Position numbers and translations under genes: made by a program. A DNA stretch of 46,107 nucleotides from Pirellula staleyi DSM 6068 (GTDB lineage Bacteria > Planctomycetota > Planctomycetia > Pirellulales > Pirellulaceae), in contig CAMBSL010000011.1 in assembly GCA_945870455.1 (NCBI GenBank), positions 1 to 46,107 of the forward strand. The letters are read 5' to 3'. Below, one piece after another: positions 1-46,107 of the stretch. Below the pieces are notes generated by a model, which saw only the letters and a program-made list of their open reading frames with translations, did not search any database and was not told the DNA's origin. Within the stretch, counting starts at the first letter, position 1. Every line of letters begins with the position of its first letter.

Positions 1-120
1 ATGGCACCTACCGAAGGGTCATGGCACCTACCGAAGGGTCATGGCACCTACCGAAGGGTCATGGCACCTACCGAAGAGTCATGGCACCTACCGAAGGGTC
101 ATGGCACCTAACGAAGGGTC
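1..120. repeat. 20-bp tandem repeat, six copies
   Basis: Six head-to-tail copies of ATGGCACCTACCGAAGGGTC run from the first base of the window; copies 4 and 6 carry one substitution each (G to A, C to A). A further partial copy lies at 141-157. The array probably continues upstream of the window. Twenty is not a multiple of three, so the array passes through all frames, and although each unit begins with ATG I see no gene using it. There are no spacers, so it is not a CRISPR array. The flank at 123-139 resembles the end of the dispersed repeat at 31657. Confidence 0.95.
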
Positions 121-400
121 CACTTTTGTCGGCTGTGTCTCTACCTACCGAAGGGTCCTTCACAGCCACGGGCTGTGTTTGTACTCTCCCGATGAACAAG
201 ATGCTGGAAGCAGCAAGGAGCGCATACGCAACGATCTTCATTTTGGACGGTGCGGCAAACCGCGACGCGGTTCAACATCCTAGCCCCGGGGTCGCGCTGC
301 GCACCCCGGGACCATTCGCTCCGACACGGTCGAACCCCATCGGGCCGATGGGGCCGTCCGAGCCCTTCACTTCAGTCTTTAGTTCAGAACAGCACGACTG
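121..400. other. Gene-free stretch with two hairpins
   Basis: No convincing gene is present. A hairpin cacagcc-acg-ggctgtg lies at 161-177. A second (stem CCCGGGGT 285-292 with ACCCCGGG 303-310) lies about 90 bp downstream of the stop of the minus-strand PEP-CTERM gene and could act in its 3' end, though no T-run follows. A related CGGGGTCGCGCTGCGC motif recurs near 7350, which suggests a dispersed element. Confidence 0.5.
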
Positions 401-1225
401 CTACGTTGCTTGTTGTAAACGACGCTTGCGGGCGAACCGGCCTCCGACAGCAAAACACGCAAGTCCAATGGCAAACACCGAAGTTGGCTCAGGACACACA
501 GCTCCATTTTGGAAGGCATTGACGTCCATGGTATCGTGGTGATCGTCTTGGCCATGGCTGCCATGGCCGGTGTAGAAATCATTCACGTGGTCGGAACCAT
601 TCAAATGATTATTCACACCGTCAATCAAAACGCAGTTGAATAGTGGAACATGTCCCCACGTCCCTGCTCCTATAAGCGAAAAGCTTATGACGGATGACTT
701 TATACCCGAAGTGACCCCTTCGAGCTGGAATGTGAAGTTTAAAAGGGAATCAAATGTTCCACCTTCTGCTAGTGGGCTCAGGTTAGCTACACTATTGTGA
801 ATTGTCATCGTGCTGCCAGTGTCAACTAGGTTAACCGTCTTGACATATTCGTTCGCGATCCCGCCAAACCCACTCCAATTGATTTGATTTTGACTCCGGA
901 GGGACAGGGCAACCATTGCTAGATTAATGGTTTGGGAGGCACCATCGGCCAGGTTGGTGACAGGGCCAAGGCGGTGCAAAATAGTGTCGGTGGCACCAGT
1001 GTTTTTAGGTCCCGCTCCGAAATTGTATGTGCCCAAAGGCACGCCAACGAACGGCGTAACGCCAAGCCCCCCTGCCCCTTGAAAATCAAACGAAGACGCT
1101 GTAGTCACTAGGAGATCATACCCGGACATTATATTGACAAAACCTCCGCTTGCAGAAGACGGGTGCAATACCAGCCCCATTGTGATCATCAAACCACAGA
1201 TTAAATTCGACAGCCTCGATAACAT
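401..1225 (-). CDS. PEP-CTERM-type exported protein
   Basis: A predicted secreted protein of 274 residues. The N-terminus (MLSRLSNLICGLMITMGL) is a signal peptide ending near ASG. The C-terminus has the tripartite PEP-CTERM arrangement: a CPEPTS motif, a hydrophobic helix (FAIGLACFAVGG) and a basic tail (RFARKRRLQQ). In this class the tail directs processing by an exosortase and delivery to the cell surface or extracellular matrix. The body is Gly/Ser/Thr/Asn-rich and beta-like, with a His/Asp-rich patch (HGSHGQDDHHD) shortly before the sorting signal. The start at 1225 is chosen because AAGGA lies 7 bases upstream; an upstream extension to 1285 adds a charged stretch that would spoil the signal peptide. 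It lies 124 bp downstream of the thioesterase gene on the same strand, so it may be the last gene of that operon or separate. Its molecular role is unknown. Confidence 0.8.
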   Translation of the reverse strand: MLSRLSNLICGLMITMGLVLHPSSASGGFVNIMSGYDLLVTTASSFDFQGAGGLGVTPFVGVPLGTYNFGAGPKNTGATDTILHRLGPVTNLADGASQTINLAMVALSLRSQNQINWSGFGGIANEYVKTVNLVDTGSTMTIHNSVANLSPLAEGGTFDSLLNFTFQLEGVTSGIKSSVISFSLIGAGTWGHVPLFNCVLIDGVNNHLNGSDHVNDFYTGHGSHGQDDHHDTMDVNAFQNGAVCPEPTSVFAIGLACFAVGGRFARKRRLQQAT

Positions 1226-1349
1226 AACATTGTCCTTTTTCCGAGAGAAAAAACCAAACTGCTTGGGTGTCCATTCCAGTCCCACGTCATCCTGACATCA
1301 ACGTGAGTCATAACGGACTCACAATTGTTTTTTGTTGGCCCTAGCTGGC

Positions 1350-2222
1350 CTATCTCAAATCGTCCTGGTGAGCGAATTCAATGATGTTTTCAATTTTGTC
1401 TAACATTCGCTTGGAGTCGGTAAACGATTGCAGAGCCAGCAACATGTCCGTTGGAAGTGGGCAGGGAACAATTCCCAATCCAACATAACGTTTGCTGCTC
1501 ATTCGCTGATGGCCCGTCGCGAAGGCTACTTGCTCGTTCTCGGACATCGCAAAATAGTCAAAGCGCACGCCGAGTTGCCCACACTTGATCTCGTCAAGCC
1601 GCATCTCGATACGCACCTCGTCCAAGAGGGGCGGAGTCTGATGAAGCTCCACGGAGGCAGATGTTGTTTGAAGGGCAAGCTGCCGATTTGCGACTCGACC
1701 GAGCGACTCAGGGACATGGTCCTCCAGAAACAGTTCGCGACACTTTCCTTGCCAGGCGAAGAGATCGAGTGGATTCAGAACGGATATTCGGGGGCACACG
1801 GTTGTGAACTCGTAAAAGGGTCCACTCGGCGACTCATTGTGAGCATGACTATAAGCCGGTGAAGTCTGAAAACGCATGCTGCCCTTGCCGATCGTCTCTG
1901 CCCCTTTCTCGGTGATTCTCTCGATCGTGGCGGAAGCTGAGTATTGGTGCTCATTCTCATCGAATTCCATCGACACACACACATCGTCGCCAATCGTCGC
2001 CCCAACAGGGTCATCGAAACGTGTCGACCAATGAGTGACGCTCAAAGGCGATTCACCTCGGCGGATGGAGTGCCAAAGTTCGGGATCGTTTTCTCGGAGC
2101 CACTGGTCGCGGCATTCCGCTTGCCAGCGAAAAAACGTAAGGAAATAGACGTTTCCAACGACATTCGTATCTTGAAACGTGATTCGTGGTCGGTAGGACG
2201 TTTGCGTTAGGGTTTTCTGCAT
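1350..2222 (-). CDS. Enediyne-type hotdog thioesterase, tandem domains (TebC/CalE7-like)
   Basis: About 290 residues with two hotdog-fold domains. The first (about 1-125) has the signature of enediyne-cluster thioesterases: FQDTNVVGNVYFLTFFRW followed by QAECRDQWL. The second (about 140-290) repeats a shorter version, LDLFAWQGKCRELFLEDHVP. The Trp-Gln-x-x-Cys-Arg-Asp/Glu element, whose Arg is the key active-site residue proposed for CalE7/DynE7, is thus present twice. Known members release linear polyene or beta-keto acyl chains from an iterative polyketide synthase and are about 150 residues with one domain; the doubled length is unusual. It is the fourth gene of the minus-strand unb operon, just after unbU. 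I chose ATG at 2222 (GGA 6 bases upstream); an ATG at 2252, 4 bases after the unbU stop, is possible. The substrate is unknown because no PKSE is seen nearby. Confidence 0.8.
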   Translation of the reverse strand: MQKTLTQTSYRPRITFQDTNVVGNVYFLTFFRWQAECRDQWLRENDPELWHSIRRGESPLSVTHWSTRFDDPVGATIGDDVCVSMEFDENEHQYSASATIERITEKGAETIGKGSMRFQTSPAYSHAHNESPSGPFYEFTTVCPRISVLNPLDLFAWQGKCRELFLEDHVPESLGRVANRQLALQTTSASVELHQTPPLLDEVRIEMRLDEIKCGQLGVRFDYFAMSENEQVAFATGHQRMSSKRYVGLGIVPCPLPTDMLLALQSFTDSKRMLDKIENIIEFAHQDDLR

Positions 2223-2255
2223 GATTGTTCCGGGGGCTATGAGCAATGGCATGTA

Positions 2256-3299
2256 CTAAGCTCGGACTTCCTCGAGCACTGCGATTTTCTCGACAACGGG
2301 AGAAGCAGGCCTCGCCCCAGCGATGGAAACGCGGGTGATCGGTTGGCTCTTTGTTTTCGCTTTGCTTATCGCGCTTGCAATGGCGATGCATAATCCGCGA
2401 ACGGCACACACCGCAATCAGAGCCAGGAAGAGTCCAAAGACGATGTGAAAAAGTTGCAGCGCCGCATAAACGATGGCAACACTGACACCGAATGCGATTT
2501 GACGGCCTTTCACGATGGGTGTGGTAGCCGGATCTGGAATCATGTAAAGCGTGAACAGGATAAAGCCAGCGCTCGACATGGGCATGAGCGGCACATACCA
2601 TGAGTTGCCAGCTAGCCACGCTCGAAAAACACCCTGGACTACGAATCCCAACAGCCAGGCGATGCATAACGTCAAACGCCCAGTTGCAAATCCATGAACA
2701 ACGATGCCGCTGGCCAAGATTGCGGCTGGTAACGCCCAATGCCAGAAACCTGTAATGTTCTCGGTAAATTGATAGGGCGGCGCCTACCCCACGTCCGAAA
2801 ACAGAAGCAACGTCACAACAATTCCAAAATTGGATGGATTGAGAAAATGGGTTAGGGAACCGTTGCTGAGCCTGATGCGAAACAACACTTTGGACGCGAT
2901 CGAAAGGACGGAGGCAAAGATGATTGGTCCCAAACGCTCGTTGGGAAAGAGCAGCATGGCACAGGCGAATCCGGAGATCATGGCCGGGGGCAGAAAGTTG
3001 ACAAAGCTCAACCAAGAGCCGCTGAATCGAGGTTTGCGACCGAGCGAGCGAGCGTCAACCCATTCGAGCACGATCTGTGCTAAACAAGCGGAAAGAACAG
3101 CCACGAAAGGCATCGCCCATGATTGCTCAAACCCAAGAAAGGTGTGCCCAGCAATGTTCCAGGCAATCATCAAAATTGCAAAGTACCAGAGCGCAAACAA
3201 TCGTAGATGCGCATTGCGATTTGGGTACAGCGATACGGTGGCATTGACCGATACTGTGGGATTGCTTGATGTTTGAATCGTGTTAGATGCTTGAATCAT
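2256..3299 (-). pseudogene. unbU: UnbU-like membrane protein interrupted by one in-frame TAG
   Basis: A multispanning membrane protein of the UnbU (RnfD-related) family found in the enediyne cassette; its biochemical function is not established. Translation from ATG 3299 gives about 170 residues with several hydrophobic helices and the family-like run HFLNPSNFGIVVTLLLFSDVG, then a TAG at 2784-2786. Reading on in the same frame gives APPYQFTENITGFWHWALP and the remaining helices down to the TAG at 2256-2258, so only one codon separates the halves and no bases are lost. The whole frame is 347 codons, a normal full length. It starts 9 bp after the unbV stop. Possibilities are a recent nonsense mutation, a sequencing error or suppression of the stop. 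Neighbouring unbV and the thioesterase also end in TAG, which argues against general TAG reassignment. Confidence 0.75.
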
Positions 3300-3307
3300 G
3301 TACGAAC

Positions 3308-5404
3308 CTATTTGCTTGAAGTACCGAGCAAGATTGTGTGACGACCTGGGGCTATAGAAACGGTTCGCGAGACCAAGTGTCCTTTTCTGGTTCTCCATCG
3401 AAGCTCAACATCGATGGTCGCGTTTGGATATTCACCTAGACCAAAATGAATTTCTTGTGAGCTATGTCCCGAATGGCCGACGCCCGATAGGACTTCGGCC
3501 ACAGAAACCAGTCCCGTTCGTTGGGCAGTTCCTGAGACGGGATTCGTCTTCGGTTCACGCTTAATCGTGGCCGTTGCTCCAATGGCAAAGCTACCTACTG
3601 ACTCTGCACTTGGATCGATCTCGAAAGGAATTTCGTCATCCAGAGGAAGCACAAGCCGCAGTGAAAGTGATTTGTTATGGTTTGCGATGGAGTTGCGAAA
3701 GAAAACCGAAGGTTCCCACTGATTCGCATAAACGAAGTCCAACGAACCGTTTCCATCGGTATCGGCGACGGCGATCCCCCTGGTATTAAACGGATCTCCC
3801 ATGCCAATGTCGGCGGAGATGTCTACGTATCGACCTGAAGCCGACGAAACATAGATCGGGTTATTGTCGTAACCGCTTAGGGTCGCCGTAGGACTCTGTA
3901 TTTTAGGCCAAGCCCGTGGGTCGTGGATAAGTCGATCGTTTGTCGTCCCAACGGCTTGCAGTTCTGCCCAACGGTTGATGCCGTGTTGAAGAAATCCGGC
4001 CGAGAACAAGGTGCGGTCAATCCATGACAGCTTGGAATCTTTCGTAACAACTCCCTTGGCAAACCCAGTTGCCTGGATCGCTTCGAGTCGTCCATCATTA
4101 TCAAGATCCACCAGGACGGCATCCCAACCCCAACCACTCCGCGAGAGTCCGTACGGTTCGCTCTTTTGCTCATAAGGTGCACGGTTGTGTTTAAAATCAT
4201 CAATATTTCCGGTGCTAACCCACAGAAAATGACTCTCTTGGAGGGCCCATTCGTCGGCAATATTGCTGACAAAGATGTCGAGCAAACCGTCGCCGTTGAC
4301 ATCACCGAAACCAACTCCCATACCCTTGAATGAGTCCCGGCCCAATACAAAGGATCGAGGAGTGGTGAATGTACGAACTCCTTCGCATAGTCCGAACTCC
4401 AAGTGTCCGGGCTGGGATCGATTATGCAGAAGCCGATCGGGACCAAAGTCGTGACCGATATACAACTCTGGCAACCCGTCACGATCGAGATCGGCAGCTC
4501 CGGCGGCCAGGACCCAACCCTTGCCACAATGCTTTTCAAGGACAGAGCTTTGGTCTGCGTACACAACCGTCGGTTGATTGCCGACGGAGGCGGAAAGCCA
4601 GCGGAACAGCTTGGCTCCACCACCGTTCTTCGCTCGGGATTTGCCTTCGTGCATCACCGTTGCAATGCCCGTACCATGTTCGTTCAGGATGTCGGCCCCA
4701 TCTTGAAAGAAATTGCCGATCATCAAATCGAGGTGGCCATCGCCATCGAAATCGGCTTGAGTAGCCGCGTGTGTGTACCATCGACCGGCGCTCGTGCCGA
4801 CGAGCTCAGGTACAAGTTCTATCGGAGTAAATTGCGATGACGCAAGCTGGCTGGCCTGTGTCTGATGCGTGTGCTTTAGAAAAAGCACTGGCGTGCGTCC
4901 CCAAAAGTAAACCAATACATCCGCTTGCCCATCTTCGTTGAAGTCACCAACGAGCGAGCCTGTGGGTGACATCGTATTTGGATTCATCGGAAGATCACGA
5001 ACATCCAGTGCAAAGGCTTCGTATCGTGCTTTGCTATGGACTTCATCGCCGGGTACCGGCATGACAACAATGCGATCGACCCGTGTGTCGACCAAGATCA
5101 AGTCGTTATCTAATCCGTCAAGATCGAGATCGCAAAGAGTGGCAGCGGCGCCTGTTCCACTTATCCACGCCGAAATGCGGTCTAAGCTCGGATGAGCCGC
5201 TCGCTTGGCTTTCAAACCGTTGAGAGCAAAATCTTCGACACCCAGGTTGAAACGGTCAAAGTGCAGTTTGGATGCCAGTTCTTTGCGCTCACCCTGGCTG
5301 ATTGAGGGTTGGCGGGCAAAGAAGTAACACGTTGCCACCAAGACGAAACCCAAAAATTGAACGCGGCGGTTTGTTGCCATGGTTTTTGACATAATATTGC
5401 TCAT
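3308..5404 (-). CDS. unbV: UnbV-like FG-GAP / ASPIC-UnbV domain protein
   Basis: A 698-residue protein with an N-terminal membrane anchor or signal (VQFLGFVLVATCYFFA). It is followed by at least seven FG-GAP-type calcium-binding loops of the DxDxDG pattern, including DLDLDGLDND, DFNEDGQADV, DFDGDGHLDL, DVNGDGLLDI, DLDNDGRLEA and DTDGNGSLDF. These suggest a beta-propeller outside the cytoplasm. The last 110 residues match the ASPIC/UnbV C-terminal domain (GSFAIGATATIKRE, then SGHSSQEIHFGLGEYP and a VELRWR strand). UnbV is one of the conserved enediyne-cassette proteins; its exact role is unknown. The start at 5404 is chosen because the ATG overlaps the unbL TGA (ATGA) and is preceded by AGGTGA; this implies translational coupling. 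Related ASPIC proteins also occur outside enediyne clusters, but the unbL and unbU neighbours make the assignment firm. Confidence 0.88.
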   Translation of the reverse strand: MSNIMSKTMATNRRVQFLGFVLVATCYFFARQPSISQGERKELASKLHFDRFNLGVEDFALNGLKAKRAAHPSLDRISAWISGTGAAATLCDLDLDGLDNDLILVDTRVDRIVVMPVPGDEVHSKARYEAFALDVRDLPMNPNTMSPTGSLVGDFNEDGQADVLVYFWGRTPVLFLKHTHQTQASQLASSQFTPIELVPELVGTSAGRWYTHAATQADFDGDGHLDLMIGNFFQDGADILNEHGTGIATVMHEGKSRAKNGGGAKLFRWLSASVGNQPTVVYADQSSVLEKHCGKGWVLAAGAADLDRDGLPELYIGHDFGPDRLLHNRSQPGHLEFGLCEGVRTFTTPRSFVLGRDSFKGMGVGFGDVNGDGLLDIFVSNIADEWALQESHFLWVSTGNIDDFKHNRAPYEQKSEPYGLSRSGWGWDAVLVDLDNDGRLEAIQATGFAKGVVTKDSKLSWIDRTLFSAGFLQHGINRWAELQAVGTTNDRLIHDPRAWPKIQSPTATLSGYDNNPIYVSSASGRYVDISADIGMGDPFNTRGIAVADTDGNGSLDFVYANQWEPSVFFRNSIANHNKSLSLRLVLPLDDEIPFEIDPSAESVGSFAIGATATIKREPKTNPVSGTAQRTGLVSVAEVLSGVGHSGHSSQEIHFGLGEYPNATIDVELRWRTRKGHLVSRTVSIAPGRHTILLGTSSK

Positions 5405-6354
5405 GTTGTCACCTGGCTTCTTAAGGACTCTCGAATATTCGATCGCCAAGTTTCATAGTCAGAATGCTTACATGGAAACGTTGGTTTGGCTGTGCGAGTC
5501 AGTTCAGCGGCGTCGGAAGCCGACATGCCGCAAACGATTCTGCATATGCGCTCGGTATGTTCCGCCTGTATGTCGGCGAGCTCTCTGGCTTCGGCGCCAA
5601 AGGTAACGCCCTGGGCTAGATAGTCTCGATGGTTACCGCTCGCTTCGACCAAGGATTCGATCTCGTCGCAACTCGCATCTCCCGCGTAGGAAGCGGCAAG
5701 CCCGATTCCGCTCCAAAAATCAGGACGACGCGATGGATGCAGAGACTCGATTACCGATGCGATTTTGGCTACATCTGCTCCTTTGACAAACCACAGGCTG
5801 CGTCCAAGCCCCTGATCGAAAACTCGCTTTCCTTGGTCGCTCCAAGAAGGTTGAAGGTTGGATGACGAAAGCCATTTCTTCCAGTTGAAAAAGCCTTCAT
5901 GAAAGCCGTAACCGTCGAGTACAAGCCATTTCAGTAGAGGGTCGAAGCGATCCATGTATTTCTCGGGATTTCGTCGATACCATGGAATTCTCGCGTACGC
6001 CCAACCAAGCCCCACATGCACTACATAACGATGTGGAGCACCCACGCCGTCAAGAAACTGTTGCCACTGGTTTCGCTTTCTCAGCGAGAGCGAATCGGTT
6101 ATCGCAAATGCCATTGCCGCACCTTCGAATACAAACCCCTGATAGGTTGGGTCACCATTCGCAATCGAAGTACCATGCAAAAAAACGGATGCATCATCGA
6201 GAGCTAGATGGTAGCCAAATAGGAATGATCTACCTATTTCTTCTAGATGAGGCTGCAAACTCGATGGCTCAAACCCACGCCTTGCGAAAGACACTTCCGT
6301 GTCGCTAATGCGCAAGAGCAAATTCCTAACGACCTTGGGGATCAACTGAATCAT
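5401..6354 (-). CDS. unbL: UnbL-like DUF1702 protein
   Basis: A 317-residue protein with the hallmarks of the DUF1702 (UnbL) family. These are FARRGFEP near residue 20, GRSFLFGYHLAL, the FVFEGAAMAFA run, HVGLGWAYARIPW, the strongly conserved LLKWLVLDGYGFHEGFF, RVFDQGLGRSLWFVKGA, and the YAGDASCDEIESL / YLAQGVTFGA region. The family is part of the enediyne warhead cassette and is needed for warhead maturation in known clusters, but its reaction is undefined. It is the first gene of the operon and overlaps unbV by 4 bp. I chose ATG 6354 because family similarity begins right after it (MIQLIPKVVRNLLLRI) and GAAGG lies 11 bases upstream. A TTG at 6456 would add 34 residues of no family character. 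No PKS gene lies upstream in the following 1.2 kb. Confidence 0.85.
   Translation of the reverse strand: MIQLIPKVVRNLLLRISDTEVSFARRGFEPSSLQPHLEEIGRSFLFGYHLALDDASVFLHGTSIANGDPTYQGFVFEGAAMAFAITDSLSLRKRNQWQQFLDGVGAPHRYVVHVGLGWAYARIPWYRRNPEKYMDRFDPLLKWLVLDGYGFHEGFFNWKKWLSSSNLQPSWSDQGKRVFDQGLGRSLWFVKGADVAKIASVIESLHPSRRPDFWSGIGLAASYAGDASCDEIESLVEASGNHRDYLAQGVTFGAEARELADIQAEHTERICRIVCGMSASDAAELTRTAKPTFPCKHSDYETWRSNIRESLRSQVTT
5409..5414 (-). promoter_or_regulatory. Ribosome binding site for unbV
   Basis: AGGTGA sits 4 bases before the unbV ATG at 5404, inside the 3' end of unbL. Most genes here lack a strong Shine-Dalgarno sequence, so this one decides the start and supports coupled translation with unbL. 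Confidence 0.7.
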
Positions 6355-7168
6355 GAGCTCAAAAACCTTCGCTTGTTGCAAACGTCGTGATGCACTGGGA
6401 TCGCAATTGCCCGATAGGTCGCTGCCAGCGTAGGTTGATGTTCCAAAAAATGGCAATGTCTCCCTAAGCGGACGGTCTTTTGATCACCGTTTGCACAGGC
6501 TTCCCATGCGTTATGTCTTCGATAGCTCTGGCTCTCCGCGCGTCCCAAAGTACCGATCAGGCTGGGACATGAGTGCATAGTACGTGCCAAATAGGGGATA
6601 CACTTGGATCTCTCGACGGCTTGATTGCTTCCGTAAACGGTTTAATCTAGTGGTATTCAACGTGCACACTGGCAAACTATTATTTAGGTGGTGAGTCAGG
6701 CACTACCTTTGGTGGCTGGCCATGTGAGCAATTGCGAGCCCTATCGTTACGTATTGACCGTGCGTGTCACATGCATGTCACAGAAGCGCACACCAGCGAG
6801 CTCCACCCACATCGAACTAAAAACAAGACATCTTGGTGGCATGAAAAGCGATGACCACCTTGGGAGGATCGACAGTTGGTTCGAGCGAGATAGAATCATG
6901 CGACGCGGCAAACATCCTAGTGCCAATGATTGGAATGAACGTCGCACAGGAGGGCGTCGATCATAACTTAGGCAGTCAGGTCGGCTAGCATAGTCAGACG
7001 GTGCGACGAGCGCCGGCCTCGATTAGCCACAAAGCATAACAAATCCCCAGGGCAAGCCTGGGGTATTTCGAATCCCGACGGTCTTGTGCGGCGGTTCGTT
7101 CAGGTTTTTAGGCTAAACCGCACGATGAGCGGCGGCCTTGTTATGATCGATGCCCACTGGAGCCTACT

Positions 7169-7193
7169 CGTTCCCAGGCTCTGCCTGGGAACG
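7169..7193. repeat. Perfect 11-bp stem hairpin
   Basis: CGTTCCCAGGC (7169-7179) is followed by a TCT loop and its exact complement (7183-7193). A diverged relative, TTACCAGAC...GCCTGGTAA, lies at about 7274-7302. This looks like a dispersed intergenic hairpin element rather than a terminator, since no T-run follows. Confidence 0.7.
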
Positions 7194-7398
7194 CATTGGT
7201 GTGGAGGCTCCTGCCTCCCGAGTTCACAAACAAAGAATGCATTTCGGCGAGGCAGAGCCACGATTGCATTGCGTTACCAGACAGAGCCGCAGAGCCTGGT
7301 AACTAGATCGCACAGTGCAACAAAACTTGCAATCCGTGTCACTAGTCTCGGGGTCGCGCTGCGCATCCCGAAAACATTCTTAGCCTTCCGTTCGGGCA

Positions 7399-7518
7399 TG
7401 CGGGCTGTTGATTTAGTGGTATGACGGACTTCCTAGTCCGTCGAATTCCCCATTGACCGACTAGGAAGTCCGTCGTACCGCCCATACCCAATAACGACTT
7501 CATTAACTCAACAGCCCG
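7399..7518. repeat. Nested inverted-repeat element (120 bp)
   Basis: The outer arms GCGGGCTGTTGA (7399-7410) and TCAACAGCCCGC (7507-7518) are perfect complements. Inside, a 21-bp arm at 7417-7437 (with GACGGACTTCCTAGTC) pairs with 7458-7478 with a single mismatch. The whole can fold as one two-tier hairpin. It resembles a non-autonomous mobile intergenic repeat. Confidence 0.8.
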
Positions 7519-7586
7519 CTTGTCCCGACGAAGGCAACAATTGGCCGCTACAGGCGTTGGATGAAGGCCAGTTACTCGCGAAAGCC

Positions 7587-8435
7587 CTATTGCTCTTTTT
7601 TCTTGGTGACCAAGTATTTCATGATGCTTTCCGGAACTTTTTCGCTCAGATGCTTGGGCTCTTTGGATTTGTCGGCGTCTCCGCTGTAGGGGGCTTCATC
7701 CGTCAGCGAGAGAACTAAACGAATCGGCGTGTTTCGCTTAGGAATTCGATCGGTAAAAGCTTCAAACATCAAGTTGGCGTTGGACTGATCGCTTTGAACT
7801 GCCAAATCCAACGTCGACGTTGAGAAGTTGGAGACCGAGATCAATTCCCCACTATCTCCCAAATAGTGTTCTTTCCCGTCTTCATCTTTGTAGATCTTGC
7901 TGCCTGCAAATACCCAATCCCATGGCATGGATTTCTTGGTGTCGACTCGACGAATCCAGTTTTGTGCTAGCGTGCCTTGAGCTTTGTTTTCTTTGTCCAG
8001 CCATAAAGCATAGATACGCACAGTTGTTCCACTCGCTGGCTTGAATGGTTCGAACGAAGCGGGACTACCCGGCTTTGCGTTGATCGCAAGCAAGCCTGCG
8101 TGCACCAATTGCGGCCTTGCAAGAACAGCTACGACAGCTTCGTGTTCTTTGCTACCGGCCGGGCAGGCAAACAATTCCAGTGGCACTTCTCGCTGCACAA
8201 TGTATCCGTCCAGTATGACCACTTGTTCGTCTCGATTTATCCATATTCGGTTCTCGCGGTGAAGTGCTTTGCAGTCCTTTGGTTCTTCAAATGTGTCTGC
8301 AATTCGTTTCTTAAGCAAAGCTGGGTTAAGCCAGGTGTCGTCGTCGGCTCGACCAACGGAGGTCAAGCCGATCGACAACAAGAGAATGGTAAAAATCGTC
8401 AAGACGTGTTGAAGTGTGGATCGGAAATGGTTCAT
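7587..8435 (-). CDS. YdjY-domain secreted protein
   Basis: A 282-residue predicted exported protein. The start at 8435 gives a clean signal peptide (MNHFRSTLQHVLTIFTILLL ... SVGRAD) and has AGGAAA 11 bases upstream; the extension to 8537 is rejected. The central part matches the YdjY family: VPLELFACPAGSKEHEAVV, then LVHAGLLAINAKPGSPASF and GTTVRIYALWLD. YdjY proteins are thought to be periplasmic and are often found near electron-transfer proteins, but no reaction is established. The C-terminus ends in a lysine-rich tail. It is divergently oriented from the next gene, with a 228-bp gap that probably holds both promoters. The family assignment is good; the function is unknown. Confidence 0.75.
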   Translation of the reverse strand: MNHFRSTLQHVLTIFTILLLSIGLTSVGRADDDTWLNPALLKKRIADTFEEPKDCKALHRENRIWINRDEQVVILDGYIVQREVPLELFACPAGSKEHEAVVAVLARPQLVHAGLLAINAKPGSPASFEPFKPASGTTVRIYALWLDKENKAQGTLAQNWIRRVDTKKSMPWDWVFAGSKIYKDEDGKEHYLGDSGELISVSNFSTSTLDLAVQSDQSNANLMFEAFTDRIPKRNTPIRLVLSLTDEAPYSGDADKSKEPKHLSEKVPESIMKYLVTKKKEQ

Positions 8436-8663
8436 GGGTTCGTAATTTCCTGTGCTGATGTTGAGCCGACGAACACGGTAAATGTCCATACCCAAAATGG
8501 GAATTTTTAAAAATGAAAAAGTGTTCGCAAGAAACATGTTTTAAGCGCTTGCATCTTGAAAAGTTGGAACAACAATTGGCCTTCGGTCACTGTGCGCTGA
8601 ATTTCGACATGCGCAACCGCGACCCTAATCATATCATTAATCGCAAACGTGGACGAGAGACCT

Positions 8664-10610
8664 ATGGACTGGGTTAAGCCCAAACATCGCGCCCGGCAAA
8701 CAAGCAAAGCGGACGCTTCTGAATCGCAAGTAACCGCGAGCACATGGCTAAAACAGTTGTGCGAAGAAAACGTCGCGATGCTTCAGTCATCGCTTCCAGT
8801 TCGAGAATCGCAGGGCAAAACCAAAGCAGCCAAGGTTTTACCCGACGCTTATCTCAGAGCCATGCTGTGGGGAACTGGCGTTTGGGAAGTCGAAAGCCAT
8901 AGTCATCCCGAGTTTCTCAATGATTTGGTAGAGGCGTTTGGCATTGCGTCAACGGCTGCTCCTGCGAATCGAAAAGGTTCGAAAAACAAGTTGAGCAATA
9001 GTGGGAAATCTTCGAAAGTCCTTGCCGCAACGGCGGACCAAATTGCGGCTGCGTCCAAAATAGGCAAGTGGATATCTCAACAATTGCCCAAATCTGGGCA
9101 CGATCCCTATGTTGCTCTCGTTTGCGCTGGGTGGATCCATGCTCTTGCGGATGTTGGCAGGAGCATTTCGCCATCGCTTTGGCTGGAAGTTTTGCAATGC
9201 GCGCTGACGCAAGTGGATCGGGCTTGGGAGCAAGGCCCGACGGACGGTTTATTTCCATGGATTGTCTGGTCATGCGAAGTGCCTCTCGCCCTCGCGAAGC
9301 AACTTTCGCATCTCGGCGGTAAAGACCGCATCGTTAGCGAAACACTCAATCGAATCGCTTTGCTGTTAGAGGAATCCTCAGACGACCCACGTGGCTTCCT
9401 GGTACGGGGTGGACAAGATCTTCGTTCGCTTCTTGCCTGTATCATGCGATGTCGATGGTCTGCCGATGAAGTTGGAGCTCGCAAGTGGTACCCGCCACAG
9501 CGAAAGGCAATTGGAAAACTCGCCATCGCGGCGCTCGCCCTATGCGATGTCGAGGGCCGACAGTTGTTGTTCGATCGCGAGGATACCACGCTAGATGAGC
9601 AATTTTGGATCGAACTCAATCAATTGGCAGGTGAGAACAAGAAGCTCAGATTAGCAACTTCTTGTGCATTGCCAGACTCCATCGGGAAAACACTCGGAGA
9701 GAAGCCGCCCAAGTTGCGCAAGGACGTAACGAATGACGTGCTGATGCCAAAGCATAGTCAATACTGGGACAAGAACTCGATTGTTACGATGCGACGATCG
9801 TGGCGAGATCGAGGGTGCCGCGTCGCAGTCGATTTCTCAAGCGACGTCGTCTGGTTGGATGTGCTTGGACAAGATGGACAGCGAGTGCTTAGCGGCGACT
9901 GGGATGTCAAGGTGTTTCGAAAGCAGCAGCCTGTGCCGATCGATGTTTCTTGGCAAGAGGTTTGTTGGTTTTCGGATGACGACGTCGACTATTTGGAACT
10001 CGAGTGTGCCGTCGAAGACGTGTGCAAAATCCAGCGACAAGTCATGCTCATGCGAGACGAAGGTGTTGTCTTTTTTGCCGACGCATTGATTGCGGAAAAG
10101 CCCGACGAATGGTCCGTCCAATCGCTATGGACGACTCCTAACGATATCCACCTGCAGTCGGAGCCAAAGACGACCGAGGGCAAATTGGTTCGATCGGGAA
10201 ATCAAGAACAAACCGCAGCATTGCTTTTGCCAGTTGCAATGCCTGAGTGGCGTCGTTCACCGAGCCACGCCAAAATGGGCTTTCATGGTTCAACACTGTT
10301 TTTGCAATGCGATACGCAGTCAAAGAGTCTTTATAGTCCGCTGATCATGTCGTTGCTAGGAAACGAACGGTCGCCAGCGTTCACTTGGCGTCAATTGACA
10401 ATCGCTGAGGAATTGCAAATTCAGCCTCGCAACATTGCAGAAGCATATCGCGTTCAGGTCAATCGCGATCAATGGGTTTTCTATCGTTCACTAACCCCCT
10501 GTACGCGGCGAACGGTTATGGGCCTGCACTTAAATACCGAGTTCTATGCGGGGCGGTTTTCCCGTTCGGATGGTGAATTTGAACCGATCATCGAAGTCAA
10601 TCCTGAGTAA
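8664..10610 (+). CDS. Conserved-looking planctomycete protein of unknown function
   Basis: A 648-residue soluble protein without signal peptide or membrane helices. I do not recognise a catalytic family. The N-terminal third is helical and Ser/Lys/Ala-rich (a linker near residues 95-120). The middle (about 130-330) is alpha-helical and tryptophan-rich. The C-terminal half has beta-rich features and tryptophans (VSWQEVCWFSDDDVDYLELE, then VFFADALIAEKPDEWS and LLPVAMPEWRRS). That region loosely recalls the beta-sandwich C-terminal domain of heparinase II/III-like proteins, which is only a guess. I start at ATG 8664; a GTG at 8649 in the same frame is possible. The gene converges with the next one, stops 4 bp apart. 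Base composition is like its neighbours. Confidence 0.65.
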   Translation: MDWVKPKHRARQTSKADASESQVTASTWLKQLCEENVAMLQSSLPVRESQGKTKAAKVLPDAYLRAMLWGTGVWEVESHSHPEFLNDLVEAFGIASTAAPANRKGSKNKLSNSGKSSKVLAATADQIAAASKIGKWISQQLPKSGHDPYVALVCAGWIHALADVGRSISPSLWLEVLQCALTQVDRAWEQGPTDGLFPWIVWSCEVPLALAKQLSHLGGKDRIVSETLNRIALLLEESSDDPRGFLVRGGQDLRSLLACIMRCRWSADEVGARKWYPPQRKAIGKLAIAALALCDVEGRQLLFDREDTTLDEQFWIELNQLAGENKKLRLATSCALPDSIGKTLGEKPPKLRKDVTNDVLMPKHSQYWDKNSIVTMRRSWRDRGCRVAVDFSSDVVWLDVLGQDGQRVLSGDWDVKVFRKQQPVPIDVSWQEVCWFSDDDVDYLELECAVEDVCKIQRQVMLMRDEGVVFFADALIAEKPDEWSVQSLWTTPNDIHLQSEPKTTEGKLVRSGNQEQTAALLLPVAMPEWRRSPSHAKMGFHGSTLFLQCDTQSKSLYSPLIMSLLGNERSPAFTWRQLTIAEELQIQPRNIAEAYRVQVNRDQWVFYRSLTPCTRRTVMGLHLNTEFYAGRFSRSDGEFEPIIEVNPE

Positions 10611-10614
10611 CCAA

Positions 10615-11601
10615 TTATTCCATTTCGAATTGAATTGAAATTGCGACTGGAAGAGTATGGTTGCTTGCATCTTCTTGGATAGACTCACGAGAGTCCCGGC
10701 GGGCATTGCCAACCACCAATTGTCCGTTTGGACCGATCTCAACGTTTCTCAACGTACTCGGTGGTTGCAAAAATGATGAAGACGAGATGGAGCGAACGCC
10801 CGCAACGCGTTTCCCCATGGCTCGCGCCAACATCGCGGCTTGCGTTTGCCCCTTCTTGAACGCTTGTTTCATGGCGTCTTCCTCTTGAGCTTCCGATAAA
10901 CGTGCAACATAAACCAATTGAATTTCTGGGACTCGATTGGAACTTGAGTAACTAAAATTCCCCGTCAAAGGCAAAATCAATTGTTGCTCCTCTGGATTCA
11001 GAACAACCTTGTGACTCTTGCCTTTGAAATCGTTCTGTTGAATCGCCGAGCGAATCGTGGACGGTAGCAGTAGATTGGCATCATCGGAATTCTCGTCGAG
11101 AGCCCACTCGGCAGTCAGTTTGGATGAGGCCGTGTATATGCTGGGAAGTTCCGCTTCTTCGTCCGTATCTAAGGCGGGTAAACGTGCAAGTTGTGGATTG
11201 AGATTTCTCATTTGTGCAGACTGCTGGCGAGCTTGTTTGCGGGCAAATTCGGGATCATCAACACCAGGAATGCCAAAGTTAATCATCGGTTTTGAGAACT
11301 CAACCGAACTAGGGATGGCTCCCAGGCTATTCAATTCGTTTGTTACTCGTTCTTGGTGTTCGTGAAACGTCTGCAGCGCCCTTTTGCTATCGCGACTCTC
11401 CACTTTTACCAACATGGTTAGGCGTAGTTTTGAGGGAACGACTACAACATCTTGCGCAATGGTTACGGAGACCGTGCCTCCCCTGGGCATTTGCGGGTCT
11501 TGTGCCAATACCGGGCAGGGAATGATGCCAAGTAAAGCGAAAAAGCAATTCATTCCTACTTTGCTTAATCTCCGAGTTCGAATCAACTTTGAGAACAACA
11601 T
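10615..11601 (-). CDS. SIMPL (DUF541)-like secreted protein
   Basis: A 328-residue exported protein. The N-terminus is basic and then hydrophobic (SKVGMNCFFALLGIIPCPVLAQ), a signal peptide cleaved near LAQ. The mature protein opens with beta strands typical of the SIMPL/DUF541 family (GTVSVTIAQDVVVVPSKLRLTMLVKVES). Later it carries the family-like helix KGQTQAAMLARAMGKRVAGVRSI and a C-terminal strand LPVAISIQFEME. A Gln-rich insertion (about 125-180) is not typical. SIMPL proteins are periplasmic or outer-membrane associated and of poorly defined function. I chose ATG 11601; an in-frame GTG at 11616 is possible. Confidence in the family is moderate because the central part is divergent. Confidence 0.6.
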   Translation of the reverse strand: MLFSKLIRTRRLSKVGMNCFFALLGIIPCPVLAQDPQMPRGGTVSVTIAQDVVVVPSKLRLTMLVKVESRDSKRALQTFHEHQERVTNELNSLGAIPSSVEFSKPMINFGIPGVDDPEFARKQARQQSAQMRNLNPQLARLPALDTDEEAELPSIYTASSKLTAEWALDENSDDANLLLPSTIRSAIQQNDFKGKSHKVVLNPEEQQLILPLTGNFSYSSSNRVPEIQLVYVARLSEAQEEDAMKQAFKKGQTQAAMLARAMGKRVAGVRSISSSSFLQPPSTLRNVEIGPNGQLVVGNARRDSRESIQEDASNHTLPVAISIQFEME

Positions 11602-11875
11602 GATAGAGCTACTCACTTACAAGCAATTTTCATCAACCCTAAACGAAGCCATGATTCTAGCAGGATTTGATCACCTATGTGAGGAGTTGTCGAAAGTGGT
11701 CGGAAGTGTTTGCCTGCGGAATGAATTCGAGCGACAATTCACTCTTACTTCGTGATATTATTATGGTCCTACCGCGTACCATTCACCGTCTTACCCTATT
11801 CGTTCGAGGCGCAGGTTGATAACTCCATTGGATCAATTGGATCATTCGGTTAGAACATCGACAGTTCGACGAGCA

Positions 11876-13840
11876 ATGCCCAAGCTGGCTTTTTTGGTCG
11901 CTTGCCTCTGTTTATTCAACAGTAACAAAGCACTCCCGCAATCGCAATCAACACACTATAACGTAGGTATCGCACGCGCAGACATTACTCCGGATTACCC
12001 GATTCGCCAAAATGGTTTTCTTTCGCGGAAGCAAGAGTCGGTTGGAGTTCGTCAAAGAATTTGGGCCAAAGCGATCGCAGTGGACCATATGGGTCAGCCA
12101 CCGGCTGTCTTGATGACGGTCGACAATCTAGGCGTGCCTGATGCGATAACACAAGAAGTGTCCCAGCGGCTGAACCAATTGACCGGAATCGCCGTTGAGA
12201 ACGTGTCGATCGCTGCATCGCATTCGCACACAGCTCCCATGATCAACGGATGTGCCCCCAATATCTTTGGAATGCCGATTCCAGAGGCGGACCAGCAACA
12301 TATAGATCGCTACACTCGCGAGTTCACCGACAAACTGATCGCCGTCGCCACAGAAGCCTTGAGGAATCGAGCACCTTCGACGCTTCATTTTGGCATAGGT
12401 TCAGCGGGTTTCGCAAAAAACCGCCGATCCGCGACCGGACCCGTTGATCATGATGTTCCCGTGTTGGTCGTTCGCGATTTAGAGGGAGGCATTCGAGCGA
12501 TTTATGCGAATTATGCTTGTCATTGTGTAACCCTGTCCGAAAACTTGATAGGCGGTGACTGGGCGGGTTACGCACAAGAGCATATTGAGCGCCTCTATCC
12601 GGGCGCCGTTGCACTTATCTCCATTGGTTGTGGCGCGGACCAGAATCTCTCGACGGGCGTCACGGGAGATCGGTTTGATCTCGCCTCCCAACAAGGCATG
12701 GAGATCGCTTCCGAAGTCGAACGTGTTTTGAACACGCCCATGCGCGCCGTTTCTGGTCCACTTAAGATCCAAGTTACTCGGATCAAGCTTGACCTATCTA
12801 CGCCACCAACTCGCGAGCAGCTTGAAGCGACCGGCAAACTCGATACGCCCGTTGGTTATCATGCCAGGGTTCAACTGCAAAAACTGGAACGCGGAGAGCC
12901 GCTCCGGACCCAAATCGACTATTGCGTCCAAACTTGGTCGTTCGGCAGTTCCTTGGCAATCGTCTTGCTTGCAGGAGAAGTCGTTGTCGATTATGCAGCG
13001 CGACTCAAGAGCGAACTCGATTCGCAACGTCTTTGGTTATGCGCGTATAGCAACGCAGCTCCTTGCTATATTCCAAGCGAACGAATCCTTTCCGAAGGTG
13101 GTTACGAAGGAGCGAGCGCGATGATCTATTACGATCAACCATCTAAATTCGCGGCTGGCCTTGAGAACAAAATCGTTTCTGTGGTCAAGAACCACCTTGC
13201 TGAATCATTCTCACCCGATGCGGAACCGGGAAAGACGTTGGGCAGTCCGCCAAAGTCGCCCATCCAATCTTTGAAAACACTGCGAGTTCCGGAAGGTCTA
13301 CGCGCAGAGCTGGTCGTCTCCGAACCTTTGGTGACTTCGCCCGTCGCGGTTAGTTTTGGCCCAGACGGCAAAGTCTGGGTGGCTGAGATGTTCGACTACC
13401 CGACAGGCTTGGATGGAAAATTTCAGCCTGGTGGGCGTGTTCGACTTTTGGAGTCAACAAAAGGAGATGGGCAATGGGATAAGTCGAGTATCTTCCTGGA
13501 CTCGATTCCATTTCCGACAGGCGTCACGGCTTGGCGAAAAGGCGTACTGGTGTGCGCTGCCCCGGATATCCTGTATGCCGAGGATACCGACGGAGATCAA
13601 CGGGCTGATATTGTCAAGAAACTGTATAGTGGATTTGGGACAGAGAATTTTCAGGCCCGCGTGAACAGCCTTGAGATTGGACTCGATGGTTGGTTGTATG
13701 GAATGTCAACGACGACTATGTCTTGTGGAACGTCGAGTTGGCGGAGGGCACTGAGTTCGATGTTTGGCTTGACTGGGCATGCGACGCTTCCTCGTCTGGA
13801 AATAGTTTCGTTCTGGAATGCGGAGATCAGCGAATCATAG
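11876..13840 (+). CDS. Ceramidase-like hydrolase fused to truncated PVC-type dehydrogenase N-terminus
   Basis: A 654-residue exported protein. ATG 11876 gives a signal peptide (MPKLAFLVACLCLF). Residues about 25-430 are a neutral/alkaline non-lysosomal ceramidase domain: VGIARADITPDYP, the metal-site stretch NVSIAASHSHTAP, YANYACHCVTLS, SIGCGADQNL and LLAGEVVVDYA. In many bacterial homologues, as here, the segment holding the nucleophilic serine of true ceramidases reads differently (CGADQNL), so lipid amidase activity should not be assumed. From about residue 460 comes the beta-propeller start of PVC-type membrane-bound dehydrogenases (LRVPEGLRAELVVSEPLV, then GPDGKVWVAEMFDYP and NSLEIGLDGWLYG). 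The sequence then falls out of frame at about 13697, so the last 47 residues (MSTTTMSCGTSSW onward) are missense. The gene appears to be damaged by an internal deletion. Confidence 0.75.
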   Translation: MPKLAFLVACLCLFNSNKALPQSQSTHYNVGIARADITPDYPIRQNGFLSRKQESVGVRQRIWAKAIAVDHMGQPPAVLMTVDNLGVPDAITQEVSQRLNQLTGIAVENVSIAASHSHTAPMINGCAPNIFGMPIPEADQQHIDRYTREFTDKLIAVATEALRNRAPSTLHFGIGSAGFAKNRRSATGPVDHDVPVLVVRDLEGGIRAIYANYACHCVTLSENLIGGDWAGYAQEHIERLYPGAVALISIGCGADQNLSTGVTGDRFDLASQQGMEIASEVERVLNTPMRAVSGPLKIQVTRIKLDLSTPPTREQLEATGKLDTPVGYHARVQLQKLERGEPLRTQIDYCVQTWSFGSSLAIVLLAGEVVVDYAARLKSELDSQRLWLCAYSNAAPCYIPSERILSEGGYEGASAMIYYDQPSKFAAGLENKIVSVVKNHLAESFSPDAEPGKTLGSPPKSPIQSLKTLRVPEGLRAELVVSEPLVTSPVAVSFGPDGKVWVAEMFDYPTGLDGKFQPGGRVRLLESTKGDGQWDKSSIFLDSIPFPTGVTAWRKGVLVCAAPDILYAEDTDGDQRADIVKKLYSGFGTENFQARVNSLEIGLDGWLYGMSTTTMSCGTSSWRRALSSMFGLTGHATLPRLEIVSFWNAEISES

Positions 13841-14853
13841 GGATCGCCGAATCGACCATCACTTGGGCTAACTATTTGCAAAAGAAAATTGCGACGATTC
13901 GATTGCAGTCCGGTGTTCAGCGGTTCACCCTGCGGCCCGGCCCAGAAGGGTTGCGAGGCGCACTTCTGGATCTGCGAGCAATCTATTTGGTTCCGCCTGG
14001 GCAGCCTCTGCGGTCCTTAGAAATGCATCCATCCACGGATCGCGTCGCAGTCGCTGAGACCGCTGCTCGAATTCTGGACGACACGGAAACCAAGGATGCA
14101 CGGATGGCCTTAGTAAGTTCCAATATCGGGCGAGCCGCAGAGTTGGTGATAGCCATGACCAAGGATTTGCCGTTGGACGAGCGTGAAGAGTATCGACGCA
14201 TACCATGGATATGGAATGTGGCCATTGCGGCCGGAAAACAAAATGACACCCAGATGCTGCGCGAACTATTGCGAGCTGCGTTGCCGCTGCCAGGACAACC
14301 ATTGCGGGATTGGCAAGCGGTAGTCATTGGAGGTGGCGTGATCAACGGCTTGTCGCAAACAGGACACTGGCCGCGCGCGCGTTTGAAGGAGATTATGAAG
14401 AACGAAGCAGATTTGTTAACACGTTGGCAGCGCTGCCTTGATCTGGCGGCAAAAATGGCTGACGACGAGCGTGTGCGCAAGGGGACGCGGTACGATGCAC
14501 TCCGGATCATTCCATTGGACCCAACCCAATTGCACCTCGATCAATTGCGCAAATACTTGTCCAAGGGTGTGGACGGTGAATTGCAGATGGGTGCTGTGAG
14601 TGGTTTGAGCGATGTCGATCTGCCGGTGGTTACCACATGGATAAAGGAAAAAATGATCGATTTCAATTCAAACAATCGTCGATTGGCGATTGAGGCGTTA
14701 GGGCGAAATGACGAACGCCTCTCGGGACTGTTGGATGCGATCGACGGCAAGCGGATCGACAAGAGCGAGCTATCCAAGTCTGTGATGGACGGAATTCTTG
14801 CATCGAAGAATCCAACGCTGAGATCGAAAGCGGAAGCGTTGCTGAAGAAATAG
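13696..14853 (+). pseudogene. Displaced C-terminal fragment of a PVC-type dehydrogenase-like protein
   Basis: From the breakpoint at about 13697 a different frame becomes protein-like and stays open to 14853. It reads WNVNDDYVLWNVELAEG, then FDVWLDWACDASSSGNSFVL and RFTLRPGPEGLRGALLDLRAI, which looks like the galactose-binding-like beta-sandwich inserted in large planctomycete dehydrogenase/cytochrome proteins. The remainder (about 110-385) is helical and HEAT-like (LLRAALPLPGQPLRDWQAVV and so on). No CxxCH haem motif is seen. It has no start of its own except a TTG at 13690 that lies in the preceding gene. It is best read as the surviving 3' part of the fused gene after deletion of the propeller interior; separate translation is possible but unsupported. 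Confidence 0.6.
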
Positions 14854-15263
14854 CAGTCCTGAGTCGCAGGGCTAACCTGAGTTAGAGCTCCTACGTCTTT
14901 CGCCCCGAATGGGGCAGCCCCCTCAAACCGCAAGCAATTGCGAAACCCAGCTCCATAAAAACACCCACGAACGTAGAATTATAAATACGTCACTATTGAC
15001 GTACGGCGTTTTTGACGTGCTATTGCAATGCGGTTCTCACGTTTGAAAGGCAAAATATCCCTGGTCATCCTACGCACAAGTGCATGAATCTTTCGGTGGA
15101 ATTTGGCCCCTTTCCACGAGGTCCCGTTCCGTAGGATGGGACCATTGTCCCGTCCGATGATTCGTTCGGGACAATGGTCCCAAACTACATTCCACTGCCG
15201 AAAACTACGGCTAACACCGTGTGCATAATGCTTGTTTTCACGCCGAGACTTATGCGGAAGTGC
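14854..15263. other. Intergenic region between converging genes
   Basis: No gene is seen in this 410-bp stretch. It holds a small hairpin (CGCCCCGAATGGGGCAG near 14900) and the perfect 15-bp inverted repeat at 15138-15181 listed separately. Confidence 0.6.
15138..15181. repeat. Perfect 15-bp inverted repeat downstream of dnaB
   Basis: GGGACCATTGTCCCG (15138-15152) and its exact complement (15167-15181) are separated by 14 bases. Each arm is itself partly palindromic (GGGAC...GTCCC). It lies 83 bp beyond the dnaB stop and could stop or stabilise that transcript, but no T-run follows, so a dispersed hairpin element is equally likely. Confidence 0.7.
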
Positions 15264-16733
15264 TTAATACCCGCCGGGCGTTGAGAAATCGCTGTAGCTA
15301 CTGAACTCTTCGTGCCGCTCTGGCGCTTTGTTGAGGAATCGAGTGTAGTCGCTCTCCCAGATGAGCTCGATGTCCCCAATCGGACCATTTCGCTGCTTGG
15401 CGATGATGATTTCGGCTTGTCCCTCGAACTGCGCTTTATCTTCACCTCGATGGTAGTAGCCTTCCCGGTGGACGAACATGACGACGTCCGCATCTTGCTC
15501 GATCGCACCTGACTCGCGAAGATGGCTCAATTTGGGTCGATGGTCTTTACCGTCTTCTGCTTGCCGATTGAGTTGAGACAAACAAAGGATCGGCACGTCT
15601 TGTTCCCGAGCCAACATTTTCAACCGACGAGCGATCTTGGCTACTTGCTCTTGTCGTGGATCCTTGGGGTTGTCCGGATTCAATAGCTGCAAATAGTCGA
15701 TGACGATTAGGCCTAGTTTCCGTCCACCTGGCTTTCGCAACTCCTGTTGTGTGATGCGTCGCGCGACGGCCGCCACCTCGCTGACCGTGCGACTTGGAGC
15801 GTCATCGATGTAGAGGGGAGCCTGCGCGACTTTGGCTGCGTGCATGAGAAGTCGTTTTTGGTCGTCCGGGGTGATTGTGCCTACACGGAGTCGCGAACCA
15901 TTTACCTTTGCAACCGAGCAAAGCAAGCGATCGACCAATTCGATCGCGTTCATTTCCAGGCTGACAAAAAGTGTTGGAGCTTTGTCCTTCATCGCCACCT
16001 GTTCAGCAATGTTCATCGCAAATGCAGTTTTACCCATACTGGGACGAGCGGCTAGTATAATCAACTCGCCGTTGTGCAGTCCGCCGGTCATTTCGTCAAA
16101 GTCGGTGAAATGGGTTGCAACTCCGTTTTGCAACTGTTCACCTTGCATTCGCAAATCGATCCGAGTCATGGCTGCTTTGAGGACTTCGGAAACAGACGCT
16201 GCCGAGTTCGCATTTCGCTCGTCTTGAATTTGAAAGATACGTTGTTCGGCTTGGGAAACCAGCTCTTTTGCATCGAAATTTTCGTCGTACGCGTCCGATA
16301 GAATCGACGTGGAAGCGTCGATCAATCGACGGAGTGTCGCTTTGCTACGAACGATTTGTGCATAATAGACAGCGTGAGCCGCGTTGGGGACGCTGTTGGC
16401 GAGTTTTGCCAGATAAGCAGCACCACCGATCAGTTCGAAATCGCCAGCCGATTTAAGTTCGCTGACAAGCAACGTTACATCGATTTTTCGCCCGGTGTCA
16501 AACATGTTCGCCATCGTCGCGTAAAGCTTGCGATGAGCGTCATCGTAGAAATCGTCCGGTCGAATGGTCAACGTTAATTCGTTGGCGACGTCAGGATTCA
16601 GCAGTAGGCTCCCAAGCACTCCCATTTCCGCCGACAAATCGAAAGGCGGCGAGCGATCGAGAATGTGCGTCGTCGGCGTTTTTTTACCTTTGGACGGATC
16701 ATCTTTTCGGATACGCTTTTGTTCTGTTGCCAT
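15264..16733 (-). CDS. dnaB: Replicative DNA helicase DnaB
   Basis: A 489-residue protein. It is the hexameric 5'-3' helicase that unwinds DNA at the replication fork and loads with primase. The N-terminal domain (about 30-170) begins PPFDLSAEMGVLGSLLLNPD. The RecA-like ATPase domain has Walker A AARPSMGKTAFAMN (228-241), the conserved FVSLEMNAIELVDRLL, Walker B LIVIDYLQLL, the DVPILCLSQLNRQAE loop, and the LRESGAIEQDADVVMFVHRE segment with the arginine finger region. FEGQAEIIIAKQRNGPIG precedes the end. Length is normal. The basic N-terminal 25 residues and the Ser/Tyr-rich tail (EEFSSYSDFSTPGGY) are lineage additions. The ATG at 16733 has no clear Shine-Dalgarno. The neighbours are unrelated. 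Confidence 0.97.
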   Translation of the reverse strand: MATEQKRIRKDDPSKGKKTPTTHILDRSPPFDLSAEMGVLGSLLLNPDVANELTLTIRPDDFYDDAHRKLYATMANMFDTGRKIDVTLLVSELKSAGDFELIGGAAYLAKLANSVPNAAHAVYYAQIVRSKATLRRLIDASTSILSDAYDENFDAKELVSQAEQRIFQIQDERNANSAASVSEVLKAAMTRIDLRMQGEQLQNGVATHFTDFDEMTGGLHNGELIILAARPSMGKTAFAMNIAEQVAMKDKAPTLFVSLEMNAIELVDRLLCSVAKVNGSRLRVGTITPDDQKRLLMHAAKVAQAPLYIDDAPSRTVSEVAAVARRITQQELRKPGGRKLGLIVIDYLQLLNPDNPKDPRQEQVAKIARRLKMLAREQDVPILCLSQLNRQAEDGKDHRPKLSHLRESGAIEQDADVVMFVHREGYYHRGEDKAQFEGQAEIIIAKQRNGPIGDIELIWESDYTRFLNKAPERHEEFSSYSDFSTPGGY

Positions 16734-17087
16734 TTCAAGATGCCATCGAAAGGAGGCGAGAAGTTCTGCGACAAGTCGTATGACGAGTCACGTTGGCCTG
16801 CATTTTACCGAAACGGACCGCTTCCGCGAGGCTTACTAGATTTAGTGTTCCCTACGAATTCGCCACTAAACTTGCCATTCGATTAGCCCCCTTTTCCGAC
16901 CCTGTTGCGATCATCCAAATCAAAGCCGATCACGGGAGCTCCGCACGAAACGAAGGCACGCACGGGAGGCAGCCCAACGTATCCAAGGTCCACGATTTCA
17001 ATGAGAGGATGAGACTTAATGATTTGAATGAAAAAACGCAATGGCTTGCTAGAAACTTTGTGACCTGCGAGCTAGCAAGTCGCCGAA
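16734..17087. other. Intergenic region upstream of dnaB
   Basis: These 354 bp separate dnaB from the cyanophycinase-like gene; both are on the minus strand. I see no gene and no strong repeat. The dnaB promoter is expected here but cannot be pinpointed. Confidence 0.5.
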
Positions 17088-17996
17088 CTACATATGATAT
17101 TCAAGCGGTGAATTGTCCCATTCGAGCTCATCCAAATCGAATGTGTCCCCAGCCTTTAGGAATTCGGCGCGATGTGGCGAAGCGGTTTCGGATGGAGCCC
17201 AGAGCATTACATACGATTTGCCAACGACGTTCAATCGCCCTGAATCCATTTTGACAACGAGGGCAGTCCCCTCATCAATCCCAATCCCAATTGCGCCTGG
17301 ATGTCGATCCAAAACGCCACGCAATCGCGTTAGACGGTTTCGTTGCATGAAGTGCTGATCGATGACCGCACCTCGCAATAGATCAAGTCCTTGACGAGTC
17401 TTTGCTTCCAAGCGTCCTTCTTCGATCATGATTCGCGACATGATGGCTGCTCCGGCAGATGTTCCGCCGACAACACCACCTCGCTCTAGGAGTTTCATGA
17501 GCTCATCCTCTACTTCTGTGCCAGGATAGTAATTCGCAGGAATTGCTTGTTCTCCCCCTGTCATCCAAACTCCGGTCGCATTCCTGATCTTGGAGACCAA
17601 TATGGAGCTCGCTTCATCTTCGCGTGAGCGCGACTGAGCAACATCAACGGAAGCTGCCCGCCGCTGTTTCCACTCTCGAATGATCGCTTTTTCCTCTTGT
17701 GGAGTTGCGTCATAGGACGGAATAACCACAAGCCTTGCGCGTGCTCCTCCTGCAAGTTTGCAAAAGCGCTCAGGGATCTCTTCGGGCAGAATTCCGCCTC
17801 CGGCGATTATCAGAGTGCCGCTTCCCCCATAAAAGCCTCCCAAGCCCGACTGAAGATTACCGCTCAAATTCTGCATTTGACAAACAAAAATGGTCGCAGC
17901 AAGCCCCACAATCACTACGGCAAGTGTCGCATAAAAAGACCGATAGATTATTTTTTGGGACATGGTCGGACTTACGTTTGTTTCGCAGACAAGCAT
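17088..17996 (-). CDS. Membrane-anchored cyanophycinase-like S51 peptidase
   Basis: A 302-residue protein of the cyanophycinase/peptidase S51 family, which hydrolyses beta-aspartyl bonds in cyanophycin (multi-L-arginyl-poly-L-aspartate) or related peptides. Family features are GTLIIAGGGILPEEI, RLVVIPSYDATPQEE, VWMTGGEQAIP and the nucleophile elbow GGVVGGTSAGAAIMS with Ser180. Then come LDLLRGAVIDQHFMQRNRL with a conserved His, and the GIGIDEGTALVV motif. The N-terminus has a hydrophobic helix (about 20-40, YATLAVVIVGLAATIFVCQM), so the enzyme is probably anchored outside the cytoplasm. AGGAG 7 bases before ATG 17996 fixes the start. No cyanophycin synthetase is in the window, so the substrate is uncertain. 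Confidence 0.85.
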   Translation of the reverse strand: MLVCETNVSPTMSQKIIYRSFYATLAVVIVGLAATIFVCQMQNLSGNLQSGLGGFYGGSGTLIIAGGGILPEEIPERFCKLAGGARARLVVIPSYDATPQEEKAIIREWKQRRAASVDVAQSRSREDEASSILVSKIRNATGVWMTGGEQAIPANYYPGTEVEDELMKLLERGGVVGGTSAGAAIMSRIMIEEGRLEAKTRQGLDLLRGAVIDQHFMQRNRLTRLRGVLDRHPGAIGIGIDEGTALVVKMDSGRLNVVGKSYVMLWAPSETASPHRAEFLKAGDTFDLDELEWDNSPLEYHM

Positions 17997-18003
17997 TTGA
18001 GCA

Positions 18004-18008
18004 CTCCT
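18004..18008 (-). promoter_or_regulatory. Ribosome binding site for the cyanophycinase-like gene
   Basis: AGGAG lies 7 bases upstream of ATG 17996. It favours this start over the in-frame ATG at 17963, which has no Shine-Dalgarno sequence. Confidence 0.65.
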
Positions 18009-18173
18009 GAATCAGTGGATGGATATATCAGGCGGATGAAAGAGGCACAACAGGAATACGAAGGCGATGGCGGTTGAGTTCAGCCATGATTTGGGTGGCA
18101 AAAAAGACTCTTCTTACGGATCGCCAGCACTATTTCTCTTCGTTCTTGAACGTGCTCAATGACAACCGGCCGT

Positions 18174-19331
18174 TCATGAAATCTTCGCAAGATTCGTTTC
18201 GATCCAATCCAAGTGACGTTGTCGAAATGGCACCGCATCGCCAGGTTGCAAGCTTTGGGGCACCAATACCGCCACAATGGTTTCCATCAGTTGTGTGAGT
18301 CCGAAACCACTAACCGCGCTCGTTTCCACCACCGAGGCGACTTTCCCATCGGATTCCAATTTCGCAATTTCCTGAGCAAGTCGAAACGACCTATCGCTCG
18401 CGGTCTCGATTGCAAGATCCGATTTAGTGCGGACCAATATGGTGTGGCCTCTCGGATGACTCAAGATTCTCTCGTGGACATTGGTCCAACCAGAAACGGA
18501 GTCAACTAGTAACAACAAGCAATCGGATTCACCGATTCGTTGGAGAGTACGCTCGATACCCATTGCTTCAATCTCGTCTGCGGCCATTCCCCGCTCCCGG
18601 ATTCCGGCTCCGTCGACAAGCTCAATAGGCCAGCCATCGAAGCTCGATCTTTCCGAAAGCAAATCTCGCGTTGTTCCAGCTTGCTCATGCACGATCGCCC
18701 TGGAGTATCCCAAAAGGAGATTGAGCAAGCTGCTTTTTCCAACGTTCGGGGGGCCCGCCAGCACTACAAAATAGGGCGCAATCAGATGACGACCTACGGT
18801 ATATCTGCCATGGAGCAATCGCAACCGAGAACCCGCTTCGGAATACTGCTTGGCGTTCATCAACGAACGAATCGATCGAAATTCGTTCCCTAGAGCTCCT
18901 CGCATCTGATCTAGAAGTATCGCAGTGGTTCGAAATGTCGAAGCTTTGGTCAAGTCGTCTCTCGCTTCGTTTGCAATCTCGTCGTCAAGCTCTTGCCCAA
19001 TACTTTCCAACGCGGACTGCTCGACGGCCCCATTTCGCACCAACTCTCGAACGATCTGATCGGATGCTATCCTGCCGCCATGGCAATGTATCTCGATGCG
19101 ATTCCATTCCGTTTGACAAACAACGATCGACTCTCCCGGTTCTTGATTGCTGTTCAAGGTGAATCCGTAACGGATTCGATTCAAACTAAGGTGACTTGTA
19201 CCTTGATTTGGACGCCAGCATTGCTCGACGATTTCTGCTGCTCGAGGTCCGACAACTTGCAATACAGCGATGGCGGCTGGGACGGCTGCGGTTAGCCGGG
19301 ACACTGTTGTTTGCGTTGGAATGGTGGTCAT
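18174..19331 (-). CDS. Divergent MnmE/TrmE-like GTPase
   Basis: A 385-residue GTPase related to MnmE, the tRNA U34 modification GTPase. The N-terminal part (1-100) keeps a shortened TrmE-N outline with AAVPAAIAVLQVVGP and a CHGG motif at 83-86. After a helical segment comes the G domain: G1 GPPNVGKSS (193-201), G2 AGTTRD, G3 DGAGI in place of the usual DTAG, and G4 TKSD in place of NKxD. It lacks the conserved PGEFT/RAF-x-NGK region and the C-terminal CxGK cysteine motif that MnmE needs for tRNA modification; the protein simply ends WIETNLAKIS. It is therefore probably a planctomycete paralogue with another role. The start at 19331 is chosen because the upstream extension to 19424 would run into the dispersed repeat at 19351. 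Confidence 0.8.
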   Translation of the reverse strand: MTTIPTQTTVSRLTAAVPAAIAVLQVVGPRAAEIVEQCWRPNQGTSHLSLNRIRYGFTLNSNQEPGESIVVCQTEWNRIEIHCHGGRIASDQIVRELVRNGAVEQSALESIGQELDDEIANEARDDLTKASTFRTTAILLDQMRGALGNEFRSIRSLMNAKQYSEAGSRLRLLHGRYTVGRHLIAPYFVVLAGPPNVGKSSLLNLLLGYSRAIVHEQAGTTRDLLSERSSFDGWPIELVDGAGIRERGMAADEIEAMGIERTLQRIGESDCLLLLVDSVSGWTNVHERILSHPRGHTILVRTKSDLAIETASDRSFRLAQEIAKLESDGKVASVVETSAVSGFGLTQLMETIVAVLVPQSLQPGDAVPFRQRHLDWIETNLAKIS

Positions 19332-19350
19332 CGATTGGTCGCTAGTGCTT

Positions 19351-19490
19351 CGGTATGAGTCTTCGAGTGAAACAAACTGAAAGCCGAAGGGCGATAGCCC
19401 CGGTTCTCGACGAATGTCGAGCAATTGGAAAACCGGGGCTAGCGCCCAACGGCTAATTGGGTTGAAAAACAGTTGCGGATGTGCTTAGTT
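19351..19490 (-). repeat. 140-bp dispersed repeat, copy 1 (3' end of gene at 19485)
   Basis: This segment is an inverted copy of 25363-25503, with roughly nine in ten bases identical by eye. It contains a hairpin: GGGCGATAGCCCCGGTTCTC (19390-19409) pairs with GGAAAACCGGGGCTAGCGCCC (about 19427-19447) with two mismatches. It overlaps the last few bases and the TAA of the large secreted-protein gene. Confidence 0.85.
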
Positions 19491-22259
19491 TGGCTGCCGA
19501 ATCGTTGTGCCCGTCGATTGAGTTGAGACGTTGACCGGGCTTGAATTCGGACTTGCTGGAAAAACTTCATCGGGATCGAAAGGCCTAGTGGGCAACCCTG
19601 CTGGTGGGGAAGGTATGATCATCTCTGCTTCGAGCCCCGAAACAATCGCTTGAATTTGCCCCCTTGTTTCAAGATGGAGCTGAATTCCGTCGGGTTGCGT
19701 GACAAAACGGATCAAGCCAAAACGGCGCCATTCGTTTTGGGATGGATCTGCAGATGAGATCAATTGTCCCAGCGTTTCTCCTCCGACGCTGTCGCAAACC
19801 AATAAACCGCTTTGCGACTCGTCGGGCAGTGACTCTATTCGCACCAAACCCTTAAGATGAATCAACGATCCGATCGGTGCCACCAGCGGAGGAGAGGAGA
19901 CTCGCAAAGCAACCCCTGCATAACCGGACGGGATCGGTTGGTTTTTGATCGGGCGTGTCGACAACACGAGCGTTGGTTGGCCGTCGGGGCCCAACGCCCC
20001 AATCGTACAATCGCTTTGAATCGAGTCGGGAAGTCGCCGAACCACTTGCCATTGCGAGCGAGTGAACTCCTCAGTGCTGCGAAACGGAGTTCCGGGAAAG
20101 TCAATCGATTGCCAATTTCGACCAGCGAGCAAGCGATTGAATTCGAAGTGGAAAGGCAACGACAGAGGGGAAGCAAGCAGTGGGCTGCTTTGAAAAGCGC
20201 TGAATTGCTCCGATGCATCGTTCCATGCATCGCGAACGATGTGCTGCAATATCAACAATGCTTGATCGGACGCTTTCAAAGCCAGCGGGATTTTGGATCT
20301 TGCAAGCTGAGATGTTGAATTTCGAATCAAGGACTCAGCGCTGCGAATTTCATCCCATTGAGGATCTTGGGTTGGAACCTGCCTCGCGTTTAGGGTCCTT
20401 TGAGCGATTTCAAGCACCTGCTGCGTGATGTCGATTCGCGATTCAACAAGGCTAGGTGCAAGTGCGTTCAATTGGCCTCGAAGATACTCGACGGGCTTCG
20501 GATCATTCACGCTGACAATCAACTCGACCAAGGCAGGACGTTCGATGGTGATAACGAGTCCGTTTGGAGAGGGTTGTGGGCGAATCATTTCCAATTCGCC
20601 ATCTGTGATTCGGAACACATTTCGCAACTGTCCCGAAACAGGCAAAGTCACTTGCATCCTCTCCGTTTTAGGAGCGACGGAACAAATTTGATCCATTGGA
20701 CCAGCAGCCATTACGATTGCGAGCTGGCTATTCGGTGTTTCAAGAATCGCCCCAACATGATCTGGAGAGTCCACTTTCAGCGTTTGCCACGCGGATTGAC
20801 CAGCTCGGATCCAGGGCAGAAGCAATTCGATTTCTTGATTGACGGCAGCGTATCCTTGACTGCGGGCAATCGATGTCAAGTCACCTGAATCCAAGGGAGC
20901 GCCCGAGCGAAACACCCATCCCCGCGCACCTTGCATCATGCTTCGGTAGACTTGCAATCTTACCTGCAACAAATCGTAGTCCGATGTGTTTCCGGTTCCG
21001 CCGTCCAGGGCTCGCTCAGCCATCGTCTTTTGGGAAATCCATTCATTGGGCAATTGGGTTGCAATGGAAATCAATGGACTGGAACGTCCCGCGAGTGGCC
21101 TAAGATCAGACTGCATGATGCCGCCGGATTCGCGAGACGATCGGACACGAGTCGGTAGTGGCAATGGGACCGCCAACAAGTCGCTTAGTCGACTGTAGGG
21201 GCCATACATCTCCATCGCTTCGCCAATCATTGGTCGAGCCAGCGATTGCGGAAAGCGGGTTAGCTTGGAAACGAGACTACGCGTTGCCTCGACATGCGAT
21301 TGATCCAGTTGCATGCCGAGCAGCCATCCTTGAATGTGTTGATAGTTGTTCGCCAAGCTCTCTGCTGGAACGAAGTCAGGCGGCGGCGCAATGACTCCCA
21401 TTTGCGATCGTGCTGCCTGCTCCATCACTAATGGATCGTTGGCTCGGTTGGTGACGATTGCATTGAAACCAATGGACTTTAGGTAGTCTAGACTCTCGCC
21501 TTGATGTTGAATCCAGCGAGGAACGCTTGCTTGCAAATTGCGAAGCTGTTCCGGAACAGATTGCCTGGACGGATTTGGCATCCCGTCGATCGGAAAGTCG
21601 CGGGGGTCGGTCAACGACGGGGCAATCATCCCTTCCACTTGCAAGTCATCCACTTGCAAAGTTACGGTGCCGGGCAGGGAATACAGGCTCAAAATGACGG
21701 CATCGACGTAGGGGTCTTGCAATTCGATGCTAGGTCCGTACCGTGCTCGAAGAACGCGAACACGGTTTTCGAATTGACTCATGATATTGTTGATGGTCGA
21801 TGTAGACCATCGCCCTCCACCCTCGGTAGGGGTCCCCAGAAGTACTTCAACAATAGGATCGTGAGTGGCCGGGTCCGTGCTTCTCGGGAATACGACTCGC
21901 AAGCCAATTTTCAAGCCGCTTTGCGCGGAACGAATTTTGATGGATGCAGTCAGGTCCTCGATAACTGCGCAACGTTGGATGGGATAAATCAGATGAGCAA
22001 AAGTTCCATTTCCATACGCGATCGCGATACTTTCCACGCTAGGTTCGGTTTTCTGGTTAGGCAAGAGTTGCGCCTTTGCATCGCTCTGCCACAACCGAAA
22101 CTGAGGGCGAGCGGAGTCAAAGGAATCGAAGACCTGAGAATGCGCCGATCGAGTCAGACTGACGATCAGCGCAGCCAAACACCACCCAGTCGCGCCAAGT
22201 GGCAGACGAGTTGACTTTTTGCGACAATGCCCAAAAGTTGAGTGGAGAAACGTAAACAT
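19485..22259 (-). CDS. Large secreted planctomycete protein of unknown function
   Basis: A 924-residue exported protein. The start at 22259 (AGG 9 bases upstream) gives a basic leader and a hydrophobic signal segment (LGATGWCLAALIVSL ... SAHS). I do not recognise a named family. Residues about 40-210 form a beta-sandwich-like region that looks like a carbohydrate-binding or sugar-binding fold. Residues about 250-480 resemble a TIM-barrel-like stretch (LDYLKSIGFNAIVTNRAN, VRLQVYRSMMQGARGWVFRS), as in glycoside-hydrolase-like proteins, but no acid/base pair is evident. The C-terminal third has further beta domains and a Pro/Ser/Thr-rich tail. It is probably a cell-surface or periplasmic protein. 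Its last bases lie inside a dispersed repeat. Confidence 0.65.
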   Translation of the reverse strand: MFTFLHSTFGHCRKKSTRLPLGATGWCLAALIVSLTRSAHSQVFDSFDSARPQFRLWQSDAKAQLLPNQKTEPSVESIAIAYGNGTFAHLIYPIQRCAVIEDLTASIKIRSAQSGLKIGLRVVFPRSTDPATHDPIVEVLLGTPTEGGGRWSTSTINNIMSQFENRVRVLRARYGPSIELQDPYVDAVILSLYSLPGTVTLQVDDLQVEGMIAPSLTDPRDFPIDGMPNPSRQSVPEQLRNLQASVPRWIQHQGESLDYLKSIGFNAIVTNRANDPLVMEQAARSQMGVIAPPPDFVPAESLANNYQHIQGWLLGMQLDQSHVEATRSLVSKLTRFPQSLARPMIGEAMEMYGPYSRLSDLLAVPLPLPTRVRSSRESGGIMQSDLRPLAGRSSPLISIATQLPNEWISQKTMAERALDGGTGNTSDYDLLQVRLQVYRSMMQGARGWVFRSGAPLDSGDLTSIARSQGYAAVNQEIELLLPWIRAGQSAWQTLKVDSPDHVGAILETPNSQLAIVMAAGPMDQICSVAPKTERMQVTLPVSGQLRNVFRITDGELEMIRPQPSPNGLVITIERPALVELIVSVNDPKPVEYLRGQLNALAPSLVESRIDITQQVLEIAQRTLNARQVPTQDPQWDEIRSAESLIRNSTSQLARSKIPLALKASDQALLILQHIVRDAWNDASEQFSAFQSSPLLASPLSLPFHFEFNRLLAGRNWQSIDFPGTPFRSTEEFTRSQWQVVRRLPDSIQSDCTIGALGPDGQPTLVLSTRPIKNQPIPSGYAGVALRVSSPPLVAPIGSLIHLKGLVRIESLPDESQSGLLVCDSVGGETLGQLISSADPSQNEWRRFGLIRFVTQPDGIQLHLETRGQIQAIVSGLEAEMIIPSPPAGLPTRPFDPDEVFPASPNSSPVNVSTQSTGTTIRQPN

Positions 22260-22541
22260 GCTTGGCAACCTGACGATAAAATGCTTAAGTGTTGTTTCTA
22301 GCATGACTTACGAATGGATTCTAGTTCGATTCGCGTTCCAGAAAAGCCACCGAGCTTGCGGGTTAGCAAAGCCAAAAGGAATGGAGCGGTTTTCCTAAAT
22401 CCTTGACTAGCATGAGTTTAGCGACAATGCTAGAGACACCTGCACGATGTCCCGGCACGACAACTGCAATTCTTGAATTTAATACGACCCACCTGAACTT
22501 ACGGCAATCAATCACCAATCGCAACCTCGAGGAACATCCGC

Positions 22542-22868
22542 ATGAGCCATGCAGCCCAATCGACCGACAACCATTTAATCGACACACCAAGCGAATTGGT
22601 TGATCTTCAAAAAGTAATCGAGGCGCTCCCACCGGCACAGCAACTATCCATTCAACCCGCTTTCCAACGTGTCTTAGAAAGCACCAATCGCCGACGAAAA
22701 ATTTTGCAATTGGTCCAAGACTCGATTGGTCAACTCCGATTGGATATGAAGTACTTGGTTTTCGATTTGGAAGCGACTCGTCGAGAACGCGATGCCTATC
22801 AAAGGCAAATCAAAGAATTGATGGGCGAGAATGGTGATTCCAATGATCACCAGCCAGAGGACAATTGA
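22542..22868 (+). CDS. Small coiled-coil protein of unknown function
   Basis: A 108-residue acidic-ended cytoplasmic protein. ATG 22542 is well supported by GAGGA 8 bases upstream, one of the better Shine-Dalgarno sequences in the region. The middle (about 45-95) is a likely coiled coil (RRRKILQLVQDSIGQLRLDM, LEATRRERDAYQRQIKELMG), and the tail is acidic and disordered (NGDSNDHQPEDN). It is divergent from the large secreted-protein gene. I do not recognise the family; the clear start and coding character support a real gene. Confidence 0.7.
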   Translation: MSHAAQSTDNHLIDTPSELVDLQKVIEALPPAQQLSIQPAFQRVLESTNRRRKILQLVQDSIGQLRLDMKYLVFDLEATRRERDAYQRQIKELMGENGDSNDHQPEDN

Positions 22869-23212
22869 GATAAAGCCAGGATGATCGGCCGGAAGGCATT
22901 CGAAAAACGTTCAGGCCACGCGTAATCTCGATTGGAAGTCGCCACTTTCCCTCCGAAATTCTCCGACTCGCGAGAAAAGACACTAAAAAAATTCCTTGGA
23001 GGCGAGTTGAATTAGGACAATTCTGTCTGGACCGACTCGCGTTTTCGTTTTCTTCATCGCCTTGCGTTCAAAGTCCAGCTTAATAGGTTTGCTAACAGGG
23101 CTCATTTGGCTTAGTCTAGAGGGTCGATGCGGTGGAAATTACCGCTTCGAACGACTTACGTTTCACGAATTACGTTTCACGTCCGCATCCTTCCTTATTC
23201 TGCGATCCTTCG
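22869..23212. other. Intergenic region upstream of the kinase gene
   Basis: No gene is seen. A short near-duplication, ACGTTTCACGAATTACGTTTCACG, lies around 23158-23181 just upstream of the kinase start and could be a small direct repeat or binding site. Confidence 0.4.
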
Positions 23213-24694
23213 ATGGAATTTACTCCAAGGTCCCTTACACAGCGCGCCGTCGATCTGGAGCTTGCAACTCAAGCTGAGATTGATCGGTTTTGGGGAGAGA
23301 TTCGTTCTAGCGAGGTTCAACTTGACGAAGTGAAGAATTTATTGCTTCGAAAGGGAATCCTGACCAACTTCCAATTAGATCGAATGTTGACGGGTGAGCG
23401 ACTTGGATTTTACTATGGAGCCTACAGAGTCCTTTACATGATTGGGGCTGGAACGTTTGCACGTGTCTTTCGGGCTGTCCATCGCGAGACCGGGAGAGTC
23501 GTTGCCATCAAAGTGCTCAGGCGTCGGCACCGAGACCAAGTCGCAGACGTCGAACAGTTTCTCCGCGAAGGTCGAATGGGATTACAACTTCGTCACCCAA
23601 ATATCGTTACGATTCATGAGATAGAAAACGACTCGCGATCGCCATATCTTGTTATGGAGTTTGTCGAGGGGGAGACATTGCGAGAGATCCTCAGAATTCG
23701 CGGCAGCTTCGGGCCTTTGGAAGCGTTGAAAGTCATGCAAGATATCTGCGCGGGGCTAGATTTTGCTTCTCAGAAAGGAATCACGCACCGGGATCTGAAG
23801 TTGTCCAACGTTTTGGTCCACTCGAGCGGCCGCTGCAAGTTGGTGGACTTCGGATTGGCTGCACTGGCTGATGTATCGTCTCCGGAAGCCATCGCGGATT
23901 GCCCGAGTGCTCGCGCAATCGACTATGCTGCCTTGGAACGCGGCACGTCCGTTCGCAAAGGGGATCCTCGTAGCGATATCTATTTTTTGGGAATCATTTT
24001 TTACAATGTGGTCTCCGGCAAGCCCGCTTTGGTCGAGACACGCGACCGCATGCAAAGGCTAAACGTTTCAAGATTTCTGGATATCCCGCCTCTTCACCAA
24101 GTGATACCTGGTTTGCCTGATTGCATTTACGCGATCTGTAACAAAGCTCTTGAATTCGATCCCGAGAAAAGATACCAGAGTCCAGGTGCGATGTTGAGCG
24201 ACATTCAAAACGCCATCAAGAATTTCGACAACCAAGGCACCGACCCAAAGGCTCAGCTTCATGAGATCAAAGCGATCGACGCAGATGACGCCAAAGAAGG
24301 GCAAGGGAAAACGCTAATCGTAGTGGAGAGCAAACAAGAGCTCCAAAATATTCTCCGCGAGAAACTTAAAAAACGCGGCTACCGCGTTCTTATATTCGGT
24401 GACCCGGCTCGCGCCTTGGCTAAGTTCGCTGAAGGCGAATCTGCACCGGCAGATTGCGTGGTATTGTGCGCGCCGGACCTTGGAAATCTTGCCCTCGACG
24501 CGTTCAATTTGCTGATCGAGCAAGAGCATACCAAAGACGTGCCAGTGATCATGCTCGTGGATCCAAGGCAGCAACACATTATCCGCGGCGCAAAGACCGA
24601 TCTCAAACACGTATTGCTCCCAATGCCTCTTAAAGTACGCGAACTCAGGCAAGCCCTCGTTCGCTTAACCAAGGGCGCTGTTGGGCAGGCATAG
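23213..24694 (+). CDS. Hanks-type Ser/Thr protein kinase with degenerate receiver domain
   Basis: A 493-residue cytoplasmic protein. The N-terminal 65 residues are a helical planctomycete kinase leader (LDEVKNLLLRKGILTNFQLD). The kinase domain (about 70-330) is complete: glycine loop IGAGTFARVF (77-86), Lys100 in VAIKVL, a catalytic HRDLKLSN loop (Asp194), the DFG motif (212-214), and DPRSDIYFLGIIFYN for helix F. The C-terminus (about 375-490) has the outline of a response-regulator receiver (KTLIVVESKQELQNILREKL), but the phospho-acceptor position is not Asp (CVVLCAPDLGN), so phosphorylation there is unlikely. There is no transmembrane helix or sensor domain, so input may come through the pseudo-receiver or leader. 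I chose ATG 23213, where family-like sequence begins, over an in-frame start at 23132. Confidence 0.9.
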   Translation: MEFTPRSLTQRAVDLELATQAEIDRFWGEIRSSEVQLDEVKNLLLRKGILTNFQLDRMLTGERLGFYYGAYRVLYMIGAGTFARVFRAVHRETGRVVAIKVLRRRHRDQVADVEQFLREGRMGLQLRHPNIVTIHEIENDSRSPYLVMEFVEGETLREILRIRGSFGPLEALKVMQDICAGLDFASQKGITHRDLKLSNVLVHSSGRCKLVDFGLAALADVSSPEAIADCPSARAIDYAALERGTSVRKGDPRSDIYFLGIIFYNVVSGKPALVETRDRMQRLNVSRFLDIPPLHQVIPGLPDCIYAICNKALEFDPEKRYQSPGAMLSDIQNAIKNFDNQGTDPKAQLHEIKAIDADDAKEGQGKTLIVVESKQELQNILREKLKKRGYRVLIFGDPARALAKFAEGESAPADCVVLCAPDLGNLALDAFNLLIEQEHTKDVPVIMLVDPRQQHIIRGAKTDLKHVLLPMPLKVRELRQALVRLTKGAVGQA

Positions 24695-24699
24695 TCCAA

Positions 24700-24814
24700 G
24701 CCGAAAAAGTCAAAGTAGTAGGCACATTCCATGTGCCGTTCACCCGGAATCCTGGCAAAAGCTGGACTGCGGACGGCACGGCGGAGCGTGCCTGCACCTT
24801 TTGTCTGCTGTGTC
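24700..24814. repeat. Dispersed repeat with GGCACG hairpins, copy 1
   Basis: This starts 5 bp after the kinase stop. It is an inverted, shorter copy of 31657-31856. It contains two palindromes: GGCACATTCCATGTGCC and GGCACGGCGGAGCGTGCC. No coding content is seen. Confidence 0.85.
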
Positions 24815-24856
24815 AGCTTAGGCAAGTTTAGATAAGTTTAAAAAAGAAACCACGTT

Positions 24857-25369
24857 ATGTCCAAGCGTTTCGTTCGTCGATTCCTATTGCTAGTGTGCCT
24901 CCCTACACTCTTGTCTGTATTCATCCACTGTCAATTTCAGTCCATTCCCCCGCAGGCTATCGGAAGCCCACCCGTCATCCCTATTCAAGTATCCGAGGAT
25001 GTGCGGGCTGATCTAGAAGGGATTGTTAAAAAGCAAGCGGAAGCTTGGAATCGCGGCGACATCGCCGACTTTATGAATCCATATTGGCACGATTCGCGTT
25101 TGACTTTTTGTTCGAGTGGACAGACCGAACGCGGCTGGGAGAATACACTTCAACGCTACAAAACCAAATATCCCGATCTTGAGACAATGGGCAAACTTGT
25201 GTTCTCCAATTTGGAGTCACAAGAAATAGGCACCGATGCCGTCTTGATGTTGGGGAATTGGAAATTGGAAAGAGGCAAACCTGTCGAGGGTAATTTCTCG
25301 CTTATTTGGAAACGAATCGATGGAAAATGGTTAATCATTCATGACCATTCGTCATCGAAGCAAAACTAA
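24857..25369 (+). CDS. Secreted NTF2-like (DUF4440/SnoaL-type) protein
   Basis: A 170-residue protein with an N-terminal signal (MSKRFVRRFLLLVCLPTLLS). The mature part is an NTF2-like fold: helix LEGIVKKQAEAWNRGDIADFM with the typical WNRGD turn, then RLTFCSSGQTERGWENTLQR, and C-terminal strands ending NFSLIWKRIDGKWLIIHDHSS. Family members are small ligand-binding or enzymatic cones; the present protein has no identified substrate. The GKWLIIHDHSS ending is highly typical of the DUF4440/SgcJ group. It lies downstream of the kinase, separated by a dispersed repeat, so co-transcription is uncertain. Its stop codon lies in another dispersed repeat. Confidence 0.8.
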   Translation: MSKRFVRRFLLLVCLPTLLSVFIHCQFQSIPPQAIGSPPVIPIQVSEDVRADLEGIVKKQAEAWNRGDIADFMNPYWHDSRLTFCSSGQTERGWENTLQRYKTKYPDLETMGKLVFSNLESQEIGTDAVLMLGNWKLERGKPVEGNFSLIWKRIDGKWLIIHDHSSSKQN

Positions 25370-25503
25370 GCACATACGTAACTGTTTTTCAACCCCATTA
25401 GCCGTTGGGCGCTAGCCCCGGTTTTCCAATTGCTCGACATTCGTCGAGAACCGAGGCTAGCGCCCTTCGGCACTCAGTTTGTTTCACTCGAAGACTCATA
25501 CCG
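25363..25503 (+). repeat. 140-bp dispersed repeat, copy 2 (3' end of gene at 25369)
   Basis: This is the inverted partner of 19351-19490. It begins at AAACTAAGCACAT, overlapping the TAA of the NTF2-like gene, and contains GGGCGCTAGCCCCGGTTTTCC pairing with the GAACCGAGGCTAGCGCCC arm. Relative to its upstream gene it has the same orientation as copy 1 has to its own gene. Confidence 0.85.
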
Positions 25504-25671
25504 ATGTGCCACTCGTGCTTCGGGAAATTGCGACTTGGCAATCTAGGGATAATGTCGCATCTAGGAGATTTGTGCAGGGCGGGTTAGGACGATTGAATTT
25601 AAAGTACTACTTGTTTCGATCCTAAGGTGGCTGGAACAACACAGCGCATAGCACCACAAAAGGATCAAGTC

Positions 25672-25974
25672 ATGAAACGCGGCATTCGAGCTCTAGCCTT
25701 ATTTGGAATAACCATTGCAATGTCTAGTGGTTGCAATCTTCTGCACAACCACCAAAGATGCAATGGTTGCAATGCCCCCATAGGATGTCGACCATGCAAT
25801 GTCGGTTGGCAACGTGGTGGCACTGACTACGGTGCTCACCTTTCGCACAGTCAGTACCGACAAGACCCAAATGTTGGTTCGGGCGTACCAGCACCGACAA
25901 CCGCTTACCCATACTACACGACACGCGGTCCTCGGGATTTCTTTGCGAATAATCCACCTAGCATCGGTCGATAG
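25672..25974 (+). CDS. Small planctomycete lipoprotein
   Basis: A 100-residue lipoprotein. ATG 25672 has AAGGA 8 bases upstream. The signal MKRGIRALALFGITIAMSSGC ends in a lipobox-like SSGC with Cys acylated. The mature part is short, with several Cys residues (RCNGCNAPIGCRPCN) and then a Gly/Tyr-rich tail ending TTRGPRDFFANNPPSIGR. I recognise this tail as recurrent in planctomycete lipoproteins; the function is unknown. The cysteines could bind metal or form disulfides. It ends directly against the convergent amidohydrolase gene (stops at 25974 and 25975). Confidence 0.8.
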   Translation: MKRGIRALALFGITIAMSSGCNLLHNHQRCNGCNAPIGCRPCNVGWQRGGTDYGAHLSHSQYRQDPNVGSGVPAPTTAYPYYTTRGPRDFFANNPPSIGR

Positions 25975-26811
25975 TCATTCCAGACGATATGCTCGAATTG
26001 CGTTCTTTGACCAGAAATTTTCCTGCTCAGCTTGGCTGAGCTGAGAAGTGAACGAGTCCACGGATGCGACCCAGTCGGCATAACTTGTTTTGAGCAGGCA
26101 AACCGGCCAATCCGAACCAAACATCAACCGTGATGGTCCAAAAGCCTCTAGGGCTGTTTCCCAGTAAGGCTGAATCTGTTGCTGTTGCCATCGGTCCGCG
26201 CGAACCTCGGTGACAACTCCCGAAAATTTGCAACACACATTGGACCGTTTGGCAAGTTCCCTCAAGTGAACGGCCCACGATTCGTCGAAAGAATCATCGC
26301 GGATGGTAGGTTTCGCGATATGGTCCAGGACGAACATTTGGTCTGGATGCCGATCGACAAACGGAATCGCAAAAGGAAGTTGGCGGCCATAGATCAGGAT
26401 GTCATATGTCCACCCGTATTCTTTCATGGCAGAAATTCCACGATTGAATTCACCACGAGCTAGGAATTGATCGTCGAGTTCATCTTGAACGACGTGTCGT
26501 AAGCCACAGAGCTTCTTCTGTTCGCGGAGCCTTTCCATTTCTTCGCAAACATTGCTTGCAGCCAAAGGCAACCAGCCCACGACGCCTTGTATCCAATCGC
26601 GTCCGACCGATTGCTCAAGCAGCCAGTTTGTTTCCTCGATACTCTGTCTTGCCTGAACGGAAATAACGCTCGAAATTTGGTTCGCAGTTGTTTCAATCGC
26701 CAAATGGGGCGCAAGAAAATCACGACGCAACGGGCTCATGGATTCTGAAATCCACGGGTAATGCTCAGCGGAGTATTGCCAAAGATGATGATGACTGTCA
26801 ATGCGTTCCAT
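25975..26811 (-). CDS. Amidohydrolase-2 family protein (fuconolactonase-like)
   Basis: A 278-residue metal-dependent hydrolase with a TIM-barrel. The first strand carries IDSHHHLWQ, the family metal motif. Later segments are GLRHVVQDELDD, FVLDHIAKP with the conserved His, CCKFSGVVTE and the last strand LMFGSDWPVC with the catalytic Asp. This pattern fits L-fuconolactonase / L-rhamnonolactonase-type proteins that open sugar lactones in deoxy-sugar catabolism. ATG 26811 is chosen because GAGG lies about 8 bases upstream; ATG 26817 is too close to it. No other sugar-catabolism gene is adjacent except rpiB upstream on the same strand, so the exact substrate is unknown. Confidence 0.82.
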   Translation of the reverse strand: MERIDSHHHLWQYSAEHYPWISESMSPLRRDFLAPHLAIETTANQISSVISVQARQSIEETNWLLEQSVGRDWIQGVVGWLPLAASNVCEEMERLREQKKLCGLRHVVQDELDDQFLARGEFNRGISAMKEYGWTYDILIYGRQLPFAIPFVDRHPDQMFVLDHIAKPTIRDDSFDESWAVHLRELAKRSNVCCKFSGVVTEVRADRWQQQQIQPYWETALEAFGPSRLMFGSDWPVCLLKTSYADWVASVDSFTSQLSQAEQENFWSKNAIRAYRLE

Positions 26812-26865
26812 ATCCATGCCCTCAAAAAACCATGTCCCCAAAACCTAGAGTTCCAAGGTTTTTCG

Positions 26866-27324
26866 CTAACTTTTCGAAGGAACACGGTCATTCTCGATAT
26901 CGACAATCTTTTCAAGGCGACGTGAATGTCGACCTTCCTCGAATTCCGTTGCCAACCAGATTCGCACTAAGTCGCCGACCGGTCTGTCTCCGATCAAATC
27001 TCCCGGCAAACACAGTACATTGACATCGTTGTGCCGCCGACACATTTCCGCCATAACCTCGTCCGCACAGGCTGCAGCTCGAACACCACGGAACTTATTT
27101 GCGGCGATTGCCATTCCAAATCCAGTGCCGCAAATCAAGATACCGCGCTCAACAAGCCCCGCCGCGACCTTGGGAGCGACGATGACCGCATAGTCGGGAT
27201 AATCAACCGCTTGGTCACTGTGCGTGCCGACGTCCTCTACCTCATGACCGTCTGCCGTTAAGAGGGTAATGAGTTTGCCTTTGATTTGAAAACCACGATG
27301 GTCACTTCCGATGGCGATTCTCAT
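26866..27324 (-). CDS. rpiB: Ribose 5-phosphate isomerase B
   Basis: A 152-residue protein of the RpiB/LacAB family. It interconverts ribose 5-phosphate and ribulose 5-phosphate in the pentose phosphate pathway. Key motifs are IAIGSDHRGFQIK at the N-terminus, the DYPDYA segment, the active-site ICGTGFGMAIAANKFRGVRAA with its Cys, and the RRHNDVNVLCLPGDLIG stretch. Length is normal for the family. The gene is the middle one of three on the minus strand: 37 bp after the YrdC-phosphatase fusion and 54 bp before the amidohydrolase gene. This suggests a shared transcript. Confidence 0.95.
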   Translation of the reverse strand: MRIAIGSDHRGFQIKGKLITLLTADGHEVEDVGTHSDQAVDYPDYAVIVAPKVAAGLVERGILICGTGFGMAIAANKFRGVRAAACADEVMAEMCRRHNDVNVLCLPGDLIGDRPVGDLVRIWLATEFEEGRHSRRLEKIVDIENDRVPSKS

Positions 27325-27361
27325 TCTCCAAGCTCCAAGTTCATTTTGAGATCAAGCGAAT

Positions 27362-28489
27362 TTATTGCCATTGGATAAGCGACTTCACATCGAGTTGCTC
27401 TATCCAATAGTCTGTATGCCGGTCTAATTGCTGTGCGCATTTTTGGTAGACATCAAGCTGGCCACCAAAAGGATCACTGATCTCGCCTCCATCGGGCGAA
27501 ATCAAATGAACTTTGTCCGCCACAGTCGGCCACTGCGAAACAATTACTTGGCGGTGCCGGTTTCCCATCGCAAGTATCAAGTCCGCTTTTTCGACCAAAG
27601 TAGAATTAAGTTGAGTGCTTTGGTGATTGTCGAGTGTTGTACCATAGTCGCGTATCGCCGCTGCCGCGCCGTGCGAGGCCGGGTCGCCTCCAAAAGCCGA
27701 AACACCGGCGGACAACGCGATCACGGGAGCGATTCCCTTTACAGGCAAATTTTGAAATCGTTCCTTAAGCTTGCGTTGCATCATCGCTTGTGCCATCGGC
27801 GACCGACACGTATTGCCCGTACACACAAACAGCACCATCCAGTGTGACATCTCACGCAAGGCTTGTTCATCTACATTCCCAGAACGAACGACTTTCGCAA
27901 TATTGCCATCGATTTGCACGACGGTAGCATAACCGGGCGATTCCACTTGGCCATCGTCGATCGCGAGAACGCATTGATCCTGTTGCATGCAATCGATCGA
28001 GTCCACTAATTGCTCTTGAAGTCCATTCGCTGGACAACAGATCAGCGGCCCAGATGTTAACTTGCAAACGTGGTTCAAGACGTTGTGCTGGGGCTGCCAA
28101 ACTCGAATTCGATTGGTTTCGTCGTTCAAGGCTGCTCTAACACGAGCATCAAGACATCGAAAAACACTCGATTCATTGGAATCTTGGAGACTGAGCATGA
28201 CCGAGCCCGGCCAAGCTTTTCTAGCCAATCTTCGCGATGCCGGACTGATATCAGGAAAATAATCGAGAGTTTCGTCGGCGGAACGAACCATCAAAGATAA
28301 TCCAACGTTTTTGGGATTTGCGTATTCACTTAACTTGGAAACGGCTTCCGCCCGAAGTCCGCTGGCGACCAGCAAATAGGTTCCGCTCGATGGCAAAGCA
28401 ACAATGTGCCCCTCCGCCAACGCTTGAACCGCCAAATGCACGATATCACGTGGATCTTCCGATTTCCTCCAATTTAAAATCTTCGTCAT
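27362..28489 (-). CDS. YrdC-like domain fused to low-molecular-weight protein tyrosine phosphatase
   Basis: A 375-residue fusion. The N-terminal half (about 10-210) has the YrdC/Sua5 outline: LAEGHIVALPSSGTYLLVAS, then NPKNVGLSLMVRSADE and ARKAWPGSVMLSL. The usual PTETVYGL and basic KxR residues are replaced, so threonylcarbamoyl-AMP synthesis is doubtful. The C-terminal half (about 220-375) is a complete low-molecular-weight phosphatase: P-loop VLFVCTGNTCRSPMAQAM (CX5R) and the acid loop ISDPFGGQLDVY. Such phosphatases act on phosphotyrosine or, in related proteins, arsenate. I start at ATG 28489, where the domain begins; a longer frame reaches 28612. It heads a minus-strand run with rpiB, divergent from the NHL gene. 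Confidence 0.82.
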   Translation of the reverse strand: MTKILNWRKSEDPRDIVHLAVQALAEGHIVALPSSGTYLLVASGLRAEAVSKLSEYANPKNVGLSLMVRSADETLDYFPDISPASRRLARKAWPGSVMLSLQDSNESSVFRCLDARVRAALNDETNRIRVWQPQHNVLNHVCKLTSGPLICCPANGLQEQLVDSIDCMQQDQCVLAIDDGQVESPGYATVVQIDGNIAKVVRSGNVDEQALREMSHWMVLFVCTGNTCRSPMAQAMMQRKLKERFQNLPVKGIAPVIALSAGVSAFGGDPASHGAAAAIRDYGTTLDNHQSTQLNSTLVEKADLILAMGNRHRQVIVSQWPTVADKVHLISPDGGEISDPFGGQLDVYQKCAQQLDRHTDYWIEQLDVKSLIQWQ

Positions 28490-28647
28490 ACTCGATGCGA
28501 ACAATGGGTTAGACAAGTTGCCTTGGGACGCTATCAGAACGGCTGATGTTGCGCAATTAGCTTCCAGATCTAGTATGATATCGCAGGAACCCACGTCGGT
28601 CGATTCCCCCATTAGGCTGCGATTGCGCTGCGGCTACCGAGCTTCAC

Positions 28648-29673
28648 ATGACACCCCGCCAACCGCAACCCTTCCCACGTCCTTTCGATCACGCGATCTT
28701 GCGTCGGGATTTCATCCGCTTGGCTGGGACGCAACTGGCTGGTTCGTTGGGTTTAGCCGCCACGTCGTCCTTGAGCCTGAATGTTGGCTGCACCGGAGTT
28801 GTTCCAACGGACAGACTAACAAAGCCCGACTTGATCCTTGGACAAACTGGCTTGGCGGACGGTCGATTTCAAAAACCACGCGCCATGGCAATCGACCAAA
28901 AGGACCAGATCTTTGTCTTGGATAAGACCGGTCGAGTTCAAATGTTCGATGAGTTTGGCAAATTTATTCGTGGCTGGCGAACGCCCGAAATCGAATCGGG
29001 CAAGCCTACGGGAATCTCAATCGACGTGGACGGAACGGTGATGGTTGCGGATACCCATTACTATCGATTTCTGTTCTATACTACGCAAGGCCGACTCCTG
29101 GAGGAAAAAACGATTGGAGGTACAAGCGGGCCAGACCCGGGGCAGTTCGCATTTGTAACCGACATTGTTCGCTCTTCTACCGGCGAGTACTATTGCAGCG
29201 AATACGGCGAATTTGATCGCATCAAAAAATATTCAAGCGACGGAGAATTCATCGATCAGATGGGCGAACACGGCACAGCCCCCCTTCAGTTTAGTCGCCC
29301 ACAAAGTCTCGCCGTAGATAACGACGGCCTGCTTTGGGTTGCAGATGCCTGTAACCACCGTTTGCAAGTCATTGATTGGCGAGACTCGAAACCTCGGTCC
29401 GTCGCAGTGATCGGCGAACAAGGCAAGGCCCCCGGGCAGTTCCAATGCCCCTATGGTATGATCTTATCGAAGGACGGTTCCGTAATTGTAAGCGAGTTTG
29501 AAAATCATCGCGTGCAACGTTTAGACCGAAATGGCAAATCGATATCCATTTGGGGCAATGCAGGACGTGGGCCAGGTGAACTTGTATGGCCCTGGGCTAT
29601 CGCGGAGGATTCGCGGAACCGTGTTTATGTTGTTGACTCGGGTAATAACCGCGTTCAAAGATTTCGTTTCTAG
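28648..29673 (+). CDS. Tat-exported NHL-repeat protein
   Basis: A 341-residue protein with a twin-arginine leader (LRRDFIRLAGTQLAGSLGLA) followed by GCTG, which may be a lipobox. The mature protein is an NHL-type beta-propeller with about six repeats; typical units are GRFQKPRAMAIDQKDQIFVL, QFSRPQSLAVDNDGLLWVAD, FQCPYGMILSKDGSVIVSE and LVWPWAIAEDSRNRVYVVDS, each with the NHRVQ/NNRVQ ending. NHL propellers bind proteins or act as scaffolds; the ligand is unknown. The gene is divergent from the YrdC fusion. Its 3' end is only 16 bp from the chosen start of the M50 protease, so the two are likely co-transcribed. Confidence 0.88.
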   Translation: MTPRQPQPFPRPFDHAILRRDFIRLAGTQLAGSLGLAATSSLSLNVGCTGVVPTDRLTKPDLILGQTGLADGRFQKPRAMAIDQKDQIFVLDKTGRVQMFDEFGKFIRGWRTPEIESGKPTGISIDVDGTVMVADTHYYRFLFYTTQGRLLEEKTIGGTSGPDPGQFAFVTDIVRSSTGEYYCSEYGEFDRIKKYSSDGEFIDQMGEHGTAPLQFSRPQSLAVDNDGLLWVADACNHRLQVIDWRDSKPRSVAVIGEQGKAPGQFQCPYGMILSKDGSVIVSEFENHRVQRLDRNGKSISIWGNAGRGPGELVWPWAIAEDSRNRVYVVDSGNNRVQRFRF

Positions 29674-29689
29674 TCACTCGGTATTGATT

Positions 29690-30496
29690 GTGTTTCAAAC
29701 CATCTACGTTGGCAAATTGCTTGGCATCAAGGTCTATATCCATTGGACCTTTTGGCTGCTCGCGATTTACATTGGACTCACCAACTTAAACAAAGGCCTC
29801 GGCAGCGCTCTTTACGCCTTGGGGTTCGTGTTTGCTGTATTCGGCTGTGTGTTCCTGCATGAAATGGGACATGCGATTGCCGCTAAATGGTTCCGGATCC
29901 CAACGCTGGATATCACCCTGTTGCCAATCGGCGGGCTAGCTCGCATGGGTGAATTTCCCCGTTCCCCGGCGGCCGAACTCGTCGTCGCTTTGGCGGGTCC
30001 ACTGGTGAACGTCGTTATTGCAATCATTTTGTTTCTCGGGCTTTCGATTCGAGCGAGTTTTGCCGAACTCTCCGAAGCAGGATTGGTTGCACTCGGGCCC
30101 TGGGAACAACTTCTCGTTGCAAATGTTGTGCTCGCGGTGTTCAACATGCTCCCCTCCTTTCCGATGGATGGCGGACGTGTGCTTCGAAGTCTGCTGGCGA
30201 TGTTTATGTCCTACTCAGCAGCCACCGTTATTGCAGCCAGAATTGGCCAGTTCATGGCGGTGATCATGTTTGTCGGTTCCTATTATTTTGGCTTTTCCCT
30301 ATTGCTCATTTCCATCATGGTATTCTTCGTCTGTACAGGTGAATTGCTTAAAGAGAAGCTTTTGCGAGCGACTCAGCATATGCCTCGCGGTCAAACTCCG
30401 TTTCAACAACCTCATACCTACGGACAAGGCATCGATCCAAGCGATACGAACAAGATCGATATCATCGATGCCGTTGAAGTACGAAGAGTCCCCTGA
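29690..30496 (+). CDS. M50-family (site-2-type) zinc metalloprotease
   Basis: About 268 residues of an integral membrane protease. Zinc ligands are HEMGH in FLHEMGHAIAAKWF and the Asp of NMLPSFPMDGGRVLRSLL. The core is LLPIGGLARMGEFP and ELVVALAGPLVNVVIAI, all typical of M50B proteases that cut substrates within the membrane. No CBS or PDZ domain is seen; the C-terminus is a soluble 60-residue tail. The start is uncertain: GTG 29690 or TTG 29684 begin right before the family-like LLGIKVYIHWTFWLL, while ATG 29627 would overlap the NHL gene by 47 bp. It follows the NHL gene closely and precedes a peptidase gene. Confidence 0.88.
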   Translation: MFQTIYVGKLLGIKVYIHWTFWLLAIYIGLTNLNKGLGSALYALGFVFAVFGCVFLHEMGHAIAAKWFRIPTLDITLLPIGGLARMGEFPRSPAAELVVALAGPLVNVVIAIILFLGLSIRASFAELSEAGLVALGPWEQLLVANVVLAVFNMLPSFPMDGGRVLRSLLAMFMSYSAATVIAARIGQFMAVIMFVGSYYFGFSLLLISIMVFFVCTGELLKEKLLRATQHMPRGQTPFQQPHTYGQGIDPSDTNKIDIIDAVEVRRVP

Positions 30497-30509
30497 GATT
30501 GCGGCCACT

Positions 30510-30544
30510 AAAACTACGACCACGAAAACTACGACCACGAAAAC
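30510..30544. repeat. Short 15-bp tandem repeat
   Basis: AAAACTACGACCACG occurs twice in tandem with a third partial copy, in the 63-bp gap between the M50 and M24 peptidase genes, just upstream of the M24 start. Confidence 0.8.
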
Positions 30545-30559
30545 ATTGAGTTCACCACG

Positions 30560-31657
30560 ATGATGACGGATTATGGCAGGCGATGCGATCGACTATTTCG
30601 CGAACTTCGCGATCGGAAACTTCCGAACCTGCTGGTTACTTCGCAACATAACGTGACTTACTTGACGGGCTTCACCGGAGAGGACAGTTACCTTTTCGCA
30701 GCGGATGGGGAGATCACAATCCTCAGCGACGCTCGTTATGAAGAACAGCTTCAACAAGAATGCCCGGAGAACCTCGTCTTTATTCGCGGGGCTACCGTAA
30801 CGATGATGGACGCATCCGCGGACTGGTTCGGCTCTCAAGGGGTGAGTTCACTGTGCGTTGAATCGCAAGCGATTACGTTGGCCCAGTGGGAGAAACTCCA
30901 AGAAAAACTCAGCAATGTCCAGCTGACTTCCAGCAGCGGAATCATCGAAAAGTTGCGAGAACGCAAGGACCCTTCGGAAATTGAGGCCGTCGAGAGAGCG
31001 ATTTCGATCGCCGAGCGCTCGTTCGTTTCTGTCGAGGCAATGTTGACCGGCGACATGACGGAAAAGAACGTCGCGGACGAACTTGAGTTTTCCATTCGAA
31101 AGCTCGGCGGGACGGGAAGCGCATTCAAATCGATTGTTGGTGTTGGAGCGCGTGCTGCCCTCCCACATGGGCGACCATCCTCGAAACAGATTGACGAAGA
31201 CGCGTTCGTTTTGATCGATTGGGGTGCCAAGGAAAATCTTTACTTAAGCGATCTTACACGCGTCATTGTCACAGGTAAGCCGACAGCCAAGTTCCGAAAG
31301 ATCTATCAAACGGTTCTCGATGCGCAGGAAGCCGCCATCCGAGCGATTCGACCCGGTATCTTGATGAGCGATGTCGACGCGATCGCAAGAGGAATCATCG
31401 AGCAGGCGGGCTTTGGCAAAAAATTCACGCATTCCTTAGGTCATTCTTTTGGTCTTCAAATACACGAATCGATCCGACTCGCAAAGGGGCAAGACCGACC
31501 GCTCGAAGCGGACATGGTTGTCACCGTAGAACCTGGTATCTATCTACCAGGAATTGCGGGCGTGCGAATCGAAGACGATGTTCTCGTCACGAAGTCAGGT
31601 AACCGGGTATTGACTTCCTTGCCCAAGACTTGGGACGAGATTGCACACCCGTTGTAG
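30560..31657 (+). CDS. Xaa-Pro peptidase (M24 family)
   Basis: A 365-residue cytoplasmic aminopeptidase or dipeptidase that removes residues N-terminal to proline. The N-terminal creatinase-like domain (about 1-130) includes NVTYLTGFTGEDSYL. The pita-bread domain has all five metal ligands: Asp in VLIDWGA, Asp in LSDLTRVIV, His in HSLGHSFGLQIHES, Glu in VTVEPGIYLP and Glu in VRIEDDVLVT. Proline hydrolysis is expected. Two adjacent ATGs (30560, 30563) are possible starts; neither has a strong Shine-Dalgarno. The stop codon is the first base-pair of a dispersed repeat. PepQ versus PepP cannot be told apart here. Confidence 0.9.
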   Translation: MMTDYGRRCDRLFRELRDRKLPNLLVTSQHNVTYLTGFTGEDSYLFAADGEITILSDARYEEQLQQECPENLVFIRGATVTMMDASADWFGSQGVSSLCVESQAITLAQWEKLQEKLSNVQLTSSSGIIEKLRERKDPSEIEAVERAISIAERSFVSVEAMLTGDMTEKNVADELEFSIRKLGGTGSAFKSIVGVGARAALPHGRPSSKQIDEDAFVLIDWGAKENLYLSDLTRVIVTGKPTAKFRKIYQTVLDAQEAAIRAIRPGILMSDVDAIARGIIEQAGFGKKFTHSLGHSFGLQIHESIRLAKGQDRPLEADMVVTVEPGIYLPGIAGVRIEDDVLVTKSGNRVLTSLPKTWDEIAHPL

Positions 31658-31856
31658 ACACAGCCAACAAAAGGTTCAGGCACGCTCCGCCGTGCCGTCC
31701 GCAGTCGGGCTTTTGCCGAAAGGTGCAGGCACGCTCCGCCGTGCCGTCCGCAGTCAGGCTTTAGTCAGGATTCCGGGTGGACGGCACATGGAATGTGCCT
31801 ACTACTTTGTGGACGGCACATGGAATGTGCCTACTACTTTGACTTTTGTCGGTTGC
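31657..31856. repeat. Dispersed repeat with GGCACG hairpins, copy 2 (expanded)
   Basis: This starts in the stop codon of the M24 peptidase gene. It is inverted relative to 24700-24814 and contains internal duplications: AGGCACGCTCCGCCGTGCCG occurs twice, and GGACGGCACATGGAATGTGC twice, each followed by CTACTACTTTG. It also fills the leader of the downstream ABC gene. The copy at 24700 has each unit once, so the expansion is local. Confidence 0.85.
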
Positions 31857-31954
31857 ACAATTCCGCAAAAATAAGGATCACAGCGTCGGCCGGCGGTTTT
31901 TCGGCTAAACTCAAATTCTCTGTGACCTTTTCATCGCTTTGGGTTCTTTCAACC

Positions 31955-32719
31955 ATGTCTTTCGCCATTGAAACTTGCCAACTTACTCGCGTCTTTGGTG
32001 AACGAAAGGCTGTCGATGCGGTGGATTTGAAAGTAGAAGAAGGTACGTTTTATGGGTTTTTAGGTCCCAACGGCGCCGGCAAATCCACAACGATCAAGAT
32101 GCTGACCGGCTTGCTCAGCCCGTCACATGGAACGGTAATGGTGCTTGGGCTCAATATGCTGGACCATGCAGAGTCCCTTGAAGCCAAACGGCATTCCGGC
32201 GTCGTTCCCGAAAACTTGGCGTTGTTCGACAACTTAACTGCGCATGAGTACTTGACTTTTATTGGCCGCATCCACGGACTGGATCGCGACGTTATTCGGC
32301 AAAGAAGCGATGAGATGTTGACCTTGCTATCGCTCGAACAAGAAACCAAAAAGCTTGTCCTGGAATACTCACATGGAATGCGTAAAAAGCTTGCGTTGGC
32401 TGCGGCTCTCATATCCAATCCCAAGTTGTTGTTTCTCGACGAGCCGTTCGAAGGGGTTGACGCAGTCGCTTCTCTAACGATCCGCGACTTGCTTTCCAGT
32501 TTCGTTGCGCGTGGTTCTACCGTCTTTTTGACTTCACATGTGCTTGAAATTGTGGAGCGTCTGTGCACCCACGTTGGTATTATCATGGAGGGTAAATTGA
32601 TCCAACAGTGTTCGATGGTCGACTTGCATGCAAACGGTTCGCTGGAGCAGTTTTTTTTAAACGTGACTGGCTCCAATCGCGATCAAACCCCCAAGCTAGA
32701 ATGGCTAGAGAAGAGTTAA
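31955..32719 (+). CDS. ABC transporter ATP-binding protein
   Basis: A 254-residue ATPase. Walker A is GPNGAGKSTT, the Q-loop region reads SGVVPENLALF, the signature is YSHGMRKKLALAAAL (a divergent LSGGQ), Walker B is LLFLDEPFEGVD, and the switch His is in LTSHVLE. This is the pattern of ABC-2-type exporters. ATG 31955 is chosen; the frame stays open upstream into the dispersed repeat, so a longer start at 31793 is artefactual. It overlaps the permease gene by 19 bp, implying one operon. The cargo is unknown. Confidence 0.92.
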   Translation: MSFAIETCQLTRVFGERKAVDAVDLKVEEGTFYGFLGPNGAGKSTTIKMLTGLLSPSHGTVMVLGLNMLDHAESLEAKRHSGVVPENLALFDNLTAHEYLTFIGRIHGLDRDVIRQRSDEMLTLLSLEQETKKLVLEYSHGMRKKLALAAALISNPKLLFLDEPFEGVDAVASLTIRDLLSSFVARGSTVFLTSHVLEIVERLCTHVGIIMEGKLIQQCSMVDLHANGSLEQFFLNVTGSNRDQTPKLEWLEKS

Positions 32720-34656
32720 AAAACACAATCGTGCAACCAAATTGGTTACGTGGCATCCTCGATCATTTTCAGACGTTCTTGTGGTTGCGTTGGCGAATTC
32801 GCGTCAATCAACTGAGTCACGGCTCAAAGCTCGGCAAAGCGTTGGCCGCCATCCTGCTGGCGACCGTAGTGATTGCGGGCATCACGTTCTTCGTAGGCGG
32901 AGCCTTAGTCGGCGCGATTGTTCCAAGGTACATTCCGAGAGAGTACTATTTTCTGATGTGGGATGGGTTGGTTGCCATCTTTGTTTTGTTTTGGGTGATC
33001 CATGTCGCTACGGATCTGCAGCGGTCCGATGCGATTACCTTTGATCGTATATTGCACTTACCTGTTTCATTTGGTCAGGTGTTCGCCATCAATTACTTGA
33101 GTGCCATGGCGAGTATTCTCTTTCTGTGTTTGAGTTCTTTCAGTTTCGGTTTCATTTTTGGTTCGTGTTTTTCGGTGGGACCATCTGCGCTCTTGATTGC
33201 GTTTCCATTTATTTTATTCTTGTTAGCAATCACATCGCTGACATACCAGTTACAAGGTTGGTTGGCAGCCATCATGTCAAATCCCCGTCGAAGACAATTG
33301 GTCCTGTTTATCATACCTGTCTTCATCGTGACCGTTGTTCAAGTACCAACCTTTGTTTTATCGCGTTATGCGAGGTACGCAAACCAAGCACGAAGTGCCG
33401 ATATCCCACCTCCGACATTGGTTGCCCCTGGACCCAACTCGGATGTGGAACACCAGGATGGCGACACCGAGGTTGCAGTCAACGAGACCGCTGACAAAGC
33501 GGATCTAGCCGACAGTCAGGAACAGGAAAAGGAAGCGTTGACCAAAGTGCTCTCGGAAGAAACGAGAAACGATAAGTTTGCAAACTTCATCGCGGGCATA
33601 GGCATGCTGAACCGCGTATTCCCGCCTCTGTGGATGGCTGGCTGTGCTCAATCCATTATGGCTGGCACATGGCATGTTTTCTGGCTAACGCCAGCCATGT
33701 TCGCTGTTGCGTTTTTGTCTTTACGACGCAATTACCGACAAACGCTTCGCTATTACTTGGGTGAGTCCGACGCGAGGGCGATTCATAAGCGAACGGGGAA
33801 ATCGAAGTCCTTGGTTGCGAAGCCCGCTTTTTCTGCAACAAGTCGGTCGGGCGGAAAGTCCAGAATGATTGAGTGGCAAATTCCGTTTGTATCGGAGAGC
33901 ACGTCGGCAGTTACGGTCATGACTTGGCAGTCCATGAAACGCGCACCGGAGGCGAAGATAGCGTTACTGTTACCTTTCGTAGCTCCTTTTGTGATGTTTG
34001 GTGCACTCCAATCCATCGACTTGCCCAAAGTTGACGAATTGAAAGCTTCCATGATCGTCGGCTTTTCCGCTTTGGTCTTACTGATCTCAACGGGCGTACT
34101 AGGCAATCAGTTCGGTTATGATCGAGCAGGCTTTCGGGCTTTTGTTTTGTCACCTGTTCGCCGGGATCACATCTTGTTGGGACGCAACATCGCGGCAATT
34201 CCTGTCGCATTGCTGCAGACCATTTGTTTGACGCTCTCGATTGGTTTTTTCTTCGGACTGGCCATCGACAAAGTATTTGCGGCGGTTTTGTTATCGTCAT
34301 CGTTGCTGCCACCCTGTTTGTTGCTTTTCAACTTGATGTCGATATTAACTCCTTTCCCGATAGCTGCGGGGAGTATGCAGCCAAAGCAACTTGACCTGGT
34401 TCCAGTTCTTTTCAGTATGTTGTTGTCGATGATTCTGCCGCTTATCACTTTAGTTGCACTATTTCCGATAGGCATCGAGTGGGTTGTTGAACGCTATTTC
34501 CTGAAGACTTCCGTGCTGCCAATTGCGCTAATCATGTCGGTTTTTTGGCTAGCTGGTTCGTTGTTGTTGTATCGATGGCTATTGCCGTATGAAGGCCGGT
34601 TGTTCGCTAGACGTGAAAAAGAGTTGCTCAGAATTGTCACATCCAAGATTGAATAA
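32701..34656 (+). CDS. ABC-2-type permease, large
   Basis: A 651-residue membrane protein. It has several N-terminal helices (AAILLATVVIAGITFFVGGAL; HLPVSFGQVFAINYL; SALLIAFPFILFLLAITSLT), a soluble acidic segment (about 250-320), further helices, and a second set after residue 410 (FGALQSIDLPK onward; LLSSSLLPPCLLLFNLMSIL). It is translated in overlap with the ATPase and is the matching permease. The doubled transmembrane layout suggests a fused dimer. I start at ATG 32701; the Shine-Dalgarno is weak. Confidence 0.85.
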   Translation: MAREELKNTIVQPNWLRGILDHFQTFLWLRWRIRVNQLSHGSKLGKALAAILLATVVIAGITFFVGGALVGAIVPRYIPREYYFLMWDGLVAIFVLFWVIHVATDLQRSDAITFDRILHLPVSFGQVFAINYLSAMASILFLCLSSFSFGFIFGSCFSVGPSALLIAFPFILFLLAITSLTYQLQGWLAAIMSNPRRRQLVLFIIPVFIVTVVQVPTFVLSRYARYANQARSADIPPPTLVAPGPNSDVEHQDGDTEVAVNETADKADLADSQEQEKEALTKVLSEETRNDKFANFIAGIGMLNRVFPPLWMAGCAQSIMAGTWHVFWLTPAMFAVAFLSLRRNYRQTLRYYLGESDARAIHKRTGKSKSLVAKPAFSATSRSGGKSRMIEWQIPFVSESTSAVTVMTWQSMKRAPEAKIALLLPFVAPFVMFGALQSIDLPKVDELKASMIVGFSALVLLISTGVLGNQFGYDRAGFRAFVLSPVRRDHILLGRNIAAIPVALLQTICLTLSIGFFFGLAIDKVFAAVLLSSSLLPPCLLLFNLMSILTPFPIAAGSMQPKQLDLVPVLFSMLLSMILPLITLVALFPIGIEWVVERYFLKTSVLPIALIMSVFWLAGSLLLYRWLLPYEGRLFARREKELLRIVTSKIE

Positions 34657-34670
34657 GTAGCTGGTATGAC

Positions 34671-36842
34671 ATGAACAATGAAAAGAAAATTCGACCCGAA
34701 GGACTGGACTATTTACTAGCCTCGATTGCCCCTTTTTTCATCATTGGAATGATCGGGTCGCTGGTCTTTTTTTTGATCACCGTTTGCTATCAAGGTTCCT
34801 ACACGCAACGACTGATGTGGATCCTGGGGCTTTACACCGTAGCTTCTGTTTTGATCGCTCGCATCGCCATAGAGCAAAGTCGGACACTATCGTATGCGTA
34901 TATGCTGGCCTTAGCGGGCGCAACGTTGTTGGTAACGCCCCAGTTTTTCGTTGTGACTGGACCAATGGCCATTTTCAGTTTTCCAATTTTAATCGCGATT
35001 CTCGTCATTGTTGCGGTGCTTGCGGACCGAATCACGTTCGATTGCACATCCATGAACGAGCAAATGCAAAGTTCGGGAGTTGGAATCTTGCAATCGCTGG
35101 GCCTCATTCAAAGCGAGAGGAACGCTGCTGAGATAGAAAAACCGAACCTGCGAAAGTCAGACAACCAACAGATCGAACCGACTCCATCCGAACGAAAGAC
35201 TGCCAACTCGCGAAAACACAACCCAGGCGTCTGGGTACTGTATTTCGCATTGTTGGCGCTGCCCTTGTTTGGTATCGGTCAATTGATTATTCAGAATCCT
35301 GTAGATCGCAGCTGGGCGTTCAAGTGTTTGTTCTTGTATTTGCTTTGTTCACTTTGCTTGCTCGTGCTCATCGCATTGCTTTCGCTGCGAAAGTATTTGC
35401 GAGAACGCGGTGTACCGATGGACACATCGTTTGCCATCCGCTGGTTGGCAATCGGGATGCTCAGCGTATTTGCAATGCTGTGTGTGTTGTCGCTCCTGCC
35501 ATTGCCTGGCAAGTCGCTGCTGTCGATGGACATGCCGTTTCGAATTACAAGTCGCGATGATCTTAAAGCGAGTCGATGGGGATGGGGACCCGAGGGAGTG
35601 CCACAAGAGGGTGGCAAACCCGGACAACCCCAGGATGGAGGTAAGCCACAAGGAGAACCGGCCCCCAAGCAACCGAAAGTCGATCCAGAGAATCAACGCC
35701 AGCCAGGAGCAGGTAAGCAAGCAAGCGATCAGAAGGGCGACGGCAAACAGGCCGAGGGTAAACAGAGCGAAGGTAAACAAGCCGACGGAAAGCAGAGCGA
35801 AGGCAAGCAAGCCGACGGAAAGCAGAGCGAAGGCAAGCAAGGCGACGGAAAGCAAGGCGACGGAAAGCAAGGCGACGGCAAGCAAGGCGACGGAAAGCAA
35901 GGCGACGGAAAGCAAGGCGAAGGTAAGCAAGGCGAAGGAAAACAGGGCGAAGGTAAGCAAGGCGAAGGTAAGCAGAGCGAAGGTAAGCAGAGCGAAGGCA
36001 AGCAAGGCGAAGGCAAACAGGGCGAAGGTAAACAGGGCGAAGGTAAACAGGGCGAAGGTAAACAGGGCCAAGGAAAGCAGAGCGAAGGTCAAAAGCAAGG
36101 CGTTTCATCCGAAGGTCCAAAAAACAAGCAGGCAAATCAAGATTCCAAGGGTGAAAAACGTGACTCGCGAAACGAGGACGAACGAGATGGAAAGAAGGAC
36201 GAGAAAGGGGAGAAACAAGACCAACAAAAGCAACAAGAGCCTGGAAAGGCGGGGAATCAACCCAAGCCACAAGAGCAACAACAAACACCGCCGCCAACTC
36301 CGTCCATGTCCATTGAATGGAACTTTTCCGCGGCATTCCAATGGCTTGCCATGTTCGTTTTGGCCATTGTGGCTGTCGTGTTTGGAATCCGATATCGCCA
36401 CCAACTTCTGCAAGCGTGGACGGAGTTTCGCGACTGGCTCAATGCCTTGTTGGGTCGAAAGACGAGGATTCAAGTACCGGTGGTCGACGAGAGTGTTACG
36501 TTGATTGAGGATCCATTCCCACCTTTTCAGTCGTTTGATAATCCCTTTACGACGGGCAATCGCTGGACACGTGAGCAGATCGTAAGGCACATGTATCGCG
36601 CAACTGTATCGTGGGGTTACGAGCATCGAGTTGTTCGGCGCGACGACGAAACACCGGAGGAGTTTATGCGTCGATTGGCTCGGCGGTTCCCGCAACAACA
36701 AGAGTTGTTGTCCATGCTAGGCCAGCTTTACAACCGAATTGCATACGCCCGTGGAACGGTTCGGAACGAAGAGATGAAGCCGATGGGAGACTTGTGGCGT
36801 TGGCTTTCGGAAACAGCAGCTCGAGCAACAACCAACACCTAG
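34671..36842 (+). CDS. Membrane protein with GKQ pentapeptide repeats and DUF4129-like C-terminus
   Basis: A 723-residue protein. The N-terminal region (about 1-290) has several transmembrane helices. Residues about 300-545 are a long charged, low-complexity external or cytoplasmic segment with 23 GKQ-containing pentads (356-470), then Lys/Glu/Gln-rich sequence. A transmembrane helix follows (AAFQWLAMFVLAIVAVVFGI). The C-terminus (about 620-710) is DUF4129-like: TREQIVRHMYRATVSWGYEH, ETPEEFMRRLARRFP, LGQLYNRIAYAR. DUF4129 proteins usually sit beside transglutaminase-like, MoxR and DUF58 genes, which are absent here; instead it follows the ABC pair after 14 bp. The role is unknown; a linked envelope function is plausible. 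Confidence 0.82.
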   Translation: MNNEKKIRPEGLDYLLASIAPFFIIGMIGSLVFFLITVCYQGSYTQRLMWILGLYTVASVLIARIAIEQSRTLSYAYMLALAGATLLVTPQFFVVTGPMAIFSFPILIAILVIVAVLADRITFDCTSMNEQMQSSGVGILQSLGLIQSERNAAEIEKPNLRKSDNQQIEPTPSERKTANSRKHNPGVWVLYFALLALPLFGIGQLIIQNPVDRSWAFKCLFLYLLCSLCLLVLIALLSLRKYLRERGVPMDTSFAIRWLAIGMLSVFAMLCVLSLLPLPGKSLLSMDMPFRITSRDDLKASRWGWGPEGVPQEGGKPGQPQDGGKPQGEPAPKQPKVDPENQRQPGAGKQASDQKGDGKQAEGKQSEGKQADGKQSEGKQADGKQSEGKQGDGKQGDGKQGDGKQGDGKQGDGKQGEGKQGEGKQGEGKQGEGKQSEGKQSEGKQGEGKQGEGKQGEGKQGEGKQGQGKQSEGQKQGVSSEGPKNKQANQDSKGEKRDSRNEDERDGKKDEKGEKQDQQKQQEPGKAGNQPKPQEQQQTPPPTPSMSIEWNFSAAFQWLAMFVLAIVAVVFGIRYRHQLLQAWTEFRDWLNALLGRKTRIQVPVVDESVTLIEDPFPPFQSFDNPFTTGNRWTREQIVRHMYRATVSWGYEHRVVRRDDETPEEFMRRLARRFPQQQELLSMLGQLYNRIAYARGTVRNEEMKPMGDLWRWLSETAARATTNT
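35736..36080 (+). repeat. 15-bp in-frame repeat encoding 23 GKQ pentads
   Basis: There are 23 consecutive 15-bp units of the type GGCGAAGGCAAGCAA encoding (G/S/A)(D/E/Q)GKQ. Purine bias is strong and silent changes are frequent, so the array is not very recent. Other reading frames are open through it and are not genes. Confidence 0.95.
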
Positions 36843-37040
36843 TTGCCACGGGCGTAAAGCCCACCCTTTCAGCCTTTCAGGGCTTGTGAGGATATTGACC
36901 ATCCAACCCAGGGCGTTGCTCTGGGCTATCCCAGTTCGCCCCATTGGGCTCCGGATGAAGGTAAAAGGGTTGAGTTGCCCCGTTAGGTACCGACGTTGGC
37001 TGTTTTCATGACGTGGCCCTGTCAGGTATCAAATGCCAAT

Positions 37041-37071
37041 AAAAAACGGGCAGCCAATGGGTCGCCCGTTT
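37041..37071 (-). terminator. Rho-independent-type terminator
   Basis: On the minus strand the stem AAACGGGC / GCCCGTTT has a 12-base loop and is followed by T6. It lies 27 bp after the stop of the PEP-CTERM tail remnant and appears to be the original terminator of that lost gene. Confidence 0.75.
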
Positions 37072-37097
37072 CATCATTTGTCGTTTCGATTGCCGTA

Positions 37098-37154
37098 TTA
37101 CTCAGCGTTAAAATGCTTCTTGCGACGACGAGCGACCAAACCCATGCCAAATAC
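37098..37154 (-). pseudogene. C-terminal relic of a PEP-CTERM protein
   Basis: On the minus strand the last codons read AVFGMGLVARRRKKHFNAE followed by a stop: a short hydrophobic segment then a basic RRRKK tail, as at the end of a PEP-CTERM sorting signal. Upstream the frame immediately enters a dispersed repeat (37155 on), so the body of the gene is missing. The intact terminator downstream supports a real gene end. Only about 19 residues are available, so the call is tentative. Confidence 0.45.
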
Positions 37155-37200
37155 AGCCACGAAGTGGCGAAAGGTTGTAGCCATGGGCGTGAGCCCATGG
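37155..37200 (+). repeat. Dispersed repeat AGCCACGAAGTGGCG, copy 1
   Basis: AGCCACGAAGTGGCGAAAGG followed by TTGTAGCCATGGGCGTGAGC. It matches 38349-38390 over about 40 bases. It contains the hairpin GCCAC-gaa-GTGGC and, downstream, CCATGGGC...GCCCATGG. Confidence 0.85.
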
Positions 37201-37380
37201 AACATCGAGAACATAACGTGAAGTCCCGAAGGGACGAAAGGAACTCGGGCATTCGCTTGCCCTTTCGCCCTTTCGCCCCTTCGGGGCTCCCGCGTTGTTC
37301 GTGCTACCGAATCCATGGGCTCGCGCCCAAGGCTACATCATTTCGTCCCTTCGGGACTAGGAGCGTACGCACAGCGCCAC

Positions 37381-37490
37381 GTCATTCCCGCGTAGGCGGG
37401 AACCCAACTCCACGTCATTCCCGCGCAGGCGGGAACCCAGTCATCTCGCGCACTCCACTGGAGTCCCGCCTGCGCGGGAACGACTTATTG
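37381..37490. repeat. Tandem and inverted TCCCGCGCAGGCGGGA hairpins
   Basis: Two direct copies of CGTCATTCCCGCG(C/T)AGGCGGGAACCCA start at about 37380 and 37411. A third, inverted copy (TCCCGCCTGCGCGGGAACGA) lies at about 37465. Each forms a short GC hairpin. This is a common type of bacterial intergenic repeat. Confidence 0.8.
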
Positions 37491-37656
37491 GCGTGGCTCA
37501 CGGTCCAAAAGGGACAATGAACACAACATGTTGTCGGGTAGGCAGTTGCAAATCGGTTTTGAAATGGGAACCCCATCAACAAATATGCTGTGTTCCTTTG
37601 CGTTCTCACCAATCATCATTCATTATTGCTTCGTCTTGTCGTTTCTGAGCTTCCCC

Positions 37657-37968
37657 TCATTCGTTCTGGAGCCGACTTCGCCGCAGTGCTTGAGCGTTGC
37701 GGTTTGGATCGCGTCTGCCGTCGAGCACAGCGTAGACAATCACGAGATCGACTATGACCCCGTACCATATTACAAACGGGAACCGCGAGGCGAATGTGTA
37801 GTGCCATCCGTCAACCTTGGCGTGATCCCCTGCATAGAGCAGCAGGGAATCGATGTCTGCAGATATGCTGTCATGGAAGTAAGTTGCAAGGTTTGGATCG
37901 ATGTCGTTGTAAAAATCGCACCCATCCGCAATGTCGCGTTCAGCGCCAGCGGAGATCTTGATTCTCAT
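37657..37968 (-). CDS. RelE/ParE-family toxin
   Basis: A 103-residue protein with the ParE/RelE outline. It begins MRIKISAGAERDIADGCDFY and has a central FASRFPFVIWYGVIVD beta-hairpin and a C-terminal VIVYAVLDGRRDP motif ending in basic residues. Such toxins inhibit translation or DNA gyrase; the pair decides which. Its ATG overlaps the antitoxin stop by 4 bp (37965-37968), the usual coupling. The 3' part of the C-terminus (NRNAQALRRSRLQNE) is longer than the core fold. Confidence 0.85.
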   Translation of the reverse strand: MRIKISAGAERDIADGCDFYNDIDPNLATYFHDSISADIDSLLLYAGDHAKVDGWHYTFASRFPFVIWYGVIVDLVIVYAVLDGRRDPNRNAQALRRSRLQNE

Positions 37969-38183
37969 CGGAGACGATCCGCAAGTCGCTTTTTGGCGTC
38001 AGCCCAGTCAGAAACGGCTTCTTCTCCGCGCTCGATTGCAGCCACACGTTTGGCAACAACGCCTCGATGCCATTCCGGTGGCTCAGCGGAGGGATCTTCG
38101 GTCGTTAACCGTTTCCAAAGTAATTCCATAGCGACAATCTGCTCATCGCGGGTAAGTCCGCCGATTAGCGTTTCGAGTGACAT
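37965..38183 (-). CDS. Antitoxin, putative addiction module component family
   Basis: A 72-residue helical protein of the putative addiction module component type: LTRDEQIVAMELLWKRLTTE, PPEWHRGVVAKRVAAIERGE and SDWADAKKRLADRL. It neutralises the toxin encoded directly downstream and probably represses the operon. ATG 38183 lies just after GAGG-type sequence (GGAGGCAAACATG), a good Shine-Dalgarno. Confidence 0.85.
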   Translation of the reverse strand: MSLETLIGGLTRDEQIVAMELLWKRLTTEDPSAEPPEWHRGVVAKRVAAIERGEEAVSDWADAKKRLADRLR

Positions 38184-38514
38184 GTTTGCCTCCTGATGTA
38201 TTTTAAGCGTAGGCCGATTCGATAACGTTGAAGTTCAACGTTGAAGTTCACCGGGCTTGGAAAGGACAAGAATTGGCCGTCGGTCCTCGATTCTATTCGA
38301 CGGCGACCCGTTTTGGCAACCAAAAGATGTCGCCAATGTGGTTTGAGTAGCCACGAAGTGGCGAAAGGTTGTAGCCATGGGCGTAAGCCTCCATCTTGTC
38401 CCACATCTTTTGATCTTGCTCCCCTCGCCCCTTACTCGGCCGTACTCGGGGAGAGGGGCCGGGGTTAGGGGTTTTGCACCCTTGGCATCGTTACCTTCAT
38501 GCAACGTGTACAGG
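38184..38514. other. Intergenic region with dispersed repeats
   Basis: This is the promoter side of the toxin-antitoxin operon and the 3' side of the DUF1501 gene. It contains a short near-duplication (GTTGAAGTTCAACGTTGAAGTTCA at about 38227), the repeat at 38349-38390, and a GC-rich GGGGAGAGGGGCCGGGGTTAGGGG element at about 38449. No gene is seen. Confidence 0.6.
38349..38390 (+). repeat. Dispersed repeat AGCCACGAAGTGGCG, copy 2
   Basis: This is a direct copy of 37155-37200 over about 40 bases, 1.2 kb away, in the same orientation. The toxin-antitoxin pair lies between the copies. Confidence 0.85.
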
Positions 38515-39852
38515 TTAAACGAGTTCCCTCATGGGTTGGAAGTTATCGTCGACAAGGTAGTGAGGGCGGCCCGTCATATCAGAAACAGTGGTCGTCAAAG
38601 CGTTGATTCCCAGATTGTGGTAGAGCGTCGCAAACACCTCTGGAAACGTAACGGGACGCGATACTGCTTCACCACCGAGTCGATCGGTGGCTCCAATGAC
38701 CTTGCCCGTTTTCATACCACCGCCCGCCAGCAACGCGCAGGAAACGTTTGGCCAATGGTCACGCCCTCCGTCTTTGTTGATCTTGGGTGTGCGTCCGAAT
38801 TCTCCCCAAGCGATGACGGTTGTATCGTCCAGCATCCCGCGCTGATCCAAGTCCTCGATGAGCGCACTGAGCGCTTGATCAAAGTCTGGAAGATTCTCTT
38901 TGGCAATCTTGAAATTGTTTCCGTGCCAGTCCCAAAACGAGTAACTCAGCGTGACAACGCGCACACCTGCTTCAATAAGACGGCGGGCGAGCAAGAATTG
39001 CTCATTCAGTCTCGGAGCAGCGTCCCCTTGTTCCTTATCAGTCCCTTTGCCATATCGGGCGCGTAGTTTCGGATCTTCTGAGGAGAGATCGAGCGCGTCG
39101 AGCATCCGGCTCGATGTCAATATATCGAATGCTCGCGCCTGAAATGAGTCGAATCCTTCCATCAAACCGTTGCTGTCCACGTCTCGACGAAACCGATCAA
39201 TACTGGCAAGTAGTGTTTTGCGATCTGCGAGTCGGTCGGTTGTGATACCGTTGAGGACCATGTCCTCTTTGACCGAGCCAATGGGCATGAAGGGGGTATG
39301 ACCAAAACCCAAGAAGCTTGAGCGGCCGAAGTTGTAGGGAGTGTGCTTCATCTTGGGCGAGAGATTTACATAGGACGCCAAGGTCGGGTGCGTTGTCCCT
39401 TTTAGTTTTGAGATGACCGAGCCAAACTCCGGCCACCCACCTGGCGGATTGCGTTCATTCAAACGCCCGGTCATACACTGAAACGATTCATGCCGATCTT
39501 TGGCGCCCACCATCGAACGGATTATGGCTAACTTGTCCGCCATTTTTGCGAGATTTGGGAGATGCTCGCAGATTTGAATCCCTGCAACATTGGTGGCGAC
39601 CGGACGAAACTCGCCGCGGATCTCGACTGGGGCATCCATTTTGAGGTCGAACATATCCTGGTGCGGGGGACCACCAGGAAGATAAATCATGATCACCGAT
39701 TTATTGGAACTACCGATCTTGTTATCGGCCTCTGCACGAAGCAATTGGGGCATCGAGAGCCCACCAAAACCAAGTGCACCGACCTTCAAAAAATTACGAC
39801 GCGGGAGACGATCACAGAAACGACTGGAGGAATTGCCTTGAATGGTAAACAT
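38515..39852 (-). CDS. DUF1501 Tat-exported protein
   Basis: A 445-residue protein of the sulfatase-like DUF1501 family, abundant in planctomycetes. The Tat signal is LPRRNFLKVGALGFGGLS. Family motifs are IMIYLPGGPPHQDMFDLK, GEFRPVATNVAGIQICEHLP, SMVGAKDRHES, ARRLIEAGVRVVTLSYSFWDWH, the IAWGEFGRTPKIN / GRDHWPNVSCALLAGGGM stretch, and the C-terminal EVFATLYHNLGIN. The fold is alkaline-phosphatase-like; the reaction is not established. In planctomycetes it is usually paired with a DUF1549/DUF1553 cytochrome-like gene, which is absent here. ATG 39852 gives a compact Tat leader; an in-frame ATG at 39933 is possible. Confidence 0.92.
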   Translation of the reverse strand: MFTIQGNSSSRFCDRLPRRNFLKVGALGFGGLSMPQLLRAEADNKIGSSNKSVIMIYLPGGPPHQDMFDLKMDAPVEIRGEFRPVATNVAGIQICEHLPNLAKMADKLAIIRSMVGAKDRHESFQCMTGRLNERNPPGGWPEFGSVISKLKGTTHPTLASYVNLSPKMKHTPYNFGRSSFLGFGHTPFMPIGSVKEDMVLNGITTDRLADRKTLLASIDRFRRDVDSNGLMEGFDSFQARAFDILTSSRMLDALDLSSEDPKLRARYGKGTDKEQGDAAPRLNEQFLLARRLIEAGVRVVTLSYSFWDWHGNNFKIAKENLPDFDQALSALIEDLDQRGMLDDTTVIAWGEFGRTPKINKDGGRDHWPNVSCALLAGGGMKTGKVIGATDRLGGEAVSRPVTFPEVFATLYHNLGINALTTTVSDMTGRPHYLVDDNFQPMRELV

Positions 39853-40035
39853 CAGTTTTGGTTTCTGCGGGGTAGGGGACGGGTGGGATTCGACAGCGGC
39901 TTGATCTTGGTAACAATCGACTTGTTTGTCCATTATCTTGACACGTCGATCGGAGAAGCATCAAACGCTATTTTACCATCCTACTTTGCTTTGCGAATCT
40001 CAATTTCTTCGAACTTCATTTTCAAAGGATTGGAC

Positions 40036-40156
40036 GGGGGGAGCGGTTTCCGCTGGCTTTATGCCAGCGGGACCACAATTGGCAGCTACAGAATAGTGCT
40101 CGCAGCACTCCGTCCGGTTTATCCGGGCGGTAGCAACGTTTTTGCTTAAACTGCCC
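40036..40156. repeat. 120-bp direct repeat, copy 1 (3' side of the GDPD gene)
   Basis: This shares about 110 bases with 42012-42141 in the same orientation. It includes a hairpin CCGCTGG-ctttatg-CCAGCGG (40050-40070) and a CCGTCCGG-ttta-TCCGGGCGG-type hairpin (about 40111-40130). An 11-bp indel near the middle separates the copies. Confidence 0.9.
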
Positions 40157-40253
40157 TGATTTTCGATAACGACATAACTATTCTCCAAAGCAACCTAATG
40201 ACCGAATCGATTGGATGTCGGAAACTTTCGGTTCTACCGAGGCTTCAGATCAT

Positions 40254-41831
40254 TCATTTTTGGGCAGCAAGTTGCTCCATTGCCCTGAGCACGCGAAGCG
40301 GATGATCCGTTTGGATGCAGTCGATCCCCAAACGGATCGCTCGCTTGTACTCGTCGACGGACTCGTTTCGCCCCAAAGCATCTGAAAAAACCAGTATTCT
40401 TTTCTGATGGCAGGCATCGATCAACTCTTCCGATAAAATGGACCAGGAAGCATCAACGCCATACGGTTGGATTGCTGCCACGGTGTCAAGTTGTCCCGAT
40501 CGCTTCAACGGAGGCAACGTGCGAACCTTCGGGTCGAGTCGGTGAATCTTCTCGCAGTATTCCACAGATTGATAAACAACGTGGCGTTGTTCGAGATGAA
40601 ATGTGTGAATCGCATCGATCAGTTCCGTAGGTTCAATGTCTTTGGCGTCAAGGTATACGCCCATCTTTTCGCCAAGTGCTCGAAGCCCGTCCTCGAACGA
40701 CGGCACACAGGTCTCTTGAAATCGCGGTCCAAACCAATTGCCTGCGGACAGCGACGTTGCTTCCAGAAATGTGCTTTCGCGAACACTTCCTTTCCGCTGA
40801 GTCGTCCTATTCAGCGTGCTGTCATGAAGGAGCACATGTTTGCCATCGAGTGTCGTGCGGATATCGATCTCGGCATAGTCCAGCCCGAGCCGAGCAGCAT
40901 CAAGAATCGCAGGGAGTGTATTTTCCGGTGCATAACGATTGACGCCTCGATGGGCAGCGATTTTTACGGGGAACTGGTAGCCCGTTCTGTGCAAGTTAAA
41001 GAAGAGGAGACCGGCCGGGTCATCGGTTTGTAGCCAATCCGCACCCGCGTCGATGACATTTCCCCAAACCACTGAATGGTCCCACTTGTCACCCAAGACT
41101 TTCGCTTGGACCTTGATTCCAATCGCATGAAAGCGCTGACACAGCTCAGGGGTAATTTCGTCTGCATCGATCTCGACAGCAGCAGGCGCGACGCGTTGAA
41201 CGAATTCATCAAAAAGCATGGTCTTGGGTCGAAACTTTGTCATGCATGCAACCCTGCCTGCGGAGGCTGACTTTACCTGAGTCAGTACTTCGGGATCTGC
41301 ATATACTATGACCTGTTGCTCCATCCCCGCAGCGACCACTTCCTCAACGAGATGTTGAGGATCAATGCTTTTGCAGTCCAAGTAGAGATTGATTCTTCCT
41401 TTCGCAAGTCCCAACGCTTCAGATAAAGTTAATACACGGCTGTCAGCGAATCGCTCAGCAAACCACGACCCCGCATCGATTTTCCCTAGCTCGTCCAGTG
41501 TAAGGTCCGCAACGCGCCCTTTACCATCCGTCGTTGCGTCAACCGTGTCGTTGTGGATGACCACGTGACGACCGTCCTTGGTCAAGCGGACATCGATTTC
41601 GGCCCATTCGCAGAAGTCCTGGATGCACATTTCGATCGCAGATGCCGAGTTTTCAGGAGCAGCTAGTGCCATTCCGCGATGAACCATCACTTGAATATTG
41701 CGAGGTGGTGTGATGGGCTGATAGAAGTGAAAACTTGGCTGCGAGAACGCGTGCTGGGAGGCGATAAGAATCAAACTGATCGCAAAAAAGCAAGTCCGTT
41801 GCAACGGAAGGCCCGAATGGTTTAGACGCAT
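40254..41831 (-). CDS. Secreted glycerophosphodiester phosphodiesterase-like protein with two GDPD domains
   Basis: A 525-residue protein. ATG 41831 starts a signal peptide (LQRTCFFAISLILIASQHAF). Two complete-looking GDPD TIM-barrels follow. Domain 1 (about 40-290) has VMVHRGMALAAPENSASAIE, AEIDVRLTKDGRHVVIHND. Domain 2 (about 295-525) has IAAHRGVNRYAPENTLPAIL, AEIDIRTTLDGKHVLLHDST. Both retain the HRG, ExD and HD/HN active-site elements for Mg/Ca-dependent hydrolysis of glycerophosphodiesters. A tandem arrangement is unusual. The frame remains open upstream to 42161 through the direct repeat, an extension I reject. Confidence 0.88.
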   Translation of the reverse strand: MRLNHSGLPLQRTCFFAISLILIASQHAFSQPSFHFYQPITPPRNIQVMVHRGMALAAPENSASAIEMCIQDFCEWAEIDVRLTKDGRHVVIHNDTVDATTDGKGRVADLTLDELGKIDAGSWFAERFADSRVLTLSEALGLAKGRINLYLDCKSIDPQHLVEEVVAAGMEQQVIVYADPEVLTQVKSASAGRVACMTKFRPKTMLFDEFVQRVAPAAVEIDADEITPELCQRFHAIGIKVQAKVLGDKWDHSVVWGNVIDAGADWLQTDDPAGLLFFNLHRTGYQFPVKIAAHRGVNRYAPENTLPAILDAARLGLDYAEIDIRTTLDGKHVLLHDSTLNRTTQRKGSVRESTFLEATSLSAGNWFGPRFQETCVPSFEDGLRALGEKMGVYLDAKDIEPTELIDAIHTFHLEQRHVVYQSVEYCEKIHRLDPKVRTLPPLKRSGQLDTVAAIQPYGVDASWSILSEELIDACHQKRILVFSDALGRNESVDEYKRAIRLGIDCIQTDHPLRVLRAMEQLAAQK

Positions 41832-42011
41832 CGTGGTTTTATTGGGTTGGAGACCGCCAAGCGCATACGCCCCCAAGTTCCCTTCATGGACGGTGCTTTC
41901 ATCGGAAGCACCGGGCAGCCGTTTTGCAAAATCGCCGTCGTCGGTATTCATGGCGTGAAGGCGTTCGAAGCAGGGGCTAGATGTTTTGAAAGTGAAAGTG
42001 AAAGTATAGTG

Positions 42012-42141
42012 GAGGGGAGAGGTTTCCGTTGGCTTTATGCCAGCGGGACCACAATTGGCAGCTACAGAAACGAAACGTAGCGTTCGCAGCACTCCGTCCG
42101 GTTTATCCGGGCGGTAGCAACGTTTTTGCTCAAGCTGTCCT
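42012..42141. repeat. 120-bp direct repeat, copy 2 (5' side of the GDPD gene)
   Basis: This is a direct copy of 40036-40156; the two copies bracket the GDPD gene. It carries the same two hairpins (here CCGTTGG...CCAGCGG with a G-T pair). Confidence 0.9.
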
Positions 42142-42385
42142 TCACATGTTTCCGCTGGCACGAGGCCAACGGAGAGCTCAACAGGAAGGGCATTTCAAGG
42201 TAGCTGTCAAATGCAGCCTCCACCCGGGCAAGATAGAGCGAGTTGACCGGCGAAATCCTTCCCAAATTCCGATCTGTTTTATCCCGCGTTTGGAGGTAGT
42301 CCTATCTTGCGTTGATGATCGTAGAGGGACCTCCAGTCGTTCGCCGAACATGGCACGTGCATGGCACCTAGCTCCCCCCCGCACA

Positions 42386-42419
42386 GATCCATACGTGAAA
42401 AATTACCTCACACGGCTTC
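42386..42419 (-). ncRNA. Group II intron domain V-like relic
   Basis: On the minus strand, 34 nt beginning GAAGCCGTGTGAGG and ending CACGTATGGATC can fold as domain V of a group II intron. The lower helix is AGCCGT/ATGGAT, the upper helix GTGAGG/TTTTCAC with a TAAT tetraloop, and there is a two-base bulge. The AGC catalytic triad is in place and 34 nt is the canonical length. The following GTGCGGGGGGAGCTAGGTGC resembles the usual start of domain VI in bacterial introns, which then decays. No intron-encoded reverse transcriptase is present, so this is a 3' remnant. Confidence 0.55.
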
Positions 42420-42660
42420 TCTGTTAAGCGTTGACGGTCGCGACGCGAGTTGTTCAATGAGCTGCGGCCTCTTTGATGCGTCCCCGTTTTCCTCCAAGAG
42501 CAGTTCCGGGTGGACTAAACCGTTACTCCGCGTCCGCTGCGTCCCCTTTGATGATTGAACCGTAATCCCGGTGATCGTCTCCGACGCTTTGTTCTTGTTC
42601 GCGTCCCAGATTCACGCCATGTTCCCGAAGGTCACCATGTGGACAGGATTCATGGAGAAA

Positions 42661-43590
42661 CTACTTCATCCGTTTTCGCAGCTGAGCTTGGAGTTCGGTT
42701 TCTAACGTCTCCAGTTCGGTCCTGGATTTGGGTTTCAGCTCCTCGACGGTCGACTGAGGGAAACTCAGCAAATTTTGCAACATGCGTATCTTGCCGAAAA
42801 GTTCACCTTCCTCACGACCTTCTGCTCGGCCTTCCCCACGGCCTTCCCCACGGCCTTCTTCGCGTGCTTCGCGGCGAGCGGCGTTAAAGATCCATTGCTG
42901 GTCGCGGATAGCTTTTTCACGTGTGTCGTACATGGCTTTGTCCTCGGTCTTCTTGGCAATTCGGTAAATCGAGTCGGTCGCCTTCTGGAACTCTGGCTGG
43001 GGGAACAAACTCAAAAGTGTCGCGGCATCGTACTGGTGTGCGTGCAACAACCAGTATAGCCAACGGTCCAGCAGGCTAGCGGTTTCAAGCTCGCTTTCCT
43101 TAAGATTATACCACCCAAGCTCGAGCGTGTGAATTTCGAAAGTTTCCTCCAGCAAACGCCCTGAATCCCGGTCCACCAGTCGAAAGGCATGATGCACCTT
43201 GGGAGATTCGTCCCAAAGTTGGCCCTGCAGGAGGCAGATCGAATAGACCGGCTTAAGCTCAGAGTAATCGTCCCCGGCCCTTAGTTGACCTGCGTAGACT
43301 TCACACCCGTAGAAAACGATCCGCTTGATCAGTCCCGAGTAAGTCGACAACTGCATCTCGACATCGTAGATCGCATCCCGCTGGTCGACGGCGCGAATGT
43401 CAAGGATCGAAAGCTTGTCGTCGTGGAAATCCTGCAAGTTGAACGGGTTCTCGATCGTAACATCCACGATCGGAACTGGGAGAGTCAGGATCGCATTGAG
43501 GAGGCTGATCAAAGCCACCTTGTTCTCTGGGGAGCCAAAGGTTTTCTTGAATGCGAAATCGTTGGTAGGACGGATACCAATCGGCTGCAT
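42661..43590 (-). CDS. Rpn-family PD-(D/E)XK nuclease
   Basis: A 309-residue protein of the Rpn/PDDEXK transposase-like family. It starts with the family signature GIRPTNDFAFKKTFGSPENK. The nuclease core follows: LSILDIRAVDQRDAIYDVEMQL (acidic residue, then the ExQ that replaces ExK in many members). The middle has YSICLLQGQLWDESPKVHHAF. The C-terminus contains the typical EGRGEGRGEGRAEGREEGE segment and a coiled coil. Rpn proteins promote RecA-independent recombination and are abundant, variable accessory genes. The start at 43590 gives the family N-terminus directly. It is flanked by mobile-element relics. Confidence 0.85.
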   Translation of the reverse strand: MQPIGIRPTNDFAFKKTFGSPENKVALISLLNAILTLPVPIVDVTIENPFNLQDFHDDKLSILDIRAVDQRDAIYDVEMQLSTYSGLIKRIVFYGCEVYAGQLRAGDDYSELKPVYSICLLQGQLWDESPKVHHAFRLVDRDSGRLLEETFEIHTLELGWYNLKESELETASLLDRWLYWLLHAHQYDAATLLSLFPQPEFQKATDSIYRIAKKTEDKAMYDTREKAIRDQQWIFNAARREAREEGRGEGRGEGRAEGREEGELFGKIRMLQNLLSFPQSTVEELKPKSRTELETLETELQAQLRKRMK

Positions 43591-44129
43591 CTAGCAAACT
43601 CCCGTCAAAGCTAAAAAATGTTTTCTGCGTTTACATCGCGCCGGTCATCGAAGCGACTCCATCGTACCACAAACCACTCCTCGTTTGGGAGGAGCCTTTG
43701 TTGTCTCCGACTGTTCGCAATCGGGAACAAGACTCGCCATTGCCTCTTTGCATCGGCTTTATCGCGCATGCCTTCCGCTCGCTCATTTCGACACAACAGT
43801 GCCACTTGTTCCTGACAGTTTTTCTATCGCCCTCTCAACTTAAGTAAGGCTTAAGGGGACGAATAAGCTGCGTCCCCCCTTTGACGCGTCCCGTCCCGTT
43901 TGATGCGTCCCCAAGAGTAAGGCCTCTGCGCAAAAACGGAAACACTAGGTTTTACCAATGTAAGTTTTTGATATTATTTTCCGATCCCTTTAATTTCCGT
44001 CCAATATCGTTATAGTCGCGAAATTTGTTACACGCCGTCTTTCGCCGTCAGCTGCCCGGGCGGCGTGGCTCCACAGGTTTGCATGCTCCTCGAAATGCTG
44101 GTCTCATATTCCTCATTCAGAAGTCGCCC
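43591..44129. other. Gene-free stretch upstream of the TIR gene
   Basis: No gene is supported in 539 bp. The stretch 43866-43914 carries repeated GCGTCCC/TTTGA(T/C)GCGTCCC motifs resembling those at 42473 and 42540. A GCTGCCCGGGCGGCG hairpin lies at about 44050. Confidence 0.5.
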
Positions 44130-44891
44130 ATGAGCAAACTCTTTATCTCCCACAGCTCGCAAGACGACGAGTTCGTGCGCAACCTCCGCGAGGCGCTGTC
44201 CGATCACGGCCAAGACGGGTGGATCGATTCGCGAGAGCTTCGCGGTGGCGATCTGCTGTTGACGGACATTAAAAAAGCCATCGACGAATCTTCGTCGTAT
44301 GCGGTGGTCGTGAGCACGGATGCGTTGCAGTCGACGTGGGTGGGCAAGGAACTACGCCATGCGCTTACTCTTCAAGCCGATCGCGGCAAGGACAAATTCC
44401 CGATCATCCCGCTCTCGCTGAACGGCACCAAGCTCGGCGTGCTGGAGGAATTCTTCGGCGAGGAACCGCTATACATCCCCGTCAGCAGCGACGCGGGAGG
44501 AGTCGAGGCGGCGATGAACGCGATCCTGGTTGCCCTGGGGAAGCGCGACCCGGCGGATGTGCCCGGCACTCCCCAGCCCGAAAAACCGTCCGCTTTTCCT
44601 ACCTCTTGGGGGTCGATGAGCGTTCCGGCAAAAATTTCGATCACCGCAAACGCCGGCTCGAAGAAAAGCTCAAGAACCTTGCAGCCAATTTCGGAATCGA
44701 TCTTACATTCTTCCGTATGTCGAATCACTCTTCTTCTGCTCAGGTCACGCCGAGACGTTGTTGCGACTTGGGACGCGGCCACCAAGTTCCCCCATAGGTT
44801 TTCAATACGAATCAGGCTACTGTCCTCGCTGCCGCTTGGCATACCAACTGATTTCAATCCCATCGGGCCTAAAGTTGTTAGGTGGCCTTAG
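44130..44891 (+). CDS. TIR-domain protein, 3' part replaced
   Basis: ATG 44130 starts a TIR domain of about 150 residues: MSKLFISHSSQDDEFVRNLR, GWIDSRELRGGD, SYAVVVSTDALQSTWVGKEL (with the Glu of the usual NADase site), FPIIPLSLNGTKLGVL and LYIPVSSDAGGVEAAMNAIL. TIR domains in bacteria are often NAD-degrading defence effectors. After DVPGTPQPEKP the frame becomes a missense readthrough of a transposase relic and ends at 44891 without domain character. The natural partner domain (in many planctomycete TIR proteins a CHAT-type or other effector module) is thus missing. The gene is probably inactive or a TIR-only remnant. Confidence 0.7.
   Translation: MSKLFISHSSQDDEFVRNLREALSDHGQDGWIDSRELRGGDLLLTDIKKAIDESSSYAVVVSTDALQSTWVGKELRHALTLQADRGKDKFPIIPLSLNGTKLGVLEEFFGEEPLYIPVSSDAGGVEAAMNAILVALGKRDPADVPGTPQPEKPSAFPTSWGSMSVPAKISITANAGSKKSSRTLQPISESILHSSVCRITLLLLRSRRDVVATWDAATKFPHRFSIRIRLLSSLPLGIPTDFNPIGPKVVRWP
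44582..44800 (+). pseudogene. REP-associated tyrosine transposase fragment (Y1_Tnp)
   Basis: In a frame different from the TIR gene the DNA reads FSYLLGVDERSGKNFDHRKR, then LEEKLKNLAANFGIDLTFF and RMSNH. This is the N-terminal part of a Y1 transposase of the RAYT type (family pattern: FLxGxD...SGKxxxHR...L...FAID...YAVMSNHYH). Just after SNH a small deletion shifts the frame, and LLLRSRRDVVATWD continues in the TIR frame. The second His of the HUH motif is lost. The element is a short relic with no ends recognised except possible GGGGACGC motifs elsewhere. Confidence 0.65.
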
Positions 44892-45395
44892 TTGTTCCAG
44901 GTTCGGCAAGTCATCGGGAAAACCAGTCAGTTGTCGATACAAGGCGGAATCGCGTTTCCTCGCAAGATCAATAATCCGCATCCACATGACTCGCCATTTC
45001 TAGAGTTTTGGTGAATTCAAATCAAGCTGCGAAATAAGTCGTTTTGATTCGGTACGATGCCCGACTAAAACTCCATCCGGCAATATTGCCACAGCATCTG
45101 ACGACAACAGCGTCAAAGGATCCGCGACTTGCTGATCGAGTTTTACAGAATTGCATCGTCGACAAGCGTAGACGAGATTCAGGTAGTCCAAGCTACGTAA
45201 CGGTGCGAGAGACTGCGGTTCGAAATGGTCTAATTCAAATTCACCCGTAACCTGCCCCCACGACTCGCGTTGGAGACAATACACGCAGCGAAAAGTGAAT
45301 TCATCCCGCAGCCATGGTCGGAAGGATTTGTAAGAAACATAACCCGCTGGTTCATGAACTCGTTCTTGCTGAGACTCAGGATAGTCGAATATCAT
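44817..45395 (-). pseudogene. HNH endonuclease interrupted by an in-frame TAG
   Basis: The first 131 codons encode an HNH nuclease with zinc-type Cys pairs: FRCVYCLQRESWGQ, FELDHFEPQSLAPLRSLDYL and LVYACRRCNSVKL. Its end, SQLDLNSPKL, is followed by TAG (45000-45002). The same frame continues KWRVMWMRIIDLARKRDSAL, then YRQLTGFPDDLPNLEQLRPP and IEISWYAKRQRG to a TAG at 44817-44819. That continuation (LxGFPDDLPxLxxLRPP) is what I expect at the C-terminus of this family, so one codon interrupts a complete gene. The ATG overlaps the upstream gene by 4 bp. Such HNH proteins act on DNA in restriction or defence contexts. Confidence 0.72.
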
Positions 45396-45874
45396 CGTCC
45401 TGCTTCCGTTGATTCTGAATCGAAATCAGTTAGCAGCCGGTGTAGTTTTCTCGCTCCCTCCAGTGGGAGGTTCATCTCGGAATCGACGTGAGCACGCATG
45501 AGCTGCGTTAAACCTGCCAATTCAAGCTGCTCTGTTTGACTGAGGGTTCCCTGAATGTCTCTGTCGATGAGTTGGAATCGTCGCTCGTTCAACTCAGCAT
45601 TCCAGTTGAGTTGATCAGCCACCCTCAAATCCTCGAATGCGACCCTTCCAAACAGATGACGAATCTGCTCATTGTCCATTCCAGATTCGAGCAAAGTAAG
45701 TTTGACAGCCAGCATTGCTGCGAGGCTTAAATCGAAGGTGACAGCATTTGCGGCCAGCGATTGTCCTGTCCCAACCATAAAAAGTTCGAGATGTTTCAGA
45801 AATTCACGAAACCAGTCGGTGGTAGTTTCGTGGAGTTTTCCTGGATTGGATTCAGGCTGCTTCTTGGCGGCCAT
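45392..45874 (-). CDS. Small protein upstream of the HNH gene, unknown function
   Basis: A 160-residue soluble, mostly helical and acidic protein (ELNERRFQLIDRDIQGTLSQ; TEQLELAGLTQLMRAHVDSE). Its stop overlaps the HNH start (ATGA at 45392-45395), which implies coupled translation. It overlaps the upstream small gene by 23 bp. ATG 45874 is the chosen start; a start at 45901 would deepen the overlap. I do not recognise a family, but placement directly before an HNH nuclease suggests a partner, antitoxin or regulator role; that is an inference. Confidence 0.6.
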   Translation of the reverse strand: MAAKKQPESNPGKLHETTTDWFREFLKHLELFMVGTGQSLAANAVTFDLSLAAMLAVKLTLLESGMDNEQIRHLFGRVAFEDLRVADQLNWNAELNERRFQLIDRDIQGTLSQTEQLELAGLTQLMRAHVDSEMNLPLEGARKLHRLLTDFDSESTEAGR

Positions 45875-46088
45875 TAGAGGAATCGGAGTCCTTAACTGCA
45901 TTCACTAAAAACTGGGCTGCCATGCTCACCGATTCACGATAATGGTCAAGCGTAATAACGCCAGGAGAATTCTCTTTCTTTGCCAATTCCTTTGCATGTA
46001 TCATGACCTGTTCAGCAAAAAGTGCCTTCCACTTCGCCAAGGCCTGTGCCGCACAGGGATCAATCCAATAGGTTTTGCTCTGGTCCAT
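45852..46088 (-). CDS. Small protein, first gene of the HNH operon
   Basis: A 78-residue soluble protein (MDQSKTYWIDPCAAQALAKW ... LDHYRESVSMAAQFLVNAVK). ATG 46088 has GGAGGT 4 bases upstream, the best Shine-Dalgarno sequence in the window. An upstream extension reaches the window edge but is unnecessary. It overlaps the next gene and so heads a three-gene operon with the 160-residue protein and the HNH nuclease. The family is not recognised. Confidence 0.6.
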   Translation of the reverse strand: MDQSKTYWIDPCAAQALAKWKALFAEQVMIHAKELAKKENSPGVITLDHYRESVSMAAQFLVNAVKDSDSSNGRQEAA

Positions 46089-46092
46089 CGTA

Positions 46093-46098
46093 ACCTCC
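46093..46098 (-). promoter_or_regulatory. Ribosome binding site of the HNH operon
   Basis: GGAGGT lies 4 bases before ATG 46088. This perfect Shine-Dalgarno contrasts with the weak signals of most genes here and fixes the start of the operon's first gene. Confidence 0.75.
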
Positions 46099-46107
46099 AT
46101 GCTCAAT

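Follow-up and report, generated by a model that had tools for sequence, protein, structure and literature searches.

What can an enediyne-type gene cassette do when the polyketide synthase PKSE is no longer found with it? The question is raised by the window analysed here, a stretch of 46,107 nucleotides from Pirellula staleyi DSM 6068 that makes up an entire contig of a fragmented assembly (G000; 386 contigs, 92.5% complete). We take E3 of the enediyne clusters to be UnbL (DUF1702), E4 to be UnbV, E5 to be UnbU and E10 to be the thioesterase (TE). Characterised enediyne clusters share five genes, E3, E4, E5, E and E10 (PMC5181780). Homologues of E3, E4, E5 and E10 form one operon in the window, in the order also found around the PKSE of most of the non-actinobacterial cassettes compared, but no E (PKSE) has been found here or in the clade to which the locus belongs, the TE is a tandem fusion, and a gene for a PEP-CTERM-type protein follows (Table 1). 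Since a PKSE of the KS-AT-ACP-KR-DH type was sought and not found, the locus is regarded as a derivative of the enediyne cassette and not as a member of it, and no enediyne is predicted as its product.

The operon and its gene calls

Table 1. Positions in the window of the four operon genes and of the gene that follows them
Feature	Position	Strand	Basis
unbL (E3-type, DUF1702)	5401..6354	minus	Pfam PF08012
unbV (E4-type, FG-GAP repeats and ASPIC/UnbV domain)	3308..5404	minus	PF13517, PF07593
unbU (E5-type membrane protein), one in-frame stop inside	2256..3299	minus	homology to PKSE-linked UnbU
Tandem (two-half) enediyne-type hot-dog thioesterase (TE), 300 aa	1350..2252	minus	4HBT_2, CalE7/DynE7 matches
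PEP-CTERM-type protein gene	401..1285	minus	family recurs beside enediyne-type cassettes

A first-pass annotation had described a minus-strand operon in the order unbL-unbV-unbU-TE and had placed no PKS in the window. Its coordinates and gene order are right, its four assignments are real (DUF1702, UnbV and TE by Pfam and PDB matches, UnbU by its match to PKSE-linked UnbU), and the contig gave no ketosynthase or PKSE match; the interruption of unbU had been overlooked. Some gene starts can be placed further upstream. For unbL an upstream TTG is possible, with which the gene reaches 6456, and the stretch 5401-6456 (minus) matches DUF1702 in Pfam (PF08012, E 3e-96). In the list of open reading frames unbV starts at 5449, and the frame 3308-5449 (minus) contains FG-GAP repeats and the UnbV_ASPIC domain (Pfam PF07593, E 7e-8); unbV and unbL overlap by 4 bp. 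An earlier start would lengthen unbU to 3398, and the TE gene, matched by 4HBT_2 over 1350-2252 (minus; Pfam, E 4e-7), begins 3 bp past the unbU stop. The next two proteins, encoded at 7587-8537 and 8649-10610, have no Pfam name. In L038, a near relative, the gene after the PEP-CTERM gene encodes 305 aa and was recognised by eye as pyrF; the 10 kb around unbL there contain no PKSE match.

Absence of the PKSE and its usual position

The query used for the PKSE was that of G003 (1876 residues; KS, AT, KR and DH assigned by Pfam, the ACP and C-terminal parts by eye). No PKSE was found in any of the 12 genomes tested, namely the window's own (G000), G392, G393, G610, G335, G695, G742, G724, G669, G750, G475 and G526, the last seven judged on matches listed to E 1e-20. 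The matches obtained in these 12 were 25-42% identical and covered pieces of at most 813 of the 1876 residues, in contrast to G401, G406 and G416, which gave 51-57% identity over nearly the full length. Among the 12, the cassette of G750 leaves its contig and that of G526 is incomplete. The earlier proposal that a PUFA-synthase-like system supplies the substrate was not borne out: none of the six ketosynthase C-domain matches in the own genome lies in a frame longer than 469 aa, two of them are pieces of one gene split by contig ends, and neither a PS-DH match nor, judged by these frames, a PfaA-like multidomain synthase was found.

The position that a PKSE would occupy was examined in UnbL relatives from a contig scan (240 obtained, 80 kept), to which 17 loci were added (the window, L013, L014 and L158-L171) and from which four duplicates were taken out (L162, L073, L166, L165), leaving 93. 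A PKSE match of at least 180 bits is present at 74 of them; that of L116 is only 34% identical, at a locus with no UnbV or UnbU match, so that 73 is the firmer count. The 19 loci with no PKSE match of that strength include some that contig ends may explain (L013, L048, L053, L064, L075, L077, L097 and L163), and for L013 the PKSE is on a different contig. Where both genes occur, the PKSE directly follows unbU in 42 of 70 loci, and the TE comes next after the PKSE in 24 of the 25 of these 42 that have enough room. In the cassettes with a tandem TE, unbU and TE are separated by 2-9 bp or overlap by 4 bp in seven of eight, and by 30 bp in L161. As the PKSE usually sits between unbU and TE, it appears to have been lost from inside the operon. 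The tight packing had been taken in the first-pass annotation as an argument against an internal deletion, which does not hold: the closed junction is the usual site of the PKSE, and a deletion there would be old and clean.

A tree of UnbL plus UnbV (78 of the 93 loci, 950 columns, FastTree, midpoint root) places the eight PKSE-less cassettes with a tandem TE in one clade, with support of 1.0, and of 0.99 and 1.0 for UnbL and UnbV alone; the other 15 loci, including L164, L168 and L171, were left out because UnbL or UnbV was short or absent or because the match contained a stop. The clade consists of the window, L037, L038 and L158 (same genus or Pirellula), L159 and L160, and L161 and L039, and it is nested in a 12-member clade (0.99) with the PKSE-bearing Verrucomicrobia L052, L063 and L099, plus L163. 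On these trees, given one well-supported clade nested among PKSE-bearing cassettes and a shared tandem TE, the loss of the PKSE is judged to be old. Two further PKSE-less loci, L164 and L014, have a single TE; because L014 stands on a separate branch, either there has been more than one loss of the PKSE or the sampling does not give the full picture. The occurrence of the same quartet in related planctomycetes means that one contig edge or one incomplete genome is no explanation, and the view of the locus as an enediyne-type cassette that lacks its PKSE is thus supported across relatives.

DUF1702 is rare, being present in at least 6 of 392 genomes in a sample of the phylum and in at least 15 of 397 in a sample of the class, and patchy, with two of six sampled genomes of the window's genus. 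Searches of the open-access literature showed no paper that deals with a cassette lacking its PKSE or with enediyne cassettes of Planctomycetota. Members of this phylum that have a PKSE together with unbL, unbV, unbU and TE are L050/L166 (Aquisphaera insulae), L168-L170 and contig C161 of G003 (L032), where a TE-like frame comes after the PKSE. At L171 (G526) unbV and unbU are present, the DUF1702 stretch in the genome has only 52 residues and there is no TE or PKSE match nearby; this cassette seems to be in decay.

The retained proteins

The window TE matches CalE7, DynE7 and an 'ACP-polyene thioesterase' in the PDB (E 7e-21 to 5e-17), each over two stretches, which identifies it as a tandem of two halves. 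Both halves align with the CalE7/DynE7 hot-dog thioesterases (PDB 2w3x, 2xem, 2xfl), but the enediyne matches listed are chains of 142-180 aa, whereas the window TE joins two unlike halves in one chain. The tandem TE is common to all eight cassettes of the clade. In an alignment that left out the G003 row and the TE of L164, the motif TN-x-VGNVY is present in the first half and absent from the second in all eight, QGK(C/S)RE is present in all eight second halves, and QG(K/R)CRE is absent from all eight first halves. An arginine aligned to Arg37 of CalE7, which is presumably catalytic, is found in six of the eight first halves and in all eight second halves; as most first halves have retained it, the halves are complementary only in part. 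The distribution of these motifs suggests that the unlike halves form one composite active site.

Most conserved positions of UnbL and UnbV are retained. At a threshold of at least 95% conservation among PKSE-bearing loci, 48-51 of 53 positions in UnbL and 95-106 of 111 in UnbV persist in the eight tandem-TE cassettes, the window UnbV itself keeping 100 of the 111. The latter is 30-48% identical to PKSE-linked UnbV and weakly matches cartilage acidic protein 1 in the PDB (E 1.2e-5); a hydropathy scan gave no clear hydrophobic segment, so its location is a guess. We know of no settled role for UnbL, UnbV or UnbU.

The window's unbU has one in-frame stop, where ORF 2784-3398 ends, and thus consists of two open frames (2784-3398 and 2256-2717, minus), which were analysed separately. 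Elsewhere the gene is intact: for 86 rows of other loci, a count that includes duplicates, the two pieces share one frame. No Pfam model is dedicated to UnbU; the window pieces are 31-64% identical to the unbU of PKSE-bearing cassettes, and each has four hydrophobic windows. A likeness to the NqrB/RnfD membrane subunits (PF03116) comes from NQR2_RnfD_RnfE matches in 10 of 15 intact UnbU relatives (best E 1.7e-10), the other five having none, among the latter the nearest intact UnbU, that of L038; the scores available for single UnbU proteins, however, are under the Pfam cut-off of 27.7 bits (L014 25.0, the window's downstream piece 18.6). Unless this stop reflects an error of assembly, the interruption of unbU may mean that the window's own strain has only recently lost the pathway.

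Comparisons among the window, L037 and L038 gave dN/dS values of 0.17-0.33 for UnbL, 0.19-0.22 for UnbV and 0.125-0.18 for the TE, from which these three proteins are judged to be under purifying selection, and of 0.42-0.51 for the PEP-CTERM protein. Low dN/dS and the retained conserved positions together make the enzymes look kept in the clade. For the upstream piece of unbU the values are 0.06-0.10 between the window and its relatives and 0.02 between L037 and L038; for the downstream piece they are 0.22-0.31 and 0.05 (few changes), as if constraint on this part of the window gene had been relaxed. The window's own unbU may therefore be newly lost.

The PEP-CTERM protein falls slightly short of TIGR02595 (14 bits against a cut-off of 16), and its relative at L038 exceeds it (20 bits). 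A family profile built from only five proteins of the clade matches at the PKSE-bearing Planctomycetota loci L050/L166, L167 and L168 with 126-163 bits and at the cyanobacterial loci L048, L059, L077 and L045 with 44-86 bits; a PKSE match is present at L059 and L045, with none on the stretches seen of L048 and L077. The iterated profile further adds, among others, L057, L112, L115 and L062. Of the 15 class-sample genomes that have DUF1702, 6 encode a member of the family, always within about 1 kb of the cassette, against 6 of the 382 that have no DUF1702, which strengthens the earlier idea of a product placed at the surface (the counts are uncorrected for kinship). At L158, L164 and L163 other PEP-CTERM-like proteins, with tails recognised by eye, are encoded directly upstream of unbL. 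An exosortase is present in 11 of 13 genomes, including the own one (five matches); none was matched in G669 and G335, although G669 nonetheless has a protein of the PEP-CTERM family. The predicted structure of the protein, for which an enediyne apoprotein (chromoprotein) fold was considered, is beta-rich between two terminal helices (pLDDT 71, moderate confidence) and had no strong PDB match. Fold searches gave no functional lead. Two or three adjacent copies of the family gene are seen at L037 (8696-10703), L048, L059, L077 and L115.

A possible changed task and its alternatives

The reading that we favour, and hold to be moderately probable, is that of an enediyne-cassette derivative that has lost its PKSE and has been retained for a changed task, in which a chain supplied in trans would be modified at the membrane and released. 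As the synthase was not found and the releasing enzyme is doubled, the clade probably processes another molecule. A deletion between unbU and TE, old and clean, would have removed the PKSE, and two TE copies would have fused into one protein; we propose that the other genes were retained because they are still functional in some way. An acyl chain, perhaps polyunsaturated, would be carried by a separate carrier protein and would stem from a discrete ketosynthase/ACP pair or from fatty acid synthesis. UnbU, as an NqrB/RnfD-like membrane protein, would alter this chain at the membrane together with UnbV and a soluble, helical UnbL, the tandem TE would free it, probably through one composite active site of its unlike halves, and the PEP-CTERM protein would hold or display the hydrophobic product at the surface. 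From the first-pass interpretation the enediyne-type cassette without PKSE is kept in this proposal, and its argument against a deletion and its PUFA supplier are given up, on account of the usual PKSE site and the short ketosynthase frames.

A hint of supply in trans, though an unspecific one from a single genus, comes from two genomes (G669 and G610), in which genes for a discrete ketosynthase and for a small ACP-like protein stand before the quartet and the PEP-CTERM gene is close by; the ACP was identified by Pfam in L162 and by homology in L161. Orthologues of this pair lie elsewhere in Pirellula genomes. An orthologue of the ketosynthase (at least 55% identity) is found in all 12 tested genomes without DUF1702 and in 23 of 31 genomes overall, so that, being general in relatives, it is regarded just as a candidate supplier. 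The more far-reaching version, a type II enediyne-type pathway of the Planctomycetota in which a stand-alone KS and ACP replace the PKSE and, with a fused pseudo-heterodimeric TE and UnbU, UnbV and UnbL, lead to a new class of unsaturated, surface-held product, is speculative and in our estimate doubtful. In the window's own genome the ketosynthase gene is split by a contig break, with the ACP gene behind it (contigs C383 and C100; L018, L019).

The strongest competitor to retention for a changed task, unlikely as it seems, is decay: after the loss of the PKSE the rest would be drifting, and the stop in the window unbU would be the next step. This stop, the raised dN/dS of the downstream piece, the patchy presence of DUF1702 and the mere DUF1702 remnant of G526 all fit such a course, but dN/dS is well below 1 for unbL, unbV and TE, the other seven tandem-TE cassettes have all four proteins in open frames, and the derived tandem TE has been retained across two families. 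It is improbable that some other large synthase encoded in the genome (a modular PKS, an NRPS or a PUFA synthase) makes the product on which the quartet acts. Other large PKS frames do occur in G695, G724, G669, G610, G475, G526 and G335; in the own genome, G392, G393 and G742, however, the PKSE query matches only frames of up to about 510 aa, so that by this query no large synthase is common to the clade, and the sequence retrieved around the quartet shows none next to it.

That the UnbL/UnbV/UnbU trio is older than the PKSE, and the PKSE-less form ancestral, seems quite improbable. It would agree with G071, where DUF1702 adjoins NRPS genes and UnbV and UnbU are missing, but the PKSE-less cassettes are nested and have a derived tandem TE; as the trees are midpoint-rooted, this case depends on the rooting. 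The least probable of the alternatives, in our judgement very improbable, is a PKSE that was missed because the genomes are incomplete or because it has diverged too far. Contig numbers are stated for six tandem-TE genomes, and these are indeed fragmented (180-470 contigs); the own genome is not complete, and in G003 the PKSE is on a separate short contig, with unbL-unbV-unbU running into a contig edge. Against it stand the lack of a PKSE in all 12 genomes, six of the tandem-TE ones being stated as 87-100% complete, the closed PKSE site in all eight tandem-TE cassettes and, for the own genome, the lack of PS-DH and the presence of short ketosynthase frames only.

A natural cassette that retains UnbL, UnbV and UnbU but has no PKSE sets their activity apart from that of the synthase and allows it to be tested on its own. 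The link of UnbU to NqrB/RnfD and the recurring PEP-CTERM partner point to redox chemistry at the membrane and to a binding protein that is exported, both as parts of non-actinobacterial cassettes.

Some minor observations concern the surroundings. In G071, where DUF1702 (L010, L015, L034) lies beside an NRPS gene with UnbV and UnbU absent, the neighbours also include a gene that weakly matches tryptophan halogenase and one that by eye is efflux-like. Within the window, a 20-bp tandem repeat in six copies occupies positions 1-120 at the contig end and is the likely reason for the assembly break, and an inverted repeat is seen by eye at 7401-7490. Measured against L038, dS is about 0.08-0.21 for the quartet and the gene next to it (1350-8537), but 0.38 and 0.70 for the following two genes (8649-11616) and 0.41 for the PEP-CTERM gene on the other side; the stretch 1350-8537 is possibly a recombined segment.
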